From: Aliarcobacter cryaerophilus ATCC 43158
GTDB taxonomy: Bacteria; Campylobacterota; Campylobacteria; Campylobacterales; Arcobacteraceae
NCBI RefSeq assembly: GCF_003660105.1
Contig: NZ_CP032823.1
Span: 1,860,001-1,924,000, forward strand
Reading direction: 5' to 3'
Length of the DNA: 64,000 nucleotides
Shown piece by piece: positions 1-64,000 of the stretch. A model generated the notes under the pieces. It ran no database searches. It worked only from the letters and a program-made list of their open reading frames with translations, and was not told the DNA's origin. The position numbers and the translations under genes are program-made. The stretch's first letter is position 1. The number at the start of each line of letters is the position of its first letter.

Positions 1-1
1 A

Positions 2-301
2 GCTGAAAAAAGAGCTGCACTTGCAACTGGAGAAGCTGAAGCTAAAAGAATTGAAGCACAAGGTAGAGCTGATGCTGTTGCTATTGAGGCAAAAGCACAA
101 TCTGTTGCAAATAAAGTTATTGCTGAATCTTTAACACCTAGTCTTCTTCAAATGCAACAAATTGAAGTTCAAGGAAAATTCAACGAAGCCTTAAGAGAAA
201 ACAAAGATGCTAAAATTTTCTTAACGCCAGGAGGTTCAACTCCAAATATTTGGGTTGATACAAAAGACAAGAATAGAGATACAGTAGTTAATCAAAAATA
301 G
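2..301 (+). CDS. SPFH/band 7 (prohibitin-like) membrane protein, C-terminal part
   Basis: Only the last 99 codons are present; the start lies outside the window. The visible part begins with an Ala/Glu/Lys-rich stretch (AEKRAALATGEAEAKRIEAQ) typical of the coiled coil after an SPFH domain. It continues with a QMQQIEVQGKFNEAL segment and a short polar tail with FLTPGGSTPNIW, as in bacterial prohibitin homologues. Family members are membrane-anchored scaffold proteins that oligomerise and often work with membrane proteases. The next gene starts 26 bases downstream on the same strand. Confidence 0.75.
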   Translation, partial: AEKRAALATGEAEAKRIEAQGRADAVAIEAKAQSVANKVIAESLTPSLLQMQQIEVQGKFNEALRENKDAKIFLTPGGSTPNIWVDTKDKNRDTVVNQK

Positions 302-327
302 TATCTAGACTCCAAAAAGGATGGAAA

Positions 328-594
328 ATGAAAATAGTAGCTTTAATTTTATTATTACTATCTTCTATTAACCACCTTTTTGGTGATTCTATTGAATCTG
401 TTCTTAAAATAAAACCTCCAATAAAATATAATCAAAACCAAAAATATGACAAAATCAAAAAATATAGCGATAACCAAAATGATGATTACAATAAAAAATA
501 TGACTTTGGAATTGATATTGGTATAGATAAAGAGCTTATGGCTATAGATAGATTAAAAATAGATATTGGAACAAAATTTAAAGGTATTAATTAG
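328..594 (+). CDS. Small secreted hypothetical protein (88 aa)
   Basis: The protein opens with a signal-peptide-like segment (MKIVALILLLLSSINHLFG, residues 1-19) and then a polar, Lys/Asn/Asp/Tyr-rich chain of about 65 residues with no recognisable domain. An aaaggatgga ribosome-binding sequence lies just upstream of the ATG. Its stop codon is immediately followed by the hisIE start, so the genes are probably cotranscribed. Export to the periplasm is inferred from the N-terminus only. I do not recognise the family and give no function. Confidence 0.6.
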   Translation: MKIVALILLLLSSINHLFGDSIESVLKIKPPIKYNQNQKYDKIKKYSDNQNDDYNKKYDFGIDIGIDKELMAIDRLKIDIGTKFKGIN

Positions 595-1275
595 ATGAAA
601 GATATAGAAAAAATAGATTGGGAAAAAATGGGAGATTTAATACCTGTTATAACTCAAGATAGTAGTTCAAATGAAGTTTTAATGCTAGGATATACAAACA
701 AAAAAGCTTTAGAAATTACACTAAAAACTGGATATGCACACTATTTTAGTAGAAGTCGTAAGAGAATTTGGAAAAAAGGTGAAAGCTCAAATCACACTCA
801 AAAAATTGTAAATATTTTTATTGATTGCGATAACGACACTCTTTTGTTTAAAGTAATTCAAGAAGGAGTTGCTTGTCACACAGGAAGAAAATCTTGTTTT
901 TTTACAAATCTTGAAAATAGTGAAATTGTTGAAAATGTAAAAATTGATTTATCAAAAACTTATAGTGTAATAGATAATTTATACCACACTATACAAAAAA
1001 GAAAAAATGAAGATATTACAAAATCTTACACTGCAAAACTTTTAAATGGTAGCCAAAATTCTATGCTTAAAAAAATTGTAGAAGAAGCAGGAGAGTTCAC
1101 TTTTGCAATAAAAGATAAAAATGAAAATGAAGCAATATATGAAGCAGCCGATATTACATATCATGTTTTAGTAGCTCTTGCAAGTCTTAATATAAATCCT
1201 GATAGAGTAAAACAAGAGTTAGCAAGAAGATTTGAAATCTCAGGAATAGAAGAAAAAAACTCAAGAAACAGATAA
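595..1275 (+). CDS. hisI: Bifunctional phosphoribosyl-AMP cyclohydrolase / phosphoribosyl-ATP pyrophosphatase
   Basis: This 226-residue protein carries out the second and third steps of histidine synthesis in the cytoplasm. The N-terminal half is the HisI cyclohydrolase, with a DCDND metal-binding motif near residue 81 and the [13 protein letters not shown] block near 100-112 supplying zinc-ligand cysteines and histidine. The C-terminal half, from about residue 135, is HisE, with EEAGEF and [13 protein letters not shown] helices of the MazG-like pyrophosphatase fold. Length is typical for a HisIE fusion. The ATG directly abuts the stop of the small upstream gene, suggesting translational coupling. 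No other his-operon gene is adjacent; hisZ lies near 23 kb. Confidence 0.95.
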
Positions 1276-1325
1276 AAATTATTAATATTTCTTATACAAC
1301 TAAGTTGCATTTAATAATTGCTTGT

Positions 1326-1331
1326 TATAAT
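1326..1331 (+). promoter_or_regulatory. Probable -10 promoter element (TATAAT)
   Basis: A perfect TATAAT lies 31 bases before the ATG of the zinc-finger gene, in the only gap after hisIE. A TTGCAT at 1305-1310 gives a short 15-base spacer; campylobacterote sigma-70 promoters usually lack a conserved -35, so the -10 carries the call. A small CAACT-A-AGTTG palindrome (1297-1307) overlaps the upstream part. Confidence 0.5.
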
Positions 1332-1362
1332 GCTCGAAACAAAAACTAAAAAAGGAGTTTAA

Positions 1363-1620
1363 ATGACAAATAGCTGTCAACACTGCTCTAAGAAAATACC
1401 AATTTCAAAAGTTTTTTGCTCTCCAGCTTGTAAAGAGAACTATTTTCAAAAAATTGCAATATCAGTTCCAAAACCTTTTGTAAAAAAATTATACTTTTTT
1501 TGTACAGAAGAGGAGAAAAGCTATGAAATCAAAACTTTTGCTAAAAGACACAATTGGCACGAAGAGTTAGTAATAGAAAAAGTAGAAGAATTATTCCAAG
1601 AGTATTACAAGTGTGGATAA
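1363..1620 (+). CDS. Small zinc-ribbon-like hypothetical protein (85 aa)
   Basis: Four cysteines in a Cys5-x2-Cys8-x10-Cys19-x3-Cys23 pattern at the N-terminus look like a small zinc-binding knuckle. They are followed by a mixed alpha/beta tail ending in an amphipathic helix (EELVIEKVEELFQEYY) and a further Cys. An AAGGAG ribosome-binding site lies 6 bases before the ATG, and a TATAAT box lies upstream. A MerR-like gene follows after 26 bases, so the two may be cotranscribed. Function is unknown; metal binding is inferred from cysteine spacing alone. Confidence 0.65.
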   Translation: MTNSCQHCSKKIPISKVFCSPACKENYFQKIAISVPKPFVKKLYFFCTEEEKSYEIKTFAKRHNWHEELVIEKVEELFQEYYKCG

Positions 1621-1646
1621 ATTCCACACTTCTTTCAAAATAAAAA

Positions 1647-1991
1647 ATGGCACTTTTAAATAATCAAAAAAATATCTTACCACTTAGTAGTATTTCAGAA
1701 CTTCTAAATACAAAAACAAGAACTCTAAAAATGTATGAAGAAAAACTTCTTCTTCCTTTAGAAAAAGATAAAACTATAAAAAAACTTTATTCAATAGATG
1801 ATATTAAAATAATAGCATTTGTTCATTATCTTGCAACAATAAAAAAAATAAATTCAAATGGAATTTTATATATTTTGGAGATAATTGAAGACAATATGGA
1901 TTTAAAACATAAACAAGAATTTCTAAAAATTATTGAAAAAAAACTAGAAACACTCTCAAGTTGTGATTCAGAAAAACTAGATAACTTCTAA
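1647..1991 (+). CDS. MerR-like helix-turn-helix regulator (114 aa)
   Basis: Residues 14-55 fit a MerR winged helix: a first helix (SSISELLN), then TRTLKMYEEKLLLPLEKD, matching the R-x-Y-E-x-x-G/L-L-x-P signature, and the wing with LYSIDDIKII. The rest forms helices ending in a short polar tail with one Cys, too short for a large effector domain. No strong ribosome-binding site precedes the ATG, so expression may depend on the upstream zinc-knuckle gene. It lies upstream of ectABC, but a gap of about 180 bases with its own promoter-like sequence separates them. A role in ectoine control is possible but unsupported. Confidence 0.65.
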   Translation: MALLNNQKNILPLSSISELLNTKTRTLKMYEEKLLLPLEKDKTIKKLYSIDDIKIIAFVHYLATIKKINSNGILYILEIIEDNMDLKHKQEFLKIIEKKLETLSSCDSEKLDNF

Positions 1992-2104
1992 TTTACCAAA
2001 TTTCTTAAACACCCTAAAAAACGACATCAAACCAAATAAATCATACAATAATATTAAAAGCATTAAGCTATAACTTATTTTAAAATGGTATAAATTCCAC
2101 TCAT

Positions 2105-2148
2105 AGTTTGTAAATATTTTACATAAAGTTTGTAATTTTTTTACATAA
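2105..2148 (+). promoter_or_regulatory. Two tandem 22-bp repeats with TGTAA-N5-TTACA dyads upstream of ectABC
   Basis: Two head-to-tail 22-bp repeats (2105-2126 and 2127-2148) abut with no gap. Each contains a perfect dyad: TGTAA, five bases, TTACA. They end 20 bases before the ectA ATG and leave room for a -10 region and an AAGGAG site (2158-2163). The 22-bp period puts both dyads on the same DNA face, as expected for cooperative dimers. This is most simply an operator pair for the ectoine operon; the regulator is not identified. Confidence 0.6.
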
Positions 2149-2168
2149 TTTAGACTAAAAGGAGCATT

Positions 2169-2645
2169 ATGGATACCAGATACACCATAAGAGAACCAGA
2201 AAAAAAAGATGCTAAATATATATATAATTTAGTTAAAAAAAGTAAAGTCTTAGACTTAAACTCACAGTATTTATACCTTCTTCAATCAACCCACTTTAAA
2301 AATAGTTGTAGTGTTGCTCTATTTGAAAATCAGATTATTGGTTTTGTTTCAGGATATTATTTACCAAATGAAAATAATACACTTTTTATTTGGCAAGTAT
2401 CTGTTGATGAAAATCATAGAGGAAAAAATATAGCTTTAAATTTAATAGACAATATAGTAACAAGAAAAAATATAAGATATTTAATCTCAACTGTATCACC
2501 TTCAAATATATCATCACAAAGAGTTTTTGAAAAATTTGCACAAAAGTATGAGACAAAAATAGAAAAAAATACACTATTTTTTATTGAAGATTTTATAGAT
2601 TCACACCAAGAGGAAGTTCAATTTAAAATTGGACCAATAAAATAA
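2169..2645 (+). CDS. ectA: L-2,4-diaminobutyrate acetyltransferase
   Basis: GNAT-family enzyme of 158 residues that acetylates diaminobutyrate using acetyl-CoA, the second committed step of ectoine synthesis. The acetyl-CoA-binding segment VSVDENHRGKNIALNLIDNI (about residues 77-96) and the following STVSPSNISSQRVFEKFA block are typical of EctA. A good AAGGAG site precedes the ATG by 5 bases. It is first in ectABC, with ectB starting 10 bases after its stop. A dedicated aspartokinase (Ask_Ect) and hydroxylase (EctD) are absent here, so aspartyl-phosphate must come from housekeeping aspartokinase. Confidence 0.95.
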   Translation: MDTRYTIREPEKKDAKYIYNLVKKSKVLDLNSQYLYLLQSTHFKNSCSVALFENQIIGFVSGYYLPNENNTLFIWQVSVDENHRGKNIALNLIDNIVTRKNIRYLISTVSPSNISSQRVFEKFAQKYETKIEKNTLFFIEDFIDSHQEEVQFKIGPIK

Positions 2646-2655
2646 AGGAGAAAAA

Positions 2656-3936
2656 ATGAGAATATTTGAAAAACTAGAATCAGAAGTAAGAGGATATATA
2701 AGAAGTTTCCCAACAATTTTTAAAAAAGCAAAAGGTGCTATTTTAACAGACGAACAAGGAGTTGAATATATCGACTTTTTTGCAGGAGCTGGAACTTTAA
2801 ATTATGGACACAACAATGAACACATAAGTAAAGCTTTGATTGAATACTTGCAAGAAGATGGAATAGTTCATGGACTTGATATGGCAACAACTGCAAAAAA
2901 AGAGTTTTTACAAACTTTTGAAAGTTTAATTTTAAAACCAAGAAATCTTGAATATAAACTTCAATTTACAGGACCAACAGGAACAAATGCAGTTGAAACT
3001 GCACTTAAACTTGCAAGGCTTGTAAAAGGAAGAAGTAATATTGTCGCATTTACAAATGGTTACCATGGACTTTCTCAAGGCTCATTAGCGGTTACTGGAA
3101 ATAATGAGTATAGAGATGAGAGTTATATAAGTAGAACAAATGCTACTTTTATGCCATTTGATGGATATTTTGGAGATATGAATACATTAACATATTTTAG
3201 AAAGTTTTTAGAAGACGGAAGTAGTGGAGTTGATTTGCCAGCTGCTGTTATACTTGAAACTATTCAAGGTGAAGGTGGAATAAATGTAGCTTCAAAAGAG
3301 TGGTTACAACAGCTTGAAGCCATTTGTAGAGAGTTTGATATTTTATTAATTATTGATGATATTCAAGTAGGAAATGGAAGAAGTGGGGAGTTTTTCTCTT
3401 TTGAATTTGCTGGAATAAATCCTGATATGGTAACATTGTCAAAATCAATAGGTGGTGGCTTACCAATGGCTCTTTTACTATTTAAGCCACATTTAGATCA
3501 ATGGAAACCAGGTGAGCATACAGGAACTTTTAGAGGAAATAATTTAGCTTTTGTAGCTTCAAAAGTATCTCTTGAACACTATTGGCAAAATGATAATATC
3601 TCTAAAGCTGTATTTTACAAAGAGAAAATTTTAAAACAAAGATTACTTGATATTGCAAATAAATATAAAGATGTTTATGACATTGATGTAAGAGGTAGAG
3701 GTTTGGCTTATGGTTTTGAGATAAAAAATGATAAATCAATGGCAAGTGATATCTCTAAAAATGCTTTTAAAGAAGGATTAATTGTGGAAACTTGTGGAAG
3801 CGAAAGTCAAGTTGTTAAATTTTTACCACCACTTTTAATTGAAGAAGAGCTTTTAGAAGAAGGATTAAAAAAATTTGAAATAGCAGTAGATAAATTAATA
3901 GAAGAGAGAAAAGAACACTTAAAAGGAGAGTATTAA
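2656..3936 (+). CDS. ectB: L-2,4-diaminobutyrate--2-oxoglutarate transaminase
   Basis: PLP-dependent class III aminotransferase of 426 residues that makes diaminobutyrate from aspartate semialdehyde with glutamate as amino donor. Key features are FTGPTGTNAVETALKLAR (PLP phosphate binding), the IIDDIQVGNGRSG block with the cofactor-binding Asp, and the Schiff-base lysine in VTLSKSIGGGLPMAL. Full-family length. An AAGGAG site lies 6 bases before the ATG. Its stop overlaps the ectC start (TAATG), indicating tight coupling. The neighbouring ectA and ectC separate it from the related argD at 13950-15140. Confidence 0.96.
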   Translation: MRIFEKLESEVRGYIRSFPTIFKKAKGAILTDEQGVEYIDFFAGAGTLNYGHNNEHISKALIEYLQEDGIVHGLDMATTAKKEFLQTFESLILKPRNLEYKLQFTGPTGTNAVETALKLARLVKGRSNIVAFTNGYHGLSQGSLAVTGNNEYRDESYISRTNATFMPFDGYFGDMNTLTYFRKFLEDGSSGVDLPAAVILETIQGEGGINVASKEWLQQLEAICREFDILLIIDDIQVGNGRSGEFFSFEFAGINPDMVTLSKSIGGGLPMALLLFKPHLDQWKPGEHTGTFRGNNLAFVASKVSLEHYWQNDNISKAVFYKEKILKQRLLDIANKYKDVYDIDVRGRGLAYGFEIKNDKSMASDISKNAFKEGLIVETCGSESQVVKFLPPLLIEEELLEEGLKKFEIAVDKLIEERKEHLKGEY

Positions 3937-4331
3937 TGATACTAAGAGATATAAATAAAGATGTAATAGGAACTTCTAAAGAAGTTTTTGCAAAAGATGG
4001 TCAATGGATTAGTAGAAGAATGCTTTTAAAAGATGATGAAATGGGATTTTCTTTTCATGAGACAATTATAAAAGCAAATACAAAAACACTTATTCACTAT
4101 CAAAACCATCTTGAAGCTGTTTACTGTGTTGCAGGAAATGGCAAAATAGAGGATTTAAAAACTGGAAAAATTCATGAAATTTATGATGGTGTAATGTATG
4201 CTTTAAATAATCATGATGAGCACTATTTATATGGTGGGAATGTTGATATGAGATTGATTTGTGTATTTAATCCACCAATCAAGGGAATTGAAAACCATGA
4301 CAAAAATGGCGTTTATCCTTTAGTTGATTAA
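3936..4331 (+). CDS. ectC: L-ectoine synthase
   Basis: Cupin-fold cyclase of 131 residues that closes N-gamma-acetyl-diaminobutyrate into ectoine, a compatible solute made in response to osmotic stress. The sequence includes HETIIKANTKTLIHYQNHLEAVYCVAG and the HDEHYLYGG motif expected for the metal-binding cupin barrel. The start overlaps the ectB stop by one base and is preceded by AAAGGAGAG. A strong hairpin follows 8 bases after the stop, closing the operon. Confidence 0.95.
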   Translation: MILRDINKDVIGTSKEVFAKDGQWISRRMLLKDDEMGFSFHETIIKANTKTLIHYQNHLEAVYCVAGNGKIEDLKTGKIHEIYDGVMYALNNHDEHYLYGGNVDMRLICVFNPPIKGIENHDKNGVYPLVD

Positions 4332-4339
4332 ATTATAAA

Positions 4340-4366
4340 TTTGGATAGGTATTCTACCTATCCAAA
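4340..4366. terminator. Bidirectional terminator between ectC and mrp
   Basis: A perfect 12-bp stem (TTTGGATAGGTA) with a TTC loop lies between two convergent genes. The U-tract is weak on either strand, but position and stem quality support shared termination. Confidence 0.7.
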
Positions 4367-4373
4367 CATTCTT

Positions 4374-5540
4374 TTAGTGACAGCCACATCCAGTTCCGCA
4401 ACCACCACTTTTTTTAGCTTCATGCTCAGCTTTAATCTTTTGTCCCTCAGGAGAACATGCACTAATTCCTGCTGGCATAATTGGCTGAATAGCTTCATTT
4501 GAAACTTCTTGTTGATTTTCAAGCATAGATATAAGTTTATCTGCAGCCATCATATATCTTTTTGCACTTATTGATTCAGGTTCAAAATAAACAATTGGTT
4601 TTCCACTATCTCCACCAACTCTAATAGAAGGTTCAATTGGAAGATGAGCTAAAACTTGTGTATTGTACTCACGTGCTAATTCATCACATGTTCCTTTTCC
4701 AAAAATATCAGACTCTGTATTACATGATGGACAGATAAATCCACTCATATTTTCAACAATTCCAGCAACTGGAATATGAAGTTTTGAGAACATATCTAAA
4801 GATCTTCTACTATCATCAAGAGCTACATGTTGAGGAGTTGTAACATTTATTCCAGCACTAACAGGTACACTTTGAGCAAGTGTAAGTTGTGCATCTCCTG
4901 TTCCTGGAGGCATATCAATAAATAAAATATCTAACTCTTCCCATAAAATATCTCTTAGAAGCTGTTGGATTGCCTTCATAATCATAGCACCTCTCCAAAT
5001 AACAGCTTCTCCCTCTTTCATCAAAATTCCCATAGACATAACATCAACACCATAAGCGTTTAATGGTTTTGCTTTATTTCCTATTACTTCAACCTCTTTT
5101 CCATTTACTCCCATCATTCTAGGAATATTTGGTCCATAAATATCAGCATCTAAAATACCAACTTTTTTACCTTGCATAGCAGCTGCAATTGCAAGATTTA
5201 CGGTTGTAGTTGATTTTCCAACTCCACCTTTTCCTGAGCTAACCATTACAATATCTTTTATTTGTGGTGCAATATTTTGACCACTTACACTATTACTTTT
5301 TTGCTGTTCCTCTTTAGGTTTACTAAAAACTAAATTAACATTTAAATTTGGAAGAGCTTTTGGAACATCTCTTCTCAATTCATCTTCAACCTCTTTTGCT
5401 GTTGAAGTAATATCTAATAATATTGTGCAAGAACTTGCATCTAATTTAATATCCTTTACAAATCCAAAATCAATAATTGACTTTGAGAAACCAGGGTATT
5501 TAACGCTTTGTAAAGCTTTTTTAATATCTTCTATATTCAT
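4374..5540 (-). CDS. apbC: Mrp/ApbC family Fe-S cluster carrier ATPase
   Basis: Cytoplasmic P-loop ATPase of 388 residues that helps assemble or transfer Fe-S clusters. Residues 1-75 form an MIP18/DUF59-like domain. The deviant Walker A SSGKGGVGKS lies at about 101-110, followed by DADIYGPNIPRM and DMPPGTGDAQLT. The cluster-binding CPSC pair lies in the FICPSCNTES segment. The C-terminus has an extra Cys-rich tail (GGCGTGCGCH) that could be a second metal site. The leftward gene thiC, encoding an Fe-S enzyme, lies immediately upstream. Confidence 0.92.
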   Translation of the reverse strand: MNIEDIKKALQSVKYPGFSKSIIDFGFVKDIKLDASSCTILLDITSTAKEVEDELRRDVPKALPNLNVNLVFSKPKEEQQKSNSVSGQNIAPQIKDIVMVSSGKGGVGKSTTTVNLAIAAAMQGKKVGILDADIYGPNIPRMMGVNGKEVEVIGNKAKPLNAYGVDVMSMGILMKEGEAVIWRGAMIMKAIQQLLRDILWEELDILFIDMPPGTGDAQLTLAQSVPVSAGINVTTPQHVALDDSRRSLDMFSKLHIPVAGIVENMSGFICPSCNTESDIFGKGTCDELAREYNTQVLAHLPIEPSIRVGGDSGKPIVYFEPESISAKRYMMAADKLISMLENQQEVSNEAIQPIMPAGISACSPEGQKIKAEHEAKKSGGCGTGCGCH

Positions 5541-5602
5541 TTTAAATCCTTTATATACTTCGAAGAGTATTATATTTTAATTAGGATAATTTTTGTCTTA
5601 AA

Positions 5603-6964
5603 TTACCCTACCATATTATCTATTGCTTCACCATGCTCTTTTACAATTTTTTGAGTTATCTTATATGAACAAAATTTTGGTCCACACATTGAGCAAAATT
5701 CTGCTTCTTTAAATACATCTTGAGGTAAAGTTTCATCGTGATACTCTCTTGCACGATCTGGATCTAAACAAAGTTCAAACTGTCTATTCCAATTAAATGA
5801 ATATCTTGCATCACTCATTTCATCATCAATATCACGTGCACCTTTTCTTCCTCTTGCTATATCTGCACTATGAGCTGCAATTTTGTATGCAATAATTCCA
5901 TTTCTAACATCTTCAGCATTTGGTAAACCTAAATGTTCTTTTGGTGTAACATAACAAAGCATACTTGCACCATGCCACCCACCAACAGCTGCACCAATTG
6001 CACTTGAAATGTGATCATATCCAGCAGCAATATCAGTTGTAAGAGGACCTAAAATATAAAAAGGAGCTTCATGGCAATACTCTTTTTCTATTTTCATATT
6101 TCTCTCAATTTGATTTAAAGGTACATGTCCAGGTCCTTCAATCATAACTTGTACATCTTTTTCCCAAGCTCTAAGTGTTAAATCTCCAAGAACTTTTAGC
6201 TCTCTTAGTTGTGCTTCATCACTAGCATCTGCCAAGCAACCTGGTCTTAAACTATCACCCAAAGATAAAGATACATCATACTTTCTACAAATATCTAATA
6301 TTTTATCAAAAGCTGTATTAAATGGATTTTCTTTATGATAATGCATCATCCAAGCAGCCATCAAACTTCCACCTCTTGAAACTATTCCCATCTTTCTTTT
6401 TGCAATGTGAGGCATAAATTCAAGTAAGAATCCAGCATGGATTGTGAAATAAGAAACACCTTGCTCTGCTTGTCTTTGAATTACTTCAAGCATTTTTTCG
6501 ATACTTAAATCCTCTATTTTATCTTTTACATCATGTAGTATTTGATAAATAGGAACAGTACCAATTGGAACTGTAGAGTGAGTTATAACAGCTTTTCTAA
6601 TCATATCTAAATCTCCACCTGTACTTAAATCCATGATAGTATCGGCACCATATTTTAAACACACATCAACTTTTTCAATCTCTTTGCTAACATCACTTGC
6701 TAGGGCTGAACTTCCAATATTTGCATTTATTTTACATGAACTAGCAATTCCAATAGCCATAGGAATTTGATTCGTATGATTTACATTTGCAGGAATTATA
6801 AGTCTTCCTCTTGCAATTTCACTTCTTATAAACTCAACATCAAGATTTTCAACTTTTGCAACATACTCCATATGAGGAGTTATAACTCCCTGTTTTGCAT
6901 AATACATTTGAGTTCTTACTTCATCGTTTTTGTGTTCTTCTAACCATTTGTGTATATCTTGCAT
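5603..6964 (-). CDS. thiC: Phosphomethylpyrimidine synthase (HMP-P synthase)
   Basis: Radical-SAM Fe-S enzyme converting aminoimidazole ribotide to HMP phosphate for thiamine. The C-terminal [10 protein letters not shown] motif binds the 4Fe-4S cluster, and [16 protein letters not shown] is a family signature. At 453 residues it is the shorter bacterial form. The start at 6964 is chosen because TTAGGAGC lies just upstream. A longer in-frame start at 7018 would place the codon within the U-tract of the upstream terminator. Expression is controlled by a TPP riboswitch about 135 bases upstream. The mrp/apbC gene follows on the same strand. Confidence 0.96.
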
Positions 6965-7016
6965 TTTTGCTCCTAAATTAATATTATTTTCTTTATTGCT
7001 AAGACAAATTTTGAGC

Positions 7017-7046
7017 AAAAAAAAAGTACTCTCGAAAGAAAGTACT
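7017..7046 (-). terminator. Riboswitch-controlled intrinsic terminator upstream of thiC
   Basis: Read leftward, this is a 9-bp stem (AGTACTTTC with GAGAGTACT, one G-U pair) with a TTTC loop, followed directly by eight U. It lies between the TPP riboswitch and the thiC start, so it is the likely OFF structure. The G-U pair becomes a mismatch on the other strand, which supports leftward use. Confidence 0.8.
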
Positions 7047-7097
7047 TTTTATTAAATTTTATCTATTTTAGCTTTATCAAATTTAATTTTTAAAATT

Positions 7098-7175
7098 TAC
7101 TTCCTACGCTGGTCTTAACCATCAGGTTCAAAGGGTCAGGTTTTACCTTCTCAACGCCAAAGCGTCCCCCCGCAA
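7098..7175 (-). promoter_or_regulatory. TPP (THI-element) riboswitch
   Basis: The leftward strand has the conserved THI-box pieces in order: a GC-rich GGGGGACGC arm, a variable hairpin (ACGC-TTT-GGCGT), TGAGA, ACCC-TTTGAACCTGAT, then GGTTAAGACCAGCGTAGGAAG. The CCTGAT and CCAGCGTAGG blocks contact the pyrimidine and pyrophosphate of TPP in known examples. It lies in the thiC leader and is followed by an intrinsic terminator, implying control by premature termination when thiamine is plentiful. One deviation is UUGAGA where CUGAGA is usual. Confidence 0.93.
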
Positions 7176-7311
7176 TAAAAAAAATATTCTATCATAAAGA
7201 ATGTTTAAAAGCATATTAATTTTATTTTATAGCTTAATTATATTTAATACCTATAGTATAAGTTACAATTTTATATAATCATTCTTATTTCATATTAGGT
7301 TTTTAAACAAA

Positions 7312-8130
7312 ATGATAAAAAATTTCGCAAAATATATACAAAATATACCAACTTTACCAGAAATTATCATAGATTTAGATAGTTTTAGAAAATCAAAAAA
7401 TAGAAATTTTAAACAACTTGCTATGATTATAAAAAAAGACAAAAATCTTCATTTAGATATTTTAAAAATTATCGATTTTCAAATATTTGACTTTTTTAAT
7501 AAACCAAAAAATATACAAAATTTTATCTCAATTACAAGTTTAGAGTTTGTTTGTGCATTGGCAACATCTTTATCTTTTTGTAGAACTATAAAAACAAATC
7601 TATTTTCATATGCTGTTACTTTTGATGATTTTTTATATTCAAATACTCTTTCAATGCTAATTGTTGAAATGTGGTTAAAAAATAGTGATAAAAAACTAAA
7701 AAATGAACTTCTTATTCCAGCATTTTTACAAGATTTAGCAAAACCTCTTATTTCAAAAGCAATAAGCGAAAATAAGCTAACTGAGCAGTTTTTAAGTGAA
7801 ATAAATAACTCAAATATGAGTAAAGCTGAAGAAAAATTTATAGGTTTTAATTCTCAAAGAATAAGCTCTAATATACTTAAAAAATGGGGTTTAAGTCACA
7901 ATATTATATTTCCAATTTTGTTTTCAAAGGATTTACAAAATTGCCCAAATGAGTTTAGACTAAAAGCTCTTATATTAGATATTATTAGTATTGTTTCTAA
8001 TTTAAGAGAGCCATTGTTAGAACAAAATATAAAAAAAGCTATTAATGAAATTGAGTTATTTGGATTAAACAGTAATACATTTTTAACTACAATAAGTAAC
8101 ATAAACGACAATATAAAGAGTAATTCTTAA
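7312..8130 (+). CDS. HDOD-domain protein (272 aa)
   Basis: The sequence follows an HDOD domain pattern: IPTLPEIIIDLD, then LAMIIKKDKNLHLDILKII, then a long helical core with SITSLEFVCALATSL and LLIPAFLQDLAKPLIS. HDOD proteins are catalytically degenerate relatives of HD phosphohydrolases that act in bacterial signalling. Metal-binding HD residues are not evident here. The protein is Lys/Asn-rich, reflecting base composition. It precedes ispDF by 58 bases on the same strand. The specific role is unknown. Confidence 0.65.
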   Translation: MIKNFAKYIQNIPTLPEIIIDLDSFRKSKNRNFKQLAMIIKKDKNLHLDILKIIDFQIFDFFNKPKNIQNFISITSLEFVCALATSLSFCRTIKTNLFSYAVTFDDFLYSNTLSMLIVEMWLKNSDKKLKNELLIPAFLQDLAKPLISKAISENKLTEQFLSEINNSNMSKAEEKFIGFNSQRISSNILKKWGLSHNIIFPILFSKDLQNCPNEFRLKALILDIISIVSNLREPLLEQNIKKAINEIELFGLNSNTFLTTISNINDNIKSNS

Positions 8131-8188
8131 AAGTATTATAAGTAACATTTAGCTACAATATGTAACTTTTTTACTCAAAGGTTTATAA

Positions 8189-9310
8189 TTGAAAGATATT
8201 ACTTTAGTTGTCTTATGTGCTGGAAATTCTACAAGATTTGATAATTTATGTAAAAAACAGTGGATTAGAGTTGATAATGAACCTCTGTGGTTAAATGTTA
8301 CAAATAGATTAACCTCTTTTTATAACTTTTCAAAAACTATTGTAGTTTCACATAAAATTGAATTAAACTACATGAAAAACTTTAGTGATGATTTTATTTT
8401 TGCCAAAGGTGGAGATACAAGACAAAATTCTATAAAAAATGCTTTGCAATTTGTTGATACTCCTTATGTTATGATAAGTGACGTAGCTCGTGCTTGTATT
8501 AGCCAAAACATTATTTCTGATTTAATCAAAAATAAAAATAAAGCATCTTGTATAGTTCCAATTTTAGATGTAAGTGATACAGTTATATTTGAAAAAAATA
8601 CTATAAAAAGAGAAGATGTAAAACTTATTCAAACTCCTCAATTATCAAATACAAATATTCTAAGAAAAGCAATTTCAAATAATATTGAGTTTACAGATGA
8701 AAGTAGTGCTATAAAAAATATAGGTGAAGATATTTTCTATGTAAAAGGTGATATTGCTAGTAAAAAACTAACTTTTGTAGAGGATATTTCACAAATTCCA
8801 TGCTTAAAAGCTCCAGCTAAAACACAATTTGTTGGAATGGGATATGATATTCATAGTTTTGAAGATACAAAAGAGATGTTTTTGGGTGGGGTAAAATTGC
8901 CATATAATTATGGATTTAAAGCTCATAGTGATGGTGATGTTTTAATTCACTCTTTAATTGATGCTCTTCTAGGTGGTATTGGTGCTGGTGATATTGGAGA
9001 GTTTTTTCCAGATACTAGTGATGAGTTCAAAGGAATTGACTCTAAAATACTCTTGAAAAAGATTCTAAACTTTGTAAATAGTGTTGGATATGAGATTGTA
9101 AACATTGATATTACAATAATTGCTCAAAAACCAAAAATAAATCCTCACAAAAATGAAATAAAAATAAGTTTATCAAAACTTCTAAATCTTCCAAAACAGT
9201 TTATAAATATAAAAGCATCAACAGCAGAAAAACTTGGAGCTATAGGAAGAGAAGAAGGAGTAGTTGTACAAGCTATCGCAAATTTAAGATATTACGATTG
9301 GACTAAATAA
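8189..9310 (+). CDS. ispDF: Bifunctional IspD/IspF isoprenoid enzyme
   Basis: A 373-residue fusion covering two steps of the MEP pathway: cytidylyl transfer to MEP (IspD) and cyclisation to MEcPP (IspF). The N-terminal half has VVLCAGNSTRF, a nucleotide-binding loop, and GGDTRQNS. The C-terminal half, from about residue 215, has GMGYDIHSFE with the Asp-x-His zinc pair, HSDGDVLIHSLIDALLG and ASTAEKLGAIGREEGV. The start is TTG at 8189 with AAAGG upstream, giving the usual fusion length. The fusion is typical of Campylobacterota. The next gene starts one base after the stop. Confidence 0.95.
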   Translation: MKDITLVVLCAGNSTRFDNLCKKQWIRVDNEPLWLNVTNRLTSFYNFSKTIVVSHKIELNYMKNFSDDFIFAKGGDTRQNSIKNALQFVDTPYVMISDVARACISQNIISDLIKNKNKASCIVPILDVSDTVIFEKNTIKREDVKLIQTPQLSNTNILRKAISNNIEFTDESSAIKNIGEDIFYVKGDIASKKLTFVEDISQIPCLKAPAKTQFVGMGYDIHSFEDTKEMFLGGVKLPYNYGFKAHSDGDVLIHSLIDALLGGIGAGDIGEFFPDTSDEFKGIDSKILLKKILNFVNSVGYEIVNIDITIIAQKPKINPHKNEIKISLSKLLNLPKQFINIKASTAEKLGAIGREEGVVVQAIANLRYYDWTK

Positions 9311-9311
9311 A

Positions 9312-10202
9312 ATGAATATATTAATAATTGAAAATGAAGTGTATCTAGCACAAAAAGTTGTTTCAAGACTTCTTGATGACGGTCATAACTGTGATTTTGT
9401 AGAGAATGTAAATATTGAAAATCTCACAAAAGAGTATGATATTGTACTTCTTTCAACATCTATTTCAAGCTCTGTTGCAAAGAGTGTTATAAAAAAATAT
9501 GCAAAAAATTCAATAATACTTCTTTTAGTATCTTATATTTCAGATGAAACAGTAACAAATCCTATCAAAGATGGTGCTAAAGATTATATTATGAAGCCAT
9601 TTTTGATGGATGAATTAGTTAGGAAAATTTACCACTACAAAGAGTGTAGAGCAATAAGAAGAGAACTTAAAGTATTAAAAGATTATTTCGACTTTACTAT
9701 GAGCGATATTGATATTAATGATGTATTAGTACCACTTTCATTCCCTTTATTAATAGAGACAAATTTTCAAAGTTATGCTGATAAACTTGTTTTTGAAATT
9801 GCAAAAAAAGTAGATTTACCAATAAAATTTATATCTTTATCTTCAGCAAATTGGCAAAAACAGATAATTAGTGAATGTGAAAGAACTATTATATACCTTA
9901 CTGATTATCATACTTTAAAAAGAAATGTAAAAGATCAAGTTCTAAAACAAATTGTAGATAAAAAATGTGTAATTTGCTCCTTAGAAAGCGATGATGAATT
10001 TACTCATAAGAAAGTAGTTTTTAATAGTAAAAATAAATCTTTAGATCATAGTCAAATTATGTCAATAAATGATTATATAAAAACTATAGTAATAAATCAT
10101 CAAAATAGATATCCTGATACTGAACTTTCAAAAAGATTGGGAATATCTAGAAAATCTCTTTGGGAAAAGAGAAAAAAACTTGAAATTGATAAAAAGAAGT
10201 AA
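9312..10202 (+). CDS. Atypical orphan response regulator (HP1021/Cj1608-like)
   Basis: N-terminal receiver-like domain (residues 1-115) and C-terminal Fis-type helix-turn-helix (LSKRLGISRKSLWEKRKKL, about 274-292). The expected phosphoacceptor Asp is Ser48 (DIVLLSTS), and the acidic pocket is altered (IIENE), while the conserved Lys in DYIMKPF remains. Phosphorylation-independent activity is therefore likely. Position between ispDF and pgpA and the Asp-to-Ser change match the HP1021/Cj1608 group, known as redox- or energy-responsive transcription regulators. No histidine kinase is adjacent. Confidence 0.85.
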   Translation: MNILIIENEVYLAQKVVSRLLDDGHNCDFVENVNIENLTKEYDIVLLSTSISSSVAKSVIKKYAKNSIILLLVSYISDETVTNPIKDGAKDYIMKPFLMDELVRKIYHYKECRAIRRELKVLKDYFDFTMSDIDINDVLVPLSFPLLIETNFQSYADKLVFEIAKKVDLPIKFISLSSANWQKQIISECERTIIYLTDYHTLKRNVKDQVLKQIVDKKCVICSLESDDEFTHKKVVFNSKNKSLDHSQIMSINDYIKTIVINHQNRYPDTELSKRLGISRKSLWEKRKKLEIDKKK

Positions 10203-10204
10203 AA

Positions 10205-10681
10205 ATGAATTTTAGAAAATTTTTCTTAACTGTTGGATTTAGTGGATTAAGTCCAAAAGCACCTGGAACTGTTGGAAGTTTTGTATCTTTAATTTTAGGA
10301 CTTGTTTTACTTGAATTTTTACATACTTCATCTTTATTTTTGCTATCTATTTTGATAACTATAATAGCAGTTAAACAAATAGACATTTATGAAAAAGAGC
10401 TTGGTAGTCATGATAGTAGTGAAATTGTAATAGATGAATTAGCTGGTATGTGGATAGCATTAGCTATTTGTGGAATAAATAGTGAAAATGTTTTTATTTT
10501 AGCTCCTATTGCGTTTATCTTTTTTAGAATTTTTGACATTTGGAAACCATCTATTATTGGAAAAATTGATAGGGATGTAAAGGGTGGTCTAGGAGTAATG
10601 GGTGATGATGTTGTTGCTGGAATTTTTGCTGGAATTTGTACAGCTGGTATTTGGCAACTAATTGAAAAGTTTATGATTTAA
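10205..10681 (+). CDS. pgpA: Phosphatidylglycerophosphatase A
   Basis: Integral membrane enzyme of 158 residues that dephosphorylates phosphatidylglycerol phosphate to phosphatidylglycerol. GLSPKAPGTVGSF near residues 15-27 and IVIDELAGMW with FFRIFDIWKPS are PgpA signatures. DRDVKGGLGVMGDDVVAGIFAG lies near the C-terminus. Several hydrophobic helices are visible. It starts 2 bases after the response regulator stop and so belongs to the ispDF transcript. Confidence 0.92.
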   Translation: MNFRKFFLTVGFSGLSPKAPGTVGSFVSLILGLVLLEFLHTSSLFLLSILITIIAVKQIDIYEKELGSHDSSEIVIDELAGMWIALAICGINSENVFILAPIAFIFFRIFDIWKPSIIGKIDRDVKGGLGVMGDDVVAGIFAGICTAGIWQLIEKFMI

Positions 10682-10711
10682 GAAATTTGACTTTATACTA
10701 TAAAACAAAGA

Positions 10712-10726
10712 GGGCTTTTATAGCCC
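10712..10726 (-). terminator. Hairpin at the prfA 3' end
   Basis: GGGCT-TTTAT-AGCCC forms a 5-bp GC-rich stem overlapping the prfA stop. On the leftward strand it is followed by a U-rich run (TCTTTGTTTT), so it probably ends the rpsT-prfA transcript. Confidence 0.5.
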
Positions 10727-11785
10727 ATTTGCTTCGATAAGTCTTGATTGATGATCAGCAATAAGAGGATCAATTACCTCATCAAACAGACCATCTTGAA
10801 GAATATAGTCAAGTCTATATAAAGTTAGATTTATTCTGTGGTCACTTAGACGATTTTGAGGAAAATTATAAGTTCTAATTCTTCCACTTCTATCTCCAGT
10901 TCCTACTTGCTCTTTTCTATTTGCACCTTCAGTTTCCATCTTTTTTTGCATCTCAATTTCAAAAAGTTTAGCTTTAAGAACTTTCATTGCTCTATCTTTA
11001 TTTTTGTGTTGAGATTTTTGATCTTGATTTGTTACAACAATACCTGAAGGAATATGCGTAATTCTAACAGCAGAATCAGTAGTATTTACAGATTGTCCAC
11101 CATTTCCACTAGCTCTCATAACATCAATTTTAAGGTCATTTTCATTTATCTCAACTTCGACGTCATCAACTTCTGGCATAACAGCAACTGTAATTGCAGA
11201 AGTGTGAACTCTACCTTGAGACTCTGTTGCTGGAACTCTTTGAACTCTATGAGTTCCACCTTCATATTTTAACTTTGAGTAAACGTGATCACCTTTTACT
11301 AGGATTACTATCTCTTTATACCCACCAGCTTCACTATCGCTTGAACTCATTATTTCAACTTTCCAGTCATTGTTTTCTGCATATCGCAAATAACCACGAA
11401 ACAAATCTCCAACAAAAAGTGCAGCTTCATCTCCGCCTGTTCCAGCTCTAAGCTCCAAATATATATTTCTATCATCATTTGGATCTTTTGGAATCATAAG
11501 AAACTTTATCTCATCTTCCAAAATAGGTTTTTTTTGCTCTAGCTCTTTTAATTCTTCTTTTGCTAAATCACCCAGCTCAGAATCATCAAGCATACTTCTA
11601 TTCTCTTCAATATTTTCAAGAACTTTTATATACTCTTTTGCTTTTCTAACAATTGGTTCTATACTTGATTGCTCTTTTGACAGTGTTGTCATTCTTTTTA
11701 TATCACTAGTTATGTCAGGAGACATCAATAGATTTGTAATCTCCTCTGATCTAGTAATAAAAGGTTGGAGTTTGTCTTTTAGCAT
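10718..11785 (-). CDS. prfA: Peptide chain release factor 1
   Basis: Class I release factor of 355 residues that reads UAA/UAG and triggers peptidyl-tRNA hydrolysis. The catalytic GGQ lies in [21 protein letters not shown], and the PAT-type recognition element for RF1 appears in [14 protein letters not shown]. The N-terminal helical domain and C-terminal [20 protein letters not shown] block are complete. It lies 3 bases downstream of rpsT on the same strand, the usual arrangement in this phylum. Confidence 0.97.
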
Positions 11786-11788
11786 AAA

Positions 11789-12049
11789 TTATATAGCATT
11801 AACTTTTAGTTGAAGTCTGCTTACTTTTCTAGAAGCTGTACCTTTTGCTAAAATACCTTTTGAAACGCAGTGGTGGAAGTATTTATTTGCAACTTTCATA
11901 GCAACTACTGCTTTTTCTTTATCAGCACTTTCTACTGCTGCAATAACATCTTTAGTGATGTTTTTAATTCTTGTTTTGTAAAATCTATTTCTTATAGTTT
12001 TTACTAATGTCTGTCTAGCTCTCTTCTCAGAAGATTTATGATTTGCCAT
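11789..12049 (-). CDS. rpsT: 30S ribosomal protein S20
   Basis: Basic 86-residue protein with the S20 pattern: [30 protein letters not shown] at the N-terminus and [20 protein letters not shown] at the C-terminus. It binds 16S rRNA early in 30S assembly. An AAAGAGG sequence lies upstream of the ATG. prfA follows after 3 bases. The divergent glmM begins 83 bases away. Confidence 0.96.
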
Positions 12050-12132
12050 TTTATTTAACCTCTTTATAAATTTTTAAAGGATAGAATACTATCCAAAATA
12101 ACTTAAATAGAGTTTAATTTTAGGAAGATTTA

Positions 12133-13467
12133 ATGAAACTATTTGGAACAGACGGAGTTAGAGGAAAGGCTGGAGAGTTTTTAGATGTAATTACAGTTAT
12201 AAAATTAGCGCAAGCAGCTGGGATTTATTTTAGAAAACACTCAACAACAAATAAAATTCTTGTAGGAAAAGATACAAGAAGAAGTGGTTATATGATAGAA
12301 AATGCACTTGTAAGTGGATTAACTTCAGTTGGTTACAATGTAATTCAAATAGGACCTATGCCTACTCCTGCTATTGCATACTTAACGGAGAGCATGAGAT
12401 GTGATGCTGGTATTATGATTAGTGCTTCACATAATCCATTTGAAGATAATGGAATAAAATTTTTCGATAATCATGGTGATAAGCTAAGTGTTGAAAGTGA
12501 AAAAGAGATTGAGAAGATTTTCAACAATGATGATTTACTACAACAAAATCAAGCAGTTGAAAAAGATATTGGCTCTTCAAAAAGAATAGATGATGTGATT
12601 GGAAGATATATTGTTGTAATAAAAGGCTCTTTCCCAAAAGATTTGACTCTAAAAGGATTAAGAATTGTTCTTGATTGTGCAAATGGAGCTGCATATAAAG
12701 TCGCTCCAACCATTTTAGAAGAGCTAGGGGCTGATGTAATTACAATAAATAATAAACCAAATGGTTTTAATATTAATGATAATTGTGGAGCTATGCATCC
12801 TGAAAACGTTTCAAATTTAGTTCGTGAATATAGAGCTGATATAGGTCTTGCACTTGATGGTGATGCTGATAGGCTAGTTGTTATTGATGAAAATGGAGAT
12901 ATAGTTGATGGTGACAATCTTTTAGGAGCTTTAAGTGTATATTTAAAAGAAGAGAATCTTTTAGAAGGAAATGCTTGTGTTGCAACAGTTATGTCAAATA
13001 AAGCTTTAGAAGACTATTTAGATAAACATAAAATAAAACTTTTAAGAAGTGATGTTGGTGATAAATATGTACTTGAAGTTATGAAAAAAAATGGTGTAAA
13101 TTTTGGTGGAGAACAAAGTGGACATATAATATTTTCAGATGCTGCAAAAACAGGAGATGGTTTGGCTTCAGCTCTTCAAGTTTTAGCTTTAATAATAAAA
13201 TCAAATAAAAAAGCAAGTATTGCTTTAAATCCATTTACTTTATACCCTCAAATACTAGAAAATTTAAAAGTTAGTGAAAAAATACCATTAAAAGATATAA
13301 AAGGTTTAGATGAAATTTTAAAGCCAATTAGAGAAAAAGGTATAAGAGATTTAATAAGATACTCTGGAACTGAAAATAAAATTAGACTTTTACTTGAAGG
13401 TAAAAATAAAAAAGATGTTGAATCATCTATGAAAACTTTAGTAGATTTTTTCAAAAAAACACTCTAA
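12133..13467 (+). CDS. glmM: Phosphoglucosamine mutase
   Basis: Interconverts glucosamine-6-P and glucosamine-1-P for UDP-GlcNAc and cell-wall synthesis. The 444-residue protein has [10 protein letters not shown] at the N-terminus, the phosphoserine loop [16 protein letters not shown] near residue 97, the metal loop [12 protein letters not shown] near 241, and the sugar and phosphate loops GGEQSGH and [12 protein letters not shown]. All four family loops are intact. lspA follows after 13 bases, as in other Campylobacterota. Confidence 0.97.
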
Positions 13468-13480
13468 AATAGGAAATAAT

Positions 13481-13939
13481 TTGAAAAAAGAGTTAAAAAT
13501 TGCATTGTTTATTTTTGCAACTATTTTTATTATAGATCAAGTTGTAAAATTTGGTTTTGCAAATTTAGGATGGGGAGCTACTGGAAGTTTTATGAATTTA
13601 GAACTTGCATATAACTATGGAGTAGCATTTTCTATGCTTGAATTTTTAGCTGAATATTTAAAATATATACAGCTTTTCATAGTAATTTTGGGGACTATTT
13701 ATCTTCTTAAAAATAGAGATGTTTTTTATAAGTACCATATTCCTATTGCACTTTTATATGCTGGTGGATTATCGAATATTTTAGATAGATTTACTTATGG
13801 TGCAGTTGTTGATTATTTTGCATGGCACTATATGTTTGAGTTTGCAATATTTAATTTTGCAGATGTTATGATAGATTTAGCAGTTGTTATAATTATAGTT
13901 ATGCAAATAAAAGAGAGTAGAAAACAAAAAGTGGATTAA
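13481..13939 (+). CDS. lspA: Lipoprotein signal peptidase (signal peptidase II)
   Basis: Inner-membrane aspartic protease of 152 residues that removes signal peptides from diacylglyceryl-modified prolipoproteins. Four hydrophobic helices are visible. Catalytic Asp residues fall in GGLSNILDRFTYGAVVDYF and FNFADVMIDLAV. The start is TTG at 13481 with ATAGGAAA upstream. Substrates in this window include lipobox proteins such as the CTI and FlgO-type lipoproteins. Confidence 0.94.
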   Translation: MKKELKIALFIFATIFIIDQVVKFGFANLGWGATGSFMNLELAYNYGVAFSMLEFLAEYLKYIQLFIVILGTIYLLKNRDVFYKYHIPIALLYAGGLSNILDRFTYGAVVDYFAWHYMFEFAIFNFADVMIDLAVVIIIVMQIKESRKQKVD

Positions 13940-13949
13940 TCCACTTTTT
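13926..13949. terminator. Bidirectional terminator, lspA/argD
   Basis: A perfect palindrome, AAAAAGTGGA-TTAA-TCCACTTTTT, spans the lspA stop and ends at the argD stop. A/T runs on both sides give U-tracts for both convergent transcripts. Confidence 0.85.
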
Positions 13950-15140
13950 TTATGATTTTATCTTTGATATAGCTTTTTGAAGTCTTACAAATCCTTCATC
14001 TATTTCACTTTTAGAGATTGTTAAAGCTGGTAAAAATCTTAGAGTATTATTTCCTGACTTAAGAACCATAACTCCACACTCAAAAGCAGTTTTTATTAAG
14101 CTTGCTAAAGTATCAGCATCTTTTACTCTCAATCCTCTCATAAGTCCTAATCCAACATGAGTTATAAAAATATCTCTATTTGCTTCGAAAATATCATTTA
14201 ATTTTTTTGTAAAATATATAATAGTTTCATCCAAAGTTCCACTATCTTTTAAATTTTCCAAAATATCCAAAACTTCCAAAGCAGCAGCGGTTACCAAATA
14301 GTTACCACCAAAAGTACTTCCATGGTCACCAGCTGCCCAAATATCTTTATGCTTAGTAATAACAGCACCCATAGGAACACCTCCTCCTATACCTTTTGCC
14401 AAAGTTATAATATCTGGCTCTATTTCATATAAATTTGAAGCCAAAAACTCTCCAGTTCTATAAACTCCTGTTTGAACTTCATCAATTATTAATAAAATAT
14501 CATTTTCTTTTAAAAATTTTGCTAACTCTTCTATCTTTTCTTTGTCAAATGGAAAAACTCCACCCTCACCTTGTACAAGTTCTATCATAACAGCAACTGT
14601 TTCATCATCTATTGCATTATAAACATCATCTATTGCATTAAATGAAAATCCATCTGGGTATGGAGCAAACTTACTTTGATGAAAAGAGCTTTGACCTGTT
14701 GCTTTTACGGTTGTGATTGTTCTTCCATGAAAAGAGTTTTCCAAAGTTATAATTTTATATCTTTTCTTCTCAAAATTTAACTCTCCATAAGTTCGTGCTA
14801 TTTTTATAGCTCCTTCGTTTGCTTCAGCTCCACTGTTTGAAAAAAAAGTTCTTACATCGTATCCGCTAAGCTCTTTTATTTTTTTTGCCAAAAGTGCTTG
14901 AGGTTCTATTGCATATAGATTTGAAGTATGTGTGAGATTTGAAACTTGTTCAAAAATTCTTTTTGCAACTCTTTGATTTCCATGACCTACACTTGTAACT
15001 CCAATTCCTGATGTAAAATCTATATAATCTATATTTTCATCATCATAAAGTGTTGCATTTACACCTTTTTTAAAATTTACATAATTTCTTGCATATGTAT
15101 GTAGTACATAATCTTTATCTAATTTTTCTATATCTTTCAT
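13950..15140 (-). CDS. argD: Acetylornithine aminotransferase
   Basis: PLP-dependent class III aminotransferase of 396 residues acting in arginine biosynthesis and possibly in the succinyl-diaminopimelate step. SNSGAEANEGAIKIARTYG binds the PLP phosphate, LLIIDEVQTGVYRTG holds the cofactor-binding Asp, and ITLAKGIGGGVPMGA holds the Schiff-base Lys. Length is typical. The start at 15140 has AGGAAGA upstream. It stands alone between a terminator and the cti gene. Confidence 0.9.
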   Translation of the reverse strand: MKDIEKLDKDYVLHTYARNYVNFKKGVNATLYDDENIDYIDFTSGIGVTSVGHGNQRVAKRIFEQVSNLTHTSNLYAIEPQALLAKKIKELSGYDVRTFFSNSGAEANEGAIKIARTYGELNFEKKRYKIITLENSFHGRTITTVKATGQSSFHQSKFAPYPDGFSFNAIDDVYNAIDDETVAVMIELVQGEGGVFPFDKEKIEELAKFLKENDILLIIDEVQTGVYRTGEFLASNLYEIEPDIITLAKGIGGGVPMGAVITKHKDIWAAGDHGSTFGGNYLVTAAALEVLDILENLKDSGTLDETIIYFTKKLNDIFEANRDIFITHVGLGLMRGLRVKDADTLASLIKTAFECGVMVLKSGNNTLRFLPALTISKSEIDEGFVRLQKAISKIKS

Positions 15141-15200
15141 TATTCTTCCTGATTAATTAATAATTTTTTATGAATTATAACTATAAATGGTTAAATCTTA

Positions 15201-17537
15201 CTAGTTATCATCATTTTTTGTTGCTGAATAATACCTATTTAAATCAAACAATCCATACTCCAAAGCATTTGATTTTTTAAACTCATTATCAAACCAATCA
15301 AAATGTTCCCAGAAATTTGGATTTGCCCTATTTATTGTGTAATATCTAATATGCTCTTTTAATTTTATTTTGCTTTCATAATTTTTTATAGTATTAAAGA
15401 AATCTAATATTTCATTTTGTTTTAAAACTATAAACATACTAGGATAAGAACTTACAAAACCTTCAATAAAATCTATATCATCTTTTGTTGGGTCGAGTCT
15501 TGACTCTTCATTAAACATCAAAGCGACATTATCATGCCATCTATTTATAATCATTGAATAAATAAGATTTTCACCATTATCCATAATAATTCTAATTAAA
15601 ATAGCATTTGCATCTCTATCTGTAAAATGCTTTGTAATTTTTGTACTACCAGGAGCTGCTAAAGATTTAAAACTCTCTTCAATCTCCTCTTTTGTATTAT
15701 AACTATCCCTCAAAGGAGTCGGTTTATATGCTTTTTCTAAAAAATTAATTTTATCTCTTTTTGTTTTTGTATAATCAAGTACCATATTTGTAAACTCATA
15801 TTTATAATCATTTGAATAATATTTTATTCCTGTTTCATTTTTTGAGGGAGAATAAACTGTAAGATATTTTGCTAACCAACCAATATACCAAGAGTTAAAA
15901 TAACCAATTCTACTTTTTTGGGGTAAAAACTCCAAAAAATTATTCTCTCCTTCTACTCTTAATCTATCCATATGAGTTCTTACTAATAACTGATGAGCAG
16001 TATTACCAAATACATCAAAACCTGCAACTAAAGAGTAATATACTCTTTCTAACAGAGGAAAATCTATAACCCAAAGAGTTTTTGGAACACTTCCTACTGC
16101 TCCATATTGAAGTGAGGCTGTGTCAAAATGCCTATAAACAGTCAATACAGAATCATTATGATATGGATTCTTACTTTTTCTAATATGCTCTAGCTTCATT
16201 CCATCTGGATAATATTTTTTATAAATATTTGCTCTATCTTCTTGATATTTTTTTGTCTCTTTTTCATGCCCTAAGTTTTTAAAAGTTTCATATAGTCCAG
16301 GATCTTCTCCTAACTGATTTGGGATTTTAAGATAATTATAGTTATCTTTTAAAAAGTTTTTATCTATTACACTAACATCATATTCTGGATCCATAAACAT
16401 TACCCAAAAGTGATCTTGAATTACATTTAATGCAACTTGTCCTTTACAAACAGGACCTTTGATAAATGTATTTATAAAAAAATATATATCATTTAGTAAA
16501 AACTCATATCTACTTTTTGCTGGAATTTGTTCAAATACTGCTAGTGCGTTTGGAGCAGAATGTTCATTATAAGATATTAAATAAGGCTCTTCTTCCCAAT
16601 TTGGTTTTATAAAAGTATCATTATAAAATTTTAATTTTTCATCATTAAACTTAACAACCATATGAGTTTTATGAACAATTGTTCCTTCAACTTTTTGCAA
16701 TCTATAATAAAACTTCTCTTTTATCTCGTCATAAGGAAGTCTAGTAGGAATAATCTTTGGTTCATATCCATATGGAGTACTAGAACGAATTATTTGAAAA
16801 AAGTTTTTACTATTATCATCAAAAGAGATGTGAGCCAAAAATAGATGCTCATAGATATATCTTGCTGTTACCTGATTTTTTATGCTTCTATTATTTAAAA
16901 AATCTTCATATTTTTTTATTTGGGATTTTTCAAAATCACTTACAGTATCTTTTAAAGTATCATCTATTGCTCCATTATCAAGCCAAGTCATCAAAATATT
17001 GTATTCATCTTTTGATAAAGCTGGAAAACCATAAGGCATTGATTTGTGTGGATTTACATCAAGATAATTTTCAAGCTCTTCTTTATTTTTTACACAAGAT
17101 AACTTATCTGTTTCAGGAGAATAATTACCTTCTAAATTTGGATTTTTATCTTTTTCAAAAAGATACTGCATCATAATAGAAGCATTTGTATCTTCCATCT
17201 TATCAGTCATAGAAAAAAAACTTTTATCTCTCCAACCTTTAGTATTCAAAGCATCAACAAAAAGTCTAGTTGGATTTACAGATTTTATTCTTGTAGCATA
17301 AACTAAATCTTTTGAGGCACCTCTATCAAGCCCTGCAAATGATCCTAAATTTAGCTGACAAGGGGAGTTATAACAAGAGTGACAAGATACACATCTATTA
17401 TCTAAAATAGGTTTTATATCTTTGGTAAAAGATATTTCTTTGTTAACTATATCAAAAGTTACAGGATCAAGGGGTTTACTTGAACATCCCCAAAATAAGA
17501 ATGAAAAAATAAATACAATAATGAGTTGAAGCTTCAT
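15201..17537 (-). CDS. cti: Fatty acid cis/trans isomerase, heme-binding lipoprotein
   Basis: A 778-residue protein of the CTI family, periplasmic c-type cytochromes that convert cis- to trans-unsaturated phospholipid acyl chains in place, stiffening membranes under solvent or heat stress. The N-terminus is a lipoprotein signal (FSFLFWGC, Cys18). A single heme-attachment motif, CVSCH, lies near residues 53-57 in a segment rich in further Cys (CYNSPCQLNLGSF). The long remainder matches CTI by family recognition (GYEPKIIPTRLPYDEI, VGSVPKTLWVIDFPLLERVYYSLVAGFDVFGN). It appears monocistronic. Confidence 0.88.
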   Translation of the reverse strand: MKLQLIIVFIFSFLFWGCSSKPLDPVTFDIVNKEISFTKDIKPILDNRCVSCHSCYNSPCQLNLGSFAGLDRGASKDLVYATRIKSVNPTRLFVDALNTKGWRDKSFFSMTDKMEDTNASIMMQYLFEKDKNPNLEGNYSPETDKLSCVKNKEELENYLDVNPHKSMPYGFPALSKDEYNILMTWLDNGAIDDTLKDTVSDFEKSQIKKYEDFLNNRSIKNQVTARYIYEHLFLAHISFDDNSKNFFQIIRSSTPYGYEPKIIPTRLPYDEIKEKFYYRLQKVEGTIVHKTHMVVKFNDEKLKFYNDTFIKPNWEEEPYLISYNEHSAPNALAVFEQIPAKSRYEFLLNDIYFFINTFIKGPVCKGQVALNVIQDHFWVMFMDPEYDVSVIDKNFLKDNYNYLKIPNQLGEDPGLYETFKNLGHEKETKKYQEDRANIYKKYYPDGMKLEHIRKSKNPYHNDSVLTVYRHFDTASLQYGAVGSVPKTLWVIDFPLLERVYYSLVAGFDVFGNTAHQLLVRTHMDRLRVEGENNFLEFLPQKSRIGYFNSWYIGWLAKYLTVYSPSKNETGIKYYSNDYKYEFTNMVLDYTKTKRDKINFLEKAYKPTPLRDSYNTKEEIEESFKSLAAPGSTKITKHFTDRDANAILIRIIMDNGENLIYSMIINRWHDNVALMFNEESRLDPTKDDIDFIEGFVSSYPSMFIVLKQNEILDFFNTIKNYESKIKLKEHIRYYTINRANPNFWEHFDWFDNEFKKSNALEYGLFDLNRYYSATKNDDN

Positions 17538-17635
17538 AAAATTTCCCTTGTTATCTTAGAATTCTTAGATTATACAAAAAGTTTATTTTTAAAGTGCTTT
17601 TTGCTAAAATTCCAAACTAAAATCAAAGGAAAAAA

Positions 17636-18520
17636 ATGAAACACCTAATTCGTACTTCCGACTTTACAAAAGAAGAAATATTTAAAATTTTTGATGATGC
17701 TAGAGAGTTTAAAGCTACTAAATTTAGCAGAATTTTAGAAGGTAAAATTATTGTTACACTATTTTTTGAAAATTCAACAAGAACGAGAAGCTCTTTTGAA
17801 ATAGCTGCAAAAAGACTAGGAGCTGAAGTTGTAAATCTTGATGTTGGTACATCTTCACAAAAAAAAGGTGAAACAATGTACGATACTGTTTCAAATATAA
17901 ATGCGATGAACCCAGATGCAATAATTATTAGACATAGTGTTCATGGACTTCCAGAAAGTTTGATAGGTTATGTTGATTGTCCTATAATAAATGCAGGTGA
18001 TGGAAGACACTCACATCCAACTCAAGCTTTATTAGACCTTTTTACAATTAATGAATATTTTGATGGAAAAACTGAAGGTAAAAAAATAGCAATTGTAGGT
18101 GATGTAAAAAATTCAAGAGTTGCAGGAAGTAATAGAAGATTACTACCTAGATTTGGAATAGACGTAAATTTAGTAGCTCCTGACTGTTTTAAATACGAAG
18201 GAGATGAATTTAAACAGTTTGATAATATTCAAGATATAGTTGATGATATGGATATTGTTATGAGTTTAAGAAGCCAACTAGAACGCCACAATATTACATA
18301 TTTTGAATCACTTCAAGAGTATGCAAAAGATTTTTGTATTACAAGTGAATTAATGGAGAGAAAAGAGTTTTTACTTCTTCATCCAGGACCAGTAAACAGA
18401 AATATTGATATAACTGATGAAGTTTTAAAACATCCAAGATGCAAAGTTTTAGAGCAAGTTACAAATGGAGTTGCAATAAGAGCTGCTATTTTGAAAAAAC
18501 TAATCCTAGAGGATAAATAA
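17636..18520 (+). CDS. pyrB: Aspartate carbamoyltransferase catalytic subunit
   Basis: Condenses carbamoyl phosphate with aspartate, the committed pyrimidine step. The 294-residue protein has the carbamoyl-phosphate loop FFENSTRTRSSFE near residue 43, KKGETMYDTV with the active-site Lys, HPTQALLDLFT, and the C-terminal LLHPGPVNR. An AAAGGAAAA site precedes the ATG. No regulatory subunit (pyrI) is adjacent. pabB begins directly after the stop in the same frame. Confidence 0.96.
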   Translation: MKHLIRTSDFTKEEIFKIFDDAREFKATKFSRILEGKIIVTLFFENSTRTRSSFEIAAKRLGAEVVNLDVGTSSQKKGETMYDTVSNINAMNPDAIIIRHSVHGLPESLIGYVDCPIINAGDGRHSHPTQALLDLFTINEYFDGKTEGKKIAIVGDVKNSRVAGSNRRLLPRFGIDVNLVAPDCFKYEGDEFKQFDNIQDIVDDMDIVMSLRSQLERHNITYFESLQEYAKDFCITSELMERKEFLLLHPGPVNRNIDITDEVLKHPRCKVLEQVTNGVAIRAAILKKLILEDK

Positions 18521-19477
18521 ATATTTACTAATTTTAAAGATAATCTAAATGAATTTGGCTCTTCAAAAGAGCCTTTTTTATTTTTAATCTCATATGATTT
18601 AAAAAAAATATATATAGAAAAACTAAACAATCTCTCACAAAATATAAAATTTGAAATAGATAGTAAAAATATAAAAAATATAAAAGATTATACTTTAAAG
18701 AAATATCCAATTAGTTTCAAAGAGTACAAAATAAAATTTGATTTAATTCAAGATGAGATAAAAAAGGGAAATAGCTATCTATTAAATTTAACTACAAAAA
18801 CAAAAATAGATACAAACCTAAGTTTAGATGAGATTTATGAAGCAGCGAGTTCTTTGTTAAAACTAAGAGTAAAAATAGATGATTTAGATTTTGTATGCTT
18901 TAGCCCTGAAAAATTTATAGATATAAAAGATAATAAAATCTATACATATCCTATGAAAGGAACTATTGATACAAATTTAGATGATGCAAAAAATCTATTA
19001 CTTAACAGTAAAAAAGAGTTAGCAGAACATACTATGGTTGTTGATTTACTAAGAAATGATTTAGGAAAAGTTGCAAAAAATATAAAAGTGGAAGAGTTTA
19101 GAACTTTTAGTAAAATAAGTACAAAAAATAGTGAACTTTTTCAAACAAGCTCAATTATTTCTGGAGATTTAGAAAACAATTGGCAAGAAAAAATAGGAGA
19201 TATTTTTTCAAATATTCTTCCTGCTGGAAGTATTACAGGTACTCCAAAAAAATCTACCATAGAAATTTTAAAAAATATAGAAAGCTATGAAAGAGGATTT
19301 TATAGTGGAATTTTTGGTGTTTTTGATGGAATAAATCTTCAAAGTTTTGTACTCATTAGATTTATTGAAAATATAAACAAAGAACTCTTCTATAAAAGTG
19401 GTGGTGGAATTACAAGTGACAGCATTACAAAACAAGAGTATGAAGAACTTTTAAATAAAGTTTATCTACCATTTTAA
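18521..19477 (+). CDS. pabB: Aminodeoxychorismate synthase component I, apparently starting at ATA
   Basis: Makes 4-amino-4-deoxychorismate for folate. The frame is open from the pyrB stop (18518-18520) to 19477, 318 residues. Family features include the start of the chorismate-binding domain (FKEYKIKFDLIQDEIKKGNS, from about 18716), HTMVVDLLRNDLGKVA and LPAGSITGTPKKSTIEIL. The first conventional in-frame start, TTG at 18854, would delete the beginning of that domain. An ATA at 18521 sits 7 bases after an ideal AGAGGA site, as if ATG had changed to ATA. Translation from a non-canonical start, or a start-codon mutation, is inferred. pabC follows after 9 bases. Confidence 0.8.
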   Translation: MFTNFKDNLNEFGSSKEPFLFLISYDLKKIYIEKLNNLSQNIKFEIDSKNIKNIKDYTLKKYPISFKEYKIKFDLIQDEIKKGNSYLLNLTTKTKIDTNLSLDEIYEAASSLLKLRVKIDDLDFVCFSPEKFIDIKDNKIYTYPMKGTIDTNLDDAKNLLLNSKKELAEHTMVVDLLRNDLGKVAKNIKVEEFRTFSKISTKNSELFQTSSIISGDLENNWQEKIGDIFSNILPAGSITGTPKKSTIEILKNIESYERGFYSGIFGVFDGINLQSFVLIRFIENINKELFYKSGGGITSDSITKQEYEELLNKVYLPF

Positions 19478-19486
19478 AGGATAAAT

Positions 19487-20047
19487 ATGTTTTTTGAAAC
19501 AATAAAATGTAATGATTTTGAGATTTTTAATTTAGAGTATCATCAAAAAAGAGTTGCAAAAACTATTGGGAAAAATTTTGATTTACAAGAGTATATAAAT
19601 CCACCAACAAATGAACTTTTGAGATGTAAAATAGTTTACAACAAAGATGAGATTTTAAGTGTAGATTATTTTCCTTATCAAAGAAGAGAGATAAAAAGCT
19701 TTAAAATAGTAGTTGATAACGGTTTAGATTACTCAAAAAAATATCTAAATAGAGATAAACTAGATGAGCTATTTTTTAAAAAAGATAGTTGCGATGAGAT
19801 AATTATTGTAAAAAATGGAATAGTTACGGATACAACAATTGCAAATATAGCTATATTTTATGATGGAGTTTGGATTACATCAAAGAATTGCTTACTTGAA
19901 GGAACTTCAAGAGCAAAATTGATTGAAAAAAAAGAGATACTTGAAAAAGATATAAGCTTGGATATGCTAAAAAATAGTTCTAAAATTGCACTTATGAATG
20001 CTATGATAGATTTTTATGAGATAAAAGATTTTAGAATAGAAGATTAG
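19487..20047 (+). CDS. pabC: Aminodeoxychorismate lyase-like class IV aminotransferase
   Basis: A compact PLP enzyme of the branched-chain aminotransferase/PabC fold, expected to release pyruvate from aminodeoxychorismate and give p-aminobenzoate. The PLP Lys is probably Lys85 in SKKYLNRDKLDEL. GIVTDTTIANIAIFYDGVWITSKN and LLEGTSRAKLI match the substrate and phosphate-binding region. At 186 residues it is shorter than the usual 250-270, mostly in the N-terminal domain. It follows pabB by 9 bases with AAAGGAT before the ATG, so the pair forms a pabBC unit. Confidence 0.85.
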   Translation: MFFETIKCNDFEIFNLEYHQKRVAKTIGKNFDLQEYINPPTNELLRCKIVYNKDEILSVDYFPYQRREIKSFKIVVDNGLDYSKKYLNRDKLDELFFKKDSCDEIIIVKNGIVTDTTIANIAIFYDGVWITSKNCLLEGTSRAKLIEKKEILEKDISLDMLKNSSKIALMNAMIDFYEIKDFRIED

Positions 20048-20069
20048 GCAAAGTAGACTTATTTTATTA

Positions 20070-20086
20070 CTGAGGCAAAGCCTCAG
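20070..20086. terminator. Hairpin between pabC and carA-like gene
   Basis: CTGAGGC-AAA-GCCTCAG is a perfect 7-bp GC-rich stem between convergent genes, followed rightward by ATATTTTTAAA. It probably terminates both transcripts. Confidence 0.65.
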
Positions 20087-20101
20087 AGATATTTTTAAAC
20101 T

Positions 20102-21199
20102 CTATTTTGCCATTTGAGAAAACTCTTTACAAATACTAGAGTTTGAAGTTGGTGTAAATTCACTACTTATTTCATTCTTATTTTTATATTTTAAAGCAGC
20201 AGCAGTATCATTAAATACTTTAATATGAGTTACATCTGCAATATTTTTAATATCTTCGCTTATCTTAAAATCACCATTTATACTACAAATCTCTACAGTT
20301 TTCTCACCTCTAATAGGGTGGCTTCCATATTTAATAGATTTAATCTTATCTACTTTTACACCACTTGCAAGTGCAAGTAAGTAGTGTCCTAAACCAACTG
20401 CAAGCATTGGAATATTTTCATCTATTAATATTTTTATTTCAGCTATTTCATCAGTTAAAATATTTGGATTTCCAGCACCACTACTTAAAACTACTCCACT
20501 TATTTTACCTGCTTTAAAGTTGTTGATTATATCTTCTGCCTTTGTAGAAGAGGGAACTACTTCAACTTCAAATCCTAACTCAACAAGTTCATTTAAAAAT
20601 GACTTTTTAACTCCATAATCAATTACTAGAACTTTTTTATCACTCATTTGTGCTTTATTATACTCTCCAGTTTCATGATTCCAAACACCTGATTTATGAA
20701 TATAAGCCTCTTTTGTTGAGCTCTCTTTTACAAAATTGATTTCATCATATTTTTTTGCTTCACTTAATTTTTTTGCTAGTTCATCTTTTGAAGAGATTTG
20801 TGTAGATGCAATCATCATCATACTTCCCTCTTCTCTTACGATTTTTGTCAAGAATCTTGTATCAATATCACAAATTCCAACAACATTTTGCTCTATTAAA
20901 AAATCTTTTAGACTCATATCGGCTCTATAGTTTGAATAAAAATCATGATAATTTCTCACAATTATACCTTTTGCATGAGCTTTAGAACTTTCCATATCAA
21001 CTCTATTTGCACCTGTATTTCCTATTTCTACAGCTGTAAAATTGATAAATAAGCCATTATTTGAAGGGTCTGTAATAATCTCTTGTTGTCCAAATGTTGA
21101 GTTATTATAAACCAGTTTTCCAACAGCAGTTGTATCTGCACCAAAAGAGTTTGCCTCTAAAAATATCCCGTTTTCTAAATAAATATATACTTTTTGCAT
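20102..21199 (-). CDS. carA: Carbamoyl-phosphate synthase small-chain-like protein without glutaminase residues
   Basis: The N-terminal CarA domain is well preserved (EIITDPSNNGLFI, GNTGANRVDMESSKAHAKGI, DIDTRFLTKIVREEGSM). The class I glutaminase domain is present in outline but degenerate. The nucleophile block usually read as GICLGHQ is AVGLGHY, with Gly269 in place of Cys. The C-terminal HPE motif that supplies His and Glu is absent; the corresponding tail reads EISSEFTPTSNSS. Glutamine hydrolysis is therefore not expected. It may support an ammonia-dependent synthetase or have another role. The ATG at 21199 overlaps the upstream stop (TGATG); a TTG three bases earlier is possible. Confidence 0.85.
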   Translation of the reverse strand: MQKVYIYLENGIFLEANSFGADTTAVGKLVYNNSTFGQQEIITDPSNNGLFINFTAVEIGNTGANRVDMESSKAHAKGIIVRNYHDFYSNYRADMSLKDFLIEQNVVGICDIDTRFLTKIVREEGSMMMIASTQISSKDELAKKLSEAKKYDEINFVKESSTKEAYIHKSGVWNHETGEYNKAQMSDKKVLVIDYGVKKSFLNELVELGFEVEVVPSSTKAEDIINNFKAGKISGVVLSSGAGNPNILTDEIAEIKILIDENIPMLAVGLGHYLLALASGVKVDKIKSIKYGSHPIRGEKTVEICSINGDFKISEDIKNIADVTHIKVFNDTAAALKYKNKNEISSEFTPTSNSSICKEFSQMAK

Positions 21200-21750
21200 C
21201 AAATTAATCCTCTTTTTATTAACTCTTCTTCATAAAGTCTATGATAAACCAAATCATAGTCCTCAGTACCTGGAATTAGCTTTCTTTTATAATTTTTAAG
21301 TTTAGCTAATACTTCACCATCTGCTTTTTCAAACCCTTTAATGAAATCATCCAAAGAACCAAATATCACATTTTTTATTTGGTTATCTGAACAAGTAAAA
21401 TGTATATAATCCTCCTCCCATAGATAATCTAATATTTTGTGAGCAATATCAGAGAATCTATCTTCATTGTTTAAAATAACTCCAAAATCATTTGCAAGTC
21501 TTTTTTTTGTCATCCAGAAAAGTTGCCTTCTATCAGCATTTAGATACTCAATTTCGTCTGTTTGAGAATCTAAAATCTCTTCTACTTTTTCATCCAAAGA
21601 TTGCTCTTTAAGAATATCTTCATCTAAAATTCTTTCAACTTGCTCTTCTATACTAGATTTGTCTTTTCTTGCTTCTATGAAATCACAAGTGATTAAATCT
21701 CTCGTAATTCTTCTTGAAAGGTATGTAGTTTGGTGTAGCTTTAATCTCAT
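21199..21750 (-). CDS. DUF507 family protein
   Basis: A 183-residue, Glu/Asp/Lys-rich helical protein matching DUF507: MRLKLHQTTYLSRRITRDLI at the start, a middle DEKVEEILDSQ segment and a C-terminal KKRLANDFGVILNNEDRFSDIAHKILDYLWEEDYIHF block. The family is widespread in Campylobacterota and its function is unknown. It starts 1 base after the purA stop and overlaps the next gene by 1 base, so it is part of the purA-to-carA leftward operon. Confidence 0.85.
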   Translation of the reverse strand: MRLKLHQTTYLSRRITRDLITCDFIEARKDKSSIEEQVERILDEDILKEQSLDEKVEEILDSQTDEIEYLNADRRQLFWMTKKRLANDFGVILNNEDRFSDIAHKILDYLWEEDYIHFTCSDNQIKNVIFGSLDDFIKGFEKADGEVLAKLKNYKRKLIPGTEDYDLVYHRLYEEELIKRGLI

Positions 21751-21751
21751 T

Positions 21752-23849
<2,098 letters not shown>

Positions 23850-23855
23850 ATTTGA

Positions 23856-24962
23856 TTAATTTCCTTTATAAAATGTTTGTGCAAAAACTCTGTTTGCAGT
23901 CCCATCAAATGTTCTAATATTTAACTCATCCATAACTAACTCAATCGCATTTACAGCCCAAGAAGCTTCAAAATCTTCAACTAATCCCATGTGATTAATT
24001 CTAAAAATTTTTCCAGATAAATGATCTTGCCCACCAGCGATATCAACATTATATTTATTTTTCAAAATTTTTCTAATCTCATTTGATTGTTCTGTATATA
24101 CTGTTGTCATAGCATTTGCTGGAGTTTTTGGATATATTTCAAAACCAATAGCTTTTAATGCTTCTTGAGTCGCTTTTGCTCTTAGAGCTGTTTTATTATA
24201 TAAATTATCAAATCCTACTTTTTTTAATTCAACTAAAATAGCTTCTAAGCCCATAATCAATGTAGTTGCAGCTGTCCAAGCTGTTGTATTTTTTCTTTGA
24301 TTTTTTAATTCCGTTGCAAGATTAAAATAATACCCAGCTGATTTTTCTTCTATTTTTTCAACTGCTTTTTGTGATAATCCAATCATTGCAAGTCCAGGAG
24401 GAAGCATAAATGCTTTTTGACTTCCAGTAATAAGTGCATCAATATTTGTAACATCGATTTTTTCAACACCCAAAGCTGTAATTCCATCTGCTACAACTAT
24501 TATTTCTGAGTTTATTTTTTTAACTTCTTTTGCTATTTCTTCAACAGGATGTCTCAATCCTCCAGCACTTTCACATACTTGAATAAATATAGCATCAATA
24601 CTTGAATCATTTTTTATTGTATTTATTACATCTTCAACGCTAACAGGTGTATTCCACTCATTTTTTAATTCAGTATATTCAATATTAAAAGCCTTACAGA
24701 TCTTTCCAAATCTCTCTCCAAACTTTCCAGAGTTAATTGTAAGTGCTTTTTTTCTAGTAAAATTAGTGATACAAGCTTCCATAGCTCCAGTTCCACTTGA
24801 AGCTAACATTAAAACTTCTGGCATATTATAAATTTCGATTAAAAGATTTCTAGTTTTCTCAAAAATTGCTTCAAACTCTTTTGTTCTATGATGCATCGTA
24901 ATATCACTCATAGCTTTTCTTGCAAATTCTGGTACAGGAGTTGGTCCTGGTGTTAATAACAT
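23856..24962 (-). CDS. Class V aminotransferase (alanine--glyoxylate aminotransferase family)
   Basis: PLP enzyme of 368 residues with LTPGPTPVPEFARKAM at the N-terminus, ASSGTGAMEACITNF for cofactor binding, VVADGITALGVEKID with the PLP Asp, and TGSQKAFMLPPGLA with the Schiff-base Lys. The C-terminal GGQDHLSGKIFRINHMG is typical of serine/alanine-glyoxylate or related aminotransferases. Substrate cannot be fixed from motifs. It heads the leftward series through hisZ, purA and DUF507 to carA. Confidence 0.85.
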   Translation of the reverse strand: MLLTPGPTPVPEFARKAMSDITMHHRTKEFEAIFEKTRNLLIEIYNMPEVLMLASSGTGAMEACITNFTRKKALTINSGKFGERFGKICKAFNIEYTELKNEWNTPVSVEDVINTIKNDSSIDAIFIQVCESAGGLRHPVEEIAKEVKKINSEIIVVADGITALGVEKIDVTNIDALITGSQKAFMLPPGLAMIGLSQKAVEKIEEKSAGYYFNLATELKNQRKNTTAWTAATTLIMGLEAILVELKKVGFDNLYNKTALRAKATQEALKAIGFEIYPKTPANAMTTVYTEQSNEIRKILKNKYNVDIAGGQDHLSGKIFRINHMGLVEDFEASWAVNAIELVMDELNIRTFDGTANRVFAQTFYKGN

Positions 24963-25090
24963 ATTAATTATCCTTATTTAAATATTTCATATTTCAGTAA
25001 AACGGAATATTTTAGCTAAAAAAAGATTATTAAATGGTTAAAATATATTTTATTAGATATAATTGCACGACTAATTTTATAAGGTAAAAA

Positions 25091-25681
25091 ATGAAAGCAA
25101 CAAAAATCTTATTCTCAATACTACTATTAACTCCTTTTCTTTTCGCAAAAGAGTTTGTTGTAAATAGTAAAAATTCAAAAGCAAATTTTCAACTAACATA
25201 CAAAAAAACAAATATAGTTGATGGAAGCTTTCAAGATATTAGTGGATTGATAATTTTTGATGAAAAAGAAAATATAATAAAATCAATAAAAGGTTCTGTA
25301 AATACAGACTCAGTAACAACTCAAAGTGGCGAGTTAACTTCTTTAATAATAAGCGAAAAAATTTTAAATAGCAAAAAATACCCAGAAATTGAATTTACAG
25401 CAGAAAAAATAACTGATAATAAAGTTTTTGGAGATATTAAAATAAATGGTGTAAAAAGAAATATTGAGTTTGATATTGAAAATAGTGGTATTTTTCTTGA
25501 TAAACTTTATGTAACAATGAGTACAACTTTAAAAAGAAGTTACTTTGATTTGTTTTGGGATGTTTTAGAAGATTTTGGAAGTAGTGCTGTATCAAATGAT
25601 ATTAAAGTAACTATAAATATGCAAGCTTCTTTACAAAATGATTTAATTTTTCAACACACAAAAGAGAAAACAAAAAAATAG
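25091..25681 (+). CDS. YceI family periplasmic protein
   Basis: Signal peptide (MKATKILFSILLLTPFLFAK) followed by a YceI lipocalin-like beta-barrel: FVVNSKNSKANFQLTYKKTNIVDGSFQDISG, later KYPEIEFTAEKI, VFGDIKINGVKRNIEFD and SAVSNDIKVTINMQ. YceI proteins bind long isoprenoid or fatty-acyl molecules in the periplasm. At 196 residues it has a short extra C-terminal tail. A TATAAT at 25058-25063 is a likely -10. A second YceI gene lies at 26193-26744 beyond the MarR gene. Confidence 0.88.
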   Translation: MKATKILFSILLLTPFLFAKEFVVNSKNSKANFQLTYKKTNIVDGSFQDISGLIIFDEKENIIKSIKGSVNTDSVTTQSGELTSLIISEKILNSKKYPEIEFTAEKITDNKVFGDIKINGVKRNIEFDIENSGIFLDKLYVTMSTTLKRSYFDLFWDVLEDFGSSAVSNDIKVTINMQASLQNDLIFQHTKEKTKK

Positions 25682-25683
25682 TA

Positions 25684-25713
25684 TTGACTTTTAATACTAA
25701 TTAGTAGTATAAT
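25684..25713 (+). promoter_or_regulatory. Promoter with overlapping dyad operator for the marR operon
   Basis: A good sigma-70 promoter is visible: TTGACT (25684-25689), an 18-base spacer and TATAAT (25708-25713). Inside it lies a perfect dyad, ATACTA-N5-TAGTAT (25694-25710), with a central ACTAATTAGT palindrome (25696-25705). A repressor bound there would block RNA polymerase, so autoregulation by the MarR protein is the natural inference. Confidence 0.7.
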
Positions 25714-25731
25714 TTCGCTTAAGGAGTTTTT

Positions 25732-26190
25732 ATGAACGAAAAAAGTTTAAAATCTTATGGCGAAAAAGCTGACAAGTCAATGAAAACAGTTATGAGGCTC
25801 TTAAGAGTTGCTCATATTTTAAATAACAAAACAGAACTTTTTTTGTCAAAACATACCCTTACATTTAATCAATTCAAAGTTTTAGAAGTTTTATACCACA
25901 AAGGTGACCTAAATATAAGTTCAATTACAAAACTTATTATGGGAACTCCAGGAAATACAACTGTTGTTATTAAAAATCTAAATAGAGATGGACTAATTGA
26001 GTCAAAAAAAGACCCAAATGACAATAGATCTTCAATTTTATCAATAACTTCCAAAGGAAGTTTGATAATGCAAGAGATTTTTCCAAATCATGCTAGAAAT
26101 CTAAATGAGTTTTTAGATATTTTAAATGATGATGAACTAAAAACTTTATATGATTTATTAAATAAAATTTACAAAGAAAAAAAGGATTAA
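25732..26190 (+). CDS. MarR family transcriptional regulator
   Basis: A 152-residue winged helix protein: dimer helices at the N-terminus, then LTFNQFKVLEVLYHKGDLNISSITKLIMGTPGNTTVVIKNLNRDGLIE (recognition helix) and a DPNDNRSSILSITSKG wing, with C-terminal dimerisation helices. Residues of the D-x-R-x wing motif are intact. An AAGGAG site lies 7 bases before the ATG. A promoter with an internal dyad lies upstream, and yceI follows after 2 bases. The ligand is unknown. Confidence 0.9.
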   Translation: MNEKSLKSYGEKADKSMKTVMRLLRVAHILNNKTELFLSKHTLTFNQFKVLEVLYHKGDLNISSITKLIMGTPGNTTVVIKNLNRDGLIESKKDPNDNRSSILSITSKGSLIMQEIFPNHARNLNEFLDILNDDELKTLYDLLNKIYKEKKD

Positions 26191-26192
26191 AA

Positions 26193-26744
26193 ATGAAAAA
26201 GATTACTTTAGGATTATTAAGTATATTTGCAGCAAGTTCTTTATTTGCTGGAACTTATAGTGTAGATACATCACACTCGACTGCTGGTTTTTCAGTAAAA
26301 CATATGATGGTTACAAATGTTGTTGGAAAAATAAAAGATATATCTGGAACTTATGAATATGATGAAAAAGCAAATACTTTATTAAGCGTTCAAGGTGAAT
26401 TAAATGTTGCTTCTATTGATACAGCTGATGAAAAAAGAGATGCTCATCTAAAAGCTGATGATATTTTAGATATTGCAAAATTCCCAAAAATCAGTTTTAA
26501 ATCTACTAAAGTAGAAAAAGATACAGTTTATGGTGATTTAACTATAAAAGGTGTTACAAAAAATATTAAATTAAATCTTGAAAATGGTGGAGCATTAGGT
26601 AAAAAATCAGGTTTTTCATTAACTGGAAAAATAAATAGAAGTGAATTTGGTGTAACTTGGAATAAAATTTTAGAAACAGGTGGAGTTGCTGTTAGTGATG
26701 AAGTGAAATTAAATATTGATATTGAAGGAAATTTGGCTAATTAA
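26193..26744 (+). CDS. YceI family periplasmic protein
   Basis: A second YceI paralogue of 183 residues. It has a signal peptide (MKKITLGLLSIFAASSLFAG), then TYSVDTSHSTAGFSVKHMMVTNVVGKIKDISGTYEYD, FPKISFKSTKVEKDTVYGDLTIKGVTK and VSDEVKLNIDIEG. It is closer to the classic YceI pattern than the copy upstream of marR. Likely binds a lipid or quinone-like molecule in the periplasm. It is translated from the marR transcript. Confidence 0.92.
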   Translation: MKKITLGLLSIFAASSLFAGTYSVDTSHSTAGFSVKHMMVTNVVGKIKDISGTYEYDEKANTLLSVQGELNVASIDTADEKRDAHLKADDILDIAKFPKISFKSTKVEKDTVYGDLTIKGVTKNIKLNLENGGALGKKSGFSLTGKINRSEFGVTWNKILETGGVAVSDEVKLNIDIEGNLAN

Positions 26745-26762
26745 TTTTAGTCAAATAATATT

Positions 26763-27539
26763 ATGAATCCATCTTTATTTATTTCTCATGGAGCACCAAA
26801 TATTATTTTTAGTGATTTAAAATCTAAAAAAAGTATTCAAAATCTAAAAAAGATTTTGGATACACCAAAGTATATTATTATAGTATCAGCACACTATGTA
26901 ACCAAAAATTTAAAAGTGATAAATCCAATTTCAAATAGTATTATGTATGATTTTTACGGTTTTGAAAAAGGGTTATATGAGTTTAAATACAATATAAAAA
27001 GTGATTTAAATTTAACAAACAATCTAATAGAGAAATTAAAAAATCAAGATATTGATATAAGAATAGATGAAAGTCGTACTAGTTATGACCATGGTGTTTG
27101 GAGTGTTTTATCTTTGATATATGAAAAACTTGAAATTCCTGTAATTCAGCTTAGTATTCCAATATCTTACACAATTCCTGAGTTTTTAAAATTAGGTGAA
27201 AAACTAAAAATATTTAAAGATGATGCTTTACTTGTTTTTAGTGGTGGAGTTACTCACAATTTAAGTGAAATGGGATATGAAGATACAAAAAATTATGCAA
27301 AAGAGTTTAATGATACGATTAAAGATATTGTAGAAAATGGAAAAGTTGAAGAGCTAAAAAATATAACCAAAAATACAAATTTCTATAAAAATCACCCAAC
27401 AACAGAACATTTTATACCTTTACTTTTAGCTTTTGGAAGTGCTAACAATAAAAAAGGAAAGTCATTTAATAGTGAGATGTTATATTCAAATATCTCTATG
27501 GAAAGTTTTATTTTTGATGAAAAAGAGGTAGAAAAATGA
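26763..27539 (+). CDS. DODA-type extradiol aromatic ring-opening dioxygenase family protein
   Basis: Class III extradiol dioxygenase fold of 258 residues: PSLFISHGAPNIIF with the first metal His, IIIVSAHYVTKNL with the second, SYDHGVWSVLSLIYE and LLVFSGGVTHNLSEM, and a late NHPTTEHFIPLLLAFG. These match the YgiD/DODA group. The metal site appears complete. The substrate is unknown; some members open catechol rings. It overlaps the pirin gene by 4 bases, so the pair is translationally coupled. Confidence 0.88.
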   Translation: MNPSLFISHGAPNIIFSDLKSKKSIQNLKKILDTPKYIIIVSAHYVTKNLKVINPISNSIMYDFYGFEKGLYEFKYNIKSDLNLTNNLIEKLKNQDIDIRIDESRTSYDHGVWSVLSLIYEKLEIPVIQLSIPISYTIPEFLKLGEKLKIFKDDALLVFSGGVTHNLSEMGYEDTKNYAKEFNDTIKDIVENGKVEELKNITKNTNFYKNHPTTEHFIPLLLAFGSANNKKGKSFNSEMLYSNISMESFIFDEKEVEK

Positions 27540-28228
27540 TAAAAAAATTACCAAAACAGAATATGGGAGAATCAAATCTTGGTTGGTTGCAAAGTCGTTT
27601 TCACTTTAGTTTTGCAGATTATAGAAATCCAGCAAATATGCACTTTGGAGTTTTAAGAGTTTTAAATGATGATATTGTAAAACCTAAGAGTGGATTTGAT
27701 ATGCATCCTCATGACAATATGGAAATTATCACATATATTGTAGATGGCGAAATTACTCATAAAGACTCTATGGGAAATAGTGAAACTCTAGGAAGAGGAG
27801 AAGTTCAATATTTAAGTGCTGGAGATGGTATATTTCATAGTGAAAACAATGAATCATCTTCTGATTTAAGACTTCTACAAATTTGGGTTTTCCCTCCTAA
27901 AAAAGGACTTCCTAGACTTTATGGTTCTCATAAATATAAACAAGAAGATAGAGATAATAAATTTTTAAATATTGTGTCAAGTCAAGATGGAAATAGTGCT
28001 ATTAAAATCTATCAAGATGTAAATATTTATGTTAGTGAATTTGATAAAGAACTAGAATTTAAAATAAAAGAAGGTAAACAAATCTATTTTGTACAAATTG
28101 AAGGAAGCTCAAATATCAATGGAACTACTTTGGATTTTGGTGATGCAATGGAGATTACAAATGAAGATAAAATAGTAATCAATCCTATTTCAAAAAGCCA
28201 TATTTTATTTATAGAAATGAAAAAATAA
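27536..28228 (+). CDS. Pirin family bicupin protein
   Basis: A 230-residue bicupin. The N-terminal cupin has FADYRNPANMHFGVLRVLNDD, FDMHPHDNMEIITYIVDGEITHKDSMGN with the metal-binding His/Glu set, and YLSAGDGIFHSENNE. The second, degenerate cupin is at the C-terminus. Some pirins have quercetinase activity and others act in redox-linked regulation. It overlaps the upstream dioxygenase gene (ATGA). Confidence 0.9.
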   Translation: MIKKLPKQNMGESNLGWLQSRFHFSFADYRNPANMHFGVLRVLNDDIVKPKSGFDMHPHDNMEIITYIVDGEITHKDSMGNSETLGRGEVQYLSAGDGIFHSENNESSSDLRLLQIWVFPPKKGLPRLYGSHKYKQEDRDNKFLNIVSSQDGNSAIKIYQDVNIYVSEFDKELEFKIKEGKQIYFVQIEGSSNINGTTLDFGDAMEITNEDKIVINPISKSHILFIEMKK

Positions 28229-28284
28229 TATATTTTTTACTATACTTCAATAAATTTATGTAGTTTATATAGAAAGAAGTAAAT

Positions 28285-28476
28285 ATGGATCCAAAAAAAA
28301 GGTTTGATGTAAAAGTAGGTTTAAAAGTAAATATTGTATTAAAAGCAGATCAAAGAACAGGCAAACTAACTCAAGGAGTTGTAAAAGATATTTTAACAAA
28401 TTCTCCAACTCATCCACATGGAATAAAAGTAAGATTACAAAATGGAGATGTTGGTCGTGTTCAAGAGATACTTTAA
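28285..28476 (+). CDS. YwbE family protein
   Basis: A 63-residue protein matching the DUF2196/YwbE family: VKVGLKVNIVLKADQRTGKLTQGVVKDILT, HPHGIKVRLQNGDVGRVQEI. The pattern looks like a small beta-barrel with possible nucleic-acid contact, but the function is unproven. An AGAAAGAAG sequence precedes the ATG. The GAPDH-family gene starts 15 bases downstream. Confidence 0.9.
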   Translation: MDPKKRFDVKVGLKVNIVLKADQRTGKLTQGVVKDILTNSPTHPHGIKVRLQNGDVGRVQEIL

Positions 28477-28491
28477 AAAAAAGATTAAATT

Positions 28492-29517
28492 ATGAGTATA
28501 AAAGTTCTTTTAAATGGAGCTGGTAGAATTGGTAAATCAATTTTAAAACAGCTTTTAGATGAAGAAAATTTTGAAGTTGTTGTTATAAATGAGATAAATC
28601 CATCACTTGAAAATATAGTTTACTCTATAAACTATGATTCAACATATGGAAAACTAAATGATAAATTTAAAGTTATAGAAAACTCTTATATTCAAAATAG
28701 AAAACAAAAAATCAAAATTACAAACTATAAAGATATCTCTGAATTAAATTTAGATTGTATTGATATTTTAATTGATGCAAGTGGTCAAAAAACAGATTTA
28801 AGTCTATTAAGAGAATTAAAAGTAGATAAAATAATTTTAACTCATCCTCAAAAAGATGCTGATATAAATATAGTTTTGGGTGTAAATGAAGATAAACTTG
28901 ATTTTAAAAATCATAAAATAATATCTACAAGCTCTTGTAATGCAACAGCACTTCTGCCTGCTTTAAAGTTAATAGATGATAAAAAAGAGATTATTTGCGG
29001 TGATATTGTGACTATTCATCCACTTTTAAATCATCAAAGAGTTTTAGATGGAAGTTTTGTTCAAAGTGCAACAAGAGATGTTGATTTAAACTTTGAATTT
29101 GGAAGAAGTTCAACTCAAAATATAATTCCAAGTCAAACAACTACTATAAAAGCTTGCTCTTTTGTATTAGAAAAGTTTAATTCAAATTTGATAAGCTCAA
29201 ATTCTCTAAGAGTTCCAACAGATACAGTGGGTGCAATTAATGTAACACTTTTCACAAAAGAGATTTCAAGTAAAGATGAGATAAAAAATCTTTTTTTAGA
29301 ATTTGAAAAAAATCAAAAATTTCCAATAGTTTTAAATAATTTTGAAGCACTTGTTTCAAGTGATTTTAAAAAAGAGAATTTTACAACTATAATAGATCAT
29401 AGATTTTTGGAAGTTAAACAAAATATGATAAAACTTCTTCTTTGGTATGATAATGAGTGGGGATATGCTTCAAAAGTTGTTGAGATTTTAAAATATATAG
29501 ATATAAAAAAAGGCTAG
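28492..29517 (+). CDS. gap: Glyceraldehyde-3-phosphate dehydrogenase family protein, divergent
   Basis: The 341-residue sequence has the NAD-binding start LNGAGRIGKSILKQLL, a TSSCNATALLPALK block holding the catalytic Cys, the catalytic His in TIHPLLNHQRVLDG, RVPTDTVGAINVTLF and the C-terminal LLWYDNEWGYASKVV. Catalytic residues are kept, but several canonical blocks differ: SCNATA for SCTTNC, and an Asn-His-Gln region for the usual ATQKTVDGP. It may be a second GAPDH or an erythrose-4-phosphate-type enzyme. It is followed by a strong terminator. Confidence 0.82.
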   Translation: MSIKVLLNGAGRIGKSILKQLLDEENFEVVVINEINPSLENIVYSINYDSTYGKLNDKFKVIENSYIQNRKQKIKITNYKDISELNLDCIDILIDASGQKTDLSLLRELKVDKIILTHPQKDADINIVLGVNEDKLDFKNHKIISTSSCNATALLPALKLIDDKKEIICGDIVTIHPLLNHQRVLDGSFVQSATRDVDLNFEFGRSSTQNIIPSQTTTIKACSFVLEKFNSNLISSNSLRVPTDTVGAINVTLFTKEISSKDEIKNLFLEFEKNQKFPIVLNNFEALVSSDFKKENFTTIIDHRFLEVKQNMIKLLLWYDNEWGYASKVVEILKYIDIKKG

Positions 29518-29535
29518 ATAAAAAATCTAGCCTTT
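29509..29535. terminator. Bidirectional terminator, gap/purM
   Basis: An 11-bp perfect stem (AAAGGCTAGAT) with an AAAAA loop overlaps the gap stop and lies between convergent genes. It ends in TTT rightward and AAAAAA-flanked leftward, giving U-tracts on both strands. Confidence 0.8.
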
Positions 29536-29551
29536 AGCTTAAAAGAGAGTT

Positions 29552-30547
29552 TTATATAAACTCTACTTTTCTCTCACCTGATTTTAACTCACCAATTACA
29601 TAACCATCAGTTGAAGATAAAATAGAATCTACATTTGAAGGATTTACTACAAGTATCATTCCAACACCCATATTAAATGTTCTATACATCTCTTGTTGCT
29701 CTACATGTTTACTCATAAATTCAAATATTGGTAATACTTTGATTTTACTTCTATCTACAACTGCTGTTAAATTTTCTGGTAAAACTCTAGGTAAATTTTC
29801 AGTAATTCCACCACCAGTAATATGTGCTAAACCATTTATTTTATCTTTGTTAGCTTTGAACTCTTTTACATAAATTCTTGTTGGCTCAAGTAAAACATCT
29901 TTTAATTTTTTTCCTTGGAAATCATCTTCTAAACTCATTCCTAATTTTTCTAAAAGAAGTTTTCGAACCAAGCTAAATCCATTTGAGTGAACTCCAGAAC
30001 TTGGAAATGCAATTAAAACATCTCCTGCTTTTACTCTTGAAACACGATCTAGTTCATCTTTTTCAGCAATTCCTACACAAAAACCAGCTAAATCGAAATC
30101 ACCCTCTTTGTACATTCCTGGCATTTCAGCAGTCTCTCCACCAATTAATGCACACTCACTTCTAATACAACCTTCAGCAATTCCCTTAACTACTTGAGTT
30201 GCTTCTTCAACTTCAAGTTTTGCAGTTGCATAATAATCAAGGAAAAATAGTGGCTCTCCAAAGTTACAAAGTAAATCATTTGTACACATAGCAACTAAAT
30301 CAATACCGACAGTGTCAAATTTTTTAGCATCTATTGCTAATTTTAATTTTGTTCCAACACCATCTGTTCCAGCTAAAATAACAGGTTTTTTGTAACCACT
30401 TGGAAGTTCAAAAGCACCAGCAAAAGAACCAATTCCTCCAAGAACTCCAGGAATCATTGTAGATTTTACATAAGGTTTGATATTTTCTACAAACTGATTT
30501 CCTGCATCTATATCAACTCCTGCATCTTTGTAACTAACTGTTGCCAT
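29552..30547 (-). CDS. purM: Phosphoribosylformylglycinamidine cyclo-ligase (AIR synthetase)
   Basis: ATP-dependent ring closure of FGAM to AIR in purine synthesis. The 331-residue protein has YKDAGVDIDAGN, ILAGTDGVGTKLKLA, GIDLVAMCTNDLLCNFGEPLFFLDY, IGGETAEMPGMY and the HITGGGITENLPRVLP block, all signatures of the PurM family. An AAAAAAGGTAAAAA site lies upstream of the ATG. The gene stands alone between the gap terminator and the divergent gene at 30644. Confidence 0.96.
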   Translation of the reverse strand: MATVSYKDAGVDIDAGNQFVENIKPYVKSTMIPGVLGGIGSFAGAFELPSGYKKPVILAGTDGVGTKLKLAIDAKKFDTVGIDLVAMCTNDLLCNFGEPLFFLDYYATAKLEVEEATQVVKGIAEGCIRSECALIGGETAEMPGMYKEGDFDLAGFCVGIAEKDELDRVSRVKAGDVLIAFPSSGVHSNGFSLVRKLLLEKLGMSLEDDFQGKKLKDVLLEPTRIYVKEFKANKDKINGLAHITGGGITENLPRVLPENLTAVVDRSKIKVLPIFEFMSKHVEQQEMYRTFNMGVGMILVVNPSNVDSILSSTDGYVIGELKSGERKVEFI

Positions 30548-30643
30548 TTTTTACCTTTTTTCGTAATATTCTTAAATCTTAAGATTTATTAAAAATTTTT
30601 CGGTATTATAGCAAACTATTTATAAATTTTAAGGAATTCAAAA

Positions 30644-31192
30644 ATGAAAGATAATATTGCATTTAGTGAAATGATGGTACATATACCGCTTTGCACACAT
30701 AAACTTGCTAAAGATATTTTAGTAGTATCACAAGGAAATATTGATTTAACAAATGAACTTGATAGACATAAAAAAGAGTCTAATTACAAATTTATTGAAC
30801 TAAACGATTTAGAAAACATTGAAAACAAATCTTACGATGTAGTAATTTTACCAAATACAAAACTAGATATAAAAATTGTAGGAAAGCTTTTTGATATTTT
30901 AAAAGATGATGGACTTATTGCATTTTCTTCAAAAGTTTTTTCAAGAGATGACAATAGATTAATTGATGATTTAAAGCTAGTAGGTGAGAAATTTTGGATA
31001 GCAATGCCTTATAGATTTGGGCATCAAGCTTCAATACTTGCTTCAAAAAAATATCACCCAACGGCTGACTTAAATCTTCAAAGAGCAGATTTTCTTGATG
31101 ATTTAGAATATTATTCAAGCGAAATTCATACAGCTTCTTTTGTTTTTCCAGCAAAACAACATAAAGATTTAACGGGTATTGCAAAAAGATAG
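30644..31192 (+). CDS. Degenerate spermidine synthase-like protein
   Basis: A 182-residue protein resembling the SpeE fold but shortened and altered. It keeps FSEMMVHIPLCTH and a late LQRADFLDDLEYYSSEIHTASFVFP that match spermidine synthase. The nucleotide-binding GGGDGG is replaced by VVSQGNID, and the catalytic DSSDP block by VILPNTKLD. Aminopropyl transfer is therefore doubtful. It may be a pseudoenzyme retained in this phylum. Its stop is one base before the coaE start. Confidence 0.75.
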   Translation: MKDNIAFSEMMVHIPLCTHKLAKDILVVSQGNIDLTNELDRHKKESNYKFIELNDLENIENKSYDVVILPNTKLDIKIVGKLFDILKDDGLIAFSSKVFSRDDNRLIDDLKLVGEKFWIAMPYRFGHQASILASKKYHPTADLNLQRADFLDDLEYYSSEIHTASFVFPAKQHKDLTGIAKR

Positions 31193-31193
31193 T

Positions 31194-31796
31194 ATGAAGC
31201 AATCACAAGAAGATAGTTTTAAAAATGCAATTGCACTTACAGGAGGAATTGCAACTGGAAAAAGTACAGTTTGCAACCTTCTGAAACTTCATGGTTTTCT
31301 AATAATAGATGCTGATAAAATAGCTCATAAACTATTAGATGAAAATAGTCAAAAAATAGAACAACTTTTTGGAAAACAATATGTTGAAAATGGAAAAGTT
31401 TTAAGAAAAGAGTTAGGTAAAATAATATTCTCAAATGAAGTAAATAAACTAAAACTTGAAGAACTACTTCATCCACTAATTTTTGATGAAATTGAAAAAG
31501 AAGCAAAAGTTTTTGAAGAACAAAATAAACCTTATATTGTTGATATTCCTCTGTTTTTTGAAAAGATGCATTACCCTATTTCTAAATCAATTGTTATTTA
31601 TACTCCAAAAGATTTACAAATAAAAAGGTTGCAAAATAGAGATAATATTACAAAAGAAGAGGCTATCTTGAAAATTTCAAACCAGATGGATATTGAAGAA
31701 AAAAAAGCTTTGGGTACATATATAATAGATAACTCTAAAGATTTAAAACATCTTCAAAATGAAGTAGAAGATTTAATATCAAAGGTATTAAATTAG
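31194..31796 (+). CDS. coaE: Dephospho-CoA kinase
   Basis: The last step of coenzyme A synthesis. The 200-residue protein has the Walker A ALTGGIATGKSTVCNLL near residue 12, DADKIAHKLLDE with the catalytic Asp, LLHPLIFDEI and DIPLFFEKMHY. The ATG at 31194 gives the usual N-terminus; an in-frame TTG at 31179 lies inside the upstream gene and adds five residues. Tight spacing implies cotranscription with the SpeE-like gene. Confidence 0.93.
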   Translation: MKQSQEDSFKNAIALTGGIATGKSTVCNLLKLHGFLIIDADKIAHKLLDENSQKIEQLFGKQYVENGKVLRKELGKIIFSNEVNKLKLEELLHPLIFDEIEKEAKVFEEQNKPYIVDIPLFFEKMHYPISKSIVIYTPKDLQIKRLQNRDNITKEEAILKISNQMDIEEKKALGTYIIDNSKDLKHLQNEVEDLISKVLN

Positions 31797-31822
31797 CTCC
31801 CACTTTTATTAGGAGCTAATTT
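31790..31822. terminator. Bidirectional terminator, coaE/thioredoxin-like gene
   Basis: An 11-bp perfect stem (AAATTAGCTCC) with an 11-base loop spans the coaE stop and ends at the stop of the convergent gene. A TTTTT run follows rightward. Confidence 0.75.
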
Positions 31823-32839
31823 TTACTCTGATACGTTTATATCAATACCTTGTTTTAAAAGTTCATCTTGCCTAACTCTTAAATAATCCAAATAAGTTTT
31901 TGGAAACTGTCCATAGTGTTTTCCACTAACATATCTTAAAACCTCTTTGAAGTGAAAAGGAAAAAGTAATGCATCTATTGTAGAGATTAATTTTTTATCG
32001 TTATAAAGCAAAATGCCTGGTCGATAATCTAAATTTATTTTCTCAACCAAAGATTTTGGTGTAGTTTTTTCACCTGTTGGTAAAATCAACTCTTTTGTAC
32101 TATTTGCATCAACTCTAATAACTGTAAATTTTGAAAACTCATCAATTACATCTTTGTTTGTTAAGATTTTGTTATGAAAATGGTCACATTGAATGCAACT
32201 TTTATCTTCAAAAATAATTGCAACAGGAGTTTTTATTTTTGATAAATCACTTAACTCTTTAAACATTTTATTTGAAATAAAATCATATGTATCTTTTTTA
32301 TTTACCTTACTTAAATATGATGTAAAATCCATTTTTTCATAAGCTTTTGTTTGTATAAAATCCAAAATATATTGAAAATCTGTACTATTTCTATATCCAT
32401 TTATTCTAGCTACTATCTCTTTATTTGAGTTAAAAATAAGAAGTGTTGGACTGTATTGAATTTTTAATTTTTCTGTTAAATCTTTTTCAGTTAAAACATC
32501 TCCATCAACCCAAGTTAATTCACGGCTTCCTTTAACATTTAGTTCAATAACATCAAAATTATTTTTGATAAATTGGCTAGTTTTGTTATCTTCTTCAAAA
32601 CTCTCTTTTAGCATTTTTGCACAATAAGGACAACCTTCAAAATCTAAAAATATCATAAAGTGCTTATTCTTTTGACTAGCTTCTTCAATATCTTCACTTA
32701 TATCTAAAAAACTATCCTTAAACCAACTAGGTACTTCATGATTTGAAGATCCAATAACTTTACCCTCTTTTGCATTTAAATTTGAAGCAATGAATATTGC
32801 AACAAAAATTAAAAATAAACGATTAAACATAAACTTCAT
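31823..32839 (-). CDS. Periplasmic protein with two thioredoxin-like domains
   Basis: A signal peptide (FNRLFLIFVAIFIASNLNAK) precedes two thioredoxin-fold domains in 338 residues. The first carries CPYCAKML with a redox CxxC (FLDFEGCPYCAK) and LKIQYSPTLLIFN with the cis-Pro. The second carries a CIQCDHFH motif and INLDYRPGILLYN. The tandem arrangement resembles SoxW/DsbD-associated periplasmic reductases of this phylum, acting in disulfide or cytochrome c maturation. Partners are not adjacent. It is monocistronic and convergent with coaE. Confidence 0.82.
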   Translation of the reverse strand: MKFMFNRLFLIFVAIFIASNLNAKEGKVIGSSNHEVPSWFKDSFLDISEDIEEASQKNKHFMIFLDFEGCPYCAKMLKESFEEDNKTSQFIKNNFDVIELNVKGSRELTWVDGDVLTEKDLTEKLKIQYSPTLLIFNSNKEIVARINGYRNSTDFQYILDFIQTKAYEKMDFTSYLSKVNKKDTYDFISNKMFKELSDLSKIKTPVAIIFEDKSCIQCDHFHNKILTNKDVIDEFSKFTVIRVDANSTKELILPTGEKTTPKSLVEKINLDYRPGILLYNDKKLISTIDALLFPFHFKEVLRYVSGKHYGQFPKTYLDYLRVRQDELLKQGIDINVSE

Positions 32840-33046
32840 AATCTTTCCTATTTTAAAATAAAGTTGATTCTATTGAAATTATCATTACAAAAAGCTATAA
32901 ATTTGAATTCTTTAATCTAAAAATGATAAAATTCTTTTTATAAAATAAAATTTACTATAAATATAATTTAATCTTATGATAAATATCTATAGGATTAAAT
33001 TGTGTTTATATAAAATCTTAAAATTTTTTATGTAAAAGGATTTAAA

Positions 33047-34429
33047 ATGAGCGAAAAAGATGAGTTTGTAAAAAAAACTTCTTATCGTAAAAAGAGATAT
33101 TTTGTTTATGCTATCGTTTCAATAGTATCTTTAGTAATACCATTTATTCAAGTAAATGGTAATCAATTATTCTTATTATCTTTTGATAAAAAACAGTTTC
33201 ATCTTATGGGAACTGCTTTTGATATGCAAGAGTTATACTTGATGCCATTTTTATTAATGTTACTATTTATAGGAATTTTTGCAATAACTTCAATTGGTGG
33301 AAGAGCTTGGTGTGGTTGGGCATGTCCTCAGACAATTTTTAGAGTAATTTATAGAGATTTAATTGAATCAACACTTTTAAAACTTAGAAGAATAAAAAAT
33401 AAACAAAAAGATATTGATTTAAGTAAAAATGGAAATAAAATAAAAAAATTTGTTGGTGTAATTTTATGGTCTATTTTATCTTTAGTTGCTGCATCCAACT
33501 TTATGTGGTATTTTGTACCACCACAAGATTTCTTTGCATATATTCAAGACCCACTTGAGCATATGTTTTTAATAGTAATTGTTTTAAGTATAGCTGCATT
33601 TTTAATCTATGATGTAATTATTTTAAAAGAAGATTTCTGTGTATATATTTGTCCATATTCAAGGGTTCAATCTGTTTTATATGATAATAATACTTATCAA
33701 GCAATCTACTCTACAAACCGTGGTGGAAAAATATATGATGAAAATAAAGAAAAAGTTGTTTGGAAAATAAAAGATTTACCAGACCCAGCAAATGAGTGTA
33801 CTGCTTGTGAAGCTTGTGTTACTGTCTGCCCTACTCATATTGATATTAGAAAAGGTATGCAACTTGAGTGCATAAACTGTCTTGAGTGTGTAGATGCTTG
33901 TACAACAGTTATGGGTAAATTAGGAAAACCTTCTTTAGTTCAATGGTCAAATACAAACACTATTGTTGAAAATAAACCAACAAAACTTCTTAGAAAAACT
34001 ACAATTATGTATTTTATATCTCTTGCTATTACTTTTGCTTTACTTTTTGTTATGAGTGGAGAAAAAGAGTATATGCTTTTAAATGTTAATAAGGATACTG
34101 AACTTTATAAAATAAAAGATGGAAATGTTGTATCAAATAACTATTTATTACTTTTCCAAAATACTGAGTCAAAAACTTTAACTTATGAATTAGAAATAGT
34201 AGATAATCCTGATATAGAAATAACAAGATTTGAACCATTCACGCTAAGTCCTGGAAAAATGGCAAAAAAAGTTGTAATCCTTCAAACAGATAAACTTTTA
34301 GTAGATAATAATCTAAAAGATACTCCTATTACAGTAACTCTTAAAGCTTATGCAAAAGAGGACCCAGAAAAAGTAAAGGTATTTAGAAAAGCTACTTTTT
34401 TCTTCCCAAGATCCGATAAACTTAAATAA
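33047..34429 (+). CDS. ccoG: Cytochrome c oxidase accessory protein CcoG
   Basis: Membrane-bound 4Fe-4S protein of 460 residues involved in copper handling for assembly of cbb3 oxidase. N-terminal helices bear ITSIGGRAWCGWACPQTIF and an ICPYSR segment (FCVYICPYSRVQSV). A ferredoxin region has CTACEACVTVCPTHIDI and CINCLECVDACTTVM, giving two clusters. The C-terminus is an immunoglobulin-like periplasmic domain ending in FFFPRSDKLK. No ccoNOQP genes are in the window. An AAAGGA site precedes the ATG. Confidence 0.93.
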   Translation: MSEKDEFVKKTSYRKKRYFVYAIVSIVSLVIPFIQVNGNQLFLLSFDKKQFHLMGTAFDMQELYLMPFLLMLLFIGIFAITSIGGRAWCGWACPQTIFRVIYRDLIESTLLKLRRIKNKQKDIDLSKNGNKIKKFVGVILWSILSLVAASNFMWYFVPPQDFFAYIQDPLEHMFLIVIVLSIAAFLIYDVIILKEDFCVYICPYSRVQSVLYDNNTYQAIYSTNRGGKIYDENKEKVVWKIKDLPDPANECTACEACVTVCPTHIDIRKGMQLECINCLECVDACTTVMGKLGKPSLVQWSNTNTIVENKPTKLLRKTTIMYFISLAITFALLFVMSGEKEYMLLNVNKDTELYKIKDGNVVSNNYLLLFQNTESKTLTYELEIVDNPDIEITRFEPFTLSPGKMAKKVVILQTDKLLVDNNLKDTPITVTLKAYAKEDPEKVKVFRKATFFFPRSDKLK

Positions 34430-34430
34430 C

Positions 34431-34460
34431 ATAAGCAAAGTGCTTCGGCACTATGCTTAT
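34431..34460 (+). terminator. Terminator after ccoG
   Basis: A stem of ATAAGCA/TGCTTAT plus AGTGC/GCACT, separated by one A-A mismatch and closed by a TTCG tetraloop, follows the ccoG stop directly. The U-tract is weak (ATTTAAATT), but the stem is very stable for this genome. Confidence 0.75.
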
Positions 34461-34541
34461 TTAAATTGCTTATTATAAACTTTTAGATACAATCACAGCT
34501 TATATATTTTACAAATTTAATAATTTTTATGGAGTATTTTA

Positions 34542-36158
34542 ATGACAAAATTCATTTTTGTAACAGGTGGAGTTTTAAGCTCTTTAGGAAAAGGAATTAC
34601 ATCAGCTTCAATTGCTACAATATTAAAGCAATCTGGATTTAAAGTAAGTATGTTAAAAATTGACCCTTACTTAAATGTAGATCCAGGAACTATGAGTCCT
34701 TTGGAACACGGTGAAGTTTTTGTAACAGCTGATGGAGCTGAAACTGACCTTGATTTAGGAAACTATGAAAGATTTATAGATAGAACTTTAACAAAAATAA
34801 ATAGTTTCACAACTGGTCAAGTTTATCAAAGTGTAATAAAAAGAGAAAGAGAAGGTGGATATCTAGGAAAAACTATTCAAGTAATTCCACACGTGGTTGA
34901 CGAGATAAAAGATAGAATTTATAAAGCTGCTGAAGGAAATGAATTTTTAATAATTGAAATTGGTGGAACTGTTGGAGACATTGAAAGTCTTCCATTCTTA
35001 GAAGCTATTAGATCTATTAGACATGAACTTCCAAAATCAAATACAATGAATATTCATGTAAGTTTAGTTCCTTATATTAAGGCAGCTGGTGAACTTAAAA
35101 CAAAACCAACTCAACACTCTGTTCAAGAACTAAGAAGAATTGGAATAACTCCTCATATGCTAGTTTGCAGAACAGAAAAAGAGCTTCCAAAGGCTCTAAA
35201 AGATAAATTAGCACTATCTTGTGATATTGATAGAAATGCTGTTATAGAAGCTGGTGATGCACAATCTATTTATCAAATGCCTCTTCATTTTATAAAAGAT
35301 GGAATTTTAACTCCACTTCAAGAGCATTTTAATGTTAAAATTAAACCAAATATGGAAAAATGGGATACTTTAGTAAAAAATATTTTAGTTCCTCAAGATG
35401 AAGTTACTATTGCTTTTGTTGGAAAATATCTTGATTTAAAAGAGTCATATAAATCTTTAACTGAAGCTTTAATTCATGCAGGAGCCCATCTAAATACAAA
35501 AATAAATATTCACTGGTGTGATAGTGAAAGAATTGAAGATTTGGGAGCTTATGAAGTTATTGGTAATGTAGATGCTATTTTAGTAGCTGGTGGATTTGGT
35601 GCAAGAGGAGTAAAAGGAAAACTTGAAGCTATAAAATATGCAAGAGAAAATAAAATAGTATTTTTAGGGATTTGCTTAGGAATGCAGCTAGCAATAATAG
35701 AATTTGCTAGAAATATTTTAGGAATTGAAGATGCAAACTCTATTGAATTTAATAGTGAAACAAAAAATCCTCTAATCTATTTAATTGATGAATTTATAGA
35801 TCAAAGTGGAAACAAACAACTAAGAACAAGTAAATCACCTCTTGGTGGAACTATGAGATCAGGGGAGTATCCTTTTGAGCCACTAAAAGGTTCAAAACTA
35901 CAAAAAGCTTATGGAAATAACAAAGAGTACTTTGAAAGACATAGACATAGATATGAAGCAAATCCAAAATATAAAGAAGCTTTAGAAAAAGCTGGTATGA
36001 TTATTTGCGGAGAGTCAAATGGACTTATTGAAGCAGTTGAACTACAAGATCATCCTTGGTTTGTTGGAGTTCAATTTCATCCTGAATTTACATCTCATTT
36101 AGAGACACCAAATCCTATAATTTTGGATTTTGTAAGAAAAGCTAATTCTCCTAAATAA
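34542..36158 (+). CDS. pyrG: CTP synthase
   Basis: Converts UTP to CTP using glutamine. The 538-residue protein has the synthetase domain ([52 protein letters not shown]) and a complete class I glutaminase with [15 protein letters not shown], the nucleophile Cys, and [14 protein letters not shown] with His and Glu. This intact triad contrasts with the degenerate one in the CarA-like protein. The stop overlaps the recJ start by one base. Confidence 0.97.
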
Positions 36159-37723
36159 TGTCGAAAATCACTAAGGATAGACTTTTTGAAATCTTAAATG
36201 CAAGGCATTTGAATAATCCATATTCAAAACTTGCATCTATTCCATCTTTTAATAACTTCAAAGATATAAATATTGCTACAAAAAGAGTAAAACAAGCTAT
36301 TTTAAATGGTGAAAAAATAACTATTGTTGGAGATTATGATGTAGATGGTATTGTATCTACTACTATTATGATAGATTTTTTCAACTCTTTAGGTATAAAA
36401 GTTGATTATATTATTCCAAATAGATTTGAACATGGTTATGGTTTATCTGTTAAAATTGTTGATATGATTGATAGTGGCTTAGTAATTACTGTTGATAATG
36501 GAATAACTGCATATGAAGCATCTTTAAAACTAAAAGAGAAAAATATTGATTTAATAATTACAGACCATCATACTGTTGGAGAGAAAGTACCAATAGCTCT
36601 TGCAATTATTAACCCAAAACAAAAAGATTGTAATTTTGAATTTAAAGAGATTTGCGGTGCTCAAGTTGCTTGGTATTTTTGTGCCGCAATAAAAAATGAG
36701 ATGAATTTTGATATAAATATGAGTTCATATTTAGACCTTTTATGTTTAGCAATAATTGCAGACATTATGCCTATGACAAGTCTTAATTATACTATGGTAA
36801 GACAAGGCTTAAAAAAGATAAAAAACTCTTCTAGAGAAGCTTTTAAACTTTTAAATTTACACTTAAAAAAAGATATTTTAGTTTCTGATGATATTGGATT
36901 TACAATTGCTCCAAAGTTAAATAGTGCAGGAAGAATGGATGATGCAACTGTTGCATTAAAATTTTTATTATCAAAAGATCAATCTAGTGCTTATGAGAGT
37001 TTAGCTGTTTTAGATGAATTAAATAATTATAGAAAAACTATTCAAGAAAGAATTTCTAATGAAGCAGAACAAAAATCAAATAAAGAAGATAGATCTGTTA
37101 TTGTTTGGGCTGAAGATTGGCATGAAGGAATTATTGGTATTGTTGCTTCAAAACTATCAAATAGTCAAAAAAAACCTGCCTTTATATTTTCAATTCAAAA
37201 TGGTATTGCAAAAGGTAGTGCTAGAGCAAACTCAAATATAAATTTATATGATTTAATATCAAAGGCTTCTCATCTTCTTTTAGGTTTTGGTGGACATAAA
37301 AATGCTGCTGGTCTATCTTTATTAGAAAAAAACTTAAATGAGTTTAAAGAGATTATAAATAAAGAGCTTGAGAAATCAGATGATATATTACACAATGAGT
37401 TTATAACTTTGGGTGAACTTGATATTAGTAGTGTAGATTTAGAATTTATCTCTATTATTGAAAGTTTTGAACCTTATGGACTTGAAAACAATAGACCATT
37501 TTTTAAAGTTTCAAATGCAAATCTTATAAAATCAGAACTAATAGGTAAAGATAAAAATCATCTAAAATTAACTCTAAGTAGTGATGGATTTATATTTGAA
37601 GCTTTAAAGTTTTTTAACTCAAATACAAACTTAAATGATAAATTGGATTTGATAGTATCAATTTCAAAAAATGAGTTTAGAGGAGTAATTACTCCATCTT
37701 TTTTAATTCAAGAGTTTTTATAA
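36158..37723 (+). CDS. recJ: Single-stranded-DNA-specific exonuclease RecJ
   Basis: A DHH/DHHA1-family 5'-3' exonuclease of 521 residues acting in recombination and mismatch repair. Metal-binding motifs are visible: TIVGDYDVDGIVSTTI, a LVITVDNGI segment, IITDHHTVG and LLCLAIIADIMPM. The DHHA1 domain has IGIVASKLSN and the GFGGHKNAAGLSL motif. The ATG overlaps the pyrG stop (TAATG). Its 3' end overlaps the convergent FlgO-like gene by 6 bases. Confidence 0.93.
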   Translation: MSKITKDRLFEILNARHLNNPYSKLASIPSFNNFKDINIATKRVKQAILNGEKITIVGDYDVDGIVSTTIMIDFFNSLGIKVDYIIPNRFEHGYGLSVKIVDMIDSGLVITVDNGITAYEASLKLKEKNIDLIITDHHTVGEKVPIALAIINPKQKDCNFEFKEICGAQVAWYFCAAIKNEMNFDINMSSYLDLLCLAIIADIMPMTSLNYTMVRQGLKKIKNSSREAFKLLNLHLKKDILVSDDIGFTIAPKLNSAGRMDDATVALKFLLSKDQSSAYESLAVLDELNNYRKTIQERISNEAEQKSNKEDRSVIVWAEDWHEGIIGIVASKLSNSQKKPAFIFSIQNGIAKGSARANSNINLYDLISKASHLLLGFGGHKNAAGLSLLEKNLNEFKEIINKELEKSDDILHNEFITLGELDISSVDLEFISIIESFEPYGLENNRPFFKVSNANLIKSELIGKDKNHLKLTLSSDGFIFEALKFFNSNTNLNDKLDLIVSISKNEFRGVITPSFLIQEFL

Positions 37724-38317
37724 GACCATAGGTCTTCTAATACTATTTCTAAATTCAGTATCTCTATTTTGAGATATTCCCTCAAGATCTAGTATTTCGC
37801 TATCAAGGTCTGTTCTTGCAAAAGATGAACTAAGAATATTTCCACTATTTATATCTATTAATTTTATAAAAAGATTTAAACTTTTGTTAGAAATAGAGTA
37901 AGTCCCAACAACTGCATATCTTGATTTCACATTATCACTTAAAATTCTATTTTTTTCTCTAGTTAAAAGATTAAAACCAGATGGTCCAAATTCGAACTCT
38001 TTCCCAAGCTCTATCTCTTTTACAATAACATCTAAAGATGATAATCTATCTTTTAAAAGATTTGATAGTAAAAAACCAAGTTGAGATCTATTCTTCAAGT
38101 TATCAAGATTTACAAAATCCGATACTAAAACAACCTCATCATAAGATACATTTCTCTTTATCTTAATAGCTGATTTTTTTACCATATCGTTTATCATTGA
38201 ATCGAAATTTGTATTTTTTGATATTGGGTCTTTATATGCTCCACAAGAGCCTAAAAAAAGTGTTAAGAGTATTAAAGATAGATAAAATCTAAATACTCTT
38301 AAGTTTTTAAAAATCAT
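37718..38317 (-). CDS. FlgO-domain lipoprotein (second copy)
   Basis: A lipoprotein signal with the lipobox LGSC (about Cys25) is followed by a FlgO domain: DSMINDMVKKSAI, DEVVLVSDFVNLDNLKNRSQLG, LLKDRLSSLDVIV and SRYAVVGTYSISNKSLNLFIKLIDINSGNIL. FlgO-type proteins are outer-membrane-associated and in Vibrio support flagellar stability. It follows its paralogue at 38322 by 4 bases. The stop region overlaps recJ by 6 bases, and a short AAGACC-ATA-GGTCTT hairpin (37722-37736) lies there. Confidence 0.78.
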   Translation of the reverse strand: MIFKNLRVFRFYLSLILLTLFLGSCGAYKDPISKNTNFDSMINDMVKKSAIKIKRNVSYDEVVLVSDFVNLDNLKNRSQLGFLLSNLLKDRLSSLDVIVKEIELGKEFEFGPSGFNLLTREKNRILSDNVKSRYAVVGTYSISNKSLNLFIKLIDINSGNILSSSFARTDLDSEILDLEGISQNRDTEFRNSIRRPMVL

Positions 38318-38321
38318 AAAA

Positions 38322-38960
38322 CTATTTCTCTTTTACAATTTTTATAGTTCTCATAGGGGGACAATCTCCAAACATTGTACAATCTTGAGATAATCCATGA
38401 ATAAAAGTTGATCTTGCACTTGTTATTACTTTTCCAGTTATATTATCAATAACTCTTGCATTTAAAATCACTTTACCATTTTGTCTTGAGTAAGTTCCAA
38501 CAACAACATAAGTACTAGGAACCTCTTTTTTTAGCTCATGTGGTTTTCTACTTAAAAAATATTCACCCTTATCATTTATAGAAATAGCCATTTGACCTCT
38601 AAATTCAATTAGATTAAACCCTCTATTTGATAACTCATCAATCATACTTTCTCCAACAACTCTTCCAAACTCCGAAGTTGTTTTGAATTGATCTAATCTT
38701 ACAAAAGAAGTTACAATTAATGGCTTGCTTGTATCAAGTTTTTTATTTACCATCATTTGTGTTGCAAGAGAAGCGATAGTTGCTTCTAAACTGTTTTGAA
38801 CTGTGATATTCTCTTGTTTATAGTTTGCAACATTCATACCAGCTTTCATCTGATTTACTTTATCTGATTCGGTTTGAACCTCTTTGTTTTTTTGAGTACA
38901 ACCTGAAAGAATAGTTATAAAACATACAAAAATAGCAAATTTTAAAATCTGTTTTGACAT
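38322..38960 (-). CDS. FlgO-domain lipoprotein
   Basis: A 212-residue lipoprotein with lipobox LSGC (about Cys21) and a FlgO domain: TIASLATQMMVNKKLDTSKPLIVTSFV, FGRVVGESMIDELSNRGFNLIEF and STYVVVGTYSRQNGKVILNARVIDNITGKVI. The C-terminus has two Cys in a DCTMFGDCPPM segment. An AAGGGGATTGTAA sequence lies upstream of the ATG. It is the first of a two-gene leftward operon of related lipoproteins. Flagellar association is by family analogy only. Confidence 0.8.
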   Translation of the reverse strand: MSKQILKFAIFVCFITILSGCTQKNKEVQTESDKVNQMKAGMNVANYKQENITVQNSLEATIASLATQMMVNKKLDTSKPLIVTSFVRLDQFKTTSEFGRVVGESMIDELSNRGFNLIEFRGQMAISINDKGEYFLSRKPHELKKEVPSTYVVVGTYSRQNGKVILNARVIDNITGKVITSARSTFIHGLSQDCTMFGDCPPMRTIKIVKEK

Positions 38961-39192
38961 TTACAATCCCCTTTTTAAATTCCTAAGATTTTATTTAAAA
39001 TTTACTTATATATCCTTTATAAAAGCTTATATAAACGAAAATTCAATATAATAAGCTTCAAATTTGAGTTAAGCTTCATTCTTGAAGCCATTTAGGAATT
39101 ACTACTTTAACATTTTTTTATAAATTGTGTTAAAAGTAGTTAAAAAATATTAGTTCCCTTTTAAATAGGAGCTATTGAAAAAGGATAAATTT
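38961..39192. other. Noncoding divergent region with inverted repeats
   Basis: About 230 bases separate the FlgO-type lipoproteins from the DJ-1 gene. It holds a hairpin GCTTCA-TTCT-TGAAGC, a larger inverted repeat (ACTACTTTAACA at 39101-39112 with TGTTAAAAGTAGT at 39128-39140, one bulge) and a smaller TAGTTCC/GGAGCTA pair before the DJ-1 start. No open frame is convincing. These could be leader structures. Confidence 0.4.
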
Positions 39193-39735
39193 ATGGCAAA
39201 AATTTTAGTTCCAATAGCAAATGGATTTGAAGAGATAGAGGCAATTTCAGTTATTGATATTTGCCGCCGTGCAGGAATCGAAGTTGTAACTGCTGGAGTT
39301 GAAGACAAGATTTTAACAGGTGCTCATAACATAAAAATTGAAATGGATAAAAAAATAACTGAAGTATATTCAAGTGATTTTGATATGATAGTTCTTCCAG
39401 GTGGTCTTCCAAATGCTTTTACTTTAGCAGAAGACAATAATGTACAAAGACTTTTAAAAGAGTTTGAAGAGAAAAACAAAAAAATTGGAGCTATTTGTGC
39501 AGCGCCTTATGCTCTTCACAAAGCTGGAGTTTTAAACCAAAACTATACTTGTTACCCTAGTTTTGAGAAAAAAATAAAAGATGATGGCTACCAAGATGAT
39601 AAAAATGTGGTTACTGACAATAATGTAATTACATCAAGAGGACCAGCAACTGCTATTGATTTTGCACTTGAAATTGTAAAAACTTTAAAAGGTGATGATA
39701 TTTATCACCAAGTTAAAACAGGTCTTCTAGCATAA
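39193..39735 (+). CDS. DJ-1/PfpI family protein
   Basis: A 180-residue DJ-1 fold protein: AKILVPIANGFEEIEAISVIDICRRAG, DFDMIVLPGGLPNAFTLAEDN, IGAICAAPYALHKAG with the nucleophile-elbow Cys, and VITSRGPATAIDFALEIV. The conserved early Glu (FEEIE) is present. Family members act as glyoxalase/deglycase or chaperone-like stress proteins. The ATG at 39193 is chosen because AAGGA lies 7-8 bases upstream; an in-frame TTG at 39175 would place it before that site. Confidence 0.9.
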   Translation: MAKILVPIANGFEEIEAISVIDICRRAGIEVVTAGVEDKILTGAHNIKIEMDKKITEVYSSDFDMIVLPGGLPNAFTLAEDNNVQRLLKEFEEKNKKIGAICAAPYALHKAGVLNQNYTCYPSFEKKIKDDGYQDDKNVVTDNNVITSRGPATAIDFALEIVKTLKGDDIYHQVKTGLLA

Positions 39736-39836
39736 TTAATATAAGCTCTCTTAGGGCTTATATGATATTAATATCTTCTCAATAAAATTTTAGATAAAAT
39801 CTTTACTTAAAAAATAAAATAGAAGATTTATAAAAT

Positions 39837-42800
39837 ATGTCACAAATACCACAATTTACACATTTACACTTACACACAGAATATTCATTACTTGATGGTG
39901 CAAACAAAATAAAACCTCTTGCAAAAAAATTAAAAGAGTTTGGCATGAAAAGTGTTGCTATGACTGACCATGGGAATATGTTTGGTGCAATAGATTTTTA
40001 TAATGCAATGAAAAATGAGGGAATAAAACCAATCATTGGAATGGAAGCATATATTCACAACAGTCAAGATTTAGGAGATAAGACAAATAGACAAAGATTT
40101 CACTTATGCTTATATGCAAAAGATGAGATAGGCTATAAAAATCTTATGTATCTTAGTTCGCAAGCTTATATAAATGGTTTTTACTACTATCCTAGAATAA
40201 ATAAAGAACTTTTAAAAAATCATTCCAAAGGACTTGTTTGTAGTGCTGCTTGTTTACAAGGTGAGGTAAACTGGCATCTAAATACTCAAAATGAGAGAAA
40301 TGTTAAAAATGGTGCAAAAGGATATGAAGAAGCAAAAAAAATAGCGCTTGAATACAAAGAGATATTTGGTGATGATTTTTATTTAGAAATTATGCGACAT
40401 GGTATTGGTGACCAGCATTTTGTAGATGACCAGATTTTAAGAATTTCACAAGAAACTGGAATAAAAGTTGTTGCTACAAATGATACTCACTATTTAGAAC
40501 AAAAAGATGCTGATGCACATGAGGCTTTTATGTGTATTGCTATGAATAAACTTTATGATGACCCAAATAGATTAAGACACAGTGTTCATGAGTTTTATTT
40601 AAAATCTCCTGAGCAGATATATAAACTTTATGCTGATATTCCAGAAGCCATAGAAGCAACTCAAGAAATTGCAGATAAATGCAATTTAACAATTAAATTA
40701 GGAAATCCAACTCCACCAAACTTTAAATTTACAAGAGATAAATTAAAAGAACTAAATATAGAAATCCCTGAACCTCAAAATGAGTATTCTTTGGAAAATG
40801 ATAAGGTTTTATTTGCTCATGAGTGTAGAGTTGGACTTATAGATAGATTAAAACTTGTACCTGAAGATAAACATCAAGAGTACAAAGATAGGCTAGAAAC
40901 AGAGATAGAGATAATTAATAATATGAAGTTTCCAGGATATATGTTAATAGTTTGGGATTTCGTTAAAGTTGCAAAAGATATGCAAATTCCTGTAGGTCCA
41001 GGAAGAGGAAGTGCGGCTGGAAGTTTAGTTGCATATAGTTTAAAGATTACAGATATAGACCCTATTCCTTATGGTTTACTTTTTGAAAGATTCCTAAATC
41101 CAGAAAGAGTATCAATGCCCGATATTGATATGGACTTTTGCCAAAGTCGTCGTGGTGAAATTATTGATTATGTTGTAAATCAGTATGGAAGAGCAAACGT
41201 TGCACAAATTATCACATTTGGTAAACTTCTAGCAAAAGGAGTTATAAGAGATGTTGCAAGAGTTTTAGATATGCCTTATGCAAAAGCTGATGCTATGGCA
41301 AAACTAATTCCAGATGAGTTGGGAATTGATTTGAAAAACTCTTGGGAAAAAGAGCCAAAGATAAAAGAACTTTGTGAAACAGACCCACTAGCAGCTAGAG
41401 TTTGGGAATATGCTCTTGCACTTGAAGGATTAAATAGAAATGCTGGAACTCATGCAGCTGGAGTAGTTATCTCAAATGAGCCACTTTGGAATAAGACTCC
41501 ACTTTTTAAACCAAGTGGACTTGACACACTTGCAACTCAATACAATGGAAAATATATTGAAGATGTAGATTTGATTAAGTTCGACTTTTTAGGACTTAAA
41601 ACTCTTACAGTTATTAATGAAGCTTTAAAACTAATAGAGCAAAGACATGGTAGAAAAATAGATTTTGCAACTGTTGATGTAAATGATAAAGGTGTTTATG
41701 ATTTAATACAAACTGGAGATACTTTAGGATTATTTCAAATAGAATCAGATGGTATGCAAGATTTATGTAAAAGATTAAAACCATCAAATTTTGAGGATAT
41801 TGTAGCCGTTCTTGCGCTTTATAGACCAGGACCTATGGAATCTGGAATGCTAAATGACTTTATAGAAAGAAAACACGGAAGGGCAAAGATTGATTATTTC
41901 CATGATGAGCTAGAAATTGCACTAAAACCTATTTTGGAAAATACTTATGGAGTTATTGTTTATCAAGAGCAAGTTATGCAAATTGTTCAAAGTGTAGGAG
42001 GTTTCTCTCTAGGAGGAGCCGATTTAGTAAGACGTGCTATGGGTAAAAAAATCAAAGAGGAAATGGATAAACTAAAAGGTCAATTCGCAGATGGTGCAGT
42101 AGAAAAAGGTTTTACAAAAGCCTATGCAGAAGAGCTTTTTGATTTAATTGTAAAATTTGCTGGATATGGATTTAATAAATCTCACTCAGCTGCATATGCT
42201 TTGATTACTTTTTATACATCTTACTTAAAATGTTACTACACAGCCGAATTTATGGCAGCACTTTTAACACTTGAAAAAGATAATACAGATAAAGTTGTAA
42301 GATATGTTGATGAAGTAAAAAGATTAGGACTTGAACTATTCCCACCTGATATAAATAAATCAGATTTAGTATTTGCAGCAAGGGTAGTAGATGATAGAGA
42401 AGTTGTTATGTTTGGAATGGGTGCAATCAAAGGTGCTGGAGATGTTGCTATAAACTCAATATTAAATGCAAGAGAAGAGGGAAATTTTGCCAATTTATCA
42501 GACTTTGTATCAAGAATAGATGCTAGTAAAGTTAATAAAAGAGTTATAGAATCTTTAGCAAAAGCAGGTGTTTTTGATAGTTTTGGATATTCAAGAAATG
42601 CTCTTTTAAGTCAAATAGAAAAAATAGTTGATGGTGCTTCAAAAGCTTCAAATGCAAAAAAAATGTCATCTGGTTCTCTATTTGGAGATAGCACAGAGCT
42701 TACAAGTATAGAAATTGAACTTGATAATTTACCTGAATATTCAAAAAAAGAGATTTTAGAACTTGAAAAAGCAAGTCTTGGTTTTTATGTTTCAGGTCAT

Positions 42801-43400
42801 CCTCTTGATGAGTACAAAGATAAAATAGAAAAAATAAACTATACTTTATCTTCACAAATAGATGAGTTAGCAGATGGTAGCCAGATTTTGATTGTTGGAA
42901 AGATTGAAACAATATCTGAGAAAATATCAAAAAAAGGTTCTAAATTTGGAATTGTATCAATTTTGGATTTTCATGGAACTGTTGAATTTATGTTATTTGA
43001 GGATAAATTAAAAGATCTTCAAGAGAATTTTGATTTAAATGAACCAATAGCTTTTAAAGTTAGAATCTCAAAAAATGACCAATTTACAAGAATGAGTGTT
43101 TTAAAAATAGAGACTATTTTTGATGCTCAAAAAGAGAAAATAAAAATTAAAGCAAAAGAGATAATAGAACCGCCATTAACTATTGCTCTTCCATTTTCAG
43201 AAGATGAAAACTCTATTTACAGCCTATTTGATTTAGTAATAAATAATCAAGGTAAAAGAGAATTAAAAGTAATAATAAAATCAAAATTAGCAGACTTAGA
43301 GCTTGAAAGTGGTATAAAAGTATCAAATGCAGTTGAAAAACTAATTCACAATATAAAAGGAGCATATATAATAGATGATGAAAATTCTTCTAACAAATGA
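39837..43400 (+). CDS. dnaE: DNA polymerase III alpha subunit
   Basis: The replicative polymerase, 1187 residues. It starts with the PHP domain (FTHLHLHTEYSLLDGANK, VAMTDHGNMFGAIDFY), followed by the C-family polymerase core with the catalytic MPDIDMDF (near residue 430), GPGRGSAAGSLVAYSL and YRPGPMESGM. The helix-hairpin-helix and OB-fold region lies near the C-terminus (QILIVGKIETISEKISKKG). Length is normal for the family. The end overlaps surE by 26 bases. Confidence 0.97.
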   Translation: MSQIPQFTHLHLHTEYSLLDGANKIKPLAKKLKEFGMKSVAMTDHGNMFGAIDFYNAMKNEGIKPIIGMEAYIHNSQDLGDKTNRQRFHLCLYAKDEIGYKNLMYLSSQAYINGFYYYPRINKELLKNHSKGLVCSAACLQGEVNWHLNTQNERNVKNGAKGYEEAKKIALEYKEIFGDDFYLEIMRHGIGDQHFVDDQILRISQETGIKVVATNDTHYLEQKDADAHEAFMCIAMNKLYDDPNRLRHSVHEFYLKSPEQIYKLYADIPEAIEATQEIADKCNLTIKLGNPTPPNFKFTRDKLKELNIEIPEPQNEYSLENDKVLFAHECRVGLIDRLKLVPEDKHQEYKDRLETEIEIINNMKFPGYMLIVWDFVKVAKDMQIPVGPGRGSAAGSLVAYSLKITDIDPIPYGLLFERFLNPERVSMPDIDMDFCQSRRGEIIDYVVNQYGRANVAQIITFGKLLAKGVIRDVARVLDMPYAKADAMAKLIPDELGIDLKNSWEKEPKIKELCETDPLAARVWEYALALEGLNRNAGTHAAGVVISNEPLWNKTPLFKPSGLDTLATQYNGKYIEDVDLIKFDFLGLKTLTVINEALKLIEQRHGRKIDFATVDVNDKGVYDLIQTGDTLGLFQIESDGMQDLCKRLKPSNFEDIVAVLALYRPGPMESGMLNDFIERKHGRAKIDYFHDELEIALKPILENTYGVIVYQEQVMQIVQSVGGFSLGGADLVRRAMGKKIKEEMDKLKGQFADGAVEKGFTKAYAEELFDLIVKFAGYGFNKSHSAAYALITFYTSYLKCYYTAEFMAALLTLEKDNTDKVVRYVDEVKRLGLELFPPDINKSDLVFAARVVDDREVVMFGMGAIKGAGDVAINSILNAREEGNFANLSDFVSRIDASKVNKRVIESLAKAGVFDSFGYSRNALLSQIEKIVDGASKASNAKKMSSGSLFGDSTELTSIEIELDNLPEYSKKEILELEKASLGFYVSGHPLDEYKDKIEKINYTLSSQIDELADGSQILIVGKIETISEKISKKGSKFGIVSILDFHGTVEFMLFEDKLKDLQENFDLNEPIAFKVRISKNDQFTRMSVLKIETIFDAQKEKIKIKAKEIIEPPLTIALPFSEDENSIYSLFDLVINNQGKRELKVIIKSKLADLELESGIKVSNAVEKLIHNIKGAYIIDDENSSNK

Positions 43401-44163
43401 TGATGGATACGATGCAGTTGGTCTAAAAGCTTTGATAAAAGCTTTAACACCAATAGCAAAAGTTATGGTAGTTGCACCTGCAAAAAATAAATCAGCATGT
43501 GGTCACTCTTTAACCTTGGATAAGCCATTAAGACTTATAAGTGTTGATGATGAGTACTATAAAATAGATGATGCAACACCAACAGATTGTATATACCTAT
43601 CTTTAGGGCATCTTTTTAAAAATGGTTACCGACCTGATTTAGTAATAAGTGGTATAAATATCGGTGCAAATATGGGAGAAGATATCACATATAGTGGAAC
43701 AGCAAGTGCCGCAATGGAAGCTGTAATTCATGGAGTTCCAGCAATTGCTGTATCACAAGTTTGTGAAGATATGTGTAGAAGTATTGTTGTTGATTGGAAC
43801 TTTGAACTAGCTTGTAAGGTAATTTTAGAACTTGTAACTAGAATAGAAAATGGCTCTTTTCCACTAGCTGAAAGAAAGTTTTTAAATGTTAATATTCCAC
43901 CTTTAAAAACAAAAGATTGTAAAGGTGTAAAAATCACAAAGGCTGGATATAGAGTGTATGGAAATGATGCACATAGACATACAAATCCAAGGGGTGAAGA
44001 GTACTACTGGATTGGACTTCATCCATTAAGCTGGAAACCTAGTCTTGATAACTCTTGTGATTTTGAAGCTATAAAAAATGGCTATGTATCAATAAGCCCA
44101 ATAATGTTAGATATGACATCACATAGCGATATAAAAAATTTAGAAAATTGGCTAGAAAACTAA
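43375..44163 (+). CDS. surE: 5'-nucleotidase SurE
   Basis: Metal-dependent nucleoside 5'-monophosphate phosphatase of 262 residues. The N-terminal KILLTNDDGYDAVGLKAL holds the metal-binding Asp pair, and VVAPAKNKSACGHSLTLDKPLRL, SGINIGANMGEDITYSGTASAAMEA follow. The gene starts inside the last 26 bases of dnaE; two ATG codons lie in tandem at 43375 and 43378, with AAAGGAG about 12 bases earlier. Either start is possible. Confidence 0.94.
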   Translation: MMKILLTNDDGYDAVGLKALIKALTPIAKVMVVAPAKNKSACGHSLTLDKPLRLISVDDEYYKIDDATPTDCIYLSLGHLFKNGYRPDLVISGINIGANMGEDITYSGTASAAMEAVIHGVPAIAVSQVCEDMCRSIVVDWNFELACKVILELVTRIENGSFPLAERKFLNVNIPPLKTKDCKGVKITKAGYRVYGNDAHRHTNPRGEEYYWIGLHPLSWKPSLDNSCDFEAIKNGYVSISPIMLDMTSHSDIKNLENWLEN

Positions 44164-44196
44164 AAAGAAAAAATTAAAAAAAGGAAAGATTAAACT

Positions 44197-44460
44197 ATGA
44201 ATTTCACAAATTCAATTACAAAACACATAACAAAACTTGTAGGAACTCTAAAAAGTGAAGATGAACTTCAAGAAATATTAAAAAGAAAATTTACAAAAAG
44301 GGAGTACAAAACTTTTATAGCTTTTGAAGAAGGCAAAAATATAGATGAAATAAAAACTCTTTTAAAAGAAGAAGATACAAAAGAGGTAGAAAAAATCTAT
44401 CAAACTGCTATCAAAAAATTAAATCAAGAGATATTAAAAAGGGAGTTAGTAGATTTATAA
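44197..44460 (+). CDS. Small charged hypothetical protein (87 aa)
   Basis: A helical, Lys/Glu-rich protein with a good AAGGAAAG site before the ATG. A KRKFTKREYKTFIAFEEGKN segment in the middle may be a helix-turn-helix core, but this is not convincing. It follows surE by 33 bases and faces the convergent DUF493 gene 4 bases away. I do not recognise the family. The start and reading frame look genuine from spacing and codon use. Confidence 0.6.
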   Translation: MNFTNSITKHITKLVGTLKSEDELQEILKRKFTKREYKTFIAFEEGKNIDEIKTLLKEEDTKEVEKIYQTAIKKLNQEILKRELVDL

Positions 44461-44464
44461 AAAT

Positions 44465-44728
44465 CTACAACACCATTTTTATATCACAATGCTCACCAAA
44501 AAGTCTAAAAATCTCAGTTCTATCATCATCATTGTGAACTAATATCTCTAAGTTGTAACTTTTAAATTTACCTTTTGAGCTAGTTTTTGAAGGTTTTAAG
44601 TTATGTTCTCGTTCAAAAATAACCTCTTTTACACTTTTCTTAATATCACAAGTTTCCAGCACAACAAGTTTGTATTCCCAACTACAAGGGTAGTTTAACT
44701 CTAATTTTTTATCACTTAAATCTATCAT
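44465..44728 (-). CDS. DUF493 (YbeD-like) family protein
   Basis: An 87-residue protein: [59 protein letters not shown]. The beta-alpha-beta ACT-like pattern and SSKGKF-SYNLEI block match DUF493. Members are small regulatory-type proteins. The start overlaps the moaC stop by 4 bases (ATGA). Confidence 0.82.
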
Positions 44729-45195
44729 CTTTTAAAATCTCCACTTTTTCCACCGCTTTTACTTTCAAGCTGAATATCTGAAATTATCATACTTTTATCA
44801 ATAGCTTTTACCATATCATAAATTGTAAGAAGTCCAACACTAACACCTGTTAAAGCTTCCATCTCAACACCTGTTTGTCCATTTAGTTTTGCTGTAACAA
44901 AAAGTTTAAAACTATTTGTTTGGGGAAACTCTTCTATATCACAATTAATTCCACTCAAAAGTAGAGGATGACACATAGGTATTAATTCGCTTGTCTTTTT
45001 TGTACCCATAATTGCTGCTATTACTGCTGTTTGTAAAACTGGACCTTTTTTTACAACATTTCCAATAATTGCATCATAAGCTTCTTTACTCATAGTAATC
45101 TTTCCACTTGCAACTGCAATTCTATGTGTCTCATTTTTTCCTGAAACATCTACCATTTTTGGTCTATTATTATCATCAATATGTGTTAAGTTCAT
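44725..45195 (-). CDS. moaC: Cyclic pyranopterin monophosphate synthase MoaC
   Basis: Second enzyme of molybdenum cofactor synthesis, 156 residues. [50 protein letters not shown] (with the conserved His/Lys cluster), [20 protein letters not shown] and the KSGGKSGDF tail are diagnostic. It precedes DUF493 in a two-gene leftward operon. Confidence 0.95.
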
Positions 45196-45308
45196 AATAT
45201 ATTCCTTAATATTTAAAAAATTATTCTATTCTAATATAGATTAAATAGGAATTAAGTTTATTTAATTATAATCCAAGCTCAAATTTAAAAAGAAAGTGGG
45301 TGATTTTA

Positions 45309-45521
45309 GTGCCAGGCATTAAAGTTAGAGATAATGAATCTTTTGACGAAGCGTATAGAAGATTTAAAAAGCAATGTGATAGAAACCTTATAGTTACAGA
45401 AACAAGAGCTAGAAGATATTTTGAACCAATGACTGAAATCAGAAAAAAACAAAAAATTTCTGCTAGAAAGAAAATGCTTAAAAAATTATATATGCTTAGA
45501 AGATACGAATCTAGGTTATAA
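45309..45521 (+). CDS. rpsU: 30S ribosomal protein S21
   Basis: A 70-residue basic protein: [20 protein letters not shown], then [19 protein letters not shown] and a C-terminal [10 protein letters not shown]. Start at GTG 45309, which gives the family-standard MPGIKV beginning; a GTG at 45300 would add three residues and overlaps the GGGTG ribosome-binding site. S21 contacts the 3' end of 16S rRNA during initiation. A terminator follows. Confidence 0.94.
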
Positions 45522-45540
45522 GATTTATTATTTTCCAAGT

Positions 45541-45570
45541 AAAAGCCCAGTTCTTAGGAATTGGGCTTTT
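45541..45570. terminator. Bidirectional terminator, rpsU/zupT
   Basis: AAAAGCCCA pairs with TGGGCTTTT, continued by a G-U pair and TTC/GAA around a TTAG loop. A U-run follows rightward, and the AAAA arm provides one leftward. Confidence 0.9.
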
Positions 45571-45574
45571 TTAT

Positions 45575-46420
45575 TTAGATAAACTTAAACAATACAAGGC
45601 TTATAGCCATTACAAACATTCCCAAAGATATTCCAACTATTGTTGTGTGAGCATTTCCATAAACTCTTGATGCTGGTAAAAGTTCATCAAAAGAGATATA
45701 AACCATAATTCCAGCAACAATTCCAAAAACAATTGCCAAAGTAGATGCACCCATAAAAGGAAGAAGCAAGAAAAACCCAATAACAGCACCAAGTGGCTCT
45801 GCAAGTCCAGAAAGTGTTGCATACCAAAATGCTTTTTTCTTCTCTCCAGTTGCGTGATAAATTGGTAAAGATACTGCCATTCCTTCTGGAATATTGTGAA
45901 TAGCAATTGCAAATGCGATTGTAATACCAACTGTTGGGTTTTCCAAAGCTGAAACAAATGTAGCAAAACCTTCTGGAAAGTTGTGAATTGCTATTGCGAT
46001 TGCTGTGAAAATTCCTGTTCTTCTTAGCTTTGAATTTCTTATTAGTGAAGCTTTTGTATCAGGTTTTAACTCTTGAAGCTGATTGTCACTTTTTGGCTCG
46101 TGTGGATTTAAATCTTCTGGTATTATCTTATCTATAAAGGCTGTTAAAATTATTCCTATAAAAAAGCAAATAATTGTCAAAACCTCGCCCGTAATAGGAC
46201 TTGAATATATTTGTGTAAAAGATTCTCTTGATTTAACTAAAATCTCCATAAACGATACATAAATCATAACTCCAGCAGAAAATCCCATACCAATTGATAG
46301 CAAAAAGTAGTTATCTTTTTTTGAGAAAAATGCCAAAATAGCACCAATAGATGTAGCAAATCCTGCCAAAAAAGTAAGCATTGCAGCAAAAAGGAATGTT
46401 TCTAGTGAGATGTCTTGCAT
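45575..46420 (-). CDS. zupT: ZIP family divalent metal transporter
   Basis: Inner-membrane importer of zinc and related metals, 281 residues with about eight hydrophobic helices. The paired metal-site helices are IAIAIHNFPEGFATFVSALENP and AIAIHNIPEGMAVSLPIY. GMGFSAGVMIYVSFMEIL forms another conserved helix. A polar loop with PEDLNPHEPKSDNQ lies in the middle. The leftward gene ends against the rpsU terminator. Confidence 0.92.
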   Translation of the reverse strand: MQDISLETFLFAAMLTFLAGFATSIGAILAFFSKKDNYFLLSIGMGFSAGVMIYVSFMEILVKSRESFTQIYSSPITGEVLTIICFFIGIILTAFIDKIIPEDLNPHEPKSDNQLQELKPDTKASLIRNSKLRRTGIFTAIAIAIHNFPEGFATFVSALENPTVGITIAFAIAIHNIPEGMAVSLPIYHATGEKKKAFWYATLSGLAEPLGAVIGFFLLLPFMGASTLAIVFGIVAGIMVYISFDELLPASRVYGNAHTTIVGISLGMFVMAISLVLFKFI

Positions 46421-46525
46421 AAATTACCTATGATTTATTTTTTAAAGTTTGTATTGTAGCATATTTGATTTTTAGACTTCTAGCTTATTTAAAATCTCAT
46501 CTAAATTTAAAGATTTCAAACTCAT

Positions 46526-47188
46526 CTATTTTGAAATTGTTGAAGTGTAGATTATAAAATTTATATTTGGATACTTACTAAACAAAGTAAAAACCGTATC
46601 ATCTATATAGTTATCTATCAAAACTATTTCACTCTTTGCAAGTTTTAGTAAATCATTTACAAAGCTGTAAGAATCGTAAATTTGTCCATCAAAAAAAATG
46701 TTTTGCACTGGAATATTGTTTTTATCTTCTAAGACTTTAAATAGTGTATTAAAATTTTTATCATGGATTGTTAAGCGGTTTTCTATTCTTTCAAATCTCT
46801 CAAACAAAGCTATATTTTGAGAGATTAGTTTTCGCATTTCGACAAAAGCTCTAATAATTTTTATACTAACATTTACAGCAACTTCACTTCTTAAAACAGC
46901 ACTAAACATTGAAACACCTTGTTCTGTAAAAGCAAAAGGTTTTGCTCCTCCTAGATACTTTTTTGATGGTATCACAAATTGTGATACCAGAGAATCTATT
47001 TCTTTATCTGTAAGCTCAAACATAAAATCAGGTGGAAATCTATCTATATTTCTCTTTACGGCTTGTTTTAAAGCCCTATTTTCAACACCATAAAGCTCTG
47101 CTAAATCTCTATCCAACATAACTTGCATATTTCGTATAGTGTAGATTTTATCTTTTATACTGTTTTCATTTATGATTAAATCTTGCAT
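46526..47188 (-). CDS. ORF6N (KilA-N-like) domain protein, shortened at the C-terminus
   Basis: An ORF6N DNA-binding domain fills the N-terminal half: VMLDRDLAELYGVENRALKQ, RNIDRFPPDFMFELT, YLGGAKPFAFTEQGVSMFSAVLRS. Such proteins are common in prophages and beside type I restriction loci. The second half has a nuclease-like IVLIDNYIDDTVFTLFSKY segment that usually continues, but here it ends at FIIYTSTISK. The ATG at 47188 is preceded by AAGGAAAC; a longer in-frame start at 47227 is weaker. The gene lies just outside the mobile element. Confidence 0.75.
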   Translation of the reverse strand: MQDLIINENSIKDKIYTIRNMQVMLDRDLAELYGVENRALKQAVKRNIDRFPPDFMFELTDKEIDSLVSQFVIPSKKYLGGAKPFAFTEQGVSMFSAVLRSEVAVNVSIKIIRAFVEMRKLISQNIALFERFERIENRLTIHDKNFNTLFKVLEDKNNIPVQNIFFDGQIYDSYSFVNDLLKLAKSEIVLIDNYIDDTVFTLFSKYPNINFIIYTSTISK

Positions 47189-47355
47189 TTTGTTTCCTTG
47201 CTTGAAAGATTTTTTAAATCTTAGCAAAAGAGAGTAAAAATATAAAGGAATATTGCAATTTGTAATTAAATTTGATTTTTATATTTTAAAGTTGATTGAA
47301 AGCCTATTTTATCGAATTGCTTAGATTGTATTAGAGTAAGTTAAATTATTGAATG

Positions 47356-47366
47356 GCCTGGTAGGA
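47356..47366 (+). repeat. Left att-like repeat (11 bp)
   Basis: GCCTGGTAGGA matches 54881-54891 inside the tRNA-Arg acceptor/T arm. The terminal bases of the tRNA (TGGTAC on this strand) are not repeated here, so the chromosomal side may have decayed or the true boundary may differ. Confidence 0.55.
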
Positions 47367-47427
47367 ATAGAAAAACTATCAACTAATAACATTATTTACG
47401 TTACTCCTGATATATTGAAATATTATA

Positions 47428-47447
47428 ACGACCCAGTTTACGACCCA
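47428..47447 (+). repeat. Left arm-type sites: two ACGACCCA copies
   Basis: ACGACCCA at 47428-47435 and 47440-47447, 12 bases apart. The same octamer recurs at the right border, and the second copy shares the wider TTTACGACCCA-TTTA context. They look like integrase arm-binding sites. Confidence 0.55.
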
Positions 47448-47535
47448 CTTTAATATTTTGTATGTAAATTCTAAATATTTTATGATTTGATTATATTAAA
47501 AAAAGGGTTAAAATAAAACCCTTAATTGTATCTTT

Positions 47536-47649
47536 TTATAATACATATTCCCATCTTTCATATTTACTAGCTATCTTTTTTATATCATCAATAACTAAAA
47601 CCGTAACTATCTTGTAAACATTGTCTTTTATATATACTTTAATTTTCAT
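47536..47649 (-). CDS. Very small hypothetical protein (37 aa)
   Basis: A short frame, beginning MKIKVYIKDNVYKIVTVLVI and ending KYERWEYVL, has a strong AGGAG site 7 bases before its ATG and overlaps the stop of the upstream gene by 4 bases (ATGA). The overlap and ribosome-binding site make it a believable gene despite its size. The pattern suggests two beta-strands and a helix. Function is unknown. It is the last gene of the short leftward operon at the left end of the element. Confidence 0.55.
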   Translation of the reverse strand: MKIKVYIKDNVYKIVTVLVIDDIKKIASKYERWEYVL

Positions 47650-47921
47650 TTTTCAACTCCTATTTTTATATCTCTAAATTTATGTATTGATTGATACATA
47701 TATTCAACATTTTCCTTTAACTCATATACATCATCTAGTATTGTTGAAGCTAAACTATGTAAAGCAAAAAAGCCCTCTTTTTGAAATTTATGTTCACCCG
47801 CATTACCAACTAAAAATAAGCTATCTAAAATAAAAATAAGCCCTTTCAATTTAGGCTCTATTTCCATTTCAATATCTTCATCATTTGCGATTTTTGAAAA
47901 ATCCAGTTCTATTTTTTCCAT
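47646..47921 (-). CDS. Small hypothetical element protein (about 91 aa)
   Basis: The protein has an acidic N-terminus (MEKIELDFSKIANDEDIEME) and a helical remainder (EPKLKGLIFILDSLFLVGNAGEHKFQ, LHSLASTILDDVYELKENVEYM). The start is uncertain. ATG 47921 has AAGGA about 12 bases upstream, while ATG 47957 gives 103 residues but has no ribosome-binding site and approaches the operator repeats. It is divergent from the HTH gene at 48087 across the four-repeat operator region. I do not recognise the family. Confidence 0.55.
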   Translation of the reverse strand: MEKIELDFSKIANDEDIEMEIEPKLKGLIFILDSLFLVGNAGEHKFQKEGFFALHSLASTILDDVYELKENVEYMYQSIHKFRDIKIGVEK

Positions 47922-47961
47922 TGTAAAATATAATCCTTTTATTTTTATATAACTCATTTAT

Positions 47962-48070
47962 ATCATTATTAAATGATTTTAAAGCGAGATAATATCATTA
48001 TATAATTAATATGTCAAGTGCAAATATCATTTTTTAATTATCTTATGTTAATATTACATCATTATTTAAT
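47962..48070. promoter_or_regulatory. Array of four 13-bp operator-like repeats at exact 32-bp spacing
   Basis: Four copies of ATCATTWTWWAAT begin at 47962, 47994, 48026 and 48058, each exactly 32 bases apart (about three helical turns). The first extends to a perfect dyad, ATCATT-ATTA-AATGAT. They fill the divergent region between a leftward two-gene operon and the HTH gene at 48087. The phasing puts all four on one DNA face, consistent with cooperative binding by the adjacent HTH protein. No ordinary promoter is certain here. Confidence 0.75.
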
Positions 48071-48086
48071 TAAAAGTGGGTGTATT

Positions 48087-48302
48087 ATGGAAAAAGAAGA
48101 ATTTAATGAATTACTAAAAAATGCAAATTTATCTAAAAAAGAATTTGCGAATATACTTGATATAAATCCAGGCTCTTTAAATAACTGGGGTAGTTCTCAA
48201 AATATACCTTATTGGGTTAAATCTTGGCTTGAAAATTATATAAAGGCTAAGGATATTGACAAAATAGCTGAAACAGTAAAACCGTATATTAAAATGGATT
48301 AA
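48087..48302 (+). CDS. Small helix-turn-helix regulator (71 aa)
   Basis: The sequence has a Cro/CI-like core: EEFNELLKNANLSKKEFANILDINPGSLNNWGSS, where FANILDI and SLNNWGSS fit the two helices. A short C-terminal helix follows (WVKSWLENYIKAKDID). The ATG at 48087 is chosen so that the operator repeats stay upstream and noncoding; a longer in-frame start at 48018 would read through two repeats. A GTGGGTG sequence is a weak ribosome-binding site. It is the probable master repressor of the element and the likely ligand of the 32-bp-phased repeats. Confidence 0.7.
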   Translation: MEKEEFNELLKNANLSKKEFANILDINPGSLNNWGSSQNIPYWVKSWLENYIKAKDIDKIAETVKPYIKMD

Positions 48303-48315
48303 AGGGTAATTTAAT

Positions 48316-48486
48316 ATGGATAAAAAAAAGATTAAACAAAATAATGAAACAGCAATTAAATACTAAGATAGTTTTGTTGCTTTTTTAGATGTTTTAGGTT
48401 GTACAGATTTTGTAAAAAATGACAAAATTGATAAGATAAGTGACGACTTAGGACAAGTTGAAGTTGCAATGAATAATTTAAAATAA
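48316..48486 (+). pseudogene. Remnant of a gene with an FVAFLDVLG motif
   Basis: A frame starting at ATG 48316 (MDKKKIKQNN...) meets an in-frame TAA at 48364-48366. It then continues open as DSFVAFLDVLGCTDFVKN to a TAA at 48484. The FVAFLDVLG signature begins several uncharacterised bacterial proteins of about 200-300 residues with a nucleotidyl-cyclase-like look. The in-frame stop and early end mark a decayed fragment. A 47-base repeat begins at its last codons, suggesting that a recombination event removed the rest. Confidence 0.6.
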
Positions 48487-48521
48487 TCTAAGTTATAAAA
48501 TGAAGTTCAACAACCTGTACT
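48475..48521 (+). repeat. 47-bp direct repeat, left copy
   Basis: Matches 49107-49153 at about 40 of 47 positions without gaps, including the 12-base core ACAACCTGTACT. The two copies flank the DUF1090 gene. Confidence 0.75.
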
Positions 48522-48606
48522 AAAAAGCTTATAATGCCATCAGTCTTAATTAAAAAAAGATATAATTATCAATTAAACTCTATATTTATTTTAAAAGGAT
48601 TTATTT

Positions 48607-49023
48607 ATGTTAAAAAAAATGTTAAAAGTTCAAGTTATTGGATTGTTATTAATAGGTGCTAATATTCAAGCAAATTCTTTAGTGAATTGTGATGAGTTAA
48701 TTGGCTGTGAAAAGAAAATTTGTAAACTTGAAAAAGAGTTAGAATCAGCAAAAAAAATGAATATTATTTCTAAAGTAGATGGTTTAGAAACTGCATTAGA
48801 TAAAGTTCGCAAATACTGTACTAATGATAAATTAATCAAAGATTTAAAAGATAAAATTAATGATAAAAAAGAAGACCTAGCCGAACATTTAGAAGATTAT
48901 GAAAAAGCAGTAACAGATAATAAAACAGATAATAAAACAGATAAGATAAAAAAATATGAATCTAAAATGACAGAAGATAAGAAAGAAATAAAAGAACTGC
49001 AAGAAGAATTAAATACTTTTTAA
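48607..49023 (+). CDS. DUF1090-like periplasmic protein (138 aa)
   Basis: A signal peptide (MLKKMLKVQVIGLLLIGANIQAN) precedes a charged helical domain like DUF1090/YqjC: CEKKICKLEKELESAKKMN, VDGLETALDKVRKYCTND, LIKDLKDKINDKKEDL. Two or three Cys suggest a disulfide. A 12-base tandem repeat (48913-48943, about 2.6 copies of ACAGATAATAAA) encodes TDNKTDNKTDK and may vary in length between strains. An AAAGGA site precedes the ATG. It is rightward against the leftward replication genes and flanked by 47-bp direct repeats, so it looks like cargo. Confidence 0.78.
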   Translation: MLKKMLKVQVIGLLLIGANIQANSLVNCDELIGCEKKICKLEKELESAKKMNIISKVDGLETALDKVRKYCTNDKLIKDLKDKINDKKEDLAEHLEDYEKAVTDNKTDNKTDKIKKYESKMTEDKKEIKELQEELNTF

Positions 49024-49106
49024 CTCTTTTTGTAAGTTTTATATAGATTAAATATTTTACAATAGAAAAAGGATACATTGTAGAGGTAACTAAAATTCAT
49101 ACTCAG

Positions 49107-49153
49107 AATTTAAAAGTATCTAAGTTAAAATAATAAGTTCCACAACCTGTACT
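49107..49153 (+). repeat. 47-bp direct repeat, right copy
   Basis: Partner of 48475-48521. The repeats bracket about 590 bases containing the DUF1090 gene and its promoter, a layout compatible with a small recombining cassette. Confidence 0.75.
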
Positions 49154-49236
49154 TTTTGGCGCAAATTAGGATTAGTAAGATTAACTATGCTAAAAGGAAC
49201 TATCAGTTACTGACACAAAACTCTGAACGCTCTCCC

Positions 49237-49395
49237 TTAAACTAAAAAAATAGCTTCATATTTTTTAACTTTATGATTTTTAGTTTTTTGCTTTTCATTA
49301 TAATTTATAGTTACCTTTGTATCTTTCAAAATATCATATTTTGATAATATCTCTTTTAAACCTTTTTCAAATTCTCTTTTAAGTGCTTTATCCAT
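49237..49395 (-). CDS. Very small basic hypothetical protein (52 aa)
   Basis: Reads MDKALKREFEKGLKEILSKY, then a Lys-rich stretch ending KKYEAIFLV. An AAGGA site lies 8 bases before the ATG at 49395. It follows the Rep-like gene by 18 bases and probably belongs to the same leftward transcript. It is highly basic, with about a quarter Lys, so DNA or RNA binding is possible but unproven. Confidence 0.6.
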   Translation of the reverse strand: MDKALKREFEKGLKEILSKYDILKDTKVTINYNEKQKTKNHKVKKYEAIFLV

Positions 49396-49413
49396 TAAAT
49401 TAATCCTTATTTG

Positions 49414-50127
49414 TTAAACAGTATCTTTTGGGCGTGTATTTTTATTATCAAAGGTGACCAATAACTCTATTATATGTTTAAACTCATATAAAGGCAACGC
49501 TAAGGCTTTTATATTTGGAATTGATATAGTTGCTTCAATTCTGTATAACCTACCTTTTAAGTCATTCTTTTTAGCTTTATTGTATATACAAACTCTATCC
49601 AACATTAAAATATTAGTATTATTGATATAGTGAGTATCTGTTTTAACTTTTTCCTTTGTTAAATATTGTCTAGTCCTAAATTTACCTTTTAAATTATCAA
49701 TATTTGGTTTTTGTTTCATATCACAACATAAATCAAGACTAGTTATATTTTTTAGTATAGATAGTAGATTTTCTATTATGTGATGAGGTGTAGGCTCTTT
49801 ATGATATTGTTTTAATCCAAATATTACCATAGTTGCTAATCTATAACGTGGCTTATCCTTATTGCTGTTATAATAAAAGATATTATAGTTTTCAAGTTGA
49901 TAAACACTTGTTACCTCATCATCTATTATCTTTTTTCTAAGACTTGAAAATATAGCCCTATTGCTTTTACTAATCTTTTTCCAATTTCCCAAAGCCTTTA
50001 TTTTTGTAAGTTTATGTTGTTTTGAAAAATCTATTCTTATGGTGTCATAGCTTAATTTTAAATCATTATTATCATTAAAATCTTTTATATAATCTTCTAA
50101 ATCTTTTAAAACTTTTGATTTAGTCAT
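49414..50127 (-). CDS. Putative replication initiation protein (Rep_trans-like)
   Basis: The protein (237 residues from ATG 50127) has a motif order resembling Rep_trans/rolling-circle initiators. ITSLDLCCDMKQKP is comparable to a metal-binding LDxxxD strand, followed by a THYINNTNILMLDRVCIYNKAKKND segment and LYRIEATISIP. The N-terminal half is basic (KLSYDTIRIDFSKQHKL). A catalytic Tyr is not certain, so the call is inference. A TTG at 50142 would extend it by five residues. It overlaps the TerS-like gene by 8 bases, so the two are coupled. Confidence 0.45.
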   Translation of the reverse strand: MTKSKVLKDLEDYIKDFNDNNDLKLSYDTIRIDFSKQHKLTKIKALGNWKKISKSNRAIFSSLRKKIIDDEVTSVYQLENYNIFYYNSNKDKPRYRLATMVIFGLKQYHKEPTPHHIIENLLSILKNITSLDLCCDMKQKPNIDNLKGKFRTRQYLTKEKVKTDTHYINNTNILMLDRVCIYNKAKKNDLKGRLYRIEATISIPNIKALALPLYEFKHIIELLVTFDNKNTRPKDTV

Positions 50128-50812
50128 TAAATCTAAGACCAACTTTTGATAAATGCTCTTTTAAAATGAATTTGATTTCATATACATAAATATCAATAAT
50201 ATCATCTTTGTTATATTCATCATCATTTATACACTCACTCAAACCTTTTGGAAGCTCTAAAAAGCTTTTTGATAATTCATTGAGTATTTTTCTATATCTA
50301 TTAGATATTTGTTTCTCTATGCTATTTAATTCAGTTAAATACTCTCTTAACTCATCACTTAATATTAACTCTAATTGAGTTAAGGCTTTTTGGCGTGATT
50401 GAAGTAAATCATTAAACTCTTTTAGGTTATAAGAAATATACTCATCTTGATTAACCATCTCTAAATCATCATATTTTAATTGTTGTTCTTTACTCTTTAT
50501 CTGATTTTTTAAAGCTTCAATTTCCATATTTAGATTAATAGCCTTTTGTTTTTTATCTTCAACACTTAAAGGACTAGGACTTGTGTATAATTCTTGCCCT
50601 TTTTCATCTCTTGCAACTGTTGGTTTTCTAAATTGATTATTCTCATCTAAATAGTTAAAATCTTTTAATCGTTGTAAAGAACTATCTAAATCTAACTTTC
50701 TATCTTTTCCAACTTCTAGAATACCCTTTTGTACAAGTTTTGATATATTTTGATGTACACAATTAGTTAAACGCCCCAATTCTCTTTGGCTTACTCTTTT
50801 ATTATCATTCAT
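50120..50812 (-). CDS. Nu1/TerS-like DNA-packaging or HTH coiled-coil protein
   Basis: An N-terminal winged helix (RVSQRELGRLTNCVHQNISK, then LVQKGILEV) is followed by a Leu/Lys/Glu-rich coiled coil from about residue 85 (EDKKQKAINLNMEIEALKNQ) and a helical C-terminus. The HTH plus heptad region plus helical tail order resembles Nu1/TerS small terminases, which bind cos or pac DNA. A large terminase gene is absent. A parasegregation or regulatory protein is an alternative. Overlaps both neighbouring genes by 8 bases. Confidence 0.5.
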   Translation of the reverse strand: MNDNKRVSQRELGRLTNCVHQNISKLVQKGILEVGKDRKLDLDSSLQRLKDFNYLDENNQFRKPTVARDEKGQELYTSPSPLSVEDKKQKAINLNMEIEALKNQIKSKEQQLKYDDLEMVNQDEYISYNLKEFNDLLQSRQKALTQLELILSDELREYLTELNSIEKQISNRYRKILNELSKSFLELPKGLSECINDDEYNKDDIIDIYVYEIKFILKEHLSKVGLRFND

Positions 50813-51041
50813 CTCTACACTCTATATTATCTATTATAGTTTCATAATCTTTTTTCCATTCGTGAGCTGTTGTTGATGATATATTACAACGTTTAGCATT
50901 TTCACGTGTTGAATAATGGTCCCCATTTTTTAAACATAAACAATAATCAATAAATGCAAATGATTTTTTATATTGTTTATTGTTTTGTAAAGCTTTGATA
51001 TATATTTCAACTTCACTATTTAATTCTATAAGTTTACTCAT
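50805..51041 (-). CDS. Small HTH-like protein (78 aa)
   Basis: A helical 78-residue protein with a probable helix-turn-helix in STRENAKRCNISSTTAHEWK, preceded by a helical segment with KSFAFIDYCLCLKNG. The ATG has AAAAGGGTAG about 10 bases upstream. It overlaps the TerS-like gene by 8 bases and starts the leftward replication/packaging operon. Its leader is the large noncoding region to the right. Likely DNA-binding; the family is not recognised. Confidence 0.6.
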   Translation of the reverse strand: MSKLIELNSEVEIYIKALQNNKQYKKSFAFIDYCLCLKNGDHYSTRENAKRCNISSTTAHEWKKDYETIIDNIECRDE

Positions 51042-51833
51042 CTGTTAACTACCCTTTTATATTTTATTAATGGCTAATTGAACCCATTATATTATTTTGG
51101 CTACCTTTTATATTTGGCTTAAACCCCCTGATAATCGGGGTTAGCACTACCCTCGTACACTTCAAACTCTAGGAAGTACCTTTTTATATTTCCATATCAT
51201 TTGGAAACTTTTTGGAAATACAAAGTAAATATAGATTGAAACAATTTAAATATTTTTAATCTTTTTTAATGGTTTAAGTGTTATCTACTGCACTCTATCA
51301 AACTATTAAACGATATAAGCATTTTAATTTTTCTACATTAAGTCTTTTATATTTTTTAGTTTCCATTAAGGGTACTCCCCTAATATAGGACTTTGTCAAA
51401 ATTTATCTATAAGGTCGGTGTTCATAATCACCAAACTATAGTAATTCGACCTACCCTCCTTTTATATACTTTCATAACAATAGAACATTATTGAGCCTTA
51501 ATTATTTTGATAAAAATTCAAACTAATTTAATTCTACTATTTAGTTATTTTTATTAAAAAGTGCGACGATTAATTATAATAACTTTTAAGTTTCATTAAA
51601 GCAAAAGCTTTGCTACATTAAGACTTTCAATTCTTAAATCACTATACCGAACTTTAATCAAGCCTCGTAATAGTCGAATTAGTTAAGCATTTTGAAGGTG
51701 TCAATTTTTACTTGTTACTTAGACTGCCTTAGACTAATCTATAAGTGGTGTTTTTTCAAACCTTAAAGTGCTTTTAAACTTAATTATTACTTAACTTTGA
51801 AACTTTTTTTACTATAAATAAAAAGTTATTTTT
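51042..51833. other. 790-bp noncoding region with repeats and hairpins (candidate origin or leader RNA)
   Basis: No convincing frame. Contents: a recurring TACC-TTTTATATTT motif near 51049, 51101 and 51176 (related copy near 51451), a hairpin AACCCC-N9-GGGGTT (51122-51142), and a nested structure of AGGTCG/CGACCT (51412-51417 with 51447-51452) enclosing GTG/CAC. There is also AGCAAA-AGC-TTTGCT (51600-51614) and two TACATTAAG copies. It separates the nuclease gene from the HTH/TerS/Rep operon, where an origin or packaging site would be expected. Confidence 0.45.
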
Positions 51834-52181
51834 TTACTTTTTACAATAACTTTCAATCTCTTTTATAGCTTCACTACTTCCATAACAAATAATAGCTCTA
51901 TATCCTTGCTTATTTAATAGTTCTATCCATTGTTTTTGGTGTTCTGAAACACTCCCACCTTTTAAACGCTTCATTTCTATAAATAAACCGTGATAAATAC
52001 TTTTAGCTATTGGTATCATTAAATCTGGAACACCTGCTTTTAATCCCTCTTGTTTAGATTTAACTCTAGCTGTAAAGCTTTTGTAACTTCCATTTGGTAT
52101 ATGAAACACTGGAATTTGCTTTAATTCACAGTATTTTATAACTAGGTTTTGTTCTTGTTGTTCTGTTGGTATTATCTTCAT
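51834..52181 (-). CDS. VRR-NUC domain nuclease
   Basis: A 115-residue PD-(D/E)xK fold: EQQEQNLVIKYCELKQIPVFHIPNG, then KQEGLKAGVPDLMIPIA with the catalytic Asp, HGLFIEMKRLKGGSVSEHQKQW with the Glu-x-Lys, and YRAIICYGSSEAIKEI. These match stand-alone VRR-NUC proteins of phages and satellites, thought to resolve branched DNA. All catalytic residues appear present. The AlpA-like gene precedes it by 9 bases. Confidence 0.88.
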   Translation of the reverse strand: MKIIPTEQQEQNLVIKYCELKQIPVFHIPNGSYKSFTARVKSKQEGLKAGVPDLMIPIAKSIYHGLFIEMKRLKGGSVSEHQKQWIELLNKQGYRAIICYGSSEAIKEIESYCKK

Positions 52182-52190
52182 AATATAAAC

Positions 52191-52427
52191 TTAGTTATCT
52201 ATATTACTTTCTTGATTTGATTTGTTTATAATATCTTCTAATCCAAATTCTCGTTTAATTTCATCTATTGAAAATACAGTAACACCTTGACTTAGTTTTT
52301 TAGCTGTTATACGCCCTTGCTTACTATAAGCCCAAACAGTACTTACTCCTATTCCTAAGTATTGAGCCACTTGCCCCGCTCTCATAAACTTTTGAATATC
52401 ACTACTCATATAAATATTTGCACTCAT
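52191..52427 (-). CDS. AlpA-like helix-turn-helix regulator/excisionase (78 aa)
   Basis: A MerR-superfamily type winged HTH: FMRAGQVAQYLGIGVSTVWAYSKQGRIT, followed by KLSQGVTVFSIDEIKREFGL. The pattern matches AlpA/Xis-type proteins that activate integrase or excision in P4-like satellites. The start at 52427 has an ideal AGGAG 7 bases upstream, which favours MSANIYM over the inner ATG. It is directly upstream of the VRR-NUC gene. Confidence 0.82.
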   Translation of the reverse strand: MSANIYMSSDIQKFMRAGQVAQYLGIGVSTVWAYSKQGRITAKKLSQGVTVFSIDEIKREFGLEDIINKSNQESNIDN

Positions 52428-52646
52428 TTTTTAACTCCTACTAATCTATTTAGGTACATATTAAACCTATACATACATTCTAATAAAAATTAAAAATAAA
52501 TAAAATACGTTTTTTTGGAAAAATTAAAAGTGTAAAAAGTCATTTTTTGGCACACCATTTTATATATAAAAAAATTAATTTAAATTTTTAGTATCTCAAT
52601 AAATCATATTTAGTGTACTATTACAAAATTTTCTTATTTATTAATT

Positions 52647-53330
52647 TTAGCTTAAAATTAATTCTTGTAAACCTTTTATTCTTTTGTTTTGTGTTGGTTG
52701 ATTTCTAAATGTATTTTCTACTATTTCAATAGATTTTTTTAAATATGTCCTACATCTTTTAGCTTTAGAATTGATAATTTCTATACCTTTTATTTTTATT
52801 ATTTCATTTTCTGTAATATTTTCTAATTCATTAATAACTATAATATGTGTTATATTATGTATCGCTAAATCTACAATATCGTTTTTGTGCATTGTTCCTA
52901 TATGCTCTTTTATATTAATAAAATGCTTATTGTCTATATGCTCTTTATCTGTTATTACATTTTCTAAACTATTTATAAACTCTTTAAATCTTTTTTTTAC
53001 TCTTTCATTAATTTTATTATTCTGTTTCCTATATGATAATATTATAAGTTTTATTTCATCTGCTCCAATATTTGTAACTAACCGGCAACCTATTAAATAC
53101 ATTAAAAAGTCTATCCATCTCTCAGATTTATATGTTTCATCATCATAAAGTTTTTTTAACTTATTTAATCCATTTCTTAAATGTTTATCAGTTCTTATAT
53201 GCTTATGATTTTCTATATTCTTTAAAGTTTTATCGGCTTTTTTTAGTACTTCAATAATATCGTTTTTATAAGTCTTCATATTGACTTCTGAACATTTTAA
53301 AGCTTCTATAATATTTAAATCTATATTCAT
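52647..53330 (-). CDS. Hypothetical element protein (227 aa), coupled to integrase
   Basis: A Lys/Ile/Asn-rich helical protein without a recognised domain. The order is N-terminal helices (MKTYKNDIIEVLKKADKTLK), a middle RWIDFLMYLIGCRLVTNIGADE segment and a C-terminal KAKRCRTYLKKSIEIVENTF helix. The ATG begins immediately after the integrase stop, with no base between, and there is no strong ribosome-binding site, so translation probably depends on integrase. An accessory recombination role is possible from context only. Confidence 0.6.
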   Translation of the reverse strand: MNIDLNIIEALKCSEVNMKTYKNDIIEVLKKADKTLKNIENHKHIRTDKHLRNGLNKLKKLYDDETYKSERWIDFLMYLIGCRLVTNIGADEIKLIILSYRKQNNKINERVKKRFKEFINSLENVITDKEHIDNKHFINIKEHIGTMHKNDIVDLAIHNITHIIVINELENITENEIIKIKGIEIINSKAKRCRTYLKKSIEIVENTFRNQPTQNKRIKGLQELILS

Positions 53331-54572
53331 TTAAAAAGCTTTATTTTTTAATTCAGTTATATAATCACTCCAAAAATCCATTAAAGGCTTAAGTCTTTCA
53401 AAATAATCAGCCTTATGTGTATATGCTCTTACTGTATCACTTATCTCGTGATGGTCTAGTGCTTTTTCTTTTACTTCAAAACTAAATTTATTATCTAAAT
53501 CTAAAGTATCAATTAAACTCCTAAATGTACCTCTAAAACCGTGTGATGTAATTTTCCTATTATTTAATTCATCATCAAAGCCCATTAACTTAAGAGCTTT
53601 ATTTGGGCTTTCTTTATTTATTGGACTTCTATTATTTCTACCTAAAAATATATATTCCTGGTGTTCTGTAAATGGTTTTTGGTCTTTTAATATATTTATT
53701 ACCTCATCACTCAAAGGTATTTTAAAATCTTCTAAATTTGTATCTTTTACTTTCATTTCATTTCTTGGAATAGTTAAGCTTTTTTCATCAAAGTTAATAT
53801 AATCCCATTTCAAATTACATAGATTGTCAGCTCTTAAGGGAATATGTAAAACTAATCTTAAAGCATTTCGTGTGGAGTGGCTACCATTATAACAATAGAT
53901 TGCATTTATCAATTCTTTTAATATTTTTTCATCTGTAATTTTTGAATAATGTCTTACTTTCTCAGGTTTTAAAATATCTCTTTTTCTTATATCCTGGATA
54001 ATGTTTCTTTTACAATAACCTTGCATAACTGAATATCTAAAAAGATTATCTAAATAATTAAATATCTTTGAAGCAACCTCACGGGCTTGTAATTGTTTTG
54101 TATCTATTACTTTTATAATATCTTTTGGCTCAATATCTTTTATATGAGTATTCTTGAAAAATGGATAAATATCTTTTTCAAATACTTTTTTCTTATCTTT
54201 AAAAGTACTTGGTGCTATTCTTTCTTTTTCTCTCTCTAGCCACTCATTAGAAACATTTAAAAACATTCCGTTTATATCTACAATTTGCTCTTGCTTATCT
54301 TCTTTAGTTTTATTTATTGGGTCAATACCTTTAGCAATTAAATCTAAAAACTCATCTCTTTTTATTCTTGCATTTTCTAGTGTTACAATAGGGTAGCTTT
54401 TAAATGTAGTTTTTCTACGACTTCCATTATATGTATATCTAAACTCCCATATTTTATTACTATTTGGTTTTATAGAAATTCTAAGCCCTCCACCATCATT
54501 TAAGAAATACTCTTTTTCTTTTGGTTTTGCTTGTTTGATTTGGATATCTTTTAATATGTTAATTGAAGCCAT
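53331..54572 (-). CDS. int: P4-type tyrosine integrase
   Basis: Site-specific recombinase of 413 residues. The N-terminal arm-binding domain is DUF4102-like (YFLNDGGGLRISIKPNSNKI, KTTFKSYPIVTLENARIKRD). The core-binding SAM-like domain follows, and the catalytic domain has IPLRADNLCNLKWDYI with Arg, the ITSHGFRGTFRSL His-x-x-Arg box, LDHHEISDTVRAYTH and the probable nucleophile Tyr in RAYTHKADYFERLK. Read leftward, its start is about 300 bases from the tRNA-Arg 3' end, the usual position for tRNA-targeting P4-like integrases. Confidence 0.93.
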   Translation of the reverse strand: MASINILKDIQIKQAKPKEKEYFLNDGGGLRISIKPNSNKIWEFRYTYNGSRRKTTFKSYPIVTLENARIKRDEFLDLIAKGIDPINKTKEDKQEQIVDINGMFLNVSNEWLEREKERIAPSTFKDKKKVFEKDIYPFFKNTHIKDIEPKDIIKVIDTKQLQAREVASKIFNYLDNLFRYSVMQGYCKRNIIQDIRKRDILKPEKVRHYSKITDEKILKELINAIYCYNGSHSTRNALRLVLHIPLRADNLCNLKWDYINFDEKSLTIPRNEMKVKDTNLEDFKIPLSDEVINILKDQKPFTEHQEYIFLGRNNRSPINKESPNKALKLMGFDDELNNRKITSHGFRGTFRSLIDTLDLDNKFSFEVKEKALDHHEISDTVRAYTHKADYFERLKPLMDFWSDYITELKNKAF

Positions 54573-54604
54573 ATTTTAAACCTTTTTATAAATACTCAAA
54601 ATTT

Positions 54605-54762
54605 ACGACCCAATTTATCTTATAAATACGATAATATAGGCTTTAGTATGATGAGGTATAAGATTAGTAGAACTCTAATATCTATTAAATTTTACTTTTA
54701 AATTGGGTCGTAAATTCATAAAATATTTAGATTTTTTTATCAACGACCCAAAAAAAGACCCA
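54605..54762. repeat. Right arm-type sites: ACGACCCA copies in both orientations
   Basis: ACGACCCA at 54605-54612 and 54743-54750, its complement TGGGTCGT at 54704-54711 and a partial GACCCA at 54757-54762. The first two share the TTTACGACCCA-TTTA context. A CATAAAATATTTAGA block at 54717-54731 is the inverse of 47470-47484 at the left end. Confidence 0.6.
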
Positions 54763-54874
54763 ATTTATATTAGATTGTACTAGATTATTATAGATGAATA
54801 CAGATTAACGATTGTTTAAAAGGCTTATTTATAAGGGTTTTATATATGGTGTTAGATTATTTGAGTTTATAAAG

Positions 54875-54951
54875 TGGTACGCCTGGTAGGAGTCGAACCC
54901 ACAACCCCTCGGGTCGAAACCGAGTATTCTATCCAGTTGAACTACAGACGC
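54875..54951 (-). tRNA. tRNA-Arg (anticodon UCG)
   Basis: A complete 77-base cloverleaf on the leftward strand. The acceptor is GCGTCTG/CAGGCGT with G-U closing pairs, the anticodon stem CTCGG/CCGAG encloses loop TTTCGAC, the T-arm has GTTCGACTC, and CCA is encoded. The UCG anticodon reads CGN arginine codons. Its 3' region carries the 11-base att-like match and is the integration target of the neighbouring element. Confidence 0.95.
54881..54891 (+). repeat. Right att-like repeat within tRNA-Arg
   Basis: GCCTGGTAGGA, in the acceptor/T-arm part of the tRNA gene, matches 47356-47366. The intact tRNA lies at the integrase-proximal end, as expected after tRNA-targeted integration. Confidence 0.55.
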
Positions 54952-54998
54952 ACTTGAAAAATTAGGATTGAAGTTTATCCTAATTTTACTTAAAAATT

Positions 54999-55874
54999 TT
55001 AGAAGAAGATATTATCTAAAACTATTAAAAAGAAGAAAACTATTCCTAAGTAACCATTTACAGTAAAAAATACTTTATCTATTTTTCTAAAATCTTTTGA
55101 AACTAAATAGTGTTCATAAGATAGCATCAAAGCACCAATCAAAACTGCAAAATATGCAAAATATGAGCCTTGAGAATATATCACAAATAAAAGCCAAAAA
55201 ATAACTGTTAGAGCGTGGAATATTTTTGAAAACAGCATCGTATTTTTAGCACCAAATTTTGAAGGAATTGAGTGAAGTCCTAGTTTCTTATCTACATCAA
55301 TATCTTGTAGAGAGTAAAGTAAATCAAACCCAGCAACCCAAAACATAACTCCAATACTTAAAAATATCACCCATAAAGGAATACTCTCACTAACAGCAAC
55401 AACCCCAGCAATAGGAGCAAGTGCCAAAGAGATACCCAAAATTATATGTGCTAAATAAGAAAATCTTTTAAAGTATGAGTATGAACCAATTATTATCAAA
55501 ATAGGAAGTGATAAAATCAAAGCCAAATCATTTACAAAATAAGCTACTAAAATAAATGCAAAAGCATTTGCCAAAAAGAATACAAACATAGCTTTTGCAG
55601 ATATTCTTCCATCTACATTTGGTCTATTTTTTGTTCGTGGATTTAAAGCATCTATATCTCTATCCATAAAACGGTTGAAACCCATTGCAAAGTTTCGTGC
55701 AAATACCGCACATAAAGTTCCCAAAACCAAAAGTTTAAATCCAAACCAAGCAGTTCCATTTGTTTGAGATGAAGATACAACCATTGCTATAAATATAAAT
55801 GGTAAGGCAAAAACAGAGTGCTTAAACATCACTAGTTCACTAAAATCTTTTATTTTTTTTATTAATTTTTCCAT
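54999..55874 (-). CDS. mqnP: UbiA-family prenyltransferase, probably menaquinone MqnP
   Basis: A membrane prenyltransferase of 291 residues with about eight hydrophobic helices. The two Asp-rich motifs are MGFNRFMDRDIDALNPRTKN (prenyl-diphosphate Mg site) and GFDLLYSLQDIDVDKKLGLH. Campylobacterota make menaquinone by the futalosine route, so an MqnP role is more likely than true UbiA. The start at ATG 55874 gives a normal MEKLIKKIKDF beginning; an upstream in-frame ATG at 55931 would overlap the divergent lipoprotein gene. Confidence 0.82.
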   Translation of the reverse strand: MEKLIKKIKDFSELVMFKHSVFALPFIFIAMVVSSSQTNGTAWFGFKLLVLGTLCAVFARNFAMGFNRFMDRDIDALNPRTKNRPNVDGRISAKAMFVFFLANAFAFILVAYFVNDLALILSLPILIIIGSYSYFKRFSYLAHIILGISLALAPIAGVVAVSESIPLWVIFLSIGVMFWVAGFDLLYSLQDIDVDKKLGLHSIPSKFGAKNTMLFSKIFHALTVIFWLLFVIYSQGSYFAYFAVLIGALMLSYEHYLVSKDFRKIDKVFFTVNGYLGIVFFFLIVLDNIFF

Positions 55875-55951
55875 GGGCTGGATTTTATCAAATAATGAGT
55901 AAATTAATGCTTTTTGGTTATAATCAATCAAATTTTAATCGGGAATTAATT

Positions 55952-56161
55952 ATGAAAAAATATATATTTCTAATACTTTTAAGCCTTTTTTCTATATTTT
56001 TTACAGCTTGTAGCACAAAAATAGATGAATCTATAGATAACTCAAATACAGCTGATATATCAACACTTTTGGATCAACTTGCACAAAAAGACAAAGAGAT
56101 AAATGATATTATAAAAGAGCTTGAACAGTGTGGAGCTACAAAAAAAAAGTTGAGTAGATGA
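55952..56161 (+). CDS. Small lipoprotein (69 aa)
   Basis: A lipoprotein signal (MKKYIFLILLSLFSIFFTAC, lipid Cys at 20) with lipobox FTAC precedes a short charged coiled-coil-like tail (ISTLLDQLAQKDKEINDIIK). The ATG at 55952 is favoured over an upstream in-frame ATG at 55895 that falls within the divergent gene's leader. The last four bases overlap the miaA start (ATGA), giving translational coupling. Function unknown. Confidence 0.72.
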   Translation: MKKYIFLILLSLFSIFFTACSTKIDESIDNSNTADISTLLDQLAQKDKEINDIIKELEQCGATKKKLSR

Positions 56162-57033
56162 AAGAATTAGCAATAATAGGAACAACAGCTTCAGGAAAAA
56201 CAGCACTCTCACTTGAAATTGCACACAAAACAAACTCTATAATCTTATCTTTGGACTCTCTTTGTGTTTACAAAGATATAGATATTGCAAGTGCAAAACC
56301 AACAAAAATAGAGCGAGCCAATATAGTTCATTTTGGAATAGATGAAATTTTTCCAAATGAGAAATTTGATGTTATTGAGTTTTTAAATTTGTATAAAAAT
56401 GCAAAAGAGTATGCAGAAAAAAATATGAAAAACTTAATTATAGTAGGTGGAACAGGCTTTTATCTCAAAGCATTAGTTGACGGAATAAGCGATGGTTTAA
56501 AAGAAAATACAAATTTAGATATGTGTTTAAATGATGCTTATAATTTGCTTTATAGTCTAGACAAAGAGTATATGCAAAAAATTGAACCAAATGATAAATA
56601 TAGAGTAGAAAAAGCCTACTCAATTTATAAACAAAGTGGACTAACTCCAAGTGAATATTTTTTGAAAAATCCTAAAATTGCTCTATGTGCAAACCTTCCG
56701 ATTTTTGAGATTTTATGGGAAAAAGATGAATTAATAAATCGAATAGCCTTGAGAACAAAACAGATGATAAAAGCTGGACTTATTGATGAAATTATATATT
56801 TAGAGAAAAAATATACAAGAAGCCCAAACTGTATGGCAAGTATAGGAATAGTAGAAACGCTAGAGTATCTTGATGGCAAAATATCAAAACAAGAGTTAGA
56901 AGATAAAATTATTCAAAATACTCTAAAACTTGCAAAAAGACAAAATACTTTCAATAAAGGTCAATTTACAAATAGAGTTTCAAATATAATTCCTAGCTTA
57001 AATTCAGAGATTATTAAGTATTTTTCGATATAA
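56158..57033 (+). CDS. miaA: tRNA dimethylallyltransferase
   Basis: Adds the isopentenyl group to A37 of tRNAs reading UNN codons. The 291-residue protein has the P-loop IIGTTASGKTALSLEIA, LSLDSLCVYKDIDIASAKPT, VGGTGFYLKALVDG and KRQNTFNKGQF near the C-terminus. Start overlaps the small lipoprotein gene. Length is within the family's range. Confidence 0.94.
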   Translation: MKELAIIGTTASGKTALSLEIAHKTNSIILSLDSLCVYKDIDIASAKPTKIERANIVHFGIDEIFPNEKFDVIEFLNLYKNAKEYAEKNMKNLIIVGGTGFYLKALVDGISDGLKENTNLDMCLNDAYNLLYSLDKEYMQKIEPNDKYRVEKAYSIYKQSGLTPSEYFLKNPKIALCANLPIFEILWEKDELINRIALRTKQMIKAGLIDEIIYLEKKYTRSPNCMASIGIVETLEYLDGKISKQELEDKIIQNTLKLAKRQNTFNKGQFTNRVSNIIPSLNSEIIKYFSI

Positions 57034-57113
57034 TCGCCGTTCAAAAGTCTATTAAAGGACTTGCAAAGACTTGCTCTTTTTTTAGACGTTTAATATTTTA
57101 AAAGGAAATTGGA

Positions 57114-57317
57114 ATGAAAAAAGATATTCATCCAGATTACAAAGTATGTCAAGTTTCTTGTGCATGCGGAAATAGCTTTGAGACAAAATCAAATGTTGCA
57201 ACTTTAAGAGTTGATATTTGTTCACATTGTCATCCATTCTTTACAGGAGAGCAAAAATTAGTTGATGCTGCTGGAAGAGTTGAGAAATTCAAAGCTAAAT
57301 ATAATATGGCAAAATAG
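57114..57317 (+). CDS. rpmE: 50S ribosomal protein L31
   Basis: A 67-residue zinc-containing L31: [60 protein letters not shown]. The Cys residues in VSCACG and CSHCHPF keep the zinc ribbon, so this is the zinc-dependent (C+) type. An AAAGGAA site precedes the ATG. A leader of about 80 bases after miaA contains AAGTC/GACTT repeats that might bind L31, which is speculative. Confidence 0.95.
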
Positions 57318-57326
57318 TTTATTGCT

Positions 57327-58148
57327 ATGTTGTGCTTAGTTCCAACACCAATAGGAAACCTTGAAGATATTTCAAAAAGGTCTTTAAAGGCTCTATTGGA
57401 AGCGGAACTAATTTTTTGTGAAGATACAAGAGTCACAAAAAAACTTCTAAATCTTTTAGCTCTTAAATATGAGTTAGATTTTTCACAAAAAGAGTTCAAA
57501 TCTTTTCACTCTCACAATGAAAAAGAGATATTAAACAATTTAACAAAAGATACTTTTACTAAAAATGTTGTTTATTGTAGCGATGCTGGTATGCCTTGCA
57601 TTAGTGACCCAGGTGCTAGTTTAGTTGATTGGTGCATAAAAAACGAAGTTGATTTCGATGTAATCCCTGGAGCAAATGCAATTTTAACAGCTTTTGCTAT
57701 GAGTGGTTTTAGTAGTACAGAGTTTACATTTTTTGGTTTTTTAGATCATAAAGGAGCAAGTCGTGCTTCAAAACTTGAAGAGGTTTTAAATAGTTCTAGA
57801 GTTGGAATTTTATATGAATCACCTCATCGACTTTTAAAACTTCTTGAAGAATTAAATAAAAAAGAACCAGATAGAACAATATTTTTAGTAAAAGAGATAA
57901 GTAAGTTTTATCAAAAAACATATAAAAATAGTGCAAAAACTCTATATGAAGAGTTAAAAAATATTGAAATAAAAGGTGAATGGGTTGTAGTAGTTGAACC
58001 AAAAGAGAAATTTGGTTTTAATCTTGAATTAGATGATATTTTACCGCTTGATATTGCTCCAAAAATAAAAGCAAAGTTAATAGCAAAGCTTACAGGAGCT
58101 AGTGTAAAAGAAATTTATCAAGAATTATTGGATAAAATCCAAAATTAA
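57327..58148 (+). CDS. rsmI: 16S rRNA 2'-O-ribose C1402 methyltransferase
   Basis: A SAM-dependent tetrapyrrole-methylase-fold enzyme of 273 residues. MLCLVPTPIGNLEDISKRSL and AELIFCEDTRVTKKLLNLL open the protein; CSDAGMPCISDPGASLV, VIPGANAILTAFAMSG and FFGFLDHKG follow, all RsmI signatures. It starts 9 bases after rpmE and precedes rlmB, an order shared with other Campylobacterota. Confidence 0.95.
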   Translation: MLCLVPTPIGNLEDISKRSLKALLEAELIFCEDTRVTKKLLNLLALKYELDFSQKEFKSFHSHNEKEILNNLTKDTFTKNVVYCSDAGMPCISDPGASLVDWCIKNEVDFDVIPGANAILTAFAMSGFSSTEFTFFGFLDHKGASRASKLEEVLNSSRVGILYESPHRLLKLLEELNKKEPDRTIFLVKEISKFYQKTYKNSAKTLYEELKNIEIKGEWVVVVEPKEKFGFNLELDDILPLDIAPKIKAKLIAKLTGASVKEIYQELLDKIQN

Positions 58149-58163
58149 TTTAAACGAGAAAAA

Positions 58164-58853
58164 ATGATAATATACGGAAAACAGATAGTTTTATATGTGC
58201 TTGAAAAACACCAAGATTTAATAGAAGAGATTTTTTTATCAAAAGAGATTGATAGTAAACTTTTTTCAAGATTTGCAAAACTAAATAAAAAAATTCACAA
58301 AGTTGATAACCAAAAAGCTCAAGCTTTAGCAAAAGGTGGAAATCACCAAGGGCTTATTTTAAAACTTAGCGATTATGTTTATGCACCTCTAAAAGATATA
58401 AAAAATATGAATTTCATCTTAGTTTTAGATGGTCTTACAGATGTAGGAAATATTGGAGCAATAGCTAGAACTGCTTACTCTTTAGGAGTTGATGGAATGA
58501 TTGCAGCCGATATAAAAACTATAAGCAACTCTGGAACTATAAGAACTAGTGCTGGAGCTTTACTTGATTTACCTTTTGCAATTCACCCAAGAAGTGTAGA
58601 TTTAGCAAGTGAATTAATCGATGCTGGTTTTACATTAATAGGTGCAACAACGGATGGAGTCGATTTAAAAAAATATGGGAAAATCGAAAAAACTGATAAA
58701 GTCGCAATAATTTTAGGAAATGAAGGCGCTGGAATTAGTCCAAAAGTAGCAAAAAAATTAGACCTGAAAGTTTCAATAAAAATGGAACATGAATTTGACT
58801 CTTTAAATGTAAGCTCAGCAGCTGCAATTTTAATATATAATTTAAAAAGATAA
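58164..58853 (+). CDS. rlmB: 23S rRNA (guanosine-2'-O)-methyltransferase, SpoU family
   Basis: A trefoil-knot SPOUT enzyme of 229 residues, probably modifying G2251. The N-terminal domain starts MIIYGKQIVLYVLEKHQDLI. The knot includes LVLDGLTDVGNIGAIARTAY, IILGNEGAGISPKVAKK and the C-terminal DSLNVSSAAAILIY. All three SpoU motifs are complete. It follows rsmI by 15 bases. Confidence 0.93.
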   Translation: MIIYGKQIVLYVLEKHQDLIEEIFLSKEIDSKLFSRFAKLNKKIHKVDNQKAQALAKGGNHQGLILKLSDYVYAPLKDIKNMNFILVLDGLTDVGNIGAIARTAYSLGVDGMIAADIKTISNSGTIRTSAGALLDLPFAIHPRSVDLASELIDAGFTLIGATTDGVDLKKYGKIEKTDKVAIILGNEGAGISPKVAKKLDLKVSIKMEHEFDSLNVSSAAAILIYNLKR

Positions 58854-58865
58854 AAAGGAAAATAT

Positions 58866-59672
58866 ATGAAAACACTACTACTTATAATATTTTTATGCCT
58901 AAGCTTGAATGCAAATATCAATCAAGCTGTTTTAGGCATAATTGGAAGTAGTGATTTCAATACTCATAGAAATTTGATTAATACTCTTTTTAAAAATCAA
59001 AGCTATTTTTATACAAATGGAAGTCTTGATTATGCAAAAATTTCTCAAACTTTACAAAACAACAATCTTTTAAAACTTTCTTTAGGTTCTACTCAATCTA
59101 TTGAAGCAACTTTTATATTTAACTCAAACCCAAAAAAATCTTTTAAAAATATAAATGATATTTTAAAATCAATAGGAGTACAAAATTTTGTAACAATAAA
59201 TCAAAGTGTTTCACAAAACCAATTAAAATGGAGTATAAAAGTACAAACAGCAGCCGCCATAAACCCTCTTAGGTTATCTCAAGAGCTACAAAATGCAAAT
59301 TGTAGGGTTGTTGATATAAAAAAAGAGGGTAACAATAAATGGAGTTATTATATTGACTCAAAAAAATCTTCTATTTATAAAGCTGAAGATTTAGTTACAA
59401 AGGCTAGCGTTTCATTAAAAAAACCAGTTAAGCCATATATTTTGGAAATTGCAAATACAGATGCAATCAAAATTGATTCAAACGTAGGAAATAACTGGTA
59501 CCCAAATATTATTTTTTATGATGATAGTTTTAATGTAATTGATGTTTTTGAGAGTGAAAATTTGCATAAAAATCTTAGAGTTGATATTCCAACAAATACA
59601 AGATTTATAAAAATTGATGATTTTTATGCTTTAACAAATATAAAAAATGGTTTAAATATTACTAAGGAGTAG
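58866..59672 (+). CDS. Periplasmic hypothetical protein (268 aa)
   Basis: A signal peptide (MKTLLLIIFLCLSLNAN) precedes a soluble domain with several Asn/Ser-rich stretches: IIGSSDFNTHRNLINTLF, SLGSTQSIEATFIFNSNPKK and a C-terminal KPYILEIANTDAIKIDSN. Position between rlmB and the class I aminotransferase matches the C. jejuni Cj0152c neighbourhood. A start with AAAGGA lies 12 bases after rlmB. The function is not known. Confidence 0.75.
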   Translation: MKTLLLIIFLCLSLNANINQAVLGIIGSSDFNTHRNLINTLFKNQSYFYTNGSLDYAKISQTLQNNNLLKLSLGSTQSIEATFIFNSNPKKSFKNINDILKSIGVQNFVTINQSVSQNQLKWSIKVQTAAAINPLRLSQELQNANCRVVDIKKEGNNKWSYYIDSKKSSIYKAEDLVTKASVSLKKPVKPYILEIANTDAIKIDSNVGNNWYPNIIFYDDSFNVIDVFESENLHKNLRVDIPTNTRFIKIDDFYALTNIKNGLNITKE

Positions 59673-59676
59673 TAAA

Positions 59677-60888
59677 ATGTTTGACGAAATTGAATTTGAA
59701 AGAATGAAAAGACTTCCAAACTATGTGTTTGCAGAAGTTAATGCTATTAAAATGGAAGCTAGACGAGCTGGAGTTGATGTTATAGATTTTTCTATGGGAA
59801 ATCCAGATGGAGAAACTCCAAAACATATTGTTGATAAATTAAAAGATGCTGCAAGTAAGCCAAAAAACTACGGTTATAGTGCTAGTATTGGAATTTATAA
59901 ATTAAGACTTGCTATTTGTAATTGGTATAAAAGAAAATATAATGTAGATTTCTTAGACCCAGATAAACACGCTTGTGCAACAATGGGTTCAAAAGAGGGA
60001 TATGTTCACTTAGTTCAAGCTATTGTAAATGTTGGTGATGTTGCTGTTGTTCCAGATCCTACTTATCCTATTCACTCATATGCTTTTATGTTAAATGGAG
60101 CTGCAATTCATAAATTTGAATTGGTATTTGATAATGAGTTTAAAGTAGATGAAGAACTTTTTTTTAAAAATCTTCAAAAAACAATTGATGAGTCAATTCC
60201 AAAAGTAAAATATGTAGTTGTAAACTTCCCTCACAATCCATCTTGTGCAACTGTTACACCAGAGTTTTATACAAAACTTGTAGCAATGGCTAAAAAAGAA
60301 AGATTTTATATAATCTCTGATATTGCTTATGCTGATATTACATTTGATGGATATAAAACTCCTTCTATTTTTCAAGCGGAAGGTGCTTTAGATGTTGCTG
60401 TTGAATGCTTTACATTAAGTAAATCATACAATATGGCTGGATGGAGAGTTGGATTTATTGTTGGAAATGAAAAACTTGTAGGTGCTTTAAAAAGAATAAA
60501 ATCTTGGCTTGATTATGGAATGTTTGCACCTATTCAAATTGCAGCAACTGTAGCACTTGATGGTCCACAAGATTGTGTTGATGAGATAGTTTCTAAATAT
60601 GAAAAAAGAAGAGATGTTATGCTTCAAGCATTTGCAGAAGCTGGTTGGGTTATGGATAAACCAAATGCATCTATGTTTATTTGGGCAAAAATACCTGAAA
60701 AAGCTAGACATTTAGGAAGTTTAGAGTTTTCTAAACAACTTTTAAGAGAGGCTCAAGTGGCTGTTAGTCCAGGAATTGGTTTTGGGCATTATGGTGACCA
60801 GTATGTAAGAATTGCTTTGATTGAAAATGAAAAAAGAATTAGACAAGCTGCAAAAAATATCAAAAGATATTTAAAAACTTTAGAGTAG
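59677..60888 (+). CDS. Class I pyridoxal-phosphate aminotransferase
   Basis: A fold-type I enzyme of 403 residues related to alanine/LL-diaminopimelate aminotransferases: IDFSMGNPDGETPKHIVDKL, MGSKEGYVHLVQAI, VNFPHNPSCATV, and FTLSKSYNMAGWRVGF with the Schiff-base Lys. The C-terminal YVRIALIENEKRIRQAAKNI is typical of the family. It sits 55 bases ahead of homoserine dehydrogenase, suggesting an amino-acid biosynthesis role; the substrate is not fixed by the sequence. Confidence 0.88.
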   Translation: MFDEIEFERMKRLPNYVFAEVNAIKMEARRAGVDVIDFSMGNPDGETPKHIVDKLKDAASKPKNYGYSASIGIYKLRLAICNWYKRKYNVDFLDPDKHACATMGSKEGYVHLVQAIVNVGDVAVVPDPTYPIHSYAFMLNGAAIHKFELVFDNEFKVDEELFFKNLQKTIDESIPKVKYVVVNFPHNPSCATVTPEFYTKLVAMAKKERFYIISDIAYADITFDGYKTPSIFQAEGALDVAVECFTLSKSYNMAGWRVGFIVGNEKLVGALKRIKSWLDYGMFAPIQIAATVALDGPQDCVDEIVSKYEKRRDVMLQAFAEAGWVMDKPNASMFIWAKIPEKARHLGSLEFSKQLLREAQVAVSPGIGFGHYGDQYVRIALIENEKRIRQAAKNIKRYLKTLE

Positions 60889-60943
60889 AAAAATATAAAT
60901 AGGGTTCCTTTTTTTAATGGGAACCATTTAAAAGGATAAATAT

Positions 60944-62206
60944 ATGCTTAAAATTGGAATTATTGGAGTAGGAACAGTTGGAACAAGTGTTGTAAATATT
61001 TTAAGAGATAATAAAAATATTATTACTGCACGAGCTGGAGTTGAAATTGTTCCTACTATTGGAGTAGTTTCAAATTTAAATAAAAAAAGAGATGTGCAAA
61101 TAGAGCTTACAGATGATGTTTCAAAAGTTTTAGAAGATGATAGCATAGATATAGTTGTTGAGCTTATGGGTGGAATTGAAAAACCTTATGAGATAGTAAA
61201 AAGAGCTTTAGAAAATGGTAAAGCAGTGGTTACTGCAAATAAAGCTTTATTGGCATATCATAGATATGAGCTTCAAGAACTTGCAAGTGATACACCTTTT
61301 GAATTTGAAGCAGCAGTTGCTGGTGGAATTCCAATAATAAATGCTCTAAGAGATGGTTTGAGTGCAAACAATATAAAGTCTATTCAAGGGATTATGAATG
61401 GAACTTGTAACTATATGCTTACAAAGATGATAAATGAAGGTATCGCTTATGATATTATCTTAAAAGAAGCTCAAGAATTAGGTTATGCAGAAGCTGATCC
61501 AACTTTTGATGTTGGGGGTTTTGACACTGCTCATAAACTTTTAATTCTAGGTTCAATCGCATATGGAATTGATGTAAAACCAGAAGATATTTTAATCGAA
61601 GGTATCCAAAATATCTCTAAAACTGATATAGAGTTTGCAAAAGAGTTTGAGTACAATATAAAGCTTTTAGGAATTGCAAAAAAAGTAGGAAATCAAATAG
61701 AGCTTAGAGTTCACCCTGTTTTAATCCCTGAAGAAAAAATGATAGCAAAAGTTGATGGTGTTATGAATGGAATCTCTGTTGTTGGAGATAAAGTTGGTGA
61801 AACTATGTTTTATGGAGCAGGTGCAGGCGGAGATGCAACAGCTAGCGCAGTTATTGCAAATATAATTGATATTGCAAGAAAAGGTAAAGGCTCTCCTATG
61901 CTTGGATTTGAAAAACAAGTAGGGACAAAACCCACTTTAATGCCAAAAGATGAGATTAGAACAAAATATTATTTAAGACTTGAAGTTGCAGATAAGACAG
62001 GTACTTTAGCAAAAGTTGCAAAAGTTTTTGGAGACAATTCTATATCGATAGAAAATATGATGCAAAAATCAAAAAAAGATGAAAAAGCAAACCTACTTTT
62101 AACAACTCACACTTGTATTGAAAAAGATATTTTAAAAGCTATAAATGAACTTGAACACTCTCAAGTAGTTCTAAAAAAACCTGCTATGATAAGAATAGAA
62201 GATTAA
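60944..62206 (+). CDS. hom: Homoserine dehydrogenase
   Basis: NAD(P)-dependent enzyme of 420 residues converting aspartate semialdehyde to homoserine for threonine and methionine. It has LKIGIIGVGTVGTSVVNILR, VELMGGIEKPYEIVK, VTANKALLAYH, AAVAGGIPIINALRDGL and GIMNGTCNYMLTKM, with a C-terminal ACT domain (LRLEVADKTGTLAKVAKVFG). A short GGTTCC/GGAACC hairpin (60903-60925) lies in the leader. It competes with the ectoine pathway for the same substrate. Confidence 0.96.
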   Translation: MLKIGIIGVGTVGTSVVNILRDNKNIITARAGVEIVPTIGVVSNLNKKRDVQIELTDDVSKVLEDDSIDIVVELMGGIEKPYEIVKRALENGKAVVTANKALLAYHRYELQELASDTPFEFEAAVAGGIPIINALRDGLSANNIKSIQGIMNGTCNYMLTKMINEGIAYDIILKEAQELGYAEADPTFDVGGFDTAHKLLILGSIAYGIDVKPEDILIEGIQNISKTDIEFAKEFEYNIKLLGIAKKVGNQIELRVHPVLIPEEKMIAKVDGVMNGISVVGDKVGETMFYGAGAGGDATASAVIANIIDIARKGKGSPMLGFEKQVGTKPTLMPKDEIRTKYYLRLEVADKTGTLAKVAKVFGDNSISIENMMQKSKKDEKANLLLTTHTCIEKDILKAINELEHSQVVLKKPAMIRIED

Positions 62207-62220
62207 AATCTTCTATCTTT

Positions 62221-63123
62221 TTAAAAGAATTCATCTTTTAAATCTCTGTTTTTTGAATATATTTTATAAGTTATGTCTTTATAAATAAACTCCAGATAGT
62301 TTGCATGAAGCCAAAGTCTACTTGAACCTGTGACTTTAAATCTATCTTCTAAACTTAAAGTTTTATTTAGATAATTTTCTGCATTTACATCATCAATACC
62401 ATAAATTGGATCTCCTAAAATTGTATAACCAATTGAGTGAAGATGGACTCTTATTTGATGTTGACGACCTGTTAGCGGGATTACTTCAATAAGTGTCAAA
62501 TCTTTTTCTTTATTATATTTAATAGGTTTTATAATAGTAACAGACTCTTTTCCACCCTCTTCTTTTTGACAAGTTTTCATTTTTACACCTATTAAAAGTC
62601 CCTCTTTATCAATATTTTTATCTATTTTTATCTCTTTTTCTATTTTTCCACAAACAATAGCAAGATATGATTTATGATATTTTTTATCTTGAAACATCTC
62701 TTTTAACTCAATTTCACTCTTTTTATTTTTTCCCACAATTACAAGTCCTGATGTTTCAGCATCTATACGATGAATCAAATTTGCATCCTCTCCAAAATGA
62801 AATCTTATTTCATCAAGTAAAGAATAAGGAGTATTTTTTGATATTGGATGAACCATAAGATGAGTTGGTTTATCAAAAATAGCAAAATCTTTAAACTCTA
62901 AAAGTGGTTTCAAACCCCTACTAACTCCTTCAAAAACTCCAATAGAAATCTCATCACAATCAATTATTTCACTTGGATTAAAAGCACTCATATCACTTCT
63001 AAAAACTCTTCCTTTTCCTATTAGTTTTTGTGCTATTTTAGGGCTATATCCCAAATCATCTTCAAGAAAAAATTGAATCTTTTTGTCTTTAATTGCTTTG
63101 AATTTTTTAAGTGTAAATGGCAC
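62221..63123 (-). CDS. RluA-family pseudouridine synthase
   Basis: A 300-residue enzyme with an N-terminal S4-like segment (FLEDDLGYSPKIAQKLIGKGRV) and the catalytic domain: HRIDAETSGLVIVGKNKKS with the catalytic Asp, IEVIPLTGRQHQIRVHLHSIGYTILGDPIYG and LWLHANYLEF. It modifies 23S rRNA or tRNA uridines; the target is not fixed by the sequence. The start has a good context 114 bases from the divergent purB. Confidence 0.9.
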   Translation of the reverse strand: MPFTLKKFKAIKDKKIQFFLEDDLGYSPKIAQKLIGKGRVFRSDMSAFNPSEIIDCDEISIGVFEGVSRGLKPLLEFKDFAIFDKPTHLMVHPISKNTPYSLLDEIRFHFGEDANLIHRIDAETSGLVIVGKNKKSEIELKEMFQDKKYHKSYLAIVCGKIEKEIKIDKNIDKEGLLIGVKMKTCQKEEGGKESVTIIKPIKYNKEKDLTLIEVIPLTGRQHQIRVHLHSIGYTILGDPIYGIDDVNAENYLNKTLSLEDRFKVTGSSRLWLHANYLEFIYKDITYKIYSKNRDLKDEFF

Positions 63124-63235
63124 GTTTTAATCTCCAGTTTTTGTTTGATTTTATATTATTTGGATACAATACAAACTCAAATTTGTTGAAAATAATATAA
63201 TAAAAAATATAGAAATATGATTAGAAGGGTATTTT

Positions 63236-64000
63236 ATGGTTGAAAGATATGCAAGAGAAGAGATGAGTTCAAAATGGACTCAAGAAGCAAGATATGCAGC
63301 TTGGCTTGAAGTTGAAAAAGCAGCTGTAAAGGCTTGGAATAAATTGGGTCTTATTCCAGATGAAGATTGTGAAAAAATAGTAAAAAATGCAAAATTTAGT
63401 GTTGAGAGAATTGAAGAGATAGAAGCTATTACAAAACACGATTTAATAGCATTTAATACAAGTGTATCTGAAAGTCTAGGAGCTGAATCACGATGGTTTC
63501 ACTATGGAATGACAAGTTCTGATGCAGTTGATACTGGAGTTGCTTTACAAATGAGAGACTCTTTAGAAATTATCATAAAAGATGTGCAAATGCTTTTAGA
63601 GAGTATCAAAAAAAGAGCAATGGAGCATAAATATACTCTAATGGTTGGAAGAAGCCACGGTATTCATGGAGAGCCAATAACTTTTGGATTAACTCTTGCT
63701 GTTTGGTATGATGAAGTTAAAAGACATCTAAAAAACCTTGAAGAGACTATGGAAGTTATTGCAGTTGGACAAATATCTGGAGCTATGGGGAATTTTGCAC
63801 ATGCGCCACTTGAACTTGAAGAGTACGCAATGGCTGAGCTTGGACTTAAACCAGAACCTTGTTCAAATCAAGTAGTTCACAGAGATAGATACGCAAGACT
63901 TGCTACAACTTTAGCACTTTTAGCTTCAAGTGTAGAAAAATTTGCAGTACAAGTAAGACATCTTCAAAGAACTGAAGTTTATGAAGCTGAGGAGTATTTT
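63236..64000 (+). CDS. purB: Adenylosuccinate lyase, N-terminal part
   Basis: The first 255 codons; the gene runs off the window. It has VERYAREEMSSKWTQEARYA, a catalytic-His segment MVGRSHGIHGEPITFGLTLA, the HYGMTSSDAVDTG block and ISGAMGNFAHAPLELEEYA. The enzyme cleaves adenylosuccinate and SAICAR, completing the purA pathway. The ATG at 63236 has GAAGGG about 8 bases upstream. No frameshift is seen in the visible part. Confidence 0.95.
   Translation, partial: MVERYAREEMSSKWTQEARYAAWLEVEKAAVKAWNKLGLIPDEDCEKIVKNAKFSVERIEEIEAITKHDLIAFNTSVSESLGAESRWFHYGMTSSDAVDTGVALQMRDSLEIIIKDVQMLLESIKKRAMEHKYTLMVGRSHGIHGEPITFGLTLAVWYDEVKRHLKNLEETMEVIAVGQISGAMGNFAHAPLELEEYAMAELGLKPEPCSNQVVHRDRYARLATTLALLASSVEKFAVQVRHLQRTEVYEAEEYF

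Follow-up and report, generated by a model that had tools for sequence, protein, structure and literature searches.

Described carbamoyl-phosphate synthetases

All types of carbamoyl-phosphate synthetase (CPS) except CPS1 use glutamine, and the glutaminase-like domain of human CPS1 is dead, its catalytic Cys being replaced by Ser (PMC4655335). For bacterial CPSases the view that glutamine is the physiological donor is an extension from Escherichia coli, whose enzyme accepts ammonia only when its concentration is very high (PMC6245113). Engineered E. coli enzymes in which the tunnel from the glutamine site to the synthetase is blocked or perforated have lost the use of glutamine while their use of external ammonia is normal (PMC4655335). 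Ammonia-based carbamoyl phosphate synthesis has been described in a prokaryote, in the carbamate kinase-like CPS of Pyrococcus (PMC6022934; PMC6245113).

The window analysed here is a stretch of 64,000 nucleotides from Aliarcobacter cryaerophilus ATCC 43158 (contig NZ_CP032823.1, positions 1,860,001 to 1,924,000), and all coordinates given below are those of the window. It carries a carA gene (20102..21199, minus strand) that encodes a glutaminase-dead CPS small subunit and is the only carA of the genome; thirteen orthologues, the present one included, share the same loss. No earlier report of a glutaminase-dead bacterial CarA or of an Arcobacter CPS was found in the open-access literature, subscription papers and bioRxiv preprints lying outside the search.

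As in vertebrate mitochondrial CPS1, a glutaminase-like fold that is kept but dead is paired with an active synthetase. CPS1, however, is one fused polypeptide that serves ureagenesis and needs N-acetylglutamate, whereas the clade has two separate genes; moreover, its CarA has lost all three triad residues together with the tunnel loop, and the origin is independent, the gene being a vertically inherited Arcobacteraceae gene. With E. coli CarAB, the glutamine-dependent CPS II, the clade shares the two-subunit architecture, a full-length CarB and the CarA fold, but the E. coli protein has the catalytic Cys, His and Glu, while the clade CarA is without these and falls under the cut-off of the model TIGR01368. 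The Pyrococcus enzyme differs in belonging to an unrelated family, of which no match above the family cut-off was found in the clade.

The carA gene and its domains

The carA ORF extends on the minus strand from the ATG at 21199 to the TAG at 20102-20104, encodes 365 amino acids and is open throughout; an alternative in-frame TTG start at 21202 would add one residue. The ATG overlaps the stop codon of the DUF507 gene (21199..21750, minus strand) as TGATG. Both the coupling to DUF507 and the undamaged frame, as claimed in a preliminary description of this DNA, were thus borne out, the latter also by the absence of frameshifts in 13 separately sequenced species.

Pfam analysis placed the N-terminal CPSase small-chain domain (PF00988, E 2.1e-37) at 20813..21181 and a class-I GATase domain at 20105..20629, both on the minus strand. 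According to Pfam and the structure model, the latter is a pseudo-glutaminase domain in which the fold is retained and the catalytic residues are gone; its PF00117 match (E 5.3e-18) reaches only profile position 113 of 190. Both domains occur in one chain in 13/13 clade members. The general CarA model NF009475 is still passed by the clade proteins, while TIGR01368, the model of the glutamine-hydrolysing small subunit, gave 275.8-276.2 bits in three clade members, below the curated cut-off of 307.35 bits, and 442.6 bits in an intact sister. Present annotation therefore masks the dead CarA; in the genome paper of A. thereius, whose membership of the clade is inferred, the protein is entered as an ordinary CPS small chain (PMC5495459).

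Loss of the catalytic triad

Alignment of the CarA sequences revealed that the nucleophile motif is AVGLGHY, with Gly aligned to Cys269 of E. coli. The Gly codon (GGT, 20393..20395, minus strand) corresponds to Gly in all 13 clade members and to Cys in 36/36 other aligned relatives. The segment that carries His353-Pro-Glu355 reads SSEFTPTSN------S here and SVQHHPEASPGPHES in the sisters, FTPTSNS (20138..20158, minus strand) replacing HHPEAS..., so that His353 and Glu355 are lost and E. coli residues 358-363 are deleted. Position 353 is Thr, Ser or Asn in the clade (His in 0/13) and position 355 is Ile, Thr, Val or Pro (Glu in 0/13). The oxyanion-side loop, GPGDP in all intact relatives, aligned with GAGNP (20465..20479, minus strand); the further changes are P242A, D244N, Q273Y and H352F, and position 292 is deleted in addition to the six residues 358-363 (E. 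coli numbering). The Gly in place of the nucleophilic Cys and the missing C-terminal HPE, on which the preliminary description had been based, were accordingly both recovered in the alignment. Judged from the residues alone, the alignment shows that glutaminase chemistry by the known mechanism would be impossible in the CarA of the clade.

A glycine residue is unable to serve as a nucleophile. It could still be argued that glutamine remains the donor, either through an unusual nucleophile elsewhere in CarA or through TrpG, HisH, PurQ, GuaA or an unknown glutaminase docking on CarB, since bacterial CPS is accepted to take its nitrogen from glutamine (PMC6245113) and the genome has five further class-I glutaminases that are intact (TrpG/PabA, GuaA, PyrG, HisH and PurQ), each with its Cys and His-Pro-Glu. 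These five, however, match their own known enzymes, while in CarA all three triad positions are lost, no other residue stands in for the Cys and the tunnel loop is missing, and we regard a glutamine-fed enzyme as very improbable. The glutaminase domain of PyrG (L171; 35439..36134, plus strand), with GICLG and HPE intact, served as an internal control within the window. The earlier inference that the change is specific to CarA, drawn from pyrG alone, thus extends to all five, and a general decay of glutaminases is ruled out.

Distribution and orthology

The source genome (2.1 Mb, 99.99% complete) contains exactly one carA and one carB, which are separate genes more than 900 kb apart; a second carA with Cys, His and Glu, which the preliminary description had left to be looked for in the complete genome, does not occur there. 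A CarA match was obtained in 102 of 104 Arcobacteraceae genomes. Those with the dead CarA comprise 13 genomes of one GTDB genus, including the source, with full-length matches to the query at 61-100% identity, and among them are A. vitoriensis, A. vandammei and an uncultured Aliarcobacter. Among named relatives, Arcobacter (Aliarcobacter) cryaerophilus gv. crypticus LMG 9065 is the nearest, its CarA being 97% identical.

The Cys/His/Glu triad is uniform in the 36 other aligned sequences, 17 from sisters of the same genus and 19 from other genera. In a separate collection of 80 named Campylobacterota CarA loci, 76 had Cys/His/Glu and the four exceptions were the four Aliarcobacter of the dead clade; the survey was limited to Campylobacterota CarA, independent losses elsewhere being outside its scope. 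As to whether the loss extends across the Arcobacteraceae, a point raised at the outset, it is fixed in one Aliarcobacter clade and is not family-wide. Relatives with a normal Cys and HPE, which would have counted against the original observation, do exist, but only outside this clade.

In the CarA tree and in the CarB tree alike the thirteen formed one group, with support 100/100; the stem branch of the clade measured 0.44 changes per column for CarA vs 0.07 for CarB. The gene order AT-V, hisZ, purA, DUF507, carA, in which purA (21752..23002, minus strand) is a conserved upstream neighbour, is identical in the intact and the dead clades. Because this synteny is shared, CarA is a vertically inherited orthologue and not a paralogue, and the DUF507 neighbour kept in both clades shows the same orthology. 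Horizontal replacement of carA is ruled out by the synteny and the trees, and a second carA or paralogue by the single PF00988 match in the genome. An artefact of sequencing, assembly or misannotation can be practically dismissed, as can a divergent paralogue accompanied by a normal carA that escaped detection: the change is present in 13 separately sequenced species, the gene order is conserved with intact relatives, there is only one PF00988 match in a 99.99% complete genome, and no evidence in favour of either possibility was found.

The uncultured Aliarcobacter (L014, genome G024) has its CarA and CarB on the longest branch of the clade, and its CarA keeps Gln273; it may retain a state partway through the loss of the glutaminase.

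Predicted structure

The AlphaFold2 model of CarA, built with 44 family sequences, reached a pLDDT of 90 and a pTM of 0.90. It superimposed on E. coli CarA with Z 47-48 and 1.7 A over about 360 residues (361 aligned at Z 48); superposition on the inactive glutaminase part of human CPS1 (5dot) gave Z 41.3 and 2.1 A. The fold is thus predicted to be kept over the full length of the protein. Nominally the top match was 1m6v_B, the E. coli G359F tunnel mutant (Z 48.3), level with other entries for E. coli CarA. Residue 359, which falls inside the stretch 358-363 deleted in the clade, is one that we take to lie within the ammonia tunnel on the CarA side, from the title of entry 1m6v and from PMC4655335. 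Like the clade protein, G359F carries a change on the CarA side of this tunnel, but it is an engineered single change with the triad intact, whereas in the clade residues 358-363 are naturally deleted and the triad is gone.

Selection on carA

None of the 13 clade carA genes carries a stop or a frameshift, and the length of the protein is 364-366 aa throughout. In a simple neutral simulation at modest divergence the mean was 2 to 12 stops per carA gene; since several stops were simulated and none is seen in 13 lineages, carA is not neutral. Pairwise dN/dS of CarA within the clade was 0.22 in the N-terminal half and 0.35 in the GATase half, compared with 0.09 and 0.07 among the intact sisters, while that of CarB stayed at 0.11 and 0.09. 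The N-terminal domain, described as intact in the preliminary description, is therefore present but not untouched (0.22 vs 0.09).

At 73 query positions a residue that is invariant among the sisters occurs in no clade member. The clade is itself invariant for a new residue at 26 of the 73, including C269G, P242A and D244N, so that the changed state of CarA is itself constrained. The pattern resembles re-fixation more than drift.

The rise in dN/dS of the GATase domain from 0.07 to 0.35 and the long CarA stem branch (0.44 vs 0.07 in CarB) would also be expected if CarA were decaying, the glutaminase being dispensable in ammonia-rich habitats, the protein heading for loss and CarB acting alone. 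The uninterrupted genes of constant length in 13 species, the many invariant columns in both CarA domains and the intact predicted fold make such a course quite improbable.

Ser47, Lys202, Gly241, Gly243, Leu270 and Asn311, several of the positions that contact glutamine in the E. coli CarA structure, are kept in 13/13 clade members. Some ligand could thus still be bound, a counterpoint to a CarA serving ammonia only, and the dead domain might be a regulatory sensor whose remaining pocket binds a metabolite, glutamine or some other, and so modulates a CarB that uses ammonia. The persistence of these six residues while the catalytic ones are gone, and the 26 re-fixed columns, agree with such a role. 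On the other hand, the kept residues may be structural, 12/13 members have Tyr or Phe in place of Gln273, which also contacts glutamine in the E. coli protein, and there are no ligand data; a sensor appears unlikely, though it is not to be dismissed.

The CarB partner and the consumers of carbamoyl phosphate

The single-copy carB encodes proteins that are 92-98% identical to that of the query within the clade, except in G024 (86%), and 84-86% identical to the CarB of intact-CarA sisters. The full-length CarB passes both curated large-subunit models, including TIGR01369. Comparison of the two groups revealed 24 CarB columns at which the intact sisters are invariant and the dead clade has entirely different residues, 21 of which lie in residues 1-552 (Fisher P 2.6e-4); three small control groups were without such a skew. 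Residues 1-552 hold the carboxyphosphate and oligomerisation domains, which contact the small subunit (PMC6245113). The skew suggests that CarB may have been adjusted to the changed CarA and that the CarA-CarB complex would persist, the contacts being unmapped on coordinates.

Aspartate carbamoyltransferase, encoded in the window by pyrB (17636..18520, plus strand), consumes carbamoyl phosphate and is present throughout the genus, and ornithine carbamoyltransferase is present in 31/31 genus genomes. For carbamate kinase only weak partial matches were obtained in the 31 genomes, none above the cut-off. Since both transferases are present and carbamate kinase is absent, CarB must feed both the arginine and the pyrimidine pathway. 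Carbamate kinase as a true source of carbamoyl phosphate is thereby ruled out, as is an explanation by a lost arginine branch. As far as its sequence allows, CarB would meet what is expected of a competent synthetase and the sole source of carbamoyl phosphate.

Directly after the pyrB stop the pabB frame (18521-18853 and 18854-19477, plus strand) is already open, a long way before its first ATG/GTG/TTG, the TTG at 18854, and the upstream part has PabB-like sequence. The start of pabB is thus unusual or lies inside pyrB, so that automatic calls cut PabB to 207 aa.

Nitrogen assimilation

The large-chain domain of GOGAT was found in 0/13 dead-CarA genomes and in 17/17 intact-CarA genomes of the genus. 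Over all 104 Arcobacteraceae genomes it is present in 89 of the 91 outside the clade, the two exceptions being G017 (54% complete and without a CarA match) and G101 (fragmented, CarA partial). Glutamate dehydrogenase is present in 13/13 clade genomes. Genome reduction as the cause of GOGAT loss is ruled out, because the genomes of genus g5, of 1.3-1.5 Mb, keep GOGAT; of the four g5 genomes, the two included in the CarA alignment have an intact CarA. As the losses of the CarA triad and of GOGAT fall on one branch, the association amounts to one independent case.

Amt copies number 0-1 in the dead clade vs 1-4 in the intact-CarA sisters, and the scarcity or absence of these transporters fits an ammonia-rich niche without proving it. 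No Amt-family match was obtained in three clade members, G014, G026 and G024, the last a draft genome 87% complete. The A. thereius genome encodes ammonia-producing aspartase, asparaginase and serine deaminase (PMC5495459), and that of A. butzleri nitrite reduction to ammonia and urease (PMC2147049); for A. butzleri, as for A. thereius, clade membership is inferred. The picture that emerges is one of organisms that assimilate ammonia directly and not via the glutamine amide.

Proposed function

We propose that CarAB of this Aliarcobacter clade is naturally ammonia-dependent, CarA serving as a structural pseudo-glutaminase, and that this arrangement arose by convergence with vertebrate CPS1; we put the probability of this reading at roughly 0.83, ammonia use being inferred without an assay. 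The resemblance to ammonia-dependent CPS already suggested in the preliminary description is supported by the sole carA, the clade-fixed loss of the triad and its specificity to CarA. The intact CarB, the absence of carbamate kinase, the two pathways that need carbamoyl phosphate and the missing GOGAT also fit the ammonia-dependent reading.

According to this proposal, CarA, having lost the triad and part of the ammonia-tunnel loop, would be retained as structural partner of CarB, which would take free NH3 from the cytoplasm and convert it through carbamate to carbamoyl phosphate, supplying both pyrB and argF. The NH3 may enter near the missing 358-363 loop, or along the subunit interface as proposed for CPS1. 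Complex formation, NH3 as the in vivo donor and the site of its entry are all inferred. Because the E. coli enzyme needs very high ammonia, the clade enzyme needs either a better affinity for ammonia or ammonia-rich cells, neither of which has been shown.

More tentatively, and as a possibility that we do not favour at present, the clade could represent a bacterial CPS I, in which a clade-wide switch from glutamine to free ammonia was accompanied by rebuilding of the pseudo-glutaminase, with its tunnel loop deleted and its interface re-fixed jointly with CarB, into an inlet for ammonia or an allosteric sensor, within a broader retreat from assimilation through the glutamine amide of which the loss of GOGAT would be a mark.

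Biological significance

The loss of GOGAT with retention of glutamate dehydrogenase in the dead-CarA clade points to a switch in nitrogen assimilation that is worth a separate study. The clade opens the question why a dead glutaminase subunit is kept, and it links the evolution of an enzyme to the loss of GOGAT. It would constitute a natural counter-case, in culturable bacteria, to the notion that bacterial CPS is glutamine-only, and an independent evolutionary replicate of the transition from CPS II to CPS I, with close intact relatives for comparison.
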